Source: an uncultured Prevotellaceae bacterium
Lineage (GTDB): Bacteria > Bacteroidota > Bacteroidia > Bacteroidales > Bacteroidaceae
NCBI GenBank assembly: GCA_900316315.1
Contig: ONCK01000019.1
Coordinates: 1-50,729, forward strand
DNA length: 50,729 nucleotides
Direction of reading: 5' to 3'
This document shows positions 1 through 50,729 of the stretch, piece after piece. Position numbers and translations under genes: made by a program. The notes beneath the pieces are model-generated. The model was not told the DNA's origin and searched no databases. It was given only the letters and a program-made list of their open reading frames with translations. Each line of letters opens with the position of its first letter. Position 1 is the first letter of the stretch.

Positions 1-318
1 GCAGTTTTTCATCGTGTACGATCCGTCGCTGTTGCGATAGATGTGCCAGATGAAATTCCAATTGGTGGAGTTGTTGTAGACAGAGTCCGATCTGAAATAT
101 AGGACATACTCACCCTGTTCAGTCGCATCGGATGCAGCATCTGCAAGGCTCACACCAATGATGGAGTCACCATACTGACCGTTGGCCAAAGCCGTATGAA
201 TACGGTAGTAACCGTCAGCCACTGTGGTGTCCGTTACTTGGTAGACGTCCTGCGCCTGGGCAGTCAGTCCCCAAAAGCCGCTAGCCAAGAGGGCTAGCAT
301 AAAGAATAATTTCTTCAT
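1..318 (-). CDS. Secreted protein, N-terminal part only (cut by window edge)
   Basis: The frame opens at the ATG at 318 and runs off the left edge after 106 codons without a stop. The first residues (MKKLFFMLALLASGFWGL, then TAQAQ) form a typical signal peptide with cleavage after AQA or nearby, and there is no lipobox cysteine, so export to the periplasm or outer surface is likely. The visible mature part (DVYQVTDTTVADGYYRIHT and onward) is rich in Tyr, Asp and Ser. I do not recognise a family. A strong terminator (854-894) and a promoter-like sequence (626-656) separate it from the SusC/SusD run, so it probably starts its own transcript. Confidence 0.75.
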   Translation of the reverse strand, partial: MKKLFFMLALLASGFWGLTAQAQDVYQVTDTTVADGYYRIHTALANGQYGDSIIGVSLADAASDATEQGEYVLYFRSDSVYNNSTNWNFIWHIYRNSDGSYTMKNC

Positions 319-625
319 TGGCTTGATGTTGAAGTTAGTAATTAGGTTGACTATGAGTTTTTCCTTCTCGTTTCTATCTTAGCCGCTCCCAAATCACACT
401 GATCTTATGTCAGCACAAGCGAACCGTCAGATGGGGCATTGTTTTCTTATTATGTTCGGTGTTGTCCGGTCTAGTTTTTCAAAAAGAACGATACTACAAA
501 AGCCTGTTGCATCTCTAAAACTCTATTCTTCCTACCTCCCATGCCAGACGAGCTTTATGAATACGAAATTCAAATTTTATTGCATTCATTTCCCTCATGA
601 AACTTTCCTCTTACTACTTCATTTA

Positions 626-656
626 CAAATATAGGAAACATGAAACTTCTTTCAAT
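626..656 (-). promoter_or_regulatory. Bacteroidetes-type promoter for the gene at 1-318
   Basis: On the minus strand TATATTTG (633 to 626) fits the -7 consensus TAnnTTTG. ATTG (656 to 653) lies exactly 19 bases upstream and fits the TTTG -33 element with one mismatch. The distance to the ATG at 318 is long. Confidence 0.45.
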
Positions 657-853
657 AAATTTAAGATGTTAAAAGCTCGTTTTAATTTGGTGTTAGCGCG
701 ATATTTAACCATCAGATTGAGAAAGCCGATAGAGACGATGTTTTCTACCACTAAGGATATCTTTCAACACATCAAGGGCAGGCCCGTATCTCAACACAGG
801 AAAAGGTTTACATCCCTGAATTCTCCAGCATGCTGTCTATGACATATTGCAAG

Positions 854-894
854 CAAAAAATTCCGGCTACCTGCGGAAAAGCAAGTAGCCGGAA
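854..894 (-). terminator. Intrinsic terminator of the SusC/SusD run
   Basis: Minus-strand arms TTCCGGCTAC (894-885) and GTAGCCGGAA (870-861) make a perfect 10-pair stem. It is followed at once by six T residues (860-855). It lies 30 bases after the stop of the last SusD gene. Confidence 0.9.
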
Positions 895-924
895 GATCAT
901 TTATTTAAGCCCTAAGGGCGAAAA

Positions 925-3099
925 TCATTTCGTAGGCAAGGGAAGATACCAGTTGGCGCTGTTGCTAAGCTTACTATAAAGCGCATTATCATAGGTAGAT
1001 GCGTCTTGCGTAACATTGTAGGCACGACGAGCAATCTTCCATGCGAACCATTCATTACCGTTGAGGCCGGCTGCCGTCTTATGACCTGCAATACGTACAA
1101 GGTCTGTGAAGCGATGGCCCTCAAATGCAGTCTCCAAGGCGCCCTCATCAGCAATAAGGTCCTCGACAGCATTAATGATCAAGTCCTTGTCAGTAACAAG
1201 CAGTGTGTCGCCCTTATGAAGCGTTGCCTCATAAGCTTGCTGTGCCTCGTAATTGAGATTGTTGAGCCGTGCATAGTTCTCGGCGATCTTCTTGGCTACC
1301 ATCTTGGCATAGGTGTATATCGTATCGTGATTGCCACCTGTGTCACCGCAGCCGCGTCCGTGAATACCCCAGTTCTTGGCCGTCGCATTAGTAGCATAGG
1401 AATTGTGGTTCCAGATGTCATTAGAGCGGAAGTCAAGGAAGGAGTAGTTTGCAGCACGGAGAAGCTCGTCAACAGAAACATAAGTCATACCGCCATTAGC
1501 TGCTGTAGGAGCCACCTTGGTAGCTACGTGCATAATGGAACTGTCCGGAGTGGCACCATCGGCATAGAGCAAAGTGTCATTGACAACAGAATCAATATCA
1601 AGCGAATCAACGTGTATCGTCTTGGGCACGATGACACCCAGGGTATCACCTGCTGTACGGTCTACATAATATTTATTTTGATCCTTGTAAGCAATTGACG
1701 GCATATTCTGGCGGCAGAGTCCATCCTTCAACACGCCGAAGGCGATCTCGGGGAAGCCTAAGCGGTTAATTGCCTCAGCATAGCGCAGCCATATCTGCGG
1801 ATTACGATACAACGGAATGTCGTACGTGATGCTGAAATTTGATGGAGAAGCATAAGTATTGACTCTTGAATTGACATAAAAAGCAGTACAGGGAGCGAAC
1901 TTGGCAATGATACGGTCCTGATCACCATTGGCGAACTCAATCGCAGGAGCAGAACCATAGAGTCGAGCGTCACCACCATCTACAGTCTCCTTGGTCTCAA
2001 GATCATTGTCGACTTCGTAGCGGTTGTAGTTCTGTGCCTGATTGAGAGAGATGTAGGAAGTAGAAGGTAAGATCTGCTGATACTCCTCGTTGGCGGTCAA
2101 CGTAGTACTGGAAGTCGTAGACGATGTAGCAAATCCATAGACATGGTGAATATCATTGAGCACCGTGCCATAGAAGGAATTGGTAGCACTTACGGAAAGG
2201 ACGTACTTCTCTGATGCGCTACGGTTGCGGAAGGCATTGACCCAGTTGTTGGCATCGGTATAGCGGCCGGTGATAACGCTGTTGGTTACAATTCTGCTGT
2301 TTCCAGCAGAATATGCGCTGTTGTTGGTCGCACTATTAGTGTAATAGAAATAGTCATAATACATCTCTGCAGCCTTGGCATACTGATTGCCCATGAGGTA
2401 GGCATCTCCAAGTATGAACTGCACCGGGAAGAACATCTGTGAAGTGGAATAAGAGGTGTTGCCATTGTTTACACTCTGGTAGTTGGGCAATCCATAAGCA
2501 TGCTGGATAGCATAGGCATCGAGGATACCGTTCTCTGTCAGAAGGCTGGCCAGATTGTCCTTGGTGACACGAGGCGCAGACTTCTGCAAACGGGATGCTG
2601 TCGCCGTATTATTGACTGGTTCTGTGATGAAAGGTACACTGCCATAGAAGCGTACTAGCTGCAAGTAAGCCCAGCCACGAATAGCCTGAATGGCGGCCCA
2701 CTCACGTTTCATCTCAGCGTAGCCATTCTTAGTGACCGTAGTATCACTCTTGGCCAGGTAGAAGTTGCAAGAGTTGATGATGTGATAATAATCAGCTACA
2801 TTGAGCAAATCATTGTCTCCATCCTCTACTTGGTCAAAGTCAATAAGCTCCTTGATGGAATCAGTGGTATATGTGCCGGAGGTAACAAGATCACTGTGAG
2901 CTGCATCAATGATCACACTACGCTCTGCAACATTTTGGACACTCATGAGTATGCCGAAGGCAGAATATACCGAGTCCTGAGCATACTTATCTACTGTATA
3001 ACGCTCCATCGATGGCTCCAGCATGTCGGAGCAAGATGTGCCTAACATGCCAAAGGACAAGACACAGATAAGAAGCGATAGGATTGATTTGTTATTCAT
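925..3099 (-). CDS. RagB/SusD-family outer-membrane nutrient-binding lipoprotein (second pair)
   Basis: A surface lipoprotein of the SusD family, which caps its SusC partner and captures the ligand before TonB-driven import. The 724-residue protein starts at MNNKSILSLL; I chose this ATG over one 11 codons upstream because it gives a clean lipoprotein signal with lipobox LGTSC (Cys23). Family traits are the helical N-terminal part with EWAAIQAIRGWAYLQLVRFYG and a C-terminal EGHRFTDLVR segment followed by a final WYLPLPTK. At 724 residues it is longer than the usual 500-600, with a long Ser/Thr/Asn-rich middle. It begins 13 bases after the SusC stop and is the last gene of the run. The ligand cannot be told from sequence. 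Confidence 0.9.
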   Translation of the reverse strand: MNNKSILSLLICVLSFGMLGTSCSDMLEPSMERYTVDKYAQDSVYSAFGILMSVQNVAERSVIIDAAHSDLVTSGTYTTDSIKELIDFDQVEDGDNDLLNVADYYHIINSCNFYLAKSDTTVTKNGYAEMKREWAAIQAIRGWAYLQLVRFYGSVPFITEPVNNTATASRLQKSAPRVTKDNLASLLTENGILDAYAIQHAYGLPNYQSVNNGNTSYSTSQMFFPVQFILGDAYLMGNQYAKAAEMYYDYFYYTNSATNNSAYSAGNSRIVTNSVITGRYTDANNWVNAFRNRSASEKYVLSVSATNSFYGTVLNDIHHVYGFATSSTTSSTTLTANEEYQQILPSTSYISLNQAQNYNRYEVDNDLETKETVDGGDARLYGSAPAIEFANGDQDRIIAKFAPCTAFYVNSRVNTYASPSNFSITYDIPLYRNPQIWLRYAEAINRLGFPEIAFGVLKDGLCRQNMPSIAYKDQNKYYVDRTAGDTLGVIVPKTIHVDSLDIDSVVNDTLLYADGATPDSSIMHVATKVAPTAANGGMTYVSVDELLRAANYSFLDFRSNDIWNHNSYATNATAKNWGIHGRGCGDTGGNHDTIYTYAKMVAKKIAENYARLNNLNYEAQQAYEATLHKGDTLLVTDKDLIINAVEDLIADEGALETAFEGHRFTDLVRIAGHKTAAGLNGNEWFAWKIARRAYNVTQDASTYDNALYSKLSNSANWYLPLPTK

Positions 3100-3112
3100 T
3101 GTGGTACGTTTT

Positions 3113-6100
3113 TTACAAGTTGATTGTAACACCGAAATTGAAGTTGCGAGACTGAGGCAGCATGCCAGTATCTATACCCTGATAGAGTACGCTGTTGCTG
3201 CAAGATACTTCAGGATCGTTGCCATTGTACTTGGTCAAGGTAAAGAGGTTGTTGGCCTCGGCCCAGACAGTCAGGCCCTGTAACCAGGAGAGTGAAAGCG
3301 GTAACTTGTAGGTAAGGCGAACTTTCTTAAGCTTCAGATAAGAACCATCCTCTATCCAGCGATCAGAGAAGCGCTCATTGTTGACCCACTCAGAGCTTGA
3401 GGTGAGCACGGCACGAGGCATCTCGGTCACTTGTCCTTCGTAAGTCCAGCGATTGAGCACAGCCTTAGACTGATTCCAGAGATTGTTTTCGCTCTCTATC
3501 TGAGAAGCCTGATAGTTGAAAACGTCGTTGCCAAGAGAGTACTTGAATATGACATCCAATGTAAAGTTCTTGTAATTGAACTTGGTGAAAATATTACCGT
3601 AAATATCTGGATTAGGATCACCAATCTTGACCATATCAGCCTCGGATATCCAACCGTCACCATTCTGGTCGATAAAGTGTACATCACCAGCCTTGAAGTA
3701 ACGATACGGATCTCCTGTATAACCGGTCGGATAACGGAGGTATCCGAGCTTACCGGCCTGAGAGGCCTCCTTGTCTGTAGCGAAGACGCCTGCAGTCTTG
3801 AATCCGTAGAAGACACCGGCAGCCTCACCAACTGTGGTAAGAATATTGTCTGTACCATAGATAGAAGAGGTGTATCCGCGCAAGGTCTTGTAAACGGAGC
3901 TCTTATTGCCATCGGCATCCAGATTGTAAGTAGTAATCTCGGAAGAGGGCAGATCGGTAATCTCATTGTGGTAATGGCCTACACTGAAGCCCATCTGCCA
4001 CTTGAAGTCTTTGCCGTTGAGTACGATGCCACTGACGTTGACATTGACACCACTGTTCTTGAGAGCACCGTCATTGGCCCACATAGTTCCAAGTCCAGTG
4101 ACATAGTCTATGCTCTTCATCGTCAAGAGATGGGAGGTTTTTGCCCAGAAGAGGTTGACACCGAGATTGACACGGTTGTCAAAGACACTGGTCTCAATAC
4201 CTACATTGAAGCGGCGTGTTGTCTCCCACTGAATTTCGGAGTTAGCGATATTGGCAAGACGTAGCGCTGTTGCACGATTCATGAACTTAGTGTTAGCAAA
4301 GTACGTACGTGTAGCGTAGTAGTCAATATTATCATTACCTGACTCTTCGTAGCCAGCAGAAAGCTTGAGGAAGTTAACCAATGTGTTGGTCTTAAACCAA
4401 GGCTCGGAGGAAATCAGCCATGCTGCCTGGATAGAGGGGAACAAACCCCACTTTACGCCGAACAGTTTGATGCCTTCCTTGGCATTTTTACCGAAGCGGG
4501 AAGAAGACTCTGCCGTAAGTGTAGCATTGGCATAGTAGCGAGACTTGTAGTTATAAGCAGCGTTAGCAAACCAAGAGAAGTTGAGCCACTTATCATTGGC
4601 ACCGCCATAAGACAGATACTGCAAGGAGTAGCTGAGGTTAGGCATCTTATCATTGGAGTTGTTGTAGCCGCCAGCGTAACTATCAGAATAGTTGAACGAG
4701 TTGAGACGGAAACCACCTATAACATCTAGAGAATGAGCTCCCCATTTGTTGTGGTAGTTCGCATAGAGATTATTGCTAATAGAACTCTCCTCGCTAAATT
4801 GAGACTTCACAGAGCTGCTGATATTGCCAAGACCCTCGACAAACTTGGTCGGAGTACCACTAATCGGCAGGTAATACATTTCACTGGTACGGTTGAGTAC
4901 ATAGCTGAAACGATCACCTACAGTCAACGATTTGCTGATTTCCCAACGCGGATTGAAGTTGAGCATAAATGCTGTCTGATCCTGGTAGTTCTTATTGTCG
5001 CCGTCACCGTTTTGGAGTATCCAGTAAGGATTGGCAAGAGCATCTGTACCATAGTGGACACCATAGGTGAAGGGATTGTTGGCATCAGAGAATGTCTTAC
5101 CAGAGTAGACATTGCCCGAATTGAAAATCTTGTTCATCTGAGAAGCCTGGTCCCAATAGGTGACATAGCTGTACTTGCTGATCATAGGAGCAACAATCAG
5201 GCCCAAGACATTGGGAGAGGAAATGTTGGCACGGGTATAGTCACTTGCCCATCCATTGTCACGCAGATTGTAAGTAACACGAGAATAAGAGATATCAAAT
5301 GATGCAAAGACATCTCTAAACATATTAATATCCGTATTGAAGCGGATGTTTAAGCGACTAAAGTCATTCTTCTTAGCCGTTGCATCAGATTTGGTGTATC
5401 CTAGAGACAGGCCATAGAGCGCGATTTCGTCACCACCCTGTACGTTGACGCGGTAGTTTTGCGTGAAGGCCGTCCGGTACAAATCTTTCTGCCAGTCTGT
5501 ATTGTTGTGATAAAGATTGTAGAAAGTGTAGTTGGGATCCTCATTCATGAATGAAGAATTCGCGATATTGTTGAGCAACTGATTGGAAGAATTTGTGGTC
5601 TCGTAAGTACCCAAAATATTGGAAAGGTAATTGCGGAACTGCGAGCCATTCATAACATCGATTGTTGAAGGTGCCGTCTCAAAACCTCCATAAACACGCG
5701 CCTGGATACGGGTCGCACGATTACGGCCACGCTTTGTCGTGATTTCAATTACGCCATTAGCACCCTTGGCACCATATATAGATGTACCGGTATTGAGAAC
5801 CTTTACCTTGTCGATATCCTCGACATCCAGAGTGCTCAGGATATTGTTGAAAAATCCCTGATGAAGGGTTGAACGGTCGTATTGCATATCCATCACAACG
5901 CCATCAATGACTACAAGAGGCTGATTGATGGTATTGAGAGAGGTAATGCCATTGATAAACATACTGGCACCTTGACCCGGCATACCGCCACGCACTGCAG
6001 TACGGATATTTCCCTCAAAGGCATTCTCAATCTCAGTCTCAGCGGAGATAGAAGAAGGATCGACAATAGCGGCTTCCTTATTGGTAAATACTGTATTGCC

Positions 6101-6538
6101 ATTTTTGTAGAAAGAGCTGAATACAGAGCTATAAAGGTTGACTGTCTGGCTGCCCTTCTTGATAGGCACCTGAACAGAATTGTAATCCGGAGTGGAGACA
6201 AAGAGTACCGTCGTAAATTCTGGTACAGAGAACTTATAGCGTCCATCCTCCTCCGTCATGCCGGAGAAGCGATTGTCATCCAAAGCCTGAACACGAACAC
6301 CACTAATAGGTTTATGAGTAGCAGCATCCAAGACTCGGCCACTTACCTCCTTCATCGGATAACTGGGGACATCCTTCTTCACGATTCTTCTCGTAGGTCC
6401 CTGAGGCTCCTCGACTTCTGTAGAGTCAGTAGTCACGTCGTCTTGAGCATAAAGCGGGGTCAGGCCACCAGCTATCAGCATGAAGAAGCCTGCACCTAGA
6501 ACTTTGCCTAAGAAATAATTTCTACTTATATTTTTCAT
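3113..6538 (-). CDS. SusC/RagA-family TonB-linked outer-membrane transporter (second pair)
   Basis: A 22-strand TonB-dependent barrel of the SusC type, 1141 residues, that would import the ligand held by the SusD partner just downstream. In order: signal peptide ending near PLYAQ (about residue 31), a short acidic linker, a carboxypeptidase-regulatory-like domain from about residue 60 (VSGRVLDAATHKPISGVRV), the plug from about 150 with the SusC signature GAKGANGVIEITTKRG, and a barrel ending in NFGVTINL with a terminal beta strand. An EF-hand-like loop (DQNGDGWISEADM) sits near the C-terminal part. The gene follows a FAS1 lipoprotein by 29 bases. The linker before the regulatory-like domain (VEEPQGPTRRIVKKDVPSYP) is unlike that of the other SusC here. 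No enzyme genes accompany it. Confidence 0.93.
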   Translation of the reverse strand: MKNISRNYFLGKVLGAGFFMLIAGGLTPLYAQDDVTTDSTEVEEPQGPTRRIVKKDVPSYPMKEVSGRVLDAATHKPISGVRVQALDDNRFSGMTEEDGRYKFSVPEFTTVLFVSTPDYNSVQVPIKKGSQTVNLYSSVFSSFYKNGNTVFTNKEAAIVDPSSISAETEIENAFEGNIRTAVRGGMPGQGASMFINGITSLNTINQPLVVIDGVVMDMQYDRSTLHQGFFNNILSTLDVEDIDKVKVLNTGTSIYGAKGANGVIEITTKRGRNRATRIQARVYGGFETAPSTIDVMNGSQFRNYLSNILGTYETTNSSNQLLNNIANSSFMNEDPNYTFYNLYHNNTDWQKDLYRTAFTQNYRVNVQGGDEIALYGLSLGYTKSDATAKKNDFSRLNIRFNTDINMFRDVFASFDISYSRVTYNLRDNGWASDYTRANISSPNVLGLIVAPMISKYSYVTYWDQASQMNKIFNSGNVYSGKTFSDANNPFTYGVHYGTDALANPYWILQNGDGDNKNYQDQTAFMLNFNPRWEISKSLTVGDRFSYVLNRTSEMYYLPISGTPTKFVEGLGNISSSVKSQFSEESSISNNLYANYHNKWGAHSLDVIGGFRLNSFNYSDSYAGGYNNSNDKMPNLSYSLQYLSYGGANDKWLNFSWFANAAYNYKSRYYANATLTAESSSRFGKNAKEGIKLFGVKWGLFPSIQAAWLISSEPWFKTNTLVNFLKLSAGYEESGNDNIDYYATRTYFANTKFMNRATALRLANIANSEIQWETTRRFNVGIETSVFDNRVNLGVNLFWAKTSHLLTMKSIDYVTGLGTMWANDGALKNSGVNVNVSGIVLNGKDFKWQMGFSVGHYHNEITDLPSSEITTYNLDADGNKSSVYKTLRGYTSSIYGTDNILTTVGEAAGVFYGFKTAGVFATDKEASQAGKLGYLRYPTGYTGDPYRYFKAGDVHFIDQNGDGWISEADMVKIGDPNPDIYGNIFTKFNYKNFTLDVIFKYSLGNDVFNYQASQIESENNLWNQSKAVLNRWTYEGQVTEMPRAVLTSSSEWVNNERFSDRWIEDGSYLKLKKVRLTYKLPLSLSWLQGLTVWAEANNLFTLTKYNGNDPEVSCSNSVLYQGIDTGMLPQSRNFNFGVTINL

Positions 6539-6567
6539 TGTCGTCTTATTTTTCTGTTAGCAAGTAG

Positions 6568-8310
6568 TTACTCATCCTTAGATTTCAAAATGAAACAGTC
6601 TATGTAGAAGTAAGGCGTGGCAACCAGACGTTTACTACGAGTGTAAGTGGAATTCAAAGTAATGTAGGGCTTAGCATTGGGTAAGCCGGCATAGGCGTAA
6701 GGGAACTTAAAGTTCTCAAACAAGAGAATGGTATCTACCTTGGTAGGATCGGAGTGCATTTCTTTTGTATTAGCAAATGTTACCGGACGTCCGTTGGGCA
6801 GGAAATCGTAAGCCAAAGTAGCAGTAAACATATTATATCGAGCAGTCGTCATAGACGGATCAATAATATTCTCAGGGACTATGACGGCATAGATATCATA
6901 GGTACCAGACATGACATCAGGTATCTTGTAAGTAATCTGCTCCTTGGAAGAAGGTGCTGACGGAACAAACTCCCTGTAATAATTGCCACGAACGGTTCCT
7001 TTCACAGAGTCATTGCGAGTACCGGGTGTAACCTGATGGTTAGCATAGGAACCGATATTCTTGGAATTCTCGGCATCGTAGTAGCGAGAGTCCTCTGCAT
7101 CGAAGTAGATATCAAACTGCCAAGACTTGTTGGCCTTGAAGTTGAAATGGTCTGTGATGAAAGCGTAGCCATTACTTGCCTCATATGGAGTCTTCCCCTC
7201 CGCAAGCTCATTGCATTCGGGTGCATGCTGATGATACAGATAGTTTCTATGATAATATGCAGTCGAAACTAGAGAGTCGGATGTTGCAAAGAAGTTGGCC
7301 ACCGTCGTAGGCGAAGCCGTGGTCACATCAAAAGCCGGCTGCTCGTTCAAGCTATAGAACATATTATTGAATATAGCATTGACCGTCCGAGCTTCCCTTA
7401 CAGAGTCTGATTTGATAGAGTCAACCTGCGGAGTCGTAGTACTTCTATTATAATCGAAGTAGTAGTAATTATCCTTGTAGTTGAAAGACTGAGAGACCTT
7501 CGCAAGTGCTTCAGCCCAAGCCTCATTACCTGGGAGGATAGCTGCGCTCAAAGAGTCCTCATTGGTTGAGATGATCGGGTAGACCTTGTTGTACTCCAAG
7601 AAGACTGAGTCTACATAGTGTATCTCTCCATTGACTGTAGTACCCGGAGTACTGGCACCCGGAAGGAATACCAAAGTATCGCGGCTCTCGACATACTTGT
7701 AGAGGTCTGAAAGCTCAGGGTATACCGACAGGATCTCACGCAGATTGTAATAGAAGCTTGAAGCTCCATCCAGTACATGCAGTGTACCATTGGTAGAAGC
7801 TATATTCTTGTACGCAGGATCGTTAAGAATGGGTACGCTATTAAATGTATTGGTTGCAGCAGCATCGTCGTAGGTGGCGAACTTGGAGTTAGCCAAGAGA
7901 ATCTTCTTTACGACGGGATAGCTTCCATTGTAGTTGAAGTAAGCGATATGGTTGGCTACAAACTGCGTCTCAACTGTCTCGTTATCTCCTTGCTCCAGGA
8001 GATTGAGCCAGTGTGCAGCATTATATGAGCCATCCTGCGGCGCCCATACTGTCAGGACCTTGGTAGACTTGAGCAGATTGTCATAAGTCAGCGTGGAAGG
8101 TATACCATAGTCTTTCTTATTGACAATCGTCTTCTGCAGAATCATGGCAAAAGAATCGCACTTCTGAGTAGCAAGGAGGTTTTCCCACAACGTACCCGAA
8201 GCGTTGGTCGAATTTATGTCAAAATGGTCATCCGAGCAAGAAGAGAAACTGACAAATGCCAGCGATGCAATCAAACATCTCGAAAGCCATTTAATATTTG
8301 TAGGTTTCAT
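6568..8310 (-). CDS. FAS1 (fasciclin) domain lipoprotein, shorter member
   Basis: A 580-residue predicted surface lipoprotein with lipobox FSSC (Cys25) followed by SDD, a lipoprotein-export-like start in Bacteroidetes. Residues about 40-182 read as a FAS1 domain: LTVWAPQDGSY stands in for the usual FAPTNDAF box and NGTLHVLDG for the closing box. A second, weaker FAS1-like stretch follows (DTLVFLPGAS to about residue 350). The last 150 residues form a separate beta-rich domain (ITYKIPDVMSGTYDIYAV). FAS1 domains usually mediate adhesion or binding. Here the gene sits between two SusC/SusD pairs, so it may be an extra surface subunit of the transporter; this is inference. A 95-base AT-rich gap separates it from the SusD upstream. 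Confidence 0.8.
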   Translation of the reverse strand: MKPTNIKWLSRCLIASLAFVSFSSCSDDHFDINSTNASGTLWENLLATQKCDSFAMILQKTIVNKKDYGIPSTLTYDNLLKSTKVLTVWAPQDGSYNAAHWLNLLEQGDNETVETQFVANHIAYFNYNGSYPVVKKILLANSKFATYDDAAATNTFNSVPILNDPAYKNIASTNGTLHVLDGASSFYYNLREILSVYPELSDLYKYVESRDTLVFLPGASTPGTTVNGEIHYVDSVFLEYNKVYPIISTNEDSLSAAILPGNEAWAEALAKVSQSFNYKDNYYYFDYNRSTTTPQVDSIKSDSVREARTVNAIFNNMFYSLNEQPAFDVTTASPTTVANFFATSDSLVSTAYYHRNYLYHQHAPECNELAEGKTPYEASNGYAFITDHFNFKANKSWQFDIYFDAEDSRYYDAENSKNIGSYANHQVTPGTRNDSVKGTVRGNYYREFVPSAPSSKEQITYKIPDVMSGTYDIYAVIVPENIIDPSMTTARYNMFTATLAYDFLPNGRPVTFANTKEMHSDPTKVDTILLFENFKFPYAYAGLPNAKPYITLNSTYTRSKRLVATPYFYIDCFILKSKDE

Positions 8311-8405
8311 ATTATTACGTTTTTACTTCACATTAAAATTCAATATTCCGTTTGCTAGAAATCAAAATTTGTTGTTTTCAAATGAGATATCTCCAATATC
8401 AAATT

Positions 8406-10187
8406 TTAATTACGTGATGATGTTTCGTTACTTGTCCAGACCGGATTTTGCTTAAGGGCTGTATTAACCTTCATTTCATCTCTATAGATTGGGCTATAGA
8501 GTGAAGGCAAAGTAGCCAACTTTGCTTTGATAGAACTGGAGTTGGAGGTAAACTTGGACGAGAGCAGTGCTACTGCGTTGGTAGTAGAAGCTTCACGCTC
8601 AGCCTTACGAACCAAGTCAAACCAGCGTTTGCCTTCTCCGTAGAATTCACGCTGACGCTCCTTGTAAATCAGATCCAAAAGGGCTGACGGCGTCTCATAA
8701 TCTTCATACTTAATCTCGTCTATAGCTGTGATACTCGGATTAGAGCGATCAAATACTGCCTTCACCAGATTGAAAGCCTCTTCGAGTTCAGGCGCACCTT
8801 CAGCATAGAGGCAAGCGATGGCTTCTGCCTTCATCAATAGCACATCTGAAGCACGATAAACAATCCAGTTGGCATCGCAGTAATCCTCAGTGCGGCCAGA
8901 CGAATAAGTCACCCTACAGTTGCTAGTATTGGTGATGTCGGAAGACTCAGAAGTATTTACGCCGCCGGCGACGTACTTGATGATTGCAGACAAGGCACTC
9001 GTAGAAGTCCAACTGTCACTACGATAGAATGTCTCAAAGCAACGTAGGTCGGTTTTGGAGAATACATCAGCGTCATCATTGGGCTGATCAGAAATCTCAT
9101 TAAAGATTGCACTGGCCTGCAGTATAGCATTGGCATTGGAATACTTACCATTTACATAATATCCCATGAAATAGGGTACAATCTTATTGTAGCCACCAGT
9201 AGAACTAAACTCGATCTCAAAGATACTCTCAAGAGAGTTTTTGGTTCCAAAGAGAGAGTTGTAAGAGATGTCGTCGGTCTGACCTACATTCAAGAGCAAA
9301 GGCAGCGGAGTCAAACTTGCATCGGAATAGCCATAGTAGTTGGTTTCATGCTCACGTGTATACTCAGCAATCTTATTAGCAATGACAGCGTCGCATAGCT
9401 CAATGACCTTCTGATAGTCAGCCTGAGCTTCACCAGGATATTTAGCTACAGAGTCTGCAGAAGAATTCTTGGCTGCACGCCAGAGATACATATCTGCTAA
9501 AAGTGTATAGGTGGCATCTTTAGTGATACGGCCCTTATTATCGACACTATTGCCGTAGTTGGTCATACCATGATCCTTGCAACTTTCAAGATCATTGATA
9601 CAGTAGGTAAGCACTGCCTCGGCACTAGATTGCGGGACGGGGTTTCTTACACCATCATCCGTATCACTGGAAGAGAGGTTAAGGGGAACTTCACGGAAAG
9701 TTCTGACAAGATAGAAGTAGCTCAAAGCACGCAAAGTCTTTAGCTCTGTTTCCATAGGCAGCCAGTCGTCTTGTGACAAACTAGCATCCTTGGCAACTAC
9801 CTCTGGGCCTTTAGACAAAGCAAGATTGCAGAAGCCGATTTCCTTGTAGATAGAAGACCAATCATACCAGCTATTATCCGGGAGCAAGTTGGCATTCATC
9901 AAGTCAACCAAATTCTGGTTAGAGGTATTACGGGCAATCACATTGTCAGAGCGTGTCTCCCCCCATACATACAGCCTGCGAGAAAAATCCGTCGTCGTGA
10001 GTTGCTTGTAGCAAGCGAAAAGGCCGCTCTCAAGGTCTGCTTTGTCTTCCCAGAACTGTTCTCCTGTAATCTGATTTGTAGGATAAACTGTGAGGAAGTC
10101 ATCAAAGGCGCTGCAGGAAGATAGCAAACCGAGGACTCCTAGACAGCCTGGGAGAATGATCTTATTATATATATTGTACTTTTTCAT
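8406..10187 (-). CDS. RagB/SusD-family outer-membrane lipoprotein (first pair)
   Basis: A SusD-type ligand-binding lipoprotein of 593 residues, close to the family norm. The start MKKYNIYNK is preferred over one nine codons upstream because it yields a compact signal with lipobox LLSSC (Cys25). Family traits are the N-terminal stretch after the lipobox with FWEDKADLESGLFACYKQL, the helix LKTLRALSYFYLVRTFREVPL, and a C-terminal block SALLDLIYKERQREFYGEGKR continuing to WFDLVR, one of the best known SusD signatures. It starts 13 bases after its SusC partner. The ligand is unknown. Confidence 0.95.
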   Translation of the reverse strand: MKKYNIYNKIILPGCLGVLGLLSSCSAFDDFLTVYPTNQITGEQFWEDKADLESGLFACYKQLTTTDFSRRLYVWGETRSDNVIARNTSNQNLVDLMNANLLPDNSWYDWSSIYKEIGFCNLALSKGPEVVAKDASLSQDDWLPMETELKTLRALSYFYLVRTFREVPLNLSSSDTDDGVRNPVPQSSAEAVLTYCINDLESCKDHGMTNYGNSVDNKGRITKDATYTLLADMYLWRAAKNSSADSVAKYPGEAQADYQKVIELCDAVIANKIAEYTREHETNYYGYSDASLTPLPLLLNVGQTDDISYNSLFGTKNSLESIFEIEFSSTGGYNKIVPYFMGYYVNGKYSNANAILQASAIFNEISDQPNDDADVFSKTDLRCFETFYRSDSWTSTSALSAIIKYVAGGVNTSESSDITNTSNCRVTYSSGRTEDYCDANWIVYRASDVLLMKAEAIACLYAEGAPELEEAFNLVKAVFDRSNPSITAIDEIKYEDYETPSALLDLIYKERQREFYGEGKRWFDLVRKAEREASTTNAVALLSSKFTSNSSSIKAKLATLPSLYSPIYRDEMKVNTALKQNPVWTSNETSSRN

Positions 10188-10200
10188 ATCAAGCTTCTGA

Positions 10201-13200
10201 TTAGAATGAAACATTCAAGCTGAAAGTAATGGAACGAGACCTAGGAGTCTGCGAGTCATCATAAGCATATGAATAGCCGCTAGCAGAGTGCTCTGGGTCA
10301 ACACCTGAATACTTGGTAAAGAAGAAGAGGTTGTTGGCAGAAGCAGAGAAGGAGAGGCTCTTTATGCCCAAGTTCCAACGTTTCAAAACTTTTGAGTCGA
10401 AGTGGTAGCTCAGCTGTACATACTGCAAGCGGATAAAGTCACCAGACTCTACGTAGCGGTCACTCGCCAGTGAATTGTAAGAAGAATAGATCTTAGAGCT
10501 CAAAGCGCGCGGTATCTCCGTGTTATCACCATTCTTACGCCATCTCCAGTTGACAGCACGACTTTGATTCTTATTGGTACGCATATCTTCTGCATACATA
10601 CGGGCGAGGTTTACGATCTTAGCACCTGTACGGATATTGAAACTGGTCTTCAATGTCCAGTTACCGTACATAAAGTCAATACCGAAGCCACCATTAAACT
10701 TAGGATTGGAGTTGCCGAGATAGACAATATCAAGTTCGTTGATTTGGCCATCATGGTTGATATCCTCATAGATAGCATCACCACCGTCGAAGATGTAGTT
10801 AGTACCACCATAGTTGTAGTACATACGCAGCGGATTACCTTCACCATCGTAGATGACGTTACCATTAGCATCGCGGGCTACAGGAGTCGTAGCGACTTCA
10901 CCGCGGGCAGCGGCGGCAGCAGCAGTATTATCACCATAGACAGAATTTCTGTTTTCATCAGCGAAGTAACCGCTGTGAGCATAGTCATAGCGATATACGC
11001 CCTTGTAGCGGAATCCGTAGATAGAGTAGAGAGCATTACCTACCTGAACACGGGTAAGATAGTTCTCATTGGCATAGTTGAAGTCTGTATTAATGGTTGA
11101 CAATACACTTGCATCCATCTTCTTAATTCGGTTGCTATTGTGGGCAGCATTGAACTTAAATCTCATAGAGAATTTACCAACTTTGAAGATAGGCTTGGTA
11201 TTGGCATACATATCCCAACCTGTATTATCCATCTCACCTACATTAGCATAGTCCAGAGTAGAGTAACCTGATGAGGAAGGAATACGTACATTCTTCTGCA
11301 GAAGGTCAGTAGTATGCTTCTTGTAGACGTTGAAGTTAAACTGGAAGAGGTCTTCGAGAAGGTTGAGGTTGAAGCCTAAGTTCCAAGAGCTCGTGCGCTC
11401 CCAAGACAGACTTGTCAGACGCAGGTTGGAAGGTGCGATAGCTGAGTGGTAAGTACCGCTTGATCCATAGGAGCCAGTGGACGCATACTTATTGTACATA
11501 GCAGAAGTTGTGCTCGGCTGGTTTCCTACGACACCCCATCCTGGAGCGAAGGAGAACATATTGATATATTTCTTCAACGGACGGAAGAAGTACTCATCGC
11601 TGATATTCCATCGTGCAGATACACTGGGGAAGTAGCCCCAACGCTTATCCTTACCAAAGACTGTACTACCATCTGCACGCAGTGTAGCGTCAAAGATATA
11701 CTTGGACTTGTATGCGTAGTGAGCCTGAACGAGGAAGTCAAGTTCGTGCTTCTTGGAAGTAGAGGTAGAAGAAGCTGTCAGATAAGCATCAACAGTAGGA
11801 TCGGTAATTCCACCAACAAGACCGCTGGATCCGATGGACTGAGAATTGCCAGAATAGGTTTCCAATTCACCGCGGGCAAGGAGCATAAAGGAGTGATCCT
11901 TGGGCAGCTTAGGAGTAAAGGTCAAGGTGTGACGGGTGTTGAAGGTCAGACCATGACTATTGTCATTAGCACTCAGGTTGATACCGTCGCCCCATGTACC
12001 AGAGGAAAGAGAGCCAGGATAGTAGGCCTTGGTTGAAGAAGAGGTAGAGTACATATATACTTCACCAGAGTAGTCCAACTGGGTCTTAGAGGCATCCTTA
12101 CCCAACAGCTTGTAGGTCAACTGGAATTGGGGGCTGATGGTATAAGAGCTGACTTTCTTCCAGGAGAGATTGGCAATCGCAACAGGGTTACCGTTGGAAA
12201 CCATATCACTCAAGTAATAAGATGTATAGCCATCGGATACTGCACCAGCAGAAGAAGCGGCAGGATACATCTTGAAATACTCACCCGTGTCATAATAGGA
12301 GTCCGTGCTGGGATCATACTCCCAACGTGTCACAGACATATTAGGCATAGCCTTGTAGGCTCTGGCCAAGATACCGGTGTAGTTCTGATTGTTCTTCGTA
12401 TAAGTCAGAGAGAAGTTGGAGCTGAAAGTGATACGGTCAGATACCTTATAGTCCAAGGTCATACGAGTACTGAAGCGGTTGAGAGACTGCTTGATGATGG
12501 TACCCGTCTCATGGTCATAACCACCAGAGATACGGAAAGTAGCCTGATCACCACCACCGCTGATAGCAACATAATACTTATGAGACTGACCGAACTGTGT
12601 AACCTGATCAATCCAGTCCGTATTCTTATTGTAGTTAGCGTAGTATGCTGTACGGCTGCGGTCATAGTTGAGCTCGACGATGTTGGAGGTATTATCATTC
12701 TGCTTAGGATTATAGTAAGCCTCCTTAAGCATCATAGTATATCCGTCACCATTGAGCATCTTCATGCCTGCAGGCTGCCAGCTTCCAGTAAAGTAGTAGT
12801 TGCCCGAAACACGGGTCTTACCTCTTGTACCACGGCGGGTAGTGATTTCGATGACACCGTTGGCACCCTTGGATCCCCAGATAGCGCACGCACCGGCGTC
12901 CTTCAAGACGTTGATACTCTTGATATCCTCGACGTTAACGTTGAGAAGGTTAGCGAACTGCTCGGTGTTATCCATATCCTGGAGGTCGACGTCAGTGGAA
13001 CTGTAGTTTTCAAGGATATGTCCATCGACGACGATAAGAGGTTCCTGGCTACCACTGATGGTGGAGACACCGCGGACACGCATACTCATACCAGATCCGA
13101 GGTTACCAGAATTGGACACGACGTCAAGTCCGGCGATTTGTCCTTGGAGTGCTTGGTCAGCTGACTCAAAGGAGAGACCTTTCATCTCATCCATATCAAG

Positions 13201-13605
13201 TTTTTGCGTAGCGACGGAGACCTCACGCTCCGGAATCGTCAAGCCATTGGAATGAGCGAGTCTCTTACCTGTGACCTTGACCTCCCTGATTGTACGGGTA
13301 TTGGTCTCGAGAGAAATCTTGAAGACTGTCGTCGTACCAATCTTGCGCTGCCAAGGACGGTAGCCGAAAAAGTATACCTTCAGGATATCATTAGGATTTT
13401 TAATCGCCAGCGTAAAGTTACCGCTCATATCAGTCGTAGTAGAAGCCTGAATACGGTTATTAGCATCGATCTCGAGAACGTTGGCCATCATGATGGGACC
13501 GTCTTTGGGATTGGAGACGTGTCCAGATATTCGCTTCTGCGCGGCAGCAGGTAAAGCGAAGCTGCAGCACAACAGGATGAATAATAGATACTTTATCTTG
13601 TTCAT
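10201..13605 (-). CDS. SusC/RagA-family TonB-linked outer-membrane transporter (first pair)
   Basis: A TonB-dependent barrel of 1134 residues with signal peptide ending AAAQ, then a regulatory-like domain beginning KRISGHVSNPKDGPIMMANV. The plug carries VRGVSTISGSQEPLIVVDG and the SusC hallmark GSKGANGVIEITTRRG. A DINHDGQINELDIVYLGNS calcium-loop-like segment precedes the last barrel strands, and the protein ends RSRSITFSLNVSF with a terminal aromatic residue as barrels do. It starts 12 bases after the long FAS1 gene and is followed after 13 bases by its SusD. It differs clearly from the other SusC in the window, so the two pairs are not a recent tandem copy. Confidence 0.95.
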   Translation of the reverse strand: MNKIKYLLFILLCCSFALPAAAQKRISGHVSNPKDGPIMMANVLEIDANNRIQASTTTDMSGNFTLAIKNPNDILKVYFFGYRPWQRKIGTTTVFKISLETNTRTIREVKVTGKRLAHSNGLTIPEREVSVATQKLDMDEMKGLSFESADQALQGQIAGLDVVSNSGNLGSGMSMRVRGVSTISGSQEPLIVVDGHILENYSSTDVDLQDMDNTEQFANLLNVNVEDIKSINVLKDAGACAIWGSKGANGVIEITTRRGTRGKTRVSGNYYFTGSWQPAGMKMLNGDGYTMMLKEAYYNPKQNDNTSNIVELNYDRSRTAYYANYNKNTDWIDQVTQFGQSHKYYVAISGGGDQATFRISGGYDHETGTIIKQSLNRFSTRMTLDYKVSDRITFSSNFSLTYTKNNQNYTGILARAYKAMPNMSVTRWEYDPSTDSYYDTGEYFKMYPAASSAGAVSDGYTSYYLSDMVSNGNPVAIANLSWKKVSSYTISPQFQLTYKLLGKDASKTQLDYSGEVYMYSTSSSTKAYYPGSLSSGTWGDGINLSANDNSHGLTFNTRHTLTFTPKLPKDHSFMLLARGELETYSGNSQSIGSSGLVGGITDPTVDAYLTASSTSTSKKHELDFLVQAHYAYKSKYIFDATLRADGSTVFGKDKRWGYFPSVSARWNISDEYFFRPLKKYINMFSFAPGWGVVGNQPSTTSAMYNKYASTGSYGSSGTYHSAIAPSNLRLTSLSWERTSSWNLGFNLNLLEDLFQFNFNVYKKHTTDLLQKNVRIPSSSGYSTLDYANVGEMDNTGWDMYANTKPIFKVGKFSMRFKFNAAHNSNRIKKMDASVLSTINTDFNYANENYLTRVQVGNALYSIYGFRYKGVYRYDYAHSGYFADENRNSVYGDNTAAAAAARGEVATTPVARDANGNVIYDGEGNPLRMYYNYGGTNYIFDGGDAIYEDINHDGQINELDIVYLGNSNPKFNGGFGIDFMYGNWTLKTSFNIRTGAKIVNLARMYAEDMRTNKNQSRAVNWRWRKNGDNTEIPRALSSKIYSSYNSLASDRYVESGDFIRLQYVQLSYHFDSKVLKRWNLGIKSLSFSASANNLFFFTKYSGVDPEHSASGYSYAYDDSQTPRSRSITFSLNVSF

Positions 13606-13617
13606 AGTATTCAGGTT

Positions 13618-16521
13618 TTATTTTCTGATACGATATTTAGCAAGGAATCTCTTAGCGCCGGCAAATGTTGCCCAATCAGAATCATAGCGACCATTGGTAA
13701 GTGGCTTGAAATTGAGCACACCGTCGATCTGATGAATGACAGTGTATGCCGAAGAGCCGAAGCCTTGGTTGGCAGCCGTACGATTGGTCTGGTTATCAAA
13801 TGTAATATCCCGAGCCATTATATTGCGGTTGCCTACTACATTTCTCGTGTTATTAGCTTGATCGGTAATTTCCAGGTCGTTGTTGCCCTTTGATTGCAGA
13901 TTGACAGAGATGTAGCGGTTAGTAGCGTTGTTCACACAAGCCGTCTCGTAAGACTTAGAGGCAAAAGGCACAGCATCAGCAAAGACGGACTGGTCCATGA
14001 AGTGATACTTGCAGAAGTTGATCAGTTCCGTAATCATTGCCTGAGCAATAGTCTTGTACTTAGCTGTTGCAGCATCTACATCAAATGTACTATCGTTTTC
14101 GTGGGCATCGATGTAAGCCTTCTGGGTATTTATATAGTTGGAGATAGAGGTCCAAGTCGGCAAGCCCTTGTTGATGGCATCCCGTACAGACTCATTGGAA
14201 GGGATGAATACTGTATAATGGTATGCATTGAAGAAACGCACGTTGAAGTCAAGGCAGTATTTATCTGCAGTAAAGATTCTGTATCTTGACAATACGCGGT
14301 TCTTATCCTCACGACGTGTGTATCCGTCAACGACACCGGCCTCTTCGAGGACAGACTCGTCTACGTTGCACAGGTTGAAGAATTCGCGGTAAGGAGAATT
14401 CTCGTCGTCATTATCGTTCATAATCTTGTATACGGAGTTGGTAGTGGCCTCGATAGGATGATCTATGATATAAGTCATACCATTACCGTATCCATTGGAG
14501 ACACGGGTCTCATCATATATCTTCTGCACCTTGCAGGAGTAGTTGTGATCTATCTGCCAGCCGCCCTGTACCGTGCATCCGTTAGCTCTCAGAGCCGCAT
14601 GGCTTACCTTGACAGGCGCGCCTTCGCGTGACAGGTAGTATGTATGGCCGTCCTCAATGCCGTAAGGATCAGTAGCTCCGTCGTGTACGACGATGTGAGA
14701 CTGGATCATATCCTTAAATCTATTGAAGATGACAGACTGATCAATAGTCTTCGTCATAGGAGTTGAGCTTAGCTCAAGTGTTTCCTGGTCATAGCGGTAT
14801 GCCTGAGCTCTAACCATTCTCTTGTTGTCCGGATCAAAATAGAAAGACAGCGCATAGGGCTGAGAGTAAACTAGAGATACCGGATCATAATAGCACTTCA
14901 AAGCGTTGTCGGTCGGGATGAAGAAGCTCATATCTGCGCTCATGGTCAACAGATACATGTAGCTGTAGTCCATCTGCACGTTGGCCGGCATATTGACGTA
15001 CTCCTTATCATAGTTGATTGCCCAGTTGAAGATAGTCAGACTGTCGTTGACGAGAGCTGGTGCGGATACACTGGCATACTCTGCGGGAGACACTGTCTTG
15101 TTGAGCACGTATACGACACCGTTGGTGGCAACAAGGCAAGTATCAATCATCGCCTTGTACTCATCCAGCGTAGAAATATCAGCAAACATCTGGTCATTGG
15201 CAGAGTTGTAGATATTGAGGTATTTGCTAGGTACGGTACCGCAGAAGGAAGACTGCATCAAGTTGTTGATAAAGGCCATCAATACATTAAGAGGTATCTG
15301 GTCAATATTGCGTACGAGGTTATCTGCAGTCACAGGGAGCTCGGTAGCATAGCGTTCCATCAAGAATGAGCCACCACCGCCTTCTTGGAAGTAGGTCAGC
15401 AAAGCTTCATTGCTCGGTGCGAACATAGCGCCCATATCGGCAAGCATAGAGTGAGAAGTGCTTTGTGGATAATAGGTATTCCATCCCGGATCAAACTTCA
15501 GATAGTATGCGACCTTGGTAGTACCTTCAGGCGGGTAGGTAAACTCCTGATTACCCTGAGACCAAATAGAGAAGTAGCGCTTCTCAAATACGGAGTCAGC
15601 TGCAGGATTGAGCTGGCGGTAGGAGTTGGTCAGAGAGGAATTGTAGAACGGAGCACTGAAGCGATCCAACATATGACCGAAAACCGTAGTATTCTTGTAG
15701 TTACGAATCATCTCGGCCATATTTGTAGGAGCAGGCATCACCTCTGACAGCTTGTCAACATAGCCGTTCTGGCAGGTGATATCCTGCTGTATGACTTTGC
15801 TCTTGTATATATATACATCGTTCTCCGAACGCTTTTGACCGACGATCTTGGCAAAATCATCGTCAGTGATTTGCTGATAAGCCATTTGACCGTTAATCCA
15901 GTGCACCATCATAGTAGGAGTAGCATCTGAAGCGAGATAGATACCGCCCTTAGACTGTGTCTTGAAGCGAGCCCAGTAGTCCACGTCATCAGGATTGTAA
16001 GAATAAGGAATACCCTTGTTATCCCAAGAGTAGAAGGCAATAGAGTCTGTGACAGAAGAAGATGTGTATCGTCTCAAGCAGACATTTTTGTCCAAATACT
16101 TGCCATCTTCATTCATGGAACCAGACGTTACATTGGCCAGCATCTCCAGCAAGTTAGCATTGTCGAGCATTGAGCTGTAGAGCAGTAATTTCTTCTGTGA
16201 AGATGTCAGGTCTTCATACTTCTTTACACCCCATGTGTTGTTGGCATAGAATCGTGCGAAAGCGTCGTCGTCGGCGACAAACAAGGTCTTACTACCTGTC
16301 TGGGACAGCACTTCTGCGTAATTCAAATCATCAATCAACCTAATGGTATTGGTGTAGTTGCCCTGCGACTTCAAGTAGTCATAGATACTTGATCCCAGCC
16401 ACGACGGTGTCTTGTCCGGCAGATCGTAGTCGTCTGAGCATGAGTACGCCAAACCACCCATCACTAGCATGCACATTGCTGCAGCAATCGCCTTGCTAAA
16501 TCTGTAGAAACGGTCTTTCAT
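13618..16521 (-). CDS. Multi-domain FAS1 (fasciclin) lipoprotein, first gene of the run
   Basis: A 967-residue predicted surface lipoprotein with lipobox LAYSC (Cys28) followed by SDD. At least three and perhaps four FAS1-like modules can be seen from their first box: TLFVADDDAF (about residue 80), MFAPSNEALL (about 367), SFFIPTDNAL (about 535) and TVFIPSNESV (about 775). The last module ends with VIHQIDGVLNF. The start MKDRFYRF is preferred to an ATG two codons upstream. It is first in the six-gene run and 12 bases ahead of SusC, so it should be made with the transporter. A role in cell-surface binding or as a transporter accessory is inferred. A promoter-like element lies at 16602-16609. 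Confidence 0.85.
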   Translation of the reverse strand: MKDRFYRFSKAIAAAMCMLVMGGLAYSCSDDYDLPDKTPSWLGSSIYDYLKSQGNYTNTIRLIDDLNYAEVLSQTGSKTLFVADDDAFARFYANNTWGVKKYEDLTSSQKKLLLYSSMLDNANLLEMLANVTSGSMNEDGKYLDKNVCLRRYTSSSVTDSIAFYSWDNKGIPYSYNPDDVDYWARFKTQSKGGIYLASDATPTMMVHWINGQMAYQQITDDDFAKIVGQKRSENDVYIYKSKVIQQDITCQNGYVDKLSEVMPAPTNMAEMIRNYKNTTVFGHMLDRFSAPFYNSSLTNSYRQLNPAADSVFEKRYFSIWSQGNQEFTYPPEGTTKVAYYLKFDPGWNTYYPQSTSHSMLADMGAMFAPSNEALLTYFQEGGGGSFLMERYATELPVTADNLVRNIDQIPLNVLMAFINNLMQSSFCGTVPSKYLNIYNSANDQMFADISTLDEYKAMIDTCLVATNGVVYVLNKTVSPAEYASVSAPALVNDSLTIFNWAINYDKEYVNMPANVQMDYSYMYLLTMSADMSFFIPTDNALKCYYDPVSLVYSQPYALSFYFDPDNKRMVRAQAYRYDQETLELSSTPMTKTIDQSVIFNRFKDMIQSHIVVHDGATDPYGIEDGHTYYLSREGAPVKVSHAALRANGCTVQGGWQIDHNYSCKVQKIYDETRVSNGYGNGMTYIIDHPIEATTNSVYKIMNDNDDENSPYREFFNLCNVDESVLEEAGVVDGYTRREDKNRVLSRYRIFTADKYCLDFNVRFFNAYHYTVFIPSNESVRDAINKGLPTWTSISNYINTQKAYIDAHENDSTFDVDAATAKYKTIAQAMITELINFCKYHFMDQSVFADAVPFASKSYETACVNNATNRYISVNLQSKGNNDLEITDQANNTRNVVGNRNIMARDITFDNQTNRTAANQGFGSSAYTVIHQIDGVLNFKPLTNGRYDSDWATFAGAKRFLAKYRIRK

Positions 16522-16601
16522 ACACATCGAAAATTTAATTTTATTGTATTATTTTTTTACTTTTCGTTTCTTAGCCATTTGTAGGCATGAACAGTTGAGC
16601 A

Positions 16602-16609
16602 CAAAATTA
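16602..16609 (-). promoter_or_regulatory. -7 promoter element of the FAS1/SusC/SusD run
   Basis: TAATTTTG on the minus strand fits TAnnTTTG. A start point just downstream would give a leader of about 75 bases to the ATG at 16521. The -33 element is weak: TTG lies only 16 bases upstream. Confidence 0.4.
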
Positions 16610-17615
16610 GTAATTCCTATCATTCCAACTCCCCTTTTAAGGGACAAAAAATGCACTATTAACAATTTTTGAGATTTACGGATAATGTAATTTAACTTTA
16701 CAGGTCGTGATAAGAGATAATAAAGTGCTGTAAGCAAAATCTGTAGGTGCAATAGCGATGCAGATAGCGATTTTGTCTGATTTTGCATTGTGGAGGAATC
16801 AGACAGGCGTATTTCTGTCACACTTAATCGTTCGTCCTCGCTTTTTATGATGTCCCACCTTCCTCCTTCTCCAAACAAGCTCCGATATCCTTTGTATTAT
16901 TTGGTCCTGTGCTACGCTCACTTCATCTCCTCCATAGGACACGCGTCCATGCTTGTCACGCTAGCCAGCTTCCACAGTCGACAGAAATGCGGTGCTGGAG
17001 ATCGCACATCAGTCTGTCTTTATATCTGCAAGTCGTCCAATTATCTTTATATAAAGCACTTACACGTTTTTCCCGCTTAAATTCGTCAGAGGACCGGTCC
17101 TATTTCACACGCAATTGTGTACACAAATTATCCTTTACTTTCCCATTGACCCACAGACACTTATTGTTAGAAATGAGTCCTTTTCAGTTCCTCAAAATCG
17201 CGTCATTCTTTCTCATCCGTCAGGTGTACGCGTATATCAAGCTCTCGAAAAATGGGCGATTGGCCATTGTGGTCGTATTTCTCAAGCTCCAGAGAGACGT
17301 CATAAGCATTTCTGCTCCGCGATAATTTCTGTTTTATTGATTTAGTCGGACGTACACTTCCCTATTTCATCAACTTCGATAGTCAGAAATGTATATTATA
17401 TATTAATGAATTCAATAATATATATAGCCTATCTCTTTTCAGGCTGCCATTATTCCCATAGGCGTTGCCCCAACCTAGGCTTAGCCCAGACATTGCCCAT
17501 ATAGCTGCCCATAGAGCTGACTTCCTCGTTTGTCGTTATCCTATGGTGCCTCGACCGGACGATAAGCCGTACCAAGAATTCAGGAAACAAACTTGCTCTT
17601 GCTTCTGAAGATACA

Positions 17616-17677
17616 GCAAGTCCAGCCTTGCAGGGAGCAAAACCGGACTTGCATTTTTGCGCAACCCGTGTTGCGCA
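17616..17677. repeat. Two adjacent inverted repeats after the ROK gene
   Basis: GCAAGTCC (17616-17623) pairs with GGACTTGC (17645-17652), which is followed by ATTTTT on the plus strand. TGCGCAAC (17658-17665) pairs with GTTGCGCA (17670-17677) around a 4-base loop. Only the plus-strand reading has a T run, so neither hairpin is a normal terminator for the minus-strand kinase gene. Confidence 0.6.
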
Positions 17678-17691
17678 GCTATAGGTTGGGA

Positions 17692-18660
17692 TTAGATTTC
17701 CCAGCCGAGTGCACTTGCACCGAGCACAGCGGCCTCCGATCCCTTGAGGCCAGAGACAAGGAGCTTGGCGTGTCCCTTGAAGATGCCGAGCACATGCTCC
17801 TCGTAGCTCTTCTTCAGCGGTTTCATCAGCAAGTCGCCAGCCTTGGTCAGTCCGCCGAAGAATACGAATGCCTCGGGACTTGAGAAGGCGGCAAAGTCAG
17901 CGCAGGCCTCTCCGAGCATCTTGCCCGTAAATTCGTAGACCTCCTTGGCCAGAGCATCGCCTTTGCCCGCAGCTATCGACACATCGAGCGATGTGATGTC
18001 TTTGGGATTGAGCTCGCGCAGCAGACTGGGGCGGTCTGTTTTTTCGAGCAGTTCGCGTGCCGTACGAGCCACGCCCGTTGCTGAGCAGTAAGCCTCGAGA
18101 CAACCCTTACGGCCACAGCCACAGAGGCGTCCGTTCTCCGAACGGTCCATCGTGACGTGACCCAGCTCGCCGGCAAAGCCGTCGCAGCCGTATACCACCT
18201 GTCCATTGATGACAATGCCGCTGCCCACGCCAGTTCCCAAGGTAATCATGATAAAGTTTTTCATACCGCGGGCTACGCCATAGGTCATCTCGCCCATGGC
18301 GGCAGCATTGGCATCGTTGGTCATGGCTACAGGCACGCCGAGCGCATCCTGGAAGAGCTTGGCCATCGGTACGATACCCTTCCACACAAGGTTGGCGGCA
18401 TACTCGATATTTCCGGTATAGTAGTTGGCATTGGGGGCACCGATACCCATCCCCTTGATCTTGCCGATACCGCCTGCCACGTCGATGACCGGTTGGAGAG
18501 CCTCAACACCAGCCTTCACATAGTCTTTGACATCAGGATAGCCCTGTGTCTTGATGGCCGTCTGGCCAATGATTTCACCTCTGGCATCGACGATGCCAAA
18601 TACAGAATTGGTACCTCCCATATCGAGACCAATCACGTAGGGTTTAGATATCTTATCCAT
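17692..18660 (-). CDS. ROK-family sugar kinase (probable glucokinase)
   Basis: A 322-residue cytoplasmic kinase that would phosphorylate glucose or a related hexose with ATP at the entry of glycolysis. The N-terminal phosphate loop reads GLDMGGTN (residues 11-18); the second ATP-site motif is ITLGTGVGSGIV; the sugar-site segment is FAGELGHV; and the ROK zinc motif is CGCGRKGCLEAYCS, with four cysteines. The length is typical of bacterial ROK glucokinases rather than ROK repressors, and there is no helix-turn-helix at the N-terminus. The gene stands alone between two long gaps. Sugar preference (glucose, mannose, N-acetyl sugars) cannot be decided from the motif. Confidence 0.92.
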   Translation of the reverse strand: MDKISKPYVIGLDMGGTNSVFGIVDARGEIIGQTAIKTQGYPDVKDYVKAGVEALQPVIDVAGGIGKIKGMGIGAPNANYYTGNIEYAANLVWKGIVPMAKLFQDALGVPVAMTNDANAAAMGEMTYGVARGMKNFIMITLGTGVGSGIVINGQVVYGCDGFAGELGHVTMDRSENGRLCGCGRKGCLEAYCSATGVARTARELLEKTDRPSLLRELNPKDITSLDVSIAAGKGDALAKEVYEFTGKMLGEACADFAAFSSPEAFVFFGGLTKAGDLLMKPLKKSYEEHVLGIFKGHAKLLVSGLKGSEAAVLGASALGWEI

Positions 18661-18707
18661 TGCTTTACGTTAAGAAAATAGGGTTTGTTGTTTTGTTTGA
18701 CTATTGG

Positions 18708-18715
18708 CAAAGGTA
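18708..18715 (-). promoter_or_regulatory. -7 promoter element of the ROK kinase
   Basis: TACCTTTG on the minus strand is a full match to TAnnTTTG and would give a leader of about 40 bases. No good -33 element is seen at the usual spacing. Confidence 0.45.
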
Positions 18716-19172
18716 CAAATATTTTGTGATTGCACTATATACTTGGATGATTTTTAAAGCCTTCGTCTTATTTGGCGATTTAATTCCGTCGCGTTCGTTC
18801 TTCCGGCAGCCTCTTATCCTGCATTTTCTGTAAAAGTGGAGGCCAACACAAGAGATACCCATCCGCCTCGCATCCCACTCTGGTGAATGGCGGATATGCG
18901 CCTCCCATATTAAGGGCTCAGCCATCCGGACTCCTTGCCCAGTCCAAAGGTCAGCAAATGAAATTATACGGGCTGCCCTTATCCGCTATATCACTTCTAG
19001 GAAAAAAGGGAATCCATCGAATGTCACACCTCCTTTTTCCCGCAGAAGACAAAAGGCAGCCAATACCTACGATTCGGATAGTCCGTCGTATCTTTTTGAT
19101 TACGAGACAATTACGATAGCTTACCTTACTCTTGTAATTAATTGATTTTCAGTTGATAACAACTCGCCTTCC

Positions 19173-19214
19173 AGTTTAAACTACATCCGACCTAGTTTAA
19201 ACTACATCTGACCT
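19173..19214. repeat. 21-base tandem repeat, two units
   Basis: Two head-to-tail units (19173-19193 and 19194-19214) start AGTTTAAACTACATC and end GACCT. They differ at a single base (C or T at unit position 17). Each unit contains the palindrome GTTTAAAC. A near copy of the core in reverse orientation occurs near 47420-47436. Confidence 0.85.
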
Positions 19215-19610
19215 TGTTATCCAAACAAGGCGACTTATCAATCGGCTGTCGCTTTCTGTCCATCTGTGGTAGGAAGTAAACAGAAGAAAAATCCATCTCA
19301 GCAGTCCCCATATCTGATATTTCTCATCTTCCTCCGCACCGTCATTTGGCATTCGTCTTACCCTCCCCGTCAGAGGGGCTATTGCAGTCTGGCGTGACTG
19401 ATTTGTCGTGCTATACATCGTAGTGTGCTCCATCGGACCAGGCTTCAATCGCCATATATTAGGCCTTTTTCATCTCATCTCCACCTTCGTTCCGCCTTAT
19501 GGCCGACTAAAAAATCACCTCGACCGGTGAACGCGGCCTCCACACATGATCTACTGGCCACGGGAACTTATCTTGACCCTGAGACATAGGGGACCCTGTA
19601 TAAAAAGCGC

Positions 19611-19628
19611 AATTATAGTTCTATAATT
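19611..19628. promoter_or_regulatory. Inverted repeat, possible operator before the LysE gene
   Basis: AATTATAG, two bases, CTATAATT: a perfect 8-base dyad ending about 30 bases before the ATG at 19660. A near -7 element (CAACTTTG, 19643-19650) follows it. Such a dyad could be an operator or part of the promoter; no regulator gene is adjacent. Confidence 0.35.
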
Positions 19629-19659
19629 CACAAAAAAGTAGCAACTTTGCACCTGAATT

Positions 19660-20325
19660 ATGCTAGGCATCGAACCACTTACAACATTCCAACTGGCTTA
19701 CAAGGGACTGATCATCGGCATTATCGCCTCAGCGCCCACTGGTCCTGTCGGTATACTCGGTATACAGCGCACCTTGCGCAAAGGCCCAATCTATGGACTG
19801 GTGACAGGTGCGGGCGCAGTGCTTAGCGACCTCTTCTACGGTCTGATGACAGCGTTGGGTATGTCGTTTGTGATGGACTTCATGACCAACAAGACCAACA
19901 TCTTCTGGATGCAGCTCATCGGCAGCGCCATGCTCTTCATCTTCGGCCTCTACATGTTTCGCAGCGATCCCAACAAGTATTTTCACAATCCTCCCGCCAA
20001 CAACAAGGGCAAGGGCACATACTTCCACAATTTCATCACGTCCTTTCTCGTAACCCTTTCCAACCCTCTCATTATCATACTCTTTATCGCGCTTTTCGCC
20101 CGGTTTACCTTTATCCGCCCCGATCAGCCGATTCCCCAGATAGCGGGATTTATCATGATTGTATGCGGAGCGTCAGCATGGTGGCTAGGCTTGGTCTATG
20201 TCGTCAACAAGATCCGCAAGACCTTTAATGTCAACTACGTACGCCTGCTCAATCTTATCGTAGGAGGCATCGTCATCATCGCCTCGGTGCTTGGATTTAT
20301 CTTTACCCTGCTGGGCAAATTTTAG
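19660..20325 (+). CDS. LysE-family amino-acid/metabolite exporter
   Basis: A 221-residue inner-membrane protein with about six hydrophobic segments, the size and pattern of the LysE/RhtB translocators. Family traits are the start FQLAYKGLIIGIIASAPTGP and the following VGILGIQRTLRKGP, which match the LysE motif of a hydrophobic helix, PGP-like turn and basic residue, and the mid-protein FLVTLSNPLIIILFI. Substrates in the family are basic or neutral amino acids; this one is unknown. The stop overlaps the ribosome-binding region of the next gene, so the two are co-translated in one operon. Confidence 0.87.
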   Translation: MLGIEPLTTFQLAYKGLIIGIIASAPTGPVGILGIQRTLRKGPIYGLVTGAGAVLSDLFYGLMTALGMSFVMDFMTNKTNIFWMQLIGSAMLFIFGLYMFRSDPNKYFHNPPANNKGKGTYFHNFITSFLVTLSNPLIIILFIALFARFTFIRPDQPIPQIAGFIMIVCGASAWWLGLVYVVNKIRKTFNVNYVRLLNLIVGGIVIIASVLGFIFTLLGKF

Positions 20326-20335
20326 GAGAAGAAAT

Positions 20336-20890
20336 ATGTTTACTGCCTTAAAACTCAAGGACGAGAATATCGCTGAATATCTGCTCTATATGTGGCAAGT
20401 AGAGGATCTGCTCCGCGCTTGCCAGCTCGACATCGACATCGTCAAGGAGAAGTACCTGTCCAAATTTTCCGGCCTCACGCCCGAGCAGCAGCGCCAGCAG
20501 GAAAAATGGTACGAAGACCTCATCGAGATGATGCATAGCGAGCACGTGACCCGTCAAGGCCATCTGCAGATCAACCGCAACGTTATCGCCAATCTCGAAG
20601 AGCTCCATGCCAAGCTGCTAGCCCACGCCGACAAGTATCCCTACTACAAGGCCGCCTACTACAATGCCCTGCCCGCCATCGTAGAGCTGAGGCGCAAGAG
20701 TGGCATCGACCAGAAGGGGGAGATAGAGACCTGCTTCAACCTGCTCTACGGCATCATGCTCCTGCGCATGCAGGGGAAGCCCATTGAGCAAGCCACTCAA
20801 GGAGCTCTCAAGCTCGTGTCCAACTACATCAGCATGCTCTCCAGCTACTACCATCAGGACAAGCAGTCATCACTCGACCTCGACGACTGA
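20336..20890 (+). CDS. DUF4924 family protein
   Basis: A 184-residue soluble, largely alpha-helical protein. The start at MFTALKLKDENIAEYLLYMW is preferred to one 15 codons upstream because an AGGAG stretch (20325-20329) stands just ahead of this ATG. The N-terminal pattern KLKDENIAEYLLYMWQVEDL is the mark of DUF4924, a family of unknown function that I know only from Bacteroidota. No catalytic motif or membrane segment is seen. It lies 10 bases after the LysE gene and about 90 bases ahead of prfC, so the three may share a transcript, but I infer no function from that. Confidence 0.8.
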   Translation: MFTALKLKDENIAEYLLYMWQVEDLLRACQLDIDIVKEKYLSKFSGLTPEQQRQQEKWYEDLIEMMHSEHVTRQGHLQINRNVIANLEELHAKLLAHADKYPYYKAAYYNALPAIVELRRKSGIDQKGEIETCFNLLYGIMLLRMQGKPIEQATQGALKLVSNYISMLSSYYHQDKQSSLDLDD

Positions 20891-20983
20891 CCCTCGTGCC
20901 GACAGGCACAGGCCGGCCACAGATTGCGCCACCGCGCTGCGGGCTGAGCATTCCTCATACATCTACAAGACCACTTTAATCCC

Positions 20984-22549
20984 ATGAACGAAATAGAGAG
21001 ACGACGCACCTTTGCCATCGTATCCCACCCAGATGCAGGTAAGACCACACTTACAGAAAAATTTCTCCTCTTTGGCGGCCAGATACAGGTAGCCGGTGCC
21101 GTCAAAAACAACAAGATCCGCAAGACTGCCACGAGCGACTGGATGGATATCGAGAAGCAACGCGGTATCTCCGTGACAACGTCGGTCATGGAGTTTGACT
21201 ACCGCGACTACAAGGTCAACATCCTCGACACCCCAGGCCACCAAGACTTTGCCGAAGACACTTTCAGAACCCTCACGGCCGTAGACTCCGCCATCATCGT
21301 CATCGATGGTGCCAAGGGTGTCGAGGCCCAGACACGCAAGCTCATGACCGTGCTCCGCATGCGTAAGACTCCGGTCATCGTCTTCGTCAACAAGATGGAC
21401 CGCGAAGGCAAAGACCCCTTCGACCTCCTCGACGAAATTGAGCAGGAGCTGCAGATTAAGGTACGCCCCCTCTCCTGGCCCATCAACCAGGGCATGCACT
21501 TCAAGGGAGTATACAATATCTACGAGCACAATCTCAATCTCTTCGTCCCGGATAAGCAAAAAGTGACTGAAAAGGTTGAAGTAGACATCAACTCCTCCGA
21601 CCTGGAGCAACACGTAGGCGAACGCGATGCGCAGAAGCTGCGTGAGGATCTCGAGCTCATCAGCGGTGTCTATCCCAAGTTTGACGTCTCGACTTACCGC
21701 TCCGCCGATGTCGCGCCCGTATTCTTCGGCTCGGCGCTCAACAATTTCGGAGTCAAGGAACTCCTCGACTGCTTCGTCGAGATAGCCCCTTCCCCACGCC
21801 CAACGCAGGCTGAAGAGCGTATCGTCAAGCCCGAGGAGCCCAAATTTACCGGCTTCATCTTCAAGATTACAGCCAATATCGATCCCAACCACCGCTCCTG
21901 CATCGCATTTTGCAAGGTCTGCAGCGGCAAGTTTCAGCGCAATCACCCCTACAAGCACGTGCGCCTCGGCAAGACCGTAAGATTTTCGTCTCCCGCACAG
22001 TTTATGGCGCAGCGCAAGAGCACCATCGACGAAGCCTATCCGGGCGATATCGTCGGGCTGCCCGACAATGAGATCTTCAAGATTGGCGATACACTCACCG
22101 AGGGCGAGGAACTCCACTTCAAAGGCCTGCCCAGCTTCTCTCCGGAACTGTTTAAGTACATCGAGAACGATGATCCCATGCGCTCCAAGCAGCTCAACAA
22201 GGGCATAGAGCAACTCATGAACGAAGGTGTTGCCCAACTCTTTGTCAACCAGTTCAACAACCGCCGCATCATCGGCACAGTAGGCCAACTGCAGTTTGAA
22301 GTCATCCAGTATCGTCTCGAGAACGAGTACAACGCCCGCTGCCGGTGGGAACCCCTAAGCCTCTACAAGGCCTGCTGGATCGAGAGCGATGACACAGAGC
22401 AGCTTGAGGAGTTCAAGAAGCGCAAATTTCAGTACATGGCCAAGGACAAGGACGGCCGCGACGTCTTCCTCGCCGACAGCAGTTATGTGCTGCAGATGGC
22501 TCAGCACGACTTTGAGCACATCCGCTTCCATTTCCAGAGCGAGTATTAG
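20984..22549 (+). CDS. prfC: Peptide chain release factor 3
   Basis: A 521-residue translational GTPase that removes RF1/RF2 from the ribosome after termination. The G domain is complete: P-loop SHPDAGKTT (residues 14-22), switch [10 protein letters not shown], switch [10 protein letters not shown], and NKMD for guanine recognition. The linker GDARK-like region before switch I reads [19 protein letters not shown], which marks RF3 rather than EF-G. The C-terminal part ends [14 protein letters not shown]. Length matches the family (520-530). The gene follows the DUF4924 gene at a distance that allows co-transcription. Confidence 0.96.
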
Positions 22550-22890
22550 CATTCCCCGTTTTCTCCGCCGTCGGTCTGGTCAACACCAGAGCCGACGCGT
22601 CACTGCCTACATCGGACTCGGCACGCATCGTATCCAGTCCGTTTCACGCTTCATCATTCCCTTCTCCCACTCTATCAGGCCAGACAAGTCGCAGGTCCCC
22701 TTTTGCCGAAATAATGTCTGACTCTGACAACTGCACCTTTCACCCGCATTCTGACAGATCCATAAATATTGGGTCTGCAAGCGTTTTTTTTAAATTCCGG
22801 CCTCCATTTTTAGGCGAATTTAATACCTTTGTAATTGGAGAAGTAGGATTCGTCTGACAATTCTGCTTCTCCATCTAAGTCAAGACAGTG
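22550..22890. other. Gap with a weak hairpin and the promoter of the next operon
   Basis: No gene is seen. CGTCGG/CCGACG arms near 22568-22597 form a hairpin after prfC, but no T run follows, so it is not a clear terminator. A -7 element lies at 22824. Confidence 0.5.
22824..22831 (+). promoter_or_regulatory. -7 promoter element of the tsaC-CLC-fmt operon
   Basis: TACCTTTG fits TAnnTTTG and lies 59 bases before the ATG at 22891. The -33 position carries no TTTG. Confidence 0.4.
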
Positions 22891-23535
22891 ATGAAAGTAA
22901 ACAAGATCAAAGTTCTCTCCCCCGCCTCCGGCGACACAGCAGGCCGCAAGCCGCACAAGCCCCTCCCCAAGCAAGCTCTCGATGACATACGCCAGGCCGT
23001 CGAGGTCATGAGGCATGGCGGCGTCATCCTCTATCCTACTGACACCGTATGGGGCTTGGGCTGTGATGCCACCAATGAGGAAGCCGTGCAAAAGGTCTAC
23101 GCCATCAAGCACCGCTCCGACAGCAAGGCACTCATCACCCTCGTCGACTCCGAAGCCAAGGTGCAATTTTACGTACGACAAGTACCTCAGGTAGCCTGGG
23201 ACGTCATCCAGCTCAGCACACGTCCAACGACCATCATCTACGACGGCGCCCGCAACCTCGCGCCCAACCTCATCGCTGAGGACGGCAGCGTCGGCATACG
23301 CATCACCGAGGAGGACTTCAGCCGCGAACTCTGCCAAAGATTTAAGAAAGCCATCGTCTCAACATCTGCCAACGTCAGCGGGCAACCTACTCCCCAAAAT
23401 TACGCGGAGATACCCGACGAAATCAAAGAAAAGGTCGATTTCATCGTAACTTTTAGGCAAGACGACAAGACCAAGGCCAAGCCCTCGTCCATCATCAAGC
23501 TTGGCGCAAAAGGCGAAGTCAAGGTCATCAGATAA
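22891..23535 (+). CDS. tsaC: L-threonylcarbamoyladenylate synthase (Sua5/YciO/YrdC family)
   Basis: A 214-residue cytoplasmic enzyme that makes threonylcarbamoyl-AMP from threonine, bicarbonate and ATP, the first step of the t6A modification at position 37 of ANN-decoding tRNAs. The YrdC fold is visible as VMRHGGVILYPTDTVWGLGC, then KHRSDSKAL, the nucleotide-site stretch GSVGIRIT and the STSANVSG signature. It is the short form without the Sua5 C-terminal domain. The ATG at 22891 is used; a GTG codon directly before it is in frame but less likely. The next gene begins three bases after the stop. Confidence 0.93.
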   Translation: MKVNKIKVLSPASGDTAGRKPHKPLPKQALDDIRQAVEVMRHGGVILYPTDTVWGLGCDATNEEAVQKVYAIKHRSDSKALITLVDSEAKVQFYVRQVPQVAWDVIQLSTRPTTIIYDGARNLAPNLIAEDGSVGIRITEEDFSRELCQRFKKAIVSTSANVSGQPTPQNYAEIPDEIKEKVDFIVTFRQDDKTKAKPSSIIKLGAKGEVKVIR

Positions 23536-23538
23536 CCC

Positions 23539-25335
23539 ATGCCGCAAAGCGATATTAGCGTCCCCAACAGTCCGGTCAAGACAGGATTTATCTCACAGTG
23601 GGCCGACAAGCACCTCAGCAAAAAGCAGCTCACTTTGGTGCTGGCTTTTCTCGTGGGCGTATTGACCGCCCTGGCCGCGCAAGTGCTCAAGGGACTCATC
23701 GATATCATCCGCGAGTTTCTCACTCACGGATTTGATATCAAGCAGGAGAACTGGCTTTTCCTCATCTACCCGGCTATAGGTATACTGCTGACGGCGCTCT
23801 TTATTAAATACGTCGTCAGAGATGACATCGGACACGGCGTGACCAAAATCCTCTTTGCCATTTCCCGCAGACAAGGACATATCAAGCCACACAACTGCTG
23901 GTCAAGCATTATCGCGAGCAGCATCACGATTGGATTTGGTGGATCCGTGGGAGCAGAGAGCCCAGTCGTACTGACCGGCTCCGCCATCGGTTCCACGCTG
24001 GGCAAGGCCTTTCATGTGGATCAGAAAACTCTCATGCTCCTTATCGGATGCGGTGCCTCGGGCGCCATCGCAGGTATCTTCAAGGCCCCCTTTGCCGGTC
24101 TGCTTTTCACGCTCGAGGTTCTGATGCTCGACCTGACCATGGCCTCGCTGCTACCTCTGCTCGTATCGTGTGTAACTGCGAGTGTGCTGACTTATGCCCT
24201 GGTCGGCAGCGCCTCCATGTTCTCCTTCCACCTCGAGCATACCTTCACCATCGACAGAGTACCGAGCAGCATCGTGCTGGGTATCGTCTGCGGGCTTATT
24301 TCTCTCTACTTCACCTGGGCAACCAACGCGCTGGAAGATTTCTTCCGCTCCAAGAGGAGCATGTGGACCCGATATGCCATCGGCGCCATCACAGTCAGTG
24401 TCTGTATCTTCTTTCTTCCTCCGCTCTACGGCGAGGGCTATGACTCCATCGCCCAGTTGCTCAACGGCAACTCCATGGCTCTGCTCAACAACTCCATCTT
24501 CTACGGCCATCCGGATATGCTCCTGCCCATGCTGGGACTTATCATTCTGACCAAAGTATTTGCCACGACAGCCACTACGTCAGGCGGCGGATGCGGCGGA
24601 CTCTTCGCTCCCTCCCTCTTCCTGGGATGTGTAAGCGGCTATGCCTTTGCCGAAGTATGGAATCTGCTTAACTTGCCTGTCGAGATCTCACCCAGGAACT
24701 ATGCTCTGCTGGGTATGGCCGGCGTCATGACGGCTGTGATGCATGCGCCTCTGACCAGCATCTTCCTCATCGCCGAACTGACAGGGGGATACGACATGCT
24801 GGTGCCCCTGATGATTGTCACTGTAAGCGCTTACCTTACTATTATCGCCTTTGAGCCCCACAGCATCTATGCCATGCGTTTGGCCAAGAAGGGCCAACTC
24901 ATCACCCACCACAAGGACAGAGCCATCCTGACCCTGATGAACATGGATGCTATCATCGACAAGTACTGTCTTAGGATTGCGCCGGACACAGAGTTGGGCA
25001 AGATGGTCAACCTCTTTGCCAAAGAAAAAGCCGACACCTTTGCCGTAGTCGACGGACTGGGCACCCTCAGAGGCATCATCAATCTAGCCAATATCCGTAA
25101 AGTACTCTTCCGGCAGGAGCTCTATCACTCTCTTGTCGCCGCCCAGCTCATGGAGGAACCGCCCGGCATCGTCTACATCGACGAGCCCATGTCCACCGTC
25201 ATGGACCATTTCGAGGCAACAGGCGCCAGCGTACTGCCTGTGGTAGATAAGGGCAACAAGTTCGTCGGGCTCATCTACAAGGAAAAGCTCTATAGTTCTT
25301 ACCGGCAGATGCTCGTCGACTTCTCTGAGGAGTAA
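23539..25335 (+). CDS. CLC-type chloride channel/antiporter with C-terminal CBS domains
   Basis: A 598-residue inner-membrane protein. Residues about 30-445 carry the CLC core with many hydrophobic helices; the anion filter reads GSVGAESP (135-142), with Glu140 in the place of the external gating glutamate, and a second filter part is GGGCGGLFAPSLFLG. Residues about 465-598 hold two CBS modules (VDGLGTLRGIINLANIRKVL; VDKGNKFVGLIYKEKL), which in the family bind adenosine nucleotides and tune transport. The family exchanges Cl- for H+ or lets Cl- flow; which applies here is unknown. It sits three bases after tsaC and 43 bases before fmt. Confidence 0.93.
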   Translation: MPQSDISVPNSPVKTGFISQWADKHLSKKQLTLVLAFLVGVLTALAAQVLKGLIDIIREFLTHGFDIKQENWLFLIYPAIGILLTALFIKYVVRDDIGHGVTKILFAISRRQGHIKPHNCWSSIIASSITIGFGGSVGAESPVVLTGSAIGSTLGKAFHVDQKTLMLLIGCGASGAIAGIFKAPFAGLLFTLEVLMLDLTMASLLPLLVSCVTASVLTYALVGSASMFSFHLEHTFTIDRVPSSIVLGIVCGLISLYFTWATNALEDFFRSKRSMWTRYAIGAITVSVCIFFLPPLYGEGYDSIAQLLNGNSMALLNNSIFYGHPDMLLPMLGLIILTKVFATTATTSGGGCGGLFAPSLFLGCVSGYAFAEVWNLLNLPVEISPRNYALLGMAGVMTAVMHAPLTSIFLIAELTGGYDMLVPLMIVTVSAYLTIIAFEPHSIYAMRLAKKGQLITHHKDRAILTLMNMDAIIDKYCLRIAPDTELGKMVNLFAKEKADTFAVVDGLGTLRGIINLANIRKVLFRQELYHSLVAAQLMEEPPGIVYIDEPMSTVMDHFEATGASVLPVVDKGNKFVGLIYKEKLYSSYRQMLVDFSEE

Positions 25336-25378
25336 TATTGCAAAAAAACCATTTTATCGAACAAAATAAGCACTTATC

Positions 25379-26347
25379 ATGAACAAGCAGGATCTCCGCA
25401 TCGTCTATCTCGGCACGCCCGACTTTGCCGTTGAGAGTCTCAAGCGTCTCGTCGAGGGTGGATATCATGTCGTCGGCGTTGTCACCATGCCAGACAAGCC
25501 TTTCGGACGGCACCAGAACCATCTCAAGCCGAGTCCAGTCAAAGAGTATGCGCTCAGCGTCGGTCTCCCCGTGCTGCAGCCCGCCAAGCTCAAGGATGAG
25601 GGCTTCCTCGCGGAGCTCCGCGCTCTCAAAGCCGACCTGCAAGTCGTCGTTGCCTTTCGCATGCTTCCCGAGGTCGTATGGGCCATGCCCAGATACGGCA
25701 CATTCAACCTGCACGCCGCTCTCCTGCCCCAATACCGCGGCGCAGCGCCCATCAACTGGGCCATTATCAACGGCGAGACAGAGACGGGCATTACGACCTT
25801 CTTCCTCACCAAAGAGATTGACACCGGAGACATTATCGATCAAGTGCGCGTACCCATCTCCCCGTCCGATGACTTCGGCACCGTGCACGACCGGCTCATG
25901 CATCTGGGCGGAGATCTCGTCATCCAGACGGTTGACAAGCTGCTTGACGGCACCCTGCAAAGCCGCCCGCAGTCTGACTATATCACTTCCCAACCCCTCA
26001 AGCCGGCGCCCAAGATCTACCGCGAGACCTGCCGTATCGATTGGCAGCAGCCTGCTGTCAACATACACAACCTCGTACGCGGCCTGAGTCCTGTCCCCGC
26101 CGCCTGGACCATGATGTCTACTGACAAGGGCGACGAAATGGTCAAAATCTACCGGACCTCCGTCAGCGCAGACAAGGCCTGTGGCCCCGCAGGAGCGGTA
26201 CTCAGCGACGGCAAGACGATGCTGACCGTAGCCACTGGCGATGGCAGTCTCAATATCGAGGAGCTCCAGGTCGCAGGCAAGAAGCGCATGCCAATTGCTG
26301 ACTTCCTACGCGGCTTTAAGGTAAGCGACACGCTGCAGATGCACTGA
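25379..26347 (+). CDS. fmt: Methionyl-tRNA formyltransferase
   Basis: A 322-residue enzyme that formylates Met-tRNA(fMet) with 10-formyl-tetrahydrofolate for initiation of translation. The N-terminal Rossmann part begins LRIVYLGTPDFAVESL. The catalytic triad is visible as Asn110 and His112 in FNLHAALLPQYRGAAPINWA and Asp148 in KEIDTGDII. The C-terminal half is the OB-fold tRNA-binding domain, ending GFKVSDTLQMH. Length is typical (310-320). Start at the ATG at 25379, 43 bases after the channel gene; the same transcript is likely. Confidence 0.96.
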   Translation: MNKQDLRIVYLGTPDFAVESLKRLVEGGYHVVGVVTMPDKPFGRHQNHLKPSPVKEYALSVGLPVLQPAKLKDEGFLAELRALKADLQVVVAFRMLPEVVWAMPRYGTFNLHAALLPQYRGAAPINWAIINGETETGITTFFLTKEIDTGDIIDQVRVPISPSDDFGTVHDRLMHLGGDLVIQTVDKLLDGTLQSRPQSDYITSQPLKPAPKIYRETCRIDWQQPAVNIHNLVRGLSPVPAAWTMMSTDKGDEMVKIYRTSVSADKACGPAGAVLSDGKTMLTVATGDGSLNIEELQVAGKKRMPIADFLRGFKVSDTLQMH

Positions 26348-26454
26348 TCACGCAGCGCATAGTCTTTCCTACGTCTCCGGCAACCCTTTTCACTAGCCAG
26401 GGAACCGGAATGAGAAGCAAAAAATGCCTAAAAAGACATTTTATGCCAAAAAGA

Positions 26455-26487
26455 TTTGGCACTTTCCCCAAAACTCTGTTATATTTG
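26455..26487 (+). promoter_or_regulatory. Promoter of the sigma-factor gene
   Basis: TTTG (26455-26458), 21 bases, TATATTTG (26480-26487): close to the Bacteroidetes consensus in both elements. It lies about 75 bases before the ATG at 26564. Confidence 0.65.
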
Positions 26488-26563
26488 TAACCGATTTATT
26501 AACCTTCAAAACAACAAAAGCCTATCGTAGCACCATTACTCTAAAACGACAAACTAAGTAGTA

Positions 26564-27157
26564 ATGAAAGACCTGTCCCAGTTGACCGACGACGCGTTGG
26601 TTGAATTGTACGTAAACGGAAACAACGAGGCTTTTGACACACTTTTGGAGCGCTATAAATCTAAGTTATACTCCTACATCTATTATACCGTACATGACGA
26701 GGATGTCGCAAACGACATCTTCCAAGATACTTTTGTCAAAGTCATCACCTATATCCAGGCTGGCCGATATACGCCCTCTGACAAGTTTCAGGCGTGGATC
26801 ACGCGCATAAGTCATAACATCATTATGGACTACTATCGCAATATCTCGACTGACGACACGACATCCAGCGACTATGACAACGGCGAGATTCTCAACACGG
26901 TCCGCCTCTCCGACCCCAGCATCGAGATGCAGCAAGTCCACGACCAGACACTCGCCGAGGTGGGCCAGCTATACAAGATGTTGCCCGAATCGCAAAGCCA
27001 GGTCATCTACATGCGCTTCTACCAGGACATGAGCTTCAAGGAGATTGCCGAGGAACTCGGCATCAGCATCAACACGGCTCTCGGACGTGTACGCTACGCA
27101 CTGATCAACATGCGTCGTATCGCTTCGGAGAAAAATATTTCTCTGGCAGTCAGCTAG
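26564..27157 (+). CDS. RNA polymerase sigma factor, ECF-like (sigma-70 family)
   Basis: A 197-residue sigma factor with only regions 2 and 4. Region 2 (about residues 20-95) reads NEAFDTLLERYKSKLYSYIY, then DIFQDTFVKVI and FQAWITRISHNIIMDYYR, the usual helix for -10 binding. Region 4 (about 135-190) carries YKMLPESQSQVIYMRF and the helix-turn-helix FKEIAEELGISINTALGRVR. There is no anti-sigma gene next to it: it stands alone between its own promoter and a strong terminator. That differs from ECF factors of nutrient-uptake loci, which usually sit beside an anti-sigma gene. The target regulon cannot be read from here. Confidence 0.92.
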   Translation: MKDLSQLTDDALVELYVNGNNEAFDTLLERYKSKLYSYIYYTVHDEDVANDIFQDTFVKVITYIQAGRYTPSDKFQAWITRISHNIIMDYYRNISTDDTTSSDYDNGEILNTVRLSDPSIEMQQVHDQTLAEVGQLYKMLPESQSQVIYMRFYQDMSFKEIAEELGISINTALGRVRYALINMRRIASEKNISLAVS

Positions 27158-27628
27158 TCAAGTCCGTTCCTCGCAACTGGCCATACGAAGCTGTGACACA
27201 TTCTCCGCAACAGACAGTCTGAGATATCCTTCCCAGAAGAAGAGAAGGCTCTGTGTTTACAATATTCATCGGACTTGGAATCCTCCAAGTCCGATTTTTC
27301 TATCTGTCCTTAGGATTTTATCCGTCATCGGGAGTCATAGTATTTTCGCTGCAGGTTGATGTCAATGCTCTAACAGACAAAGCGATTACGTCGGCTGCAG
27401 CACCAACGATAAGGGCCCGCAGCAGACTATCATGACCACGCTCAAAGTCAAGGCAATCTCTTACTGTAAGACCCGCGATGCCGCCATCCCGTCATCCGCC
27501 CAGTGAACGAGTGCGTCAGAAGCCTTGGTGATAAAAAGGTATTGGAAATAAGTGATTTTTATTTGCAAGGACACAAAATAATACGTGCGTAAAATCGTTA
27601 TAGTAGAAAAGACTAACACCTGTTGCCC
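27158..27628. other. Gap after the sigma gene
   Basis: Beyond the terminator at 27266-27298 I see no gene or clear structure. A TTTG word at 27562 lies upstream of the small ORF, without a good -7 partner. Confidence 0.5.
27266..27298 (+). terminator. Intrinsic terminator of the sigma-factor gene
   Basis: ATCGGACTTGGA (27266-27277) pairs perfectly over 12 bases with TCCAAGTCCGAT (27282-27293) around a 4-base loop, followed by TTTTCT. Confidence 0.9.
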
Positions 27629-27745
27629 ATGCAAAAATCTACTCTCCCTGAACTCTCCCCCCGCGAAGAGACCATTGCTTTTCTCAAGAGGCTTGCCCGC
27701 AAGATGCAACAGGCACATCCTGCCATTGCCGTTGCCAAGGACTGA
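27629..27745 (+). CDS. Small protein, 38 residues, unknown function
   Basis: An ATG at 27629 opens a 39-codon frame to TGA at 27745. The peptide begins MQKSTLPELSPREETIAF and continues LKRLARKMQ; it is basic, helical and amphipathic. The core LSPREETIAFLKRLAR recalls short proteins of similar size that I remember from Bacteroidales genomes, but I cannot name a family. It stands alone, facing hemW, with no good promoter or ribosome site. The evidence is the coherent peptide only. Confidence 0.5.
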   Translation: MQKSTLPELSPREETIAFLKRLARKMQQAHPAIAVAKD

Positions 27746-27905
27746 AGCAGCACGCTTAAGCCTTACCGCTCCTCTCACCTTTTTGTTACTGAGCATCTGC
27801 TTGGCTGAATCTCGTCCGTACCCTCAACGGCGTCCCAAGGTCTTGTCTCACACGCAAGGCCTTGTAGAACAAGACGAGGATTACCTTGCTATCACCCTAT
27901 CGCAT

Positions 27906-29054
27906 TTAGTCATCGACAGCCATGAGCCCACTCATGATCATGTCGGACACAAACAGACCTTCGCGAGACAGCACCAGCCGTTCTCTTCCCTTGTCCAGGC
28001 GCAACACGCCCTGTGTCACAAATGGACGAGCCCTGTCTATCAGCGCATCTGTGGCAGTCTCGCCAAAACGTTGCCGGAAGTGTCTCAGATCGATACCCTC
28101 GCACGTTCGTAGAGACTTCATGACCATTTCATCAAGCAAGTCAGACTCTGTCAGCAGTTCTCCTTCTGACAGCCCGCTCCGGCTAGTGTCGCCGCCTGCC
28201 TTGATATAGGCCAGAACATCGCCATTATTCCACCGGCGGGACCTGCCGTCGTAGGAGTGGGCTCCCGGTCCGCAGCCCAAGTATCTCATCTCCTGCCAGT
28301 AGCCACTGTTGTGGCGCGCACGGCATCCTGGACGGCAGAAGTTGGAGATCTCATAGTGCTCCATGCCCGCAGCCGCTGTCATATCCAATAGCCACTCGTA
28401 CATCTGGCGCTCCAGCTCGTCGCCAGCCTCCTCCAGATCACCCCGCTCCTTCATCCTATATAGCGGCGTGCCCTCCTCATACATCAGGCAATAGGCTGAG
28501 AGATGCTGGATCGGCAAGCGGAGCACACGCTCCACGTCGTCTGTCCACCCCTTGAGAGACTGACGAGGCAAGCCGTAGATGAGATCGACACTGAGACTGG
28601 GTATACCACCACTGACAATGACTTCGACTGCATGGAGAGCCTCCCTTGCTGTATGACGGCGACGAAGCAGACGCAATAGGTCATCATCCAAGGTCTGTAT
28701 GCCCATGCTCAACCGGTTGACTCCCAGTCCGCGCAAGCCGGTGACCAGATCGGGCGTCACGTCGTCGGGATTGACTTCGACAGTCACCTCCGCCTGGGGA
28801 CTCAGTATAAAGTCTTGACGAATTTGGCTGAAGATGCGGTCAAACTGGCCTAGAGAGAGCTGCGACGGAGTACCGCCGCCAATGTACAGGGTATCGATGT
28901 CTTCCGCTGGCAGGTAGTCGCGCCGTAGGCGCAGCTCGTGGCACAATGCCTCCACGTACTCCTCGCGTACAGACGCGCCGTAAGTAGTGGAGTAAAAGCC
29001 GCAGTAGACGCACCGATGAGCACAAAAAGGAACATGGATATAAATGCCGTTCAT
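27906..29054 (-). CDS. hemW: Radical SAM heme chaperone HemW
   Basis: A 382-residue cytoplasmic radical-SAM protein. The cluster motif is CAHRCVYC (Cys11, Cys15, Cys18), followed by GFYS; the SAM-binding glycine motif is TLYIGGGTPSQLS. The middle carries VEVNPDDVTPDLV and GVNRLSMGIQTLDD, and a HemN C-terminal domain follows. The lack of the longer N-terminus and of the extra Cys after the cluster motif of true HemN, plus the length under 400, point to HemW, which carries heme to target proteins, rather than an oxygen-independent coproporphyrinogen oxidase. The gene diverges from the EF-G paralogue over 146 bases. Confidence 0.9.
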   Translation of the reverse strand: MNGIYIHVPFCAHRCVYCGFYSTTYGASVREEYVEALCHELRLRRDYLPAEDIDTLYIGGGTPSQLSLGQFDRIFSQIRQDFILSPQAEVTVEVNPDDVTPDLVTGLRGLGVNRLSMGIQTLDDDLLRLLRRRHTAREALHAVEVIVSGGIPSLSVDLIYGLPRQSLKGWTDDVERVLRLPIQHLSAYCLMYEEGTPLYRMKERGDLEEAGDELERQMYEWLLDMTAAAGMEHYEISNFCRPGCRARHNSGYWQEMRYLGCGPGAHSYDGRSRRWNNGDVLAYIKAGGDTSRSGLSEGELLTESDLLDEMVMKSLRTCEGIDLRHFRQRFGETATDALIDRARPFVTQGVLRLDKGRERLVLSREGLFVSDMIMSGLMAVDD

Positions 29055-29073
29055 ATCAGATTGCGAAGTAGCG

Positions 29074-29081
29074 CAAAATTA
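29074..29081 (-). promoter_or_regulatory. -7 promoter element of hemW
   Basis: TAATTTTG on the minus strand fits TAnnTTTG, 20 bases before the ATG at 29054. No clear -33 element. Confidence 0.35.
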
Positions 29082-29119
29082 CGAATTTAGGAAGGTAACC
29101 TTAATTCTTCCCTCAAAAA

Positions 29120-29151
29120 TTTGCACCGCATTTGATTTTTTACTACCTTGC
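29120..29151 (+). promoter_or_regulatory. Promoter of the EF-G paralogue
   Basis: TTTG (29120-29123), 20 bases, TACCTTGC (29144-29151), one base short of the -7 consensus. It gives a leader of about 45 bases; AAAAGGA precedes the ATG by 6 bases. Confidence 0.45.
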
Positions 29152-29200
29152 TCCCGAATTTAGTAAACTTACTAACTTCCATAATTAAAAGGAACAAAAT

Positions 29201-31357
29201 ATGAAAGTGTATCAGACCAACGAGATTAAAAACATCGCGCTGCTAGGCAACGATGGCTCAGGCAAGACCACTCTTACGGAATCTATCCTTTACGAGAGTG
29301 GTCAGCTTCAACGCAGAGGCCGTATCACCATGAAAAACACGGCAAGTGACTATTTCCCAGTAGAACAAGAATACGGATACTCCGTTTTCTCGACGGTATT
29401 TCACGCCGAGTACAATAACCGCAAGCTCAACTTCATAGACTGCCCGGGCTCTGACGACTTCGTAGGCGCCGCCATCACAGCACTCAACGTGACCGACACG
29501 ACAGTCATCCTCCTCAATGGACAATATGGTGTCGAGGTAGGCACACAAAATCACTTCCGCTACACGGAGAAGCTCAAGAAGCCTGTCATCTTCCTGCTCA
29601 ATCAGCTTGATGATGAGAAGTGCGATTTTGACGCTGTCTTGGAAAAACTCAAGGAGGTCTATGGTAATGTTGTCCCCGTCCAATACCCGCTTAATCCCGG
29701 ACCGGGCTTCAACAGCTTCATCGACGTTCTGATGATGAAGAAATACACCTATCCGGCCGACGGCGGCAAGGCTACTATCGAGGATATCCCGGCTGACCAG
29801 ATGGATAAGGCGATGGAGATGCACAAGGTCCTCGTAGAAGCCGCCGCAGAGCATGACGATACTCTCATGGAGAAATTCTTTGAGAGCGAGAGCCTCACAG
29901 AGGACGAAATGCGCGAGGGTATCCGCAAAGGACTTGTGACCCGCGGTATCTATCCTCTCTTCCTCGTCTGCGCACGCCAGAATATAGGCGTTGACAGAAT
30001 GATGGAATTTCTGAGCAATGTCGTCCCATTTGTCAACGAGATGCCTAAGGTCACCAATACCAAGGGCGAGGAAGTCACTCCCGACGCAGCTGGACCCACT
30101 TCGCTCTTCTTCTTCAAGACAGGCATGGAGCCCCATATCGGTGAAGTACAGTACTTCAAGGTCATGAGCGGCACTGTAAACGTCGGCGACGAACTTACCA
30201 ACGCAGAGCGCGGCAGCAAAGAGCGCATCTCTCAACTCTACGTATGCTCAGGCGCCATGAGAGAGTCGGTAGACAAACTTTGTGCAGGCGATATAGGGTG
30301 TACCGTCAAGCTCAAAGACGTACATACCGGCAACACGCTCAATGGCAAGGATTGCGACAACAGATTTAACTTCATCAAGTTCCCCAATTCCAAGTATACA
30401 CGTGCCATTCAGGCCGTCAATCCAGCAGACACGGAGAAGATGATGTCGGCTATCAACCGCATGGCAGAGGAAGATCCGACGTGGATAGTCGAACAGAGCA
30501 AGGAGCTCCGCCAGATCCTCATACACGGACAAGGCGAATTTCATCTGCGTACACTCAAGTGGCGTCTCGAGAACCTCGACAAGATTCCCATTACCCTCAC
30601 CGAGCAGCGCATACCTTACCGCGAGACCATCACCAAGAAAGCGCTCGGCGAATACCGTCACAAGAAGCAAAGTGGTGGTGCTGGCCAGTTTGGTGAGGTT
30701 CACCTCATCGTGGAGCCTTATACCGAAGGCCAGCCCGTACTTCCCAGCTATACCTTCAACGGCCAGGAATACCGCATCACAGTCAAGAGCCAGCAGGAGA
30801 TACCCCTCGAGTGGGGCGGTAAGCTTGTCTTTGTCAACTCTGTAGTCGGCGGTGCCATCGACGCACGCTTTATGCCTGCCATCCTCAAGGGTATCATGAA
30901 CTGCATGGAACGCGGCCCGCTCACCGGAAGCTACGCCCGCGACGTACGCGTCATCGTCTACGACGGCAAAATGCACCCCGTGGACTCCAACGAAGTGTCC
31001 TTCATGATCGCAGGTAGCCGCGCCTTCAGCCAAGCCTTCCGCGAAGCTGGACCAAAGATCCTTGAGCCTATCTACGATGTCGAGGTATATGTCCCCACAG
31101 ACTATATGGGCGACGTCATGAGCGACCTGCAAGGCCGCAGAGGCATCATCATGGGAATGGACTCGGAGAACGGCTATCAGAAGCTCACTGCACAAGTGCC
31201 GCTCAAGGAGATGTCAACCTTCTCCACGGCCCTCAGTTCGCTTACGGCCGGCAGCGCCAGCTTCAACATGAAGTTTAGTGACTATCAGCTTACCCCGTCT
31301 GATATCCAGGCCAAGCTCATTAAGGAGCACGACGCCGAAAATACTGAGGCAGACTAG
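29201..31357 (+). CDS. EF-G paralogue with a degenerate GTPase centre (EF-G2-like)
   Basis: A 718-residue protein with the full five-domain EF-G layout: G domain (1-280), domain II (about 300-390), and domains III-V from 400 to the end, including LTGSYARDVRVIVYDGKMHPVDS of domain IV and ILEPIYDVEVYVP of domain V. The P-loop is intact (GNDGSGKTT, residues 16-24). The catalytic centre is not: the usual RGITI switch-I motif is EYGYSVFST here (57-65), switch II reads DCPGSDDF (80-87) with Ser84 in place of the catalytic His, and the guanine motif is NQLD (134-137). This fits the EF-G2 type of gut Bacteroides, reported to support translocation without GTP hydrolysis in starved cells. It is not the canonical fusA. 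A terminator follows. Tet-type ribosome protection proteins were considered and set aside. Confidence 0.88.
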   Translation: MKVYQTNEIKNIALLGNDGSGKTTLTESILYESGQLQRRGRITMKNTASDYFPVEQEYGYSVFSTVFHAEYNNRKLNFIDCPGSDDFVGAAITALNVTDTTVILLNGQYGVEVGTQNHFRYTEKLKKPVIFLLNQLDDEKCDFDAVLEKLKEVYGNVVPVQYPLNPGPGFNSFIDVLMMKKYTYPADGGKATIEDIPADQMDKAMEMHKVLVEAAAEHDDTLMEKFFESESLTEDEMREGIRKGLVTRGIYPLFLVCARQNIGVDRMMEFLSNVVPFVNEMPKVTNTKGEEVTPDAAGPTSLFFFKTGMEPHIGEVQYFKVMSGTVNVGDELTNAERGSKERISQLYVCSGAMRESVDKLCAGDIGCTVKLKDVHTGNTLNGKDCDNRFNFIKFPNSKYTRAIQAVNPADTEKMMSAINRMAEEDPTWIVEQSKELRQILIHGQGEFHLRTLKWRLENLDKIPITLTEQRIPYRETITKKALGEYRHKKQSGGAGQFGEVHLIVEPYTEGQPVLPSYTFNGQEYRITVKSQQEIPLEWGGKLVFVNSVVGGAIDARFMPAILKGIMNCMERGPLTGSYARDVRVIVYDGKMHPVDSNEVSFMIAGSRAFSQAFREAGPKILEPIYDVEVYVPTDYMGDVMSDLQGRRGIIMGMDSENGYQKLTAQVPLKEMSTFSTALSSLTAGSASFNMKFSDYQLTPSDIQAKLIKEHDAENTEAD

Positions 31358-31377
31358 CTCTGCACCGTATACCCAGC

Positions 31378-31413
31378 AGCGGGAGCGCATGATATCATGT
31401 GCTCCCGCTTTTT
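31378..31413 (+). terminator. Intrinsic terminator of the EF-G paralogue gene
   Basis: AGCGGGAGC (31378-31386) pairs over 9 bases with GCTCCCGCT (31401-31409), followed by TTTTT. The loop contains the palindrome CATGATATCATG. Confidence 0.9.
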
Positions 31414-31649
31414 AGATAAAGCTATTCGCAGCTCTTAAAGCAAGTCCAGAAGTAGTCGACCGGACATGTCCTGCCTATGAGAAGCTGCTGCTGGACAACA
31501 TATCGAATACATGACACACAGCAAACCACCTCGTCCATCAAGCAGGAGGCGAAAATGAATCTAAGTCAACGGTGCAAATGCCCTAGAAACAGACAAGGCT
31601 GATCTCGCCTCCGTAGCATTTCAGCTAGAGTGGGCAGCTTCATTTAGAC

Positions 31650-31990
31650 GTGCGTAGGAATAGATTCCAAAGCCCGGACAACAGGAAGTTCGCAAAGGCC
31701 CATACCTTCGACCTCGTGGCCAACGGCATATAGGGCAAGTCCAGCAGGTTCGACCTGAAGCAGACTGGTGCTGACACACTCGAGGTTACTGACAAGCAGA
31801 CCGGAGAGGTGCTGACAGCGACACCCGTTAGGGAAGACCAGTGGAAAATCAAGGTGAGCAACAGGAAGGGCAAGAGGAGCTGGCGTTACTTCACGAGTAA
31901 ACAGGTGGAGAAGTCCAGGGTCAGACGTGAGATAGAGTCCATTCCCTTCGAGGAACGGAACAACGTCGAGGCTACCATCTTCCTGATAAG
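31650..31990 (+). pseudogene. Transposase relic (C-terminal part, decayed)
   Basis: One frame reads NRKFAKAHTFDLVANGI, then an in-frame TAG at 31731-31733, then SSRFDLKQTG and, without a break, TDKQTGEVLTATPVREDQWK, SNRKGKRSWRYFTSKQVEKS, VRREIESIPFEERNNVEATI. The basic, tryptophan-containing block and the EERNNVEATIF ending resemble the C-terminal part of DDE transposases common in Bacteroidota. Coding likeness stops near 31990. The N-terminal catalytic part is absent, so this is a dead fragment. I cannot assign the IS family, and I see no terminal inverted repeats. Confidence 0.5.
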
Positions 31991-32461
31991 ACTGAATCTT
32001 ATAGGAAAACATCAAACGTATTGCGGAAAACTATTGGTACAAGCAAAACCGTTGGGGAAAGTAATTGGATACCGGGAGGAAGTGATTGGAACAGCAAGGA
32101 TAATCATCAAGCAGCGAGCAATCTAATCGGAGTATCGTCCGCCTCACTCCGTCTAATCAGCCTCTCAGAGTTTGTCAGACAGGGGCGAAAGTTCACAGTT
32201 CGGCAATAAAAGCAACGGATGAACCGTTGGCTGGCATTCAGCAGACAGCTATGAAGGCTTTATTCCCAGCCGATTTCCTGCCGGCCAAGATACTATGTAT
32301 CGGAGAGGAGAGTCTGCTGGACTATCATCGGGTAAATCTACACAGCTTGCCTTGTCAAAGCTTGTACGAGGCTCTACAGGCGTCTACACAAGCACAGACG
32401 ACGGCGCATATAGCCTCGCAACGAGCAGAAAAGGCGTCCGTCATCTACTTCTGCGGCTCAC

Positions 32462-32500
32462 AAAAAAAGGCCGGCAAACGTGACATGCACATTTGCCGGC
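32462..32500 (-). terminator. Intrinsic terminator of the rpoBC transcript
   Basis: Minus-strand GCCGGCAAA (32500-32492) pairs with TTTGCCGGC (32478-32470), followed by CTTTTTTT. It ends the ribosomal/RNA polymerase transcript 27 bases after the rpoC stop. Confidence 0.92.
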
Positions 32501-32526
32501 TTATGATAGTGTGTCTCCTCTGGAGA

Positions 32527-35500
32527 CTATTTGTCGGGCTCAGGCGCCTCTTCTGCGGTGTCCCCTACGAGGTCGTCGGAGGCAGCTGAAGCTGCAAGCT
32601 GCTCCTCGTATTCATCCTTGTTGCCTACGATGATATCGCGAAACTCAGGGAATCCCGTACCAGCGGGAATCAGGTGACCCGTGATGACATTCTCCTTCAT
32701 GCCCTCCAGATAGTCTACACGGCCGCGGATAGCTGCGTCGTTGAGTACCTTGGTGGTCTCCTGGAAGGAGGCTGCTGACATGAAGCTGCTGGTCTGCAGA
32801 GCTGCACGAGTGATACCCTGTAAAATCTGAGTCGACGTAGCAGGTAACGCATCGCGCACAGTGACTGTCTTGAGGTCGTGGCGCTTAAGATAAGAGTTCT
32901 CATCGCGCAGTTTGCGAGCGGTGACAATCATGCCGACCTTCATCGTCTCGCTGTCGCCGGCGTCAGTGACGACCTTCTTACCCCATACGCGGTCATTCTC
33001 CTCGGTAAAGTCAATCTTGTCCACGATATCCTCTTCAAGGAAGTTGGTATCACCTGGATCAAGAATGCGGACTTTGCGCATCATCTGGCGTACGATGACT
33101 TCAAAGTGCTTATCATTGATCTTCACACCCTGGAGGCGGTATACGTTCTGCACCTCGTTGACGATGTACTCCTGAACTGCTGTCGGGCCCATGATGGCAA
33201 GGATATCAGAGGGAGTAATCTCACCGTCAGAGAGCGGCGTACCGGCACGTACATAGTCGTCATTCTGAACGAGCACCTGACGGCCAGTAGGAATCAAGTA
33301 CTTCTTTTCATCTACGATGACATAGCCTTCGTCTGTCAAAACCTTGCCATCCTTGACAGCCTGCTCAGGATCCTTGGGCTTGATGAGAGACTGGACGATA
33401 ACTTCGCGGTTACCGCGCTTGATACCGCCGAGCGTAATCTTGCCGTCAATTTCGGATACGATAGCAGGATTGGACGGGTTGCGCGCCTCAAAGAGCTCGG
33501 TCACACGAGGCAGACCACCGGTGATATCACCCATGTTGCCGAGGCTGCGAGGTATCTTGACGATGACGTCACCGGCCTTGACCTTCTGATTGTCCTCAAT
33601 AGCGATGTGACCACCGATGGGGAAGGTATAAGTCTGAAGGACCTTGCCATTGTCATCCAAGATCTCGCAATCAGGAGATATCTTGTGATCCTTGGCCTCT
33701 ATGACGATGAGTTCACGCATACCGGTAGCCTCATCCTCCTCAACCTTGTAGGTAATGCCTTCTGCGACATTTTTGAAGTGAGCGGTACCCGTGTAAGAGG
33801 TGACGATCACATTGTTAAACGGATCCCACTTGGCAATCACAGTGCCCTCCTCTACAACGTCACCGTCATGGACAAAGAGCTGAGAACCGTAAGGAACATC
33901 CTGCATGGAGAGCATAATGCCCGTATTAGGATCCATCTGATGAACCGTAGCCAAATGGCTGGTCACAATCTGTCCAGGAGCGCCATCCTCACCTACGACA
34001 TCAACGGTACGAAGTTCGTCGAACTGCAGGCGGGCCTTGTGACGGGCGACGATGGTAGCATTGGCGGCTGCATTACCTGCGACACCACCAGCGTGGAAGG
34101 TACGAAGTGTAAGCTGCGTACCCGGCTCACCGATAGACTGCGCTGCGATGACACCGACAGCCTCGCCCTTCTGCACCATACGATTGGTTGCAAGGTTACG
34201 GCCGTAGCACTTCATGCAGACTCCGTGCTTGCTCTCACAAGTAAGTACCGAGCGAATCTCTACGCTCTCAATCGGAGAAGCCTCAATAGCATCGGCTATG
34301 GGCTCAGTAATCTCCTCACCAGCGGCTACAAGCAGCTTGCCGGTAGTAGGATCTACGACATCGTGTACAGAGACGCGACCCAGGATACGCTCTCCCAGTG
34401 TGGAGATGACATCCTCGCCGTCCTTGAGCGCACGGCACTCCAGGCCTCGTAACGTACCACAGTCTTCCTCGGTGATGATGACGTCATGGGCGACATCGAC
34501 GAGACGACGGGTCAGATAACCGGCATCGGCTGTCTTAAGCGCGGTATCGGCAAGACCCTTGCGAGCGCCGTGGGTAGAGATGAAGTACTCCAGCACCGAC
34601 ATTCCCTCCTTGAAGTTGGAGAGGATTGGATTCTCAATAATGGTTTGGCCTTCTGCTCCGGCCTTCTGCGGTTTAGCCATCAGTCCTCGCATACCTGCGA
34701 GCTGTGCTATCTGATCGGCTGAGCCACGGGCACCGGAATCGAGCATCATAAACACAGAGTTGAAACCGTGCTCAGACTCTGTCATCTGCTTCATCACCAA
34801 TCGCTTGAGCTCCGTATTGACATGGGTCCAAGTATCGATGACCTGATTGTATCGTTCGTTGTCGGTGATAAAGCCCATATTGTAGTTTGCAGTGATCTGC
34901 TCCACTTCGTCATGGCCCTTCTGTACAATATCGGCTTTTTCCTTCGGGATGATGATATCATCCAGATTGAAGGAGAGACCTCCCTCGTAGGAGATACGAT
35001 AGCCCAGATTCTTGATACCGTCAAGGAAGTTGCATGCACGCGCCATACCGACCTTCTTAATAACGTCGGTAATGATGTCACGCAGTGACTTCTTTGAGAT
35101 GATCTTGTTGACATAGCCGAGCTCGGGCGGTATAATCTCATTGACGATGACACGGCCGACAGATGTCTCAGTAAGCTTGTCTACCAAGTTGCCGTCTTCA
35201 TCAAAATCCTTAACCATAACTTTGACTATGGCGTGGATATCTACCTTCTTCTCATTGTAAGCAATGATGGCCTCTTCAGGTCCGTAGAAGGTGAGACCCT
35301 CACCCTTGGCTCCGGGGAGATACTTGGTGATATAGTACAGTCCCAATACCATATCCTGAGAAGGTACGGTGATTGGCGCACCATTGGCAGGGTTGAGGAT
35401 ATTGTGGCTCTGGAGCATCAGCGTCTGTGCCTCCACGATGGCCTCATTGCTCAGGGGCAAGTGGACGGCCATCTGGTCTCCATCGAAGTCTGCATTGAAC

Positions 35501-36921
35501 GGCGTACATGCCAATGGGTGAAGCTGAATAGCCTTGCCCTCAATCATCTTAGGCTGGAAGGCCTGAATACCGAGACGGTGAAGCGTCGGGGCACGATTAA
35601 GCAGCACGGGATGGCCACGCATTACAAACTCGAGGATATCCCAAATGATAGGATCACGACGATCAATGATACGCTTGGCGCTCTTTACGGTTTTGACGAT
35701 ACCACGCTCTATCAAGCGGCGTATGATAAACGGCTTGTACAGCTCTGCAGCCATGAGCTTGGGCAGACCACACTCGCCCATCTTGAGCTCAGGACCCACG
35801 ACGATCACAGAACGGGCGGAATAGTCGACACGCTTACCCAACAGATTCTGACGGAAGCGGCCCTGCTTACCCTTTAGGGAGTCTGAGAGAGACTTAAGCG
35901 GACGATTGGACTCTGAACGTACAGAGCTACTCTTACGGGAATTGTCAAACAGACTGTCGACAGCTTCCTGAAGCATACGCTTCTCATTGCGAAGGATGAC
36001 CTCCGGAGCCTTGATATCCATCAGGCGCTTCAGACGGTTGTTGCGAATCAGTACGCGACGATACAGATCATTGAGATCTGATGTAGCGAAACGACCACCA
36101 TCCAGCGGCACGAGGGGACGCAAATCGGGCGGGATAACGGGGATAACCTTGAGTACCATCCACTCCGGCTTGTTGCGGCCACGGCTTGAACGGAAGGCCT
36201 CTACGACCTGCAGGCGCTTCAGTGCCTCAGTCTTACGCTGCTGTGACGTATCGTGGTGAGCACGGTCGCGCAGTTCATACGACAGAGCGTCCAAATCAAT
36301 CTTCTGGAGAAGGTCATACACAGCCTCTCCACCCATCTTGGCAATGAACTTGTTGGGATCGGAGTCGTCAAGTTCCTGGTTACCCTCAGGTAGTTGATCC
36401 AGAATATTGAGATACTCGTCCTCGCTGAGCAGATCCAGACGATGTACCTGCTGGCCGTCAAGGACCTCCTTGCCGGCGATGCAGCCCTCCTGGATGACTA
36501 CGTAGCGCTCGTAGTAAATCACTGCGTCCAACTTCTTGGTCGGCAATCCCAGCAAGTAGCCTATCTTATTGGGCAACGTACGGAAATACCATATGTGCAC
36601 GACCGGAACGACCAGGGTGATATGTCCACTGCGCTCACGGCGTACCTTCTTTTCCGTAACCTCGACACCGCATCGGTCACATACTATGCCCTTGTAGCGA
36701 ATGCGCTTGTACTTACCGCAGCTGCACTCATAGTCCTTAGTAGGGCCGAAGATGCGCTCACAAAAGAGACCGTCGCGCTCGGGCTTGTAAGTACGGTAAT
36801 TGATTGTTTCGGGCTTCAGTACTTCTCCATACGAATCCTGTAAGATTTCCTCAGGAGAAGCCAGTCCTATCGAAATCCTGGTAAAGTTGCTCTTAACTTT
36901 TGTATCTTTCTTGAATGCCAT
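32527..36921 (-). CDS. rpoC: DNA-directed RNA polymerase subunit beta'
   Basis: The 1464-residue beta' subunit, which with beta forms the catalytic cleft. Visible marks are the N-terminal zinc ribbon (CSCGKYKR, about residue 66, and VCDRCGVEV), the Mg-binding [12 protein letters not shown] near residue 475, the bridge-helix and trigger-loop region with [20 protein letters not shown], and a second zinc site [14 protein letters not shown]. The length is in the range of Bacteroidota RpoC. The C-terminal tail is acidic ([11 protein letters not shown]). It lies 25 bases after the rpoB stop and ends the operon. Confidence 0.98.
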
Positions 36922-36946
36922 TGTCTATAATATGTGAGAAGTTCTT

Positions 36947-39900
36947 TTATTCTAATCTTATGCTCAGACCCAAGCCCTTGAGCTCGTGTAGAAGCACATT
37001 GAGAGACTCAGGTATACCCGGCGTTGGCAGAGGATCACCCTTGACGATGGCTTCGTAGGACTTGGCACGGCCGACCACATCATCGGACTTCACCGTAAGC
37101 ATTTCCTGGAGTACGTGGGAGGCACCGAAGGCTTCAAGAGCCCAGACCTCCATCTCTCCGAAGCGCTGTCCACCGAACTGAGCCTTACCGCCAAGCGGCT
37201 GCTGCGTAATCAGGGAGTACGGGCCGATAGAGCGGGCATGCATCTTGTCCTCGACCATGTGGCCCAACTTAAGCATATATGTGACACCAACTGTCGCCTT
37301 CTGGTCAAACGGCTCACCGGTACCACCATCGTAGAGCTGAGTCAGTCCCAGATGAGGCAGACCCGCCTTTTGGGTCCAATGCTCAAGGTCCTCAAGTGAC
37401 GCTCCGTCAAAGATAGGAGTAGAGAACTTGACACCCAGCTTGGCTCCTGCATAACCCAATACAGCCTCAAAAATCTGGCCGAGGTTCATACGTGAAGGCA
37501 CGCCCAGCGGGTTGAGCACGATATCTACAGGTGTACCATCTTCCAGGAAAGGCATGTCCTCTGTGCGAACAATCTTGGATACGATACCCTTGTTACCGTG
37601 ACGTCCGGCCATCTTGTCTCCTACGCCAATCTTACGCTTCTTGGCGATATAGACCTTGGCCATCTTGAGTACGCCCGAGGGAAGGTCATCACCGATTGTG
37701 ACAGCAAAATTCTTACGATTGAGCTCGGCGCTGTACTCATTGTACTTCTTGAGATAGTTGATGATCAAGGCGGAGATCATCGAGTTCTTGTGAGCGTCGG
37801 AAGTCCACTTGCTTACCTGAACAGAACTATAGTCCAGGTCACTGAGCATCTTCTTGGTAAACTTCGCACCCTTCTCAATGGCCATCTCGCCCATATTATT
37901 CTTAACGCCGGTAGAGGTCTTGTCCTTGGTTAGGATAAGGAGCTTGTTGACCAGCTGTTCCTTCAGATCAGCCGTCTTCTTGTCAAACTCATCCTGGAAC
38001 TTCTGTAGTGTAACCTTGTCAGCGGCTCTAGAAGAACGTGTCTTGACAGCCTTGGAGAAGAGCTGTTTGCCGATGACGACACCTGACAGAGACGGAGTTG
38101 CCTTGAGAGATGCGTCCTTGACATCTCCTGCACGATCACCAAAGATGGCACGCAGAAGTTTCTCCTCAGGAGAAGGATCGCTCTCGCCTTTTGGAGTGAT
38201 TTTACCGATCAGAATATCGCCCGGCTCAATGCGTGTACCGATACGTACGATACCGTTTTCGTCCAGGTTCTTGGTGGCGTCCTCACTTACATTGGGGATG
38301 TCTTGTGTAAACTCCTCCTCGCCGCGCTTGGTCTCACGCACTGCAAGAGAGAATTCGTCTACATGGACAGAGGTAAGGATATCCTCTCTTACCATACGCT
38401 CGCTGATGACGATAGCATCCTCATAATTGTATCCCTTCCACGGCATATATGCGACGAGCAGATTGCGACCAAGCGCAAGCTCACCCTTGGATGTAGCATA
38501 GCCCTCAGTCAGAATATCGCCGGCCTTGACTCGCTGTCCCTTCTCACAGATGGGGCGGAGGTCAATCGTCATGCTCTGGTTGGTACGACGGAACTTCGGC
38601 AGTTTGTATTCCTTGACAGGCTCATCAAAGCTGACGAACTCCTCATCCTTAGTGCGGTCATAGCGAATGACAATCTTGGAAGCATCGACATACTCCACTA
38701 TACCATCACCTTCAGCAGTAATCATTGTGCGCGAATCCTCGCATACCTGCTTCTCAATTCCTGTACCTACGATAGGCTGCTCACATGTGATCAAAGGAAC
38801 GGCCTGACGCATCATGTTGGATCCCATCAGTGCACGGTGGGCATCGTCATGCTCAAGGAAAGGAATGAGGGCAGCGGCGATAGAAGCAATCTGCTGGGGC
38901 GAGACATCCATCAAGTCTACCTTGTCAGGCGTGGTCACAGGATAATCTGCGTCCTGACGGCACTTGACGGTCTTACGGATAAATGTACCGTCTTCATTGA
39001 GCGGCGCATTACCCTGACCAATAATCTTGCCGGTCTCTTCCTCTGCTGTGAGATAGACGACCTCATCATTCTTCATATTCACCTTAGCGTCCTTGACAAG
39101 ACGGTAAGGAGTCTCTATAAAGCCCAGGGAATTGATCTTGGCATATACACAGAGCGATGAAATCAGACCGATGTTTGGGCCTTCAGGAGACTCAATAGGA
39201 CAGAGACGTCCGTAGTGAGTATAGTGCACATCACGCACCTCAAATCCCGCACGCTCACGAGTCAGACCGCCAGGACCTAGGGCTGAGAGACGGCGCTTGT
39301 GTGTGACCTCAGCCAGAGGATTGGTCTGATCCATAAACTGGCTAAGCGGATTGGCTCCAAAGAATGAATTGATAACGGATGATACCGTCTTAGCATTGAT
39401 CAGATCCGTCGGAGAGAAGACCTCATTGTCACGCACATTCATGCGTTCACGGATTGTACGGCTCATACGGGCGAGACCTACAGAGAACTGATTGCTCATC
39501 TGCTCTCCGACCGTACGTACACGGCGATTGCTCAGATGATCGATATCGTCTACAGAGGCCTTAGAGTTGACCAGCTTAATCAGATATTTGATAATCTCAA
39601 TAATATCTTCCTTTGTCAGAATGCGCACACTCATATCTGTGGAAAGGCCGAGCTTCTTGTTGATACGGTAGCGGCCGACATCTCCGAGGTCATAGCGGCG
39701 GTCGGAGAAGAACAAGCTGTTGATAGCCTCGCGTGCGCTGGCGTCGTCAGCAGGATCAGCATTGCGCAATTGACGATATATGTAGAGTATAGCCTCCTTC
39801 TCAGAGTTGCAAGGATCTTTTTGAAGGGTATTAAATATAATCTCGTACTCCTTAAGATTGGCATCCTCGCGCTGCAGCAGAATCTTCTTGGCTCCGCTGT

Positions 39901-40834
39901 CAAGTATCTTTTGGGCGGTTTCCTCGGTAAGCTCCGTCTCGCGGTCGAGTACTACCTCGTTGCGCTCGATAGAGACGACTTCGCCCGTGTCCTCATCTGC
40001 GAAATCCTCTACCCAGCTCTTCAAGACGCGTCCCGCCAGCTTGCGACGATGGATGAGGCCTTCGCCTTCACCCTCTGCCAACTCGAGTGCGCTTCTGTCT
40101 GGTCCTTTGGCAGCGGCAGCCTTGATAATCTTCTTCAGGTTGGCCTCCGTTACCTTGACCTCTTCTGCCAAGTCAAATATCTGGAGTATATCCTTATCTG
40201 TCTCAAAACCTATCGCACGCAGAAGTGTGGTTACTGGCAACTTCTTCTTGCGGTCGATGTAGGCATACATGACATTGTTGATGTCTGTCGCGAACTCTAT
40301 CCAAGAACCCTTGAATGGTATGACGCGGGCCGAGTACAACTGGGTACCGTTGGCATGTATGGATGACCCGAAGAATACACCAGGAGAGCGGTGCAACTGC
40401 GATACGACTACGCGTTCGGCACCGTTGATGACAAAGGTACCACTATTGGTCATATAGGGAATCTGACCCAAATAAACGTTGTCTATCTGCGTCGTAAAGT
40501 CCTCGTGGTCCGGATCCGTACAGTATAATTTAAGTTTCGCCTTGAGATAGACGCTATAAGTCAAGCCCTTGATAAGGCATTCCTCAATAGTGTAGCGAGG
40601 AGGCTCGATGCTATAGTCCAAAAACTCAAGCACAAAATTGTTTCGTGTGTCTGTGATAGGGAAATTTTCACTAAACACTTTGTAAAGCCCATCTTCTTTT
40701 CTCTTCTCAGGAGGGGTATCGAGCTGGAGAAAATCTCGGAAGGACTTTATTTGCACGTCCAAGAAGTCCGGATAAGGAAGCGGATTCTGGACAGATGCAA
40801 AGTTGATTCTACCATCAATTACTTTAGAAGACAT
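36947..40834 (-). CDS. rpoB: DNA-directed RNA polymerase subunit beta
   Basis: The 1295-residue beta subunit. The rifampicin-binding region (about residues 490-540) reads [20 protein letters not shown] and [18 protein letters not shown], with wild-type Asp, His and Ser at the positions usually changed in resistant mutants, so I see no rifampicin-resistance substitution there. The C-terminal catalytic half has [19 protein letters not shown] and ends [18 protein letters not shown], the clamp-contacting anchor. The gap to rplL carries an attenuator-like hairpin. The ATG at 40834 begins [18 protein letters not shown]. Confidence 0.98.
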
Positions 40835-40865
40835 TTGGATATATGTTCACTGGTTTATAAGACAC

Positions 40866-40901
40866 AAAAAGTTAAGAACCCCCTACCAGAGGATTCTTAA
40901 C
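40866..40901 (-). terminator. Attenuator-like terminator between rplL and rpoB
   Basis: Minus-strand GTTAAGAA (40901-40894) pairs with TTCTTAAC (40878-40871), with more G-C pairs possible inside, followed by TTTTT. Partial termination here would give less rpoBC than ribosomal stalk mRNA, as in other bacteria. Confidence 0.8.
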
Positions 40902-40924
40902 TATGAAATTATCAGATATAGAGA

Positions 40925-41302
40925 TTACTTAATCTCTACAGTAGCGCCTGCCTCTTCGATAGCCTTCTTGAGGGCTTCAGCGTCTTCCTTAGAAACGCCA
41001 GTCTTGACAGCCTTAGGAGCAGCGTCTACGAGGTCCTTAGCTTCCTTGAGGCCAAGACCGCAAGCTTCCTTAACGGCCTTAACGACCTTCAGCTTAGCGT
41101 CACCAACAGCTGTGAGGACTACATCAAACTCGGTCTTCTCTTCAGCAGCAGCAGCAGTAGCACCGGCTGCAGGACCAGCAACAGCAACAGCGGCTGCGGC
41201 GGGCTCAATACCATAGTCTTCTTTCAAGACATTGACCAAATCATTTACTTCTTTAACTGTCAAATTTACTAATTCTTCAGCAATAGCTTTTACGTCTGCC
41301 AT
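40925..41302 (-). CDS. rplL: 50S ribosomal protein L7/L12
   Basis: The 125-residue stalk protein that recruits translation GTPases. The N-terminal dimerisation helix ([20 protein letters not shown]) is followed by an Ala-rich hinge and the C-terminal domain with KTEFDVVLT and [18 protein letters not shown]. Length and composition are typical. It lies 34 bases after rplJ; the hairpin in front of rpoB follows. Confidence 0.98.
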
Positions 41303-41336
41303 TTTATTTCAAAATTAAATGTTTATACTTTTGTTA

Positions 41337-41852
41337 TTATTCCGGGCGTTCACCCAAAGTTTTTAAGACACCATGAATATTGTTACTGCCAGATTGGAGT
41401 GCAGAAACAACGTTCTTGATAGGAGATTGCAGGAGTGCGACGACGTCTGCGATAAGTTCTTCCTTGCTCTTGAGAGATGCAAGTTCATTCAGCTGGTCAG
41501 GACCGTAAAATCCGCCCTCGGCATAAGCCCCCTTCAAGCCTTTGACAACAAATTTGCTGTCATCCTTTATCAGTCTTGCAGGCAGGTTGGCCTTATGGGT
41601 GAAAAGTACGGATGTTGTACCTTTAAGGTAATCAAACAAAGGAGAGAAATCTGTACCACTAGCGATCATTGCCTTCTCGAGAAGGGTATTCTTGACCGTA
41701 ACCATCTTGATTTCTTTCTTAAAGCAGATGCCTCTTACGGCTGTCGTATCCTCTGCATTAAGTCCCGTAGTATCTACCAGGTAGAAGTGGGGATACTCTT
41801 TGATGAGCTGACCAAGTTTTTCTATTATTACGCCTTTATCTTCTTTCTTCAT
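41337..41852 (-). CDS. rplJ: 50S ribosomal protein L10
   Basis: A 171-residue protein anchoring L7/L12 dimers to 23S rRNA. It starts MKKEDKGVIIEKLGQLIKEY and carries DTTGLNAEDTTAVRGICF and the MVTVKNTLLEKAM stretch typical of L10. Only 8 bases separate it from rplA, so there is no room for the long L10-binding leader seen in E. coli; feedback control must act elsewhere if it exists. Confidence 0.97.
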   Translation of the reverse strand: MKKEDKGVIIEKLGQLIKEYPHFYLVDTTGLNAEDTTAVRGICFKKEIKMVTVKNTLLEKAMIASGTDFSPLFDYLKGTTSVLFTHKANLPARLIKDDSKFVVKGLKGAYAEGGFYGPDQLNELASLKSKEELIADVVALLQSPIKNVVSALQSGSNNIHGVLKTLGERPE

Positions 41853-41860
41853 GATCTAAG

Positions 41861-42565
41861 TTATTTTTCTGCGTTATCCATTGACTTGGTATCCAACTTC
41901 AAACCCTTACTCATAGTTGTGGAGATGTAGGCACTCTTCAGGTATGTACCCTTGGCAGCAGCCGGTTTCAGCTTGATGATTGTTGCAAGGAATGCGCGGG
42001 CATTGCCTGCGATCTGCTCCGGAGTAAATGAGATCTTACCGATAGAGGAGTGGATAATACCGCTCTTGTCTACTTTGAAATCTATCTTTCCTGATTTCAC
42101 CTCGCTTACAGCCTTGGCGACATCCATGGTCACCGTACCGCTCTTGGGGTTAGGCATCAGTCCGCGCGGACCGAGTACACGGCCCAAAGGACCTACTTTA
42201 CCCATGCAAGAAGGCATTGTAATGACAACATCGATGTCTGTCCATCCGCCTTTGATTTTTTCTATGTACTCGTCAAGACCAACGTAGTCAGCCCCAGCTT
42301 CTTTAGCTTCGGCTTCCTTATCGGGTGTGCAGAGACACAATACACGTACGGTCTTACCGGTACCGTTGGGGAGGGTGACTACGCCACGTACCATCTGATT
42401 AGCCTTGCGGGGATCTACGCCGAGACGTACATCCATGTCCACAGAAGCGTCAAACTTGGTGGTGGTAATCTCCTTCAGCAACTTTGAAGCCTCAGAGATA
42501 GTATAGGCCTTTCCTGTCTCAATCTTCTCTGAGGATAACTTTTGGTTTTTTGTAAGTTTACTCAT
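41861..42565 (-). CDS. rplA: 50S ribosomal protein L1
   Basis: A 234-residue protein of the L1 stalk. Marks are [30 protein letters not shown] and [20 protein letters not shown], followed by MPNPKSGTV. It sits 12 bases after rplK and just ahead of rplJ. Confidence 0.98.
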
Positions 42566-42577
42566 ACTTGTCGAAGA

Positions 42578-43021
42578 TTAAATGTTAGCGGGAAAGTCAC
42601 CTTTTACAGTGATACCCATACTTCTTGCAGTACCGGCTACAAGTTTCATTGCGCTTTCTACAGTAAAGCAGTTCAGATCCGGCAGCTTGTCTTCTGCAAT
42701 AGCCTTCACTTGATCCCAAGTTACGGAGGCGACCTTCTTGCGGTTGGGCTCGGCTGAACCACTCTTCAATTTAGCTGCTTCCTTTAGCTGTACAGCGACC
42801 GGAGATGTCTTGACGACGAAGGTGAAGCTCTTATCCGTATAGAATGTAATGATTACGGGAAGTACCTTTCCGGCCTTGCTCTGTGTGAGGGCGTTAAACT
42901 GCTTGCAGAAATCCATTATGTTAAGGCCTTTAGAGCCCAGTGCAGGACCTACGGGAGGTGAAGGATTTGCCGCACCGCCCTTAATCTGTAGTTTAATTAT
43001 ACCAGCAATTTCTTTAGCCAT
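42578..43021 (-). CDS. rplK: 50S ribosomal protein L11
   Basis: A 147-residue protein at the GTPase centre. It begins [20 protein letters not shown] with the [19 protein letters not shown] motif and ends KGDFPANI. It follows nusG by about 55 bases. Confidence 0.98.
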
Positions 43022-43076
43022 ATTATTTAATTATTTGTAGTGAATTGATTTTGATCAGGCAGGTACGTAACATTAC

Positions 43077-43625
43077 CTATTCCTTCTCTACCTGCATAAA
43101 ACCAAGGGTCAACGGAGTATTGCGTCCGAAGACCTTTACCATGACCGTCAGCTTCTTCTTTTCGTTGTTCACTTCGTCAACAACTCCTGAGAATCCGCTG
43201 AACGGACCTTCCGTCACCTTAACGGCTTCGCCCACGATGTAAGCATCCTGCATTTCACTGCTTTGCTCTACATCCTGTGCATTACCGATAAGCCTCTTGA
43301 TCTCCGCATCCTGCATTGGAGCCGGATTATCCAAGCCACCCAAAATACCTATGACATTGGGAGTATTTCTCAGTTTGAAAGCGACATCACCGACCATCAC
43401 AGCTTCTACCAGCACATAGCCTGGCAAACTATTACGCTCTTTGATTACTCGCTTTCCGTTGCGTACCTGAAAAAACTTTTCCGTCGGGATAAGTACCTGT
43501 GTCACATAGGGAGCCAAAGTCTTGTTGCTGATCTCAGCATCGAGATACTCTTTGACTTTTGCTTCCTTACCACTAATTGCACGCAGAACGTACCATCTTG
43601 GAGTTTGAGTTCCAGTCTCAGCCAT
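43077..43625 (-). CDS. nusG: Transcription termination/antitermination factor NusG
   Basis: A 182-residue factor that binds RNA polymerase and links it with Rho or the ribosome. The NGN domain starts with TPRWYVLRAISGKEAKVKEY, and the C-terminal KOW domain reads VGEAVKVTEGPFSGFSGVVD. Length is typical of the core NusG, not a specialised paralogue. It follows secE by 14 bases. Confidence 0.96.
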   Translation of the reverse strand: MAETGTQTPRWYVLRAISGKEAKVKEYLDAEISNKTLAPYVTQVLIPTEKFFQVRNGKRVIKERNSLPGYVLVEAVMVGDVAFKLRNTPNVIGILGGLDNPAPMQDAEIKRLIGNAQDVEQSSEMQDAYIVGEAVKVTEGPFSGFSGVVDEVNNEKKKLTVMVKVFGRNTPLTLGFMQVEKE

Positions 43626-43639
43626 TCCTAAAAGTACAT

Positions 43640-43828
43640 TTAATGAGGATAAATCGACGTCATGAGGAATTGAAAGACCTTATCCATCGCAAACACGATA
43701 ATTGCTATGACCACGGAAGCAATTAATACGACCACAGCACTATGTGTCAGCTCCTGACGAGAAGGCCATGTAGTCTTATGAGCCAATTCTTCGTAAGAAT
43801 CCTTGCAATACCTTAATACTTTATTCAT
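43640..43828 (-). CDS. secE: Preprotein translocase subunit SecE
   Basis: A 62-residue single-span inner-membrane protein that stabilises SecY. It begins MNKVLRYCKDSYEELAHK with the family motif TTWPSRQEL, then one hydrophobic segment (SAVVVLIASVVIAIIVFAMD). I chose the ATG at 43828: a longer frame extends to 43930 but would run through tRNA-Trp. Confidence 0.95.
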   Translation of the reverse strand: MNKVLRYCKDSYEELAHKTTWPSRQELTHSAVVVLIASVVIAIIVFAMDKVFQFLMTSIYPH

Positions 43829-43842
43829 CTTGTATATATTTG

Positions 43843-43915
43843 CACGGGAGGAGAGACTCGAACTCCCGATATCTGGTTTTGGAGACCAGCGCTCTACCAA
43901 CTGAGCTACTCCCGT
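43843..43915 (-). tRNA. tRNA-Trp (CCA anticodon)
   Basis: A 73-base cloverleaf. Acceptor arms ACGGGAG and CTCCCGT pair fully, and the anticodon loop CTCCAAA gives CCA. The T-arm has GTTCGAG. The 3' CCA is not encoded. It lies between tuf and secE, the usual place in Bacteroidota. Confidence 0.97.
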
Positions 43916-43918
43916 AAA

Positions 43919-43952
43919 TAGGAACTCCACCTTGTTGCAGATAGAGTTCCTA
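43919..43952 (-). repeat. Hairpin between tuf and tRNA-Trp
   Basis: TAGGAACTC and GAGTTCCTA form a perfect 9-pair stem with a 16-base loop. No T run follows beyond TTTA, so it may mark RNA processing rather than termination. Confidence 0.6.
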
Positions 43953-43970
43953 TATTATCTTAGATTTGTA

Positions 43971-45158
43971 TTAGTCGAGGATCTCTGTGATCTGACCGGA
44001 ACCCACGGTACGACCACCTTCACGGATGGCGAAGCGCAGACCGGTGTTGAGAGCTACAGGGTAGATGAGCTCTACATTAATCTCTACGTTATCACCAGGC
44101 ATCACCATATCTACGCCCTCGGGGAGTGTAATCTCACCGGTGCAGTCCATGGTACGAAGGTAGAACTGAGGACGGTAGTGATTACCAAATGCGGTATGAC
44201 GACCACCCTCTTCCTTCTTAAGTACATAGATGGAAGCCTTGAACTTAGAGTGAGGAGTGATGGTACCCGGATGGGTAATGACCATACCACGCTTTACTTC
44301 CTTCTTGTCGATACCGCGGAGGAGCAGACCTACATTATCACCAGCCTCTCCCTCATCGAGGATCTTACGGAACATCTCGACGCCAGTTACAACGGACTTC
44401 TTATCCTCACCGAGACCAAGGATCTGTACTTCGTCACCTACCTTTACGGTACCAGTCTCAATACGACCTGTTGCAACAGTACCACGACCTGTGATAGAGA
44501 ACACATCCTCTACAGGCATCAAGAAGGGTTTATCAATATCACGCTTAGGCTCCTGAATCCAGTTGTCGACAGCGTCCATGAGTTCCATTATCTTGTCTTC
44601 CCACTCTTTTACGCCATTGAGTGCACCAAGTGCAGAACCGCGGATGATAGGAGTATCTGCTTCGAAGTCATAAGCTTCGAGGAGCTCACGTACTTCCATT
44701 TCTACGAGTTCAAGCATCTCCTCGTCCTCGACCATATCACACTTGTTAAGGAATACGACGATACGGGGAACATTTACCTGACGAGCGAGCAGAATGTGCT
44801 CACGAGTCTGAGGCATAGGACCATCGGTTGCAGCTACAACAAGGATTGCGCCATCCATCTGAGCAGCACCGGTTACCATGTTCTTTACATAGTCAGCGTG
44901 TCCCGGGCAGTCTACGTGTGCGTAGTGACGCTTTGCTGTCTCATACTCGATATGAGCGGTATTAATGGTGATACCACGCTCCTTCTCCTCGGGGGCGTTG
45001 TCAATCTGATCGAAGGACTTTACTTCCTCGCCTGTACCCAGTCTCTCGTGGAGCACCTTGGAGATAGCGGCGGTCAGGGTTGTCTTACCATGGTCTACGT
45101 GACCGATAGTACCAATGTTTACGTGCGGTTTTGTGCGCACAAAATTTTCTTTAGCCAT
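43971..45158 (-). CDS. tuf: Translation elongation factor Tu
   Basis: A 395-residue GTPase that brings aminoacyl-tRNA to the ribosome. G-domain motifs are intact: GHVDHGKTT (residues 18-26), [23 protein letters not shown] and NKCDMVED. Domains II and III follow, ending [16 protein letters not shown]. Length is normal. The only tuf in the window lies between tRNA-Thr and tRNA-Trp. Confidence 0.98.
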
Positions 45159-45213
45159 AGCTTTCTTTTTTAATTTATACTAGATAGAATATTTTATCCG
45201 TAGTACCTCTTAG

Positions 45214-45285
<72 letters not shown>

Positions 45286-45292
45286 ATTGTTG

Positions 45293-45365
45293 AGCGGAAA
45301 ACGGGGCTCAAACCCGCGACCCCCAGCTTGGAAGGCTAGTGCTCTATCAACTGAGCTATTTCCGC
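45293..45365 (-). tRNA. tRNA-Gly (TCC anticodon)
   Basis: A 73-base cloverleaf with acceptor GCGGAAA/TTTCCGC and anticodon loop CTTCCAA giving TCC. The T-arm reads GGGTTTGAGCCCC. Confidence 0.96.
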
Positions 45366-45375
45366 GTTGTCAATG

Positions 45376-45458
45376 TGGGCAAAGATGGATTCGAACCACC
45401 GAAGGCATAAGCCAGCAGATTTACAGTCTGCCCCATTTGGCCACTCTGGTATTTGCCC
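45376..45458 (-). tRNA. tRNA-Tyr (GTA anticodon)
   Basis: An 83-base class II cloverleaf with a long variable arm (GCTGGCTTATGCC region). Acceptor is GGGCAAA/TTTGCCC, anticodon loop CTGTAAA gives GTA, and the discriminator is A. It is first of the three tRNAs. Confidence 0.96.
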
Positions 45459-45499
45459 TTGCCTCAATCTCCCGAGCCTCCGGAGGGCGTCGGCGTAAG

Positions 45500-45530
45500 A
45501 TTGCAGCCGTTCCTATCACTGGAAACGGCT
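45500..45530. repeat. Hairpin in the leader of the tRNA-tuf transcript
   Basis: TTGCAGCCGTTCC and GGAAACGGCTGC pair with one bulge. It overlaps the region between hpf and tRNA-Tyr, directly after the -7 element. No T run on the minus strand, so I do not call it the hpf terminator. Confidence 0.5.
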
Positions 45531-45531
45531 G

Positions 45532-45539
45532 CAAATTTA
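45532..45539 (-). promoter_or_regulatory. -7 promoter element of the tRNA-tuf-secE-rpoBC transcript
   Basis: TAAATTTG on the minus strand fits TAnnTTTG, 74 bases ahead of tRNA-Tyr. A T-rich TTTT lies 19 bases upstream instead of TTTG. Confidence 0.4.
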
Positions 45540-45580
45540 GGCATTATTTCTGAACTGGAAAAGACTTTCCAATTATTTTT

Positions 45581-45880
45581 TTACTTTGCGTGTCTTTTTT
45601 CTTTGTATTTTTCCAATTGACGCAGTAGGGAGTCTACGCAGAGGCTCACTCCTTCCTCAAATGTGTCACACACTTTCTCAGCAAAGAGTTCACCCTGTTT
45701 GACCAGCACCTTGATTGAAGTGTACTTATTCATAGCCACTTCCGGCTTCTCTACTTTCAGCTGTACTTGGGCCGAGATGACCTCGTCGCTAAATTTCTCT
45801 ACCTTTGACAGCTTCTTGTCGATGTACGACCGAAGCTTTTCAGTTGCATCAAAATGAACTGACTGAATCTTTACTTCCAT
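45581..45880 (-). CDS. hpf: Ribosome hibernation-promoting factor (short HPF/RaiA family)
   Basis: A 99-residue protein that binds idle 30S subunits or 100S dimers in starved cells. The fold is the beta-alpha-beta-beta-beta-alpha of HPF: MEVKIQSVHFDATEKLRSYI, then VEKFSDEVISAQVQLKVEKP, and a basic C-terminal helix LLRQLEKYKEKRHAK. It is the short form without the C-terminal dimerisation domain, so 100S formation would need a partner. It lies 12 bases after xerC. Confidence 0.93.
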   Translation of the reverse strand: MEVKIQSVHFDATEKLRSYIDKKLSKVEKFSDEVISAQVQLKVEKPEVAMNKYTSIKVLVKQGELFAEKVCDTFEEGVSLCVDSLLRQLEKYKEKRHAK

Positions 45881-45892
45881 AGTATATAGTGT

Positions 45893-46774
45893 TTAGGCCC
45901 GTGGATGGGCACATTCGTACGTTCGTCTGAGTTCCTCAAATGTCGTATGCGTATAGACCTGCGTCGATGCGAGACTGTCGTGACCGAGCAGCTCCTTGAC
46001 CGACTCAATATCGGCGCCGTGATTGAGCATCTGGGTAGCAAATGTGTGACGTAGCACATGGGGCGTACAGCCTTTCATCGTCGTGACAAGTGACAGATAG
46101 TGCTTGACCGTGTACTGCACTTCGTTCCGAGTGATGCGCTGTCCTGCTTCGTCTATGTAGAAAGCCGGTTCGTCCCCTCTTGCGACCCGGCTTCTAGCGT
46201 CAAGATAGGCGTGTGCCGTCGTTTCCAATTCATCACCGAAAGGAATCTGTCGCTCCTTATTTCGTTTGCCAATCACGCGTAGCGTCCTGGCCCCGAAGTC
46301 CATGTCACCCACATTCATCCCGACCAATTCCGCCAGACGAATACCGGTCGAATAAAGCATAAGCAGTATCATGTAGTCGCGGCGGCCTCTAAAGTCGTCA
46401 CCAAACTCGACGCGCTCAAAGAGCTTATCCAGCTCACTCTCGCGCAAAAACTTGGGCAGAGGTTTTGCCTTCTTGGGTCCAGCGACCATATAGGTTGGAT
46501 CTTGGGCGACATAGTCGTATGACAGGAGGTATCTGAAAAACGAACGAAGCGCGCTCAACCGTGCATTGACAGTTGTAGCTGCGCTTCCATCTCTCATCAG
46601 GCTGACTATCCACTCACGGATATCGCCCGCATTGACCTTGGACCAATCTATGTCCGCATCCTGCTGACCCATATAGGACTCAAAGGAGTCCAGACTCGCG
46701 CGATAGGCGCTGACAGTCAGCGGGGAATAATGACGCTCGCTCCTCAGATACTCCAGAAATGACTCTTTGTACAT
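45893..46774 (-). CDS. xerC: Tyrosine recombinase XerC-like
   Basis: A 293-residue site-specific recombinase of the type that resolves chromosome dimers at dif. The N-terminal SAM-like core-binding domain (residues 1-95) is followed by the catalytic domain. All catalytic residues are present: Arg146 (TGIRLAEL), Lys170 (VIGKRNKE), His239 and Arg242 (HVLRHTFA), His265 (LLGHDSL) and the nucleophile Tyr274 (TQVYTH). It sits between rpsU and hpf, a conserved chromosomal place, so it is a housekeeping Xer and not an integrase of a mobile element. A weak promoter (TACGTTCG, 46804 to 46797, with TTG 20 bases upstream) may add transcription. Confidence 0.92.
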   Translation of the reverse strand: MYKESFLEYLRSERHYSPLTVSAYRASLDSFESYMGQQDADIDWSKVNAGDIREWIVSLMRDGSAATTVNARLSALRSFFRYLLSYDYVAQDPTYMVAGPKKAKPLPKFLRESELDKLFERVEFGDDFRGRRDYMILLMLYSTGIRLAELVGMNVGDMDFGARTLRVIGKRNKERQIPFGDELETTAHAYLDARSRVARGDEPAFYIDEAGQRITRNEVQYTVKHYLSLVTTMKGCTPHVLRHTFATQMLNHGADIESVKELLGHDSLASTQVYTHTTFEELRRTYECAHPRA

Positions 46775-46849
46775 ACGTCGTCGGACATTTGCGCTACGAA
46801 CGTACGAAAAAGAATTGACATTTCCAAGTATTGAGTGCTAAAAATCGTA

Positions 46850-47041
46850 TTATTCCTCCTCGCGGTGCAAAGCCTGTATGTATATAGCGTGCTCCTTGGC
46901 GAGACGCTTCTTTACTGAAGGCTTCTCATACTGCTGGCGACTACGGAGCTCCTTGACCACACCGGTCTTGTCGTATTTTCTCTTAAACTTCTTTAAAGCT
47001 CTCTCGATGTTCTCGCCATCTTTTACTGGTACAATAATCAT
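46850..47041 (-). CDS. rpsU: 30S ribosomal protein S21
   Basis: A 63-residue basic protein of the small subunit near the anti-Shine-Dalgarno site. It begins MIIVPVKDGENIERALKKFK and ends AKEHAIYIQALHREEE, the S21 pattern of Bacteroidota. It is the first gene of the supercluster, with its own strong promoter. Confidence 0.95.
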   Translation of the reverse strand: MIIVPVKDGENIERALKKFKRKYDKTGVVKELRSRQQYEKPSVKKRLAKEHAIYIQALHREEE

Positions 47042-47083
47042 ATATTCTTTAGTTTATCTTGATTTTCTAGTCATTAGCGGGCG

Positions 47084-47115
47084 CAAAGTTACACAATCTT
47101 TTAATTACAGACAAA
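47084..47115 (-). promoter_or_regulatory. Strong Bacteroidetes-type promoter of rpsU
   Basis: On the minus strand TTTG (47115 to 47112), 20 bases, TAACTTTG (47091 to 47084). Both elements match consensus. The leader to the ATG at 47041 is about 35 bases. Confidence 0.75.
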
Positions 47116-47394
47116 TTTTTTCTGACACTTTTTTGCCAACCAATGACTTACCCGTTTGGCGCCTACCCCAACTCTCCTCATCGACTCATGTGGGCGGCCG
47201 TTTACCGGACTTGACTTTGTATAGTATCGCTGGCAGAGTACGCTCACTTCTCTGATCTCTGTCAAAAAGCGACACAGCAGGCCAAGCTCCGCTCCATCCC
47301 CAGCAGTCAACTGATATTTCTGATACAATGACACGGTCGAGGCAAGCCGGATTGGCGAGTTGAAGAGACACTATCCGATGTTTTTGATACAAGG

Positions 47395-47420
47395 TCGGAC
47401 TTAGTTACAACTAAGTCCGA
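47395..47420. repeat. Perfect 26-base dyad
   Basis: TCGGACTTAGTT, two bases, AACTAAGTCCGA. It shares the CGGACTT/AAGTCCG core with the sigma-gene terminator at 27266. No T run follows on either strand. Confidence 0.85.
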
Positions 47421-47580
47421 TGTAGTTCAAACTAGAAGCGACCTTGTTATTGTCAGAAAATCAGTAAGTAGCAAGCGTGTGTGATTTTGTTCTGATTTTC
47501 TTTCTTTCGCGCCCTCACAACATACATACCATCTCTGACGCTTCGCGGTGCAAAGTCGAAAAGGCCAGATGAACTGTTGA

Positions 47581-47700
47581 CAAAGTCGGACGGAGTACTG
47601 AGGCGGAGGAAAAAGGCATTCCGACAGTACCAATACAATTTCGCCCATATTTAGCGCTCATTTGAAATCCAGTATACGGCTTTATCTGGGTCCGACTTTG
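47581..47700. repeat. Long-spaced 11-base inverted repeat
   Basis: CAAAGTCGGAC (47581-47591) and GTCCGACTTTG (47690-47700) are exact complements 98 bases apart, after the end of the DUF262 gene. Confidence 0.7.
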
Positions 47701-47735
47701 CTTTTCCTTTCCCTGATCCGTATGTATGCCGGAAG

Positions 47736-48896
47736 CTATCTGTTGCCCTTGGCTCTGTTATGGGTCTTGCAGAGCATCTGGCAGTTGCTGATGTCGGTGG
47801 CACCGCCCTTACTCCATGCCGTTACATGGTCTGCATCCATTTCGGTAAGTTTGTAGATTCGGTTCTTATTTGGCCCGTCAGAGATTGCGCACAGCGGACA
47901 GTTGGAGGTTCCTTTTTTCTTTGCCTCTTGTGTCTGCCGTTCATATACGGTCTTGATGGTGTGCTTGTCAAAGAGCCGGATATTGAGCAGCGTTGTGTCA
48001 GAACTATCGCCAAGCAGGTATTCAAAGATGCCTTTCTTGTTGGTTACAAACTCATCAACCATCAGTCTGGCCACATCAGCATCCATCTTGTCAGGATTGT
48101 AGGGCGTGTTGTGGAATCGTTCGTAGAGGTCGCCCCATTCCAAGCCGCACTGTTCTGAATACAAAGTAGGAAACACACTGCTCACCCAATCTATTACGCT
48201 GTCGAAGTAGTTGGTTACGGGACGTATGTCTGTGTCTTTTCTGTGCTCTGCCATGTAGCCGTCTATATTGCCACGACTCACCCAGTCCAATGCCGTTTCC
48301 AAGACTTCCTGACGTTTGGGGTCTCCCTTGATGTAGGATCCCCATTTCTGCTGCAATGGATTGAGGGAGTTTGAATATAGTGCTTTCAGTGCCGTGATAA
48401 AAGGCCCAGAATAAATGGCATTGCGCATTTCCTGATCGTTGAGACGCACGCCACCTATGTTGATGATCTGGAACCAGTCCTTGATTTCTTTCTCAGTACC
48501 CTGACAGATGTAAATGGTAAGTAGTGTCTCGGAGAACTTCTTCTTCAAGTCCTCATCGAGGGAGTTATAGTTCTGTTCCCTTCCGTCATAGACAATGGGT
48601 AGTTTGTTGGTGAAGAAACGTCCTAAAGAGGTGATGCGCTGCTGTCCGTCAAGAACCTCGTACATTCCATCGTCACGGAGCGTGAAATATATCAGTCCGA
48701 TGGGAAATCCCCGGAGTACAGACTGTACTACGGAAACGTCTTTCTTTCCATCGTTGTAGATGTAGTTGCGCTGGTATTCGGGCTGGATGATGAGCTTGCC
48801 GTTCCAGCCATACAAGCCTTTGCCCTCACTCTCATTGTAAACGAATCCCTTGCAGAGGTCGGCTATAGTAATGTTGGTGCGTAGAGTAGTATTCAT
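47736..48896 (-). CDS. DUF262 protein with C-terminal HNH endonuclease domain
   Basis: A 386-residue protein. Residues about 10-200 form a DUF262 (GmrS/ParB-Srx-like) domain: [11 protein letters not shown] (37-47) and [13 protein letters not shown] (79-91), with the Arg and DGQQR motif that in the family mark the nucleotide-binding and hydrolysing site. The C-terminal 55 residues are an HNH nuclease: zinc pair C333-P-L-C336, catalytic D356-H357, N371, then Cys376 and H379-N380. DUF262 joined to an HNH-fold nuclease is the layout of modification-dependent or phosphorothioate-linked restriction proteins (GmrSD, SspE, BrxU use DUF262 with DUF1524). Here the nuclease part is a plain HNH. The ATG overlaps the methyltransferase stop by four bases (48893-48896), so the two are translationally coupled. 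Confidence 0.9.
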
Positions 48897-50032
48897 AGTT
48901 GTTGTTTGCGGATTAAAATGCGTGCATATGGTTTCACAGGAATGCCATTTTCCATGTAATAGAGTTGTCCGTCTCTTAAGCTTGGATTGAGTTTCTTTAA
49001 TTCCCTGTCGAATGGCTTTAATCCAAGTTCCTTACCAGAATCGCCTTGCGTCTGGCCTATAATTTCAAACTGTTCTGGGCAGTACTTATCGAGGAATGAA
49101 ATAGGCACACCCATTTTCCCATCGTAGTCTGATGGTATAGCATCAGTATAAGGCACCTCAATGGCATCGTAGTTGTCGTAGTGCTGGTATTCCTTCCGTC
49201 CTCGCAAGTCCTTGTGGCTGCTGAACTTGATGTTGTCGGCCATAGTCATGAGTGATAGAGGTTCATGTCTGCGACCATGTTCAATATTAGTAAACCACCT
49301 AACACCTTTTACTCTAATAAAATGGTTCCCATTTTCATCAATACGCCAACCTGCTGCATTTAGGGGGTATTCCTTTGGTACTCCAAATTCTCTATCCCCG
49401 GAACTTATAGATGGCCCTAACCACACCTTGTTGTCTTTGATGAGTGGAAACACCTCCTTGTAGGTTATTGCATTCATATTGCCGATGATAGAGAATTGTA
49501 TTCCTCCTTCCATAAGCCAAGCTATGAATTCCCGAAACAGAGAGAATGGAGGGTTTGTTATAACTATATCGGCATCGTTACGCAATTGTGTAACTTCCCT
49601 GCTGCGAAAATCGCCGTCTCCCTCTAAATAATCCCATTGCAGGTCGTCAAAGTCTATGCGGTCGTCTCCGTTGATGTCTCGGTCGAGAATGAATATTTTC
49701 CCTCTTGTCTGCCATTTTGAAGGGTCAAATTTCGGGTCATATTCCTCTTCGGGAAACAGTGATGGCTCTATGCCGTACTTGGCCTTTTTGGCATCAAGGG
49801 CATAACTCGTGCTGATGAGCCGTTTGATGCCAAACAATTGGAAGTTCAGTGCAAAGAACTTGGTAAAGTTACTCCACTTAGGATCGTCGCAAGGCAGAAG
49901 GACGGTCTTGTCTCGGAAGATATCAGGATTATAATCCAGATAAGCCTGTATCTCTTTGTTGATGTCAGTAAGCTGGGTGTAAAACTCGTCGTTCTTGGCC
50001 ATCTTGGCCCCGCCCAGGTTTTGATTGGACAT
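48893..50032 (-). CDS. EcoRI-family adenine-specific DNA methyltransferase
   Basis: A 379-residue predicted N6-adenine methyltransferase. It begins [20 protein letters not shown], the stretch typical of this family's start; an internal ATG at residue 11 is possible, but the longer form keeps the family pattern. The SAM-site segment is [16 protein letters not shown] (45-60) and the catalytic motif is NPPF (160-163) in [16 protein letters not shown]. No target-recognition subunit or EcoRI-like endonuclease lies beside it; the partner is the coupled DUF262-HNH gene. Codons look a little more A/T-rich than in the ribosomal cluster, which would fit transfer. The structured RNA at 50087-50239 ends 55 bases upstream on the same strand. 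Confidence 0.9.
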
Positions 50033-50086
50033 GTAGCAATAGTTTTAAGCGCATGTAACTATCGTTAGGCAGGCATCTCAGGACAC

Positions 50087-50239
50087 AAAAAAGAGGCACG
50101 GACGTCGATATTATCCGTGCTCTGAGGCCCTGAGATGCCCGCCAACGCCGATAAATCCACGCCCATGCTATCGCTTGGGCGCTTACAACTTAATCTGGCG
50201 TTGACATTGTGAAATTTCTCAGGTTTCAGAGCACAACGA
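50087..50239 (-). ncRNA. ssrS: Structured RNA resembling 6S RNA (6S-Flavo type), with intrinsic terminator
   Basis: On the minus strand the predicted RNA starts near 50239 and ends in a T run at 50092-50087. Its ends close by a long helix: GTGCTCTGA (50234-50226) with TCAGAGCAC (50125-50117), a small internal loop, then CCTGAGA (50223-50217) with TCTCAGG (50135-50129), 16 pairs in all. Inside lie a large internal loop, the helix CAACGCC/GGCGTTG (50203-50197 with 50149-50143), and a terminal hairpin CGCCCA/TGGGCG (50181-50176 with 50165-50160). The rod with a central bubble, and the 3' strand GGCGGGCATCTCAGG, recall 6S RNA, which binds RNA polymerase like an open promoter. A terminator stem GCACGGA/TCCGTGC (50120-50114 with 50102-50096) follows. 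An alternative is a leader/attenuator of the methyltransferase gene. Confidence 0.6.
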
Positions 50240-50245
50240 ACAGTA

Positions 50246-50280
50246 GCAAACGCTATATTAATATTCCATTAAGACAGAAA
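50246..50280 (-). promoter_or_regulatory. Possible promoter of the structured RNA
   Basis: TTTCTG (50280-50275), 19 bases, TAGCGTTTGC (50255-50246): near consensus, with one extra base in the -7 element. It would start the RNA close to its closing helix. Confidence 0.4.
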
Positions 50281-50620
50281 CACCGTCCCGCCGGACGGCT
50301 ATCCGATGGACAAAAATAGACAAAAAAATATAAAACCACAGCTGTATTACCTTATTATTTTGGGCTCAGCAGACATTATTCCTCCACTATCTCAAAAATC
50401 CACCTCGTATCCGACGGTCCACCTGCCATACCCTCTCCTTCTGAATCAGTCCTAAAGCTGCGTAGCAATTACAACACGCATCGCCTCATCTACAAAAAAA
50501 CGAGAATTAAGCAGCACAAAAATAGGAGATAAAGACAAAGAGAGATGGGAAACGTGGATAGCAGAATAGAAGCTGGGACGAGAGGCGAAGGCCATAAGAG
50601 AGGCAACGGGGATAAAAAAG

Positions 50621-50662
50621 CAAAAAAAGGAGCGTCCCGGTCATTGCTGACCAGGACGCCCT
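50621..50662 (-). terminator. Terminator of the rRNA operon
   Basis: Minus strand: GGCGTCCTGGTCA and TGACCGGGACGCT pair around a 4-base loop, then CCTTTTTTTG. It lies about 10 bases after the 5S 3' end. Confidence 0.92.
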
Positions 50663-50672
50663 TCTCTTAAAA

Positions 50673-50729
50673 ACGGCGGCGACCTACTCTCCCGCATTGT
50701 GGTGCAGTACCATCGGCGTGCCGGGGCTT
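50673..50729 (-). rRNA. rrf: 5S ribosomal RNA, 3' part (cut by window edge)
   Basis: The last 57 bases are the reverse complement of a 5S 3' half: the segments read as CCGATGGTACTGCACCACAA and GGGAGAGTAGGTCGCCGCC match the conserved 5S loop E and helix V/I regions. The 5' part, and by inference 23S and 16S, lie beyond the right edge. Confidence 0.93.

What the first reader, a model, noticed from the sequence alone, without database searches (positions are those of the whole stretch)
47736..50032. Two-gene EcoRI-family methyltransferase plus DUF262-HNH module: candidate undescribed restriction/defence system
An adenine methyltransferase with an intact NPPF motif overlaps by four bases a protein that joins a DUF262 sensor/NTPase-like domain (DGQQR) to an HNH nuclease with all its ligands. 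Known DUF262 restriction proteins (GmrSD, SspE, BrxU) carry DUF1524 nuclease parts and act on modified DNA or beside phosphorothioation genes; a coupled EcoRI-type methyltransferase partner with plain HNH is different. Either the methyltransferase protects host sites from the nuclease, or the nuclease reads the methyl mark. Function is inferred; the domains are seen.
Basis: partly seen in the sequence, partly recalled or inferred. Interest (0 to 1): 0.72.

Follow-up and report, generated by a model that had tools for sequence, protein, structure and literature searches.

The report
Restriction pair with swappable targeting enzyme
Two overlapping bacterial genes make a DNA-marking enzyme and a DNA-cutting enzyme; across relatives the marker's two likely target-reading patches are exchanged freely while the cutter stays almost unchanged, which suggests that the cutter gets its aim from its partner.

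Summary
On the minus strand, a PF13651 (EcoRI-family) adenine methyltransferase (MT, 48893-50032) overlaps by 4 bp a DUF262(PF03235)-HNH nuclease (RE, 47736-48896). The pair is real, widespread and mobile: the MT lies directly upstream in 68 of 80 named relatives. It is not unlisted: PADLOC scores both proteins nearly full length as Type II RE and Type II MT. What is new is how it evolves. In 164 distinct pairs two MT segments, V1 and V2, are swapped as blocks, independently of each other and of the nuclease (Spearman RE-V1 0.00, RE-V2 0.06; RE-MT core 0.76). Of 46 comparisons with nucleases at least 90% identical, 35 have V1 or V2 under 40% identical. In MTs of the same family beside true R.EcoRI, V1 and V2 are more conserved than the core (15 of 15). 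DpnII systems show no such swaps at RE identity of 90% or more (0/8 and 0/9). I infer that V1/V2 set the target and that the nuclease has no fixed target of its own; most likely it works through the MT, with a mark-reading (SspE-like) nuclease as the main rival. No biochemistry was possible.

The parts
48893..50032 (-). EcoRI-family adenine methyltransferase (MT), 379 aa, first gene of the pair
   Evidence: ORF; PF13651 430.8 bits; PADLOC MTase_II 304.1 bits; AF2 model pLDDT 86.7, residues 11-258 like RNA and DNA adenine methyltransferases incl. M.TaqI
49544..49555 (-). NPPF catalytic motif (MT residues 160-163)
   Evidence: sequence; [TS]NPP[FY]S in 102 of 102 paired MTs
49298..49414 (-). V1, first swappable segment of the MT (residues 207-245), inferred target-recognition cassette
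   Evidence: blockwise swaps with RE conserved; locked when the partner is R.EcoRI
48929..49054 (-). V2, second swappable segment of the MT (residues 327-368), inferred target-recognition cassette
   Evidence: clean V2-only swap L273/L276
47736..48896 (-). DUF262-HNH nuclease (RE), 386 aa, second gene of the pair
   Evidence: ORF; PF03235 and PF01844; PADLOC REase_II 281.2 bits; AF2 model pLDDT 89, pTM 0.64
48411..48791 (-). DUF262 / GmrSD_N domain of the RE (residues 36-162 in Pfam; residues 4-133 resemble BrxU and SspE)
48636..48650 (-). DGQQR nucleotide-pocket motif (RE residues 83-87)
   Evidence: present in 102 of 102 paired REs
47739..47900 (-). HNH nuclease domain with zinc ligands (RE residues 333-386)
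48893..48896 (-). 4-bp overlap of the MT stop and the RE start
   Evidence: same overlap in 21 of 68 adjacent relatives

Best explanation
The pair is a two-gene restriction-modification system in which the methyltransferase carries the target specificity for both activities. The MT has two separate target-reading segments (V1 and V2) that are exchanged between lineages as cassettes, so that each MT marks its own short sequence with N6-methyladenine. The DUF262-HNH protein has no fixed sequence specificity; it most likely binds its partner MT (or MT-bound DNA), and an unmethylated site recognised by the MT triggers the DGQQR nucleotide pocket, which releases the HNH nuclease. A new V1 or V2 then changes marking and cutting together, as in Type III or Type I systems. 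Shown here: gene pair, domains, conservation, co-occurrence, swaps, controls. Inferred: that V1/V2 are DNA-recognition segments, that the RE lacks its own specificity, physical complex, NTP use, order of events.
For: 164 distinct pairs: Spearman RE-MT core 0.76, RE-V1 0.00, RE-V2 0.06, V1-V2 -0.04. RE at least 90% identical: 35 of 46 comparisons have V1 or V2 under 40% identical; RE at least 80%: 348 of 387. A clean case is L273/L276: DNA identity 91.7% in RE, 95.3% in MT core 1, 38% in V2. RE dN/dS 0.01-0.06 in the 9 of 13 chosen comparisons where dS was finite; saturated in 4. V1 types need 53 changes on the RE tree (minimum 9, shuffles 57-67), while MT-core clusters need 8 (shuffles 24 or more). 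Matched control: MTs of the same family beside R.EcoRI keep V1 and V2 more conserved than the core in 15 of 15 comparisons; in the DUF262 set V1 exceeds core in 367 of 4288 and V2 in 94 of 4288 at the same RE identity of 60-92. Second control: DpnII systems have 0/8 and 0/9 MT windows under 30% identity at RE >=90, against 21/27 here. No RE column tracks V1 as MT core columns do (max z 6.0 against 17.7). In L062, L063 and L081 an (AG)n repeat lies in V2 and different frames after it encode different V2-like ends, beside an intact RE.
Against: No biochemistry and no methylome. The RE could change target through a few residues: 5 of 329 RE columns exceed the permutation 95% limit for V1. For V2 the contrast is weak: 24 of 323 RE columns exceed it (max z 7.3, MT core 10.6), though V2 types follow phylogeny in part (V2 29 changes against 36-42 shuffled). 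In the DpnII control too, MT windows fall below 30% once REs are less alike (8/21 and 11/27 at RE 70-80). The swaps alone do not separate an MT-guided nuclease from one that reads methyl-adenine in any context. No complex was modelled, and pTM 0.64 leaves the RE domain arrangement open. Many loci are metagenome bins.
Confidence: 0.55

Rival explanations
1. SspE-like mark reader: the MT marks host DNA on its own and the DUF262 domain reads N6-methyladenine in any sequence context; reading the mark triggers nucleotide hydrolysis and licenses the HNH domain against unmarked DNA. The RE would then be blind to sequence and would not need the MT protein itself.
For: Fits the swap results. SspE, a DUF262 protein with the closest fold after BrxU, relies on the host mark for activity (abstract of PMC9646914). 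An RE without a visible MT may exist: L123 has no MT in the 6 kb upstream, with only 0.1 kb held downstream.
Against: SspE is tied to one motif, CPSCA (abstract), so a context-free reader would be a further departure. MT core and RE travel together (rho 0.76), which a pure mark reader would not need, although gene linkage alone could give this.
Confidence: 0.2
2. Classical Type II system: RE and MT each recognise the same sequence on their own, and the RE keeps up with MT changes through few substitutions.
For: PADLOC files both proteins as Type II; gene order and size fit; some RE columns associate weakly with V1 and V2 type.
Against: RE 94-98% identical with V1 or V2 under 30%, for example L005/L097 and L273/L276; RE dN/dS 0.01-0.06 where it could be computed; both controls behave differently.
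Confidence: 0.07
3. Type IV-like nuclease: the RE attacks modified phage DNA as GmrSD and BrxU do, and the MT is a linked epigenetic gene with another role.
Against: Near-constant pairing (68 of 80 directly upstream, 9 more within about 1.8 kb) and frequent gene overlap have no reason in this model.
Confidence: 0.08
4. V1 and V2 are not target-recognition segments but hypervariable surface regions that escape phage inhibitors; the site recognised stays constant.
For: Surface diversification under phage pressure is a known pattern (general knowledge); the PDB sequence search gave no relative of the MT (best E 0.35).
Against: V1 and V2 are more conserved than the core when the partner is R.EcoRI (15 of 15); V1 and V2 fall into discrete homology groups (20 V1 and 44 V2 types in 102 pairs), as recognition domains do; recalled, not from a call: Tyr204 of M.EcoRI cross-links to DNA, and it lies in V1 if the initiator Met is not counted.
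Confidence: 0.06

Closest known systems
EcoRI restriction-modification (M.EcoRI + R.EcoRI)
   Same: Same methyltransferase family (PF13651); the V1 group of M.EcoRI recurs in the DUF262 set (67-69% identity to L066, L072, L099) and its V2 group too (82% to L010).
   Different: R.EcoRI is an unrelated nuclease that reads GAATTC itself; gene order R then M; V1/V2 locked rather than swapped.
GmrSD / BrxU / SspE (DUF262 restriction proteins)
   Same: N-terminal DUF262 fold with DGQQR.
   Different: They carry DUF1524 (passages); here a short PF01844 HNH of Cas9/McrA type and a regular EcoRI-family MT partner.
Type III restriction-modification (Mod/Res)
   Same: MT gene carries exchangeable recognition segments (TRD movement in Type III: passages of PMC3983042); that the nuclease stays conserved and that repeats make Mod phase-variable is general knowledge (titles).
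   Different: No helicase domain found in the RE; DUF262-HNH instead; EcoRI-family MT.
BREX PglX
   Same: A methyltransferase that also serves as the specificity factor for defence (abstract of PMC11341690).
   Different: BREX is a multi-gene system; here two small genes.
PADLOC REase_II PDLC03418 / MTase_II PDLC03297
   Same: Nearly full-length model matches for both proteins: the sequence class is already catalogued.
   Different: The model names say nothing about swappable specificity or dependence of the RE on the MT.

Membership tests
Classical Type II restriction-modification | Adjacent RE and MT genes | tested here: met
Classical Type II restriction-modification | RE and MT each recognise the same sequence on their own | tested here: not met
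   Indirect test only: MT V1/V2 are swapped beside conserved REs, unlike R.EcoRI and DpnII pairs. Not a biochemical test.
M.EcoRI family (PF13651) | PF13651 match over the curated cut-off | tested here: met
   430.8 bits, cut-off 26.4
M.EcoRI family (PF13651) | GAATTC specificity | tested here: inconclusive
   V1 of the window is only 33% identical to that of M.EcoRI; no methylome
GmrSD/BrxU/SspE | DUF262 domain with DGQQR | tested here: met
GmrSD/BrxU/SspE | DUF1524 nuclease domain | tested here: not met
   Pfam finds PF01844 HNH and no PF07510 up to E = 1
GmrSD/BrxU/SspE | Dependence on modified cytosine or phosphorothioate | not testable with these tools
   needs enzyme assays
Type III restriction-modification | Specificity carried by the MT and shared with the nuclease | tested here: inconclusive
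   evolutionary pattern fits; sharing not shown directly
Type III restriction-modification | Helicase-type Res subunit | tested here: not met
   no helicase domain in the RE up to E = 1
BREX | brxC, pglZ and other core genes nearby | not tested
   not searched by model; ORFs of window 40000-50729 were listed and the flanks looked like ribosomal and tuf genes, judged by eye, and tRNAs

The most novel reading that the evidence does not exclude
A widespread, so far unrecognised architecture of restriction-modification: an EcoRI-type methyltransferase with two independently exchangeable recognition cassettes acts as the guide of a sequence-blind, nucleotide-gated DUF262-HNH nuclease, so that target choice can be re-programmed by recombination, and in some genomes by dinucleotide slippage that switches the reading frame between alternative V2 ends, without any change in the nuclease.
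Probability: 0.45. Interest if true: 0.82.

Novelty: new variant of a known kind. Interest (0 to 1): 0.7.

Why it matters
EcoRI's methyltransferase is the textbook case of an enzyme that reads its site independently of its nuclease. If its relatives are guides for a DUF262-HNH nuclease, a common 'Type II' gene pair of gut bacteria (102 of 399 genomes of the window's family), also found on plasmids and in some phages, is misfiled; R-M specificity there can be changed by moving two short cassettes; and a small, reprogrammable, methyltransferase-guided nuclease becomes available for study. It also gives the DUF262 family a sequence-specific partner and makes the question of what DUF262 senses directly testable.

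Tried and rejected
(1) 'Undescribed system' as stated: rejected in part, both proteins match PADLOC Type II models. (2) Solved relatives by sequence: only E 0.26-0.35 matches for RE and MT, taken as chance. (3) Eco47II control (11 loci; 10 used): too few and too divergent, best RE identity 76%; not informative at 80% or more, and below that its MTs also have windows under 30% (e.g. 10 of 13 at RE 60-70). (4) First DpnII run mixed the two methyltransferases of DpnII loci and showed false 'swaps'; redone with each MT group apart. (5) Simple-repeat phase variation in the window itself: none; strict V2 motif in the window: a single copy, in the MT. (6) A noncoding RNA upstream of the MT: only matches below the gathering score, at 50594-50721, taken as chance. 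(7) 'NsnA' (a PADLOC name without description): of 436 papers 20 were listed, none on this subject by title or shown abstract. (8) Residue-level association of RE with V1/V2 types gave weak hits, told under evidence against.

Rows dropped before counts: the 9 loci with a distant MT and the 3 without one are not in the pair set; of the 68 adjacent loci, L062 and L079 (MT shorter than 300 aa) were left out; 12 pairs came from the loci, while the reversed-order locus L007, the two-MT locus L051, and cut or split loci were not used. L181, L189, L191 (MT incomplete or too far) and 4 duplicates were left out, as were 13 of 75 loci (MT cut by my chosen stretch, split, or separated by a gene; L290 and L318 show no MT in the stretch). 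R.EcoRI control: 6 pairs used of 19 plasmid records with a match; most others are the same or near-identical sequences by identity band, one fragment (H127) and one weak partial match (H129) were not fetched; L243 was fetched and left out because no M.EcoRI-like MT was found in it. For one search the best 80 of 420 confirmed relatives were kept by the tool.

Full report
OBSERVATION. The window is contig C30 (bases 1-50729) of a 2.45-Mb assembly, 99% complete. Two minus-strand ORFs lie where the finding says: MT 48893-50032 (379 aa) and RE 47736-48896 (386 aa), overlapping by 4 bp. Pfam gives PF13651 EcoRI_methylase at 430.8 bits for the MT, and PF03235 (GmrSD_N, DUF262) at 69.3 bits plus PF01844 (HNH) at 35.3 bits for the RE. 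PADLOC already holds models that match each protein over nearly its full length, named Type II restriction enzyme (281 bits) and Type II methyltransferase (304 bits). NCBIfam gives only a weak IscB match for the RE's HNH end (16.1 bits, cut-off 175).

THE PAIR IS REAL AND MOBILE. In 61 genomes (the window's own included) an RE-like match at E <= 0.001, distant DUF262 proteins included, is found in 21, and PF13651 in 16, 15 over its cut-off. In the window's family 102 of 399 genomes hold the RE at E <= 1e-60. A scan of one genome per species kept 80 named loci (420 relatives confirmed): 42 Bacteroidota, 12 Bacillota, 6 Pseudomonadota, 12 in other phyla including candidate phyla, 8 unassigned by name. 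The MT is directly upstream on the same strand in 68 of 80, 0.5-1.8 kb upstream in 9, and not found in 3, two of which start near a contig end (L068, L105) and one of which (L123) has none in the 6 kb upstream. An RE-like match is found in 277 plasmid records (43 with 80% or more of the query in one place) and 55 phage records (4 with 80% or more); in Flavobacterium phage laban6-1 both genes are annotated side by side. In the window the pair lies upstream of a ribosomal-protein-S21-like gene at 46850-47041 (named by me from its sequence). 18 of 19 genomes of the genus, the window's included, match this stretch; tblastn finds no MT or RE in the loci of the 17 other genomes, of which 0.46-1.6 kb upstream of that gene is held. 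So the site is variable.

THE KEY RESULT. Comparing RE and MT across pairs, I noticed REs 93-98% identical beside MTs only 52-84% identical, with the differences mostly in two blocks: V1 (window residues 207-245) and V2 (327-368). In 102 distinct pairs V1 falls into 20 homology groups and V2 into 44, in 78 combinations, and 11 V1 types occur with more than one V2 type. Extended to 164 distinct pairs, Spearman correlations of pairwise identity are RE-MT core 0.76, RE-V1 0.00, RE-V2 0.06, V1-V2 -0.04. With RE at least 90% identical, 35 of 46 comparisons have V1 or V2 below 40% identity; at 80% or more, 348 of 387. Comparisons are not independent, since loci are shared. Swaps of V1 alone, V2 alone and both occur. 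The cleanest case is L273/L276: DNA identity 91.7% in RE, 95.3% in the first MT core part, 86.3% in V1, 90.3% in the middle, 38.1% in V2. The RE is under strong purifying selection: dN/dS 0.01-0.06 in the 9 of 13 chosen comparisons with finite RE dS; in the other four dS was saturated. On the RE tree (quick method) V1 types need 53 changes (minimum 9; 200 shuffles 57-67) and V2 types 29 (minimum 10; shuffles 36-42), while MT-core clusters need 8 (shuffle minimum 24). So V1 is nearly, V2 largely, unlinked from the RE lineage.

CONTROLS. (a) Same MT family, other nuclease: six plasmid pairs of M.EcoRI-like MT with R.EcoRI (E. coli, two Klebsiella, Leuconostoc, Staphylococcus, Rhodococcus; the Staphylococcus MT is unannotated and was found). 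In 15 of 15 comparisons V1 (62-95%) and V2 (76-100%) are more conserved than the MT core (54-84%), with R.EcoRI at 60-92%. In the DUF262 set at the same RE identity, V1 exceeds core in 367 of 4288 and V2 in 94 of 4288. When the nuclease reads the site itself, V1 and V2 are frozen; beside DUF262-HNH they are free. The V1 and V2 groups of M.EcoRI recur separately in the DUF262 set, e.g. V1 in L066/L072/L099 and V2 in L010. (b) Classical Type II in the same bacterial family: DpnII loci (60 of 399 genomes; 30 loci fetched; 26 used in each of two MT groups). At RE >=90% no comparison has an MT 35-residue window below 30% (0 of 8, 0 of 9); at 80-90%, 2 of 24 and 3 of 21; at 70-80%, 8 of 21 and 11 of 27. 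In the DUF262 set of 102 pairs the figures are 21 of 27, 91 of 105 and 363 of 368. All DpnII systems presumably share GATC (recalled), so this control shows only that the measure is not noisy at high RE identity.

DOES THE RE TRACK THE CASSETTES? By mutual information with permutations, MT core columns next to V1 follow V1 type with z up to 17.7 (residues 186, 205). The best RE column reaches 6.0 (permutation 95% limit 4.5; 5 of 329 columns above it), with mean z (1.41) no higher than in the MT core (1.49). For V2 the contrast is weaker: the best RE column reaches 7.3 and the best MT core column 10.6, and 24 of 323 RE columns pass, with raised mean z in both (2.37 and 2.15), which I read as shared ancestry since V2 types follow phylogeny in part. 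I cannot exclude a small RE contribution.

SLIPPAGE. In 3 of 77 loci scanned (L062 Saccharibacteria bin, L063 Gastranaerophilales bin, L081 Porphyromonas bin) an (AG)n run of 16-40 bases lies inside V2. Past the run, at least two frames encode different V2-like ends with a Y-x-R-[IV]-x-[IV]-R type terminus (one of the three frames of L081 has S for R), and L062 carries three V2 starts in tandem. This looks like a frame switch between specificities rather than on/off. None of 101 further loci has a dinucleotide run of six or more units, and the window has none. Assembly error in such runs cannot be excluded.

MECHANISM. In a classical Type II system a methyltransferase that changes target beside a nuclease that does not would leave host sites unprotected; [quoted passage not shown] Free V1/V2 exchange therefore implies that the DUF262-HNH protein has no fixed target. 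Two designs give this. One, preferred at 0.55, is an MT-guided nuclease. The other, 0.2, is a mark reader like SspE, which relies on host phosphorothioation and uses GTP hydrolysis to switch on nicking (abstract of PMC9646914). BREX PglX is a precedent for a methyltransferase as specificity factor (abstract of PMC11341690). That V1 touches DNA has outside support only from memory: the photo-cross-link of M.EcoRI Tyr204; in L234 the tyrosine at 205, counting Met, lies in V1 (position).

LITERATURE. Searches for DUF262 with HNH and methyltransferase (10 papers listed), DUF262 with restriction or EcoRI methyl (40 of 66 listed), PF13651 and related names and DUF262 with target recognition domain listed no paper whose title or shown start of abstract describes this pair or cassette exchange in it. 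Passages shown of PMC4619093, PMC8713573, PMC10952713, PMC12707154, PMC8437040 and PMC7785942 do not either; the first lists Type I R-M domains as the commonest defence neighbours of GmrSD. Subscription papers, REBASE and preprints were not searched.

VERDICT. I rate it a new variant of a known kind, with interest 0.7.

Noticed in passing
L062:5569-5594, L063:5755-5770, L081:1674-1713: (AG)n runs inside MT segment V2, with alternative V2-like ends in different frames after the run: a possible frame switch between target specificities.
   Followed up: partly
L088:4778-4842: A pentanucleotide run, 13 copies of AACGC, just upstream of the MT start at 4901; possibly phase-variable expression.
   Followed up: no
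L098, L113/L114, L124, L139, L251, L258, L259, L274, L282, L284 between MT and RE: Extra genes lodged between MT and RE. Of those tested by Pfam: ORF6N (L098), BRO-N (L251, L274), MUG113 at its cut-off (L113; I recall it as GIY-YIG-like), YhcG-type nuclease plus Fic (L124), DUF2806 (L139), none for L086. The joint between the two genes seems to be an insertion spot.
   Followed up: partly
L092, L236, L051/L056: Two EcoRI-family MT genes (one of those in L092 cut by the contig end) beside one DUF262-HNH gene, with different V1 and/or V2.
   Followed up: partly
L007/L055: Reversed order in one locus: RE first, MT second.
   Followed up: no
L123, L290: DUF262-HNH gene with no EcoRI-family MT seen in the held upstream stretch (6 kb in L123; 1.7 kb in L290); about 0.1 kb is held downstream.
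   Followed up: partly
plasmid hits H94-H106 (Lactococcus) and H107-H110 (Lactiplantibacillus): Short matches without annotation to MT residues 18-81 or 269-338 on lactic-acid-bacteria plasmids, which look like remnants of the MT gene.
   Followed up: no
window 50068-50143 and 47389-47447: Inverted repeats in the noncoding stretches before and after the pair; no Rfam family at gathering score there.
   Followed up: no
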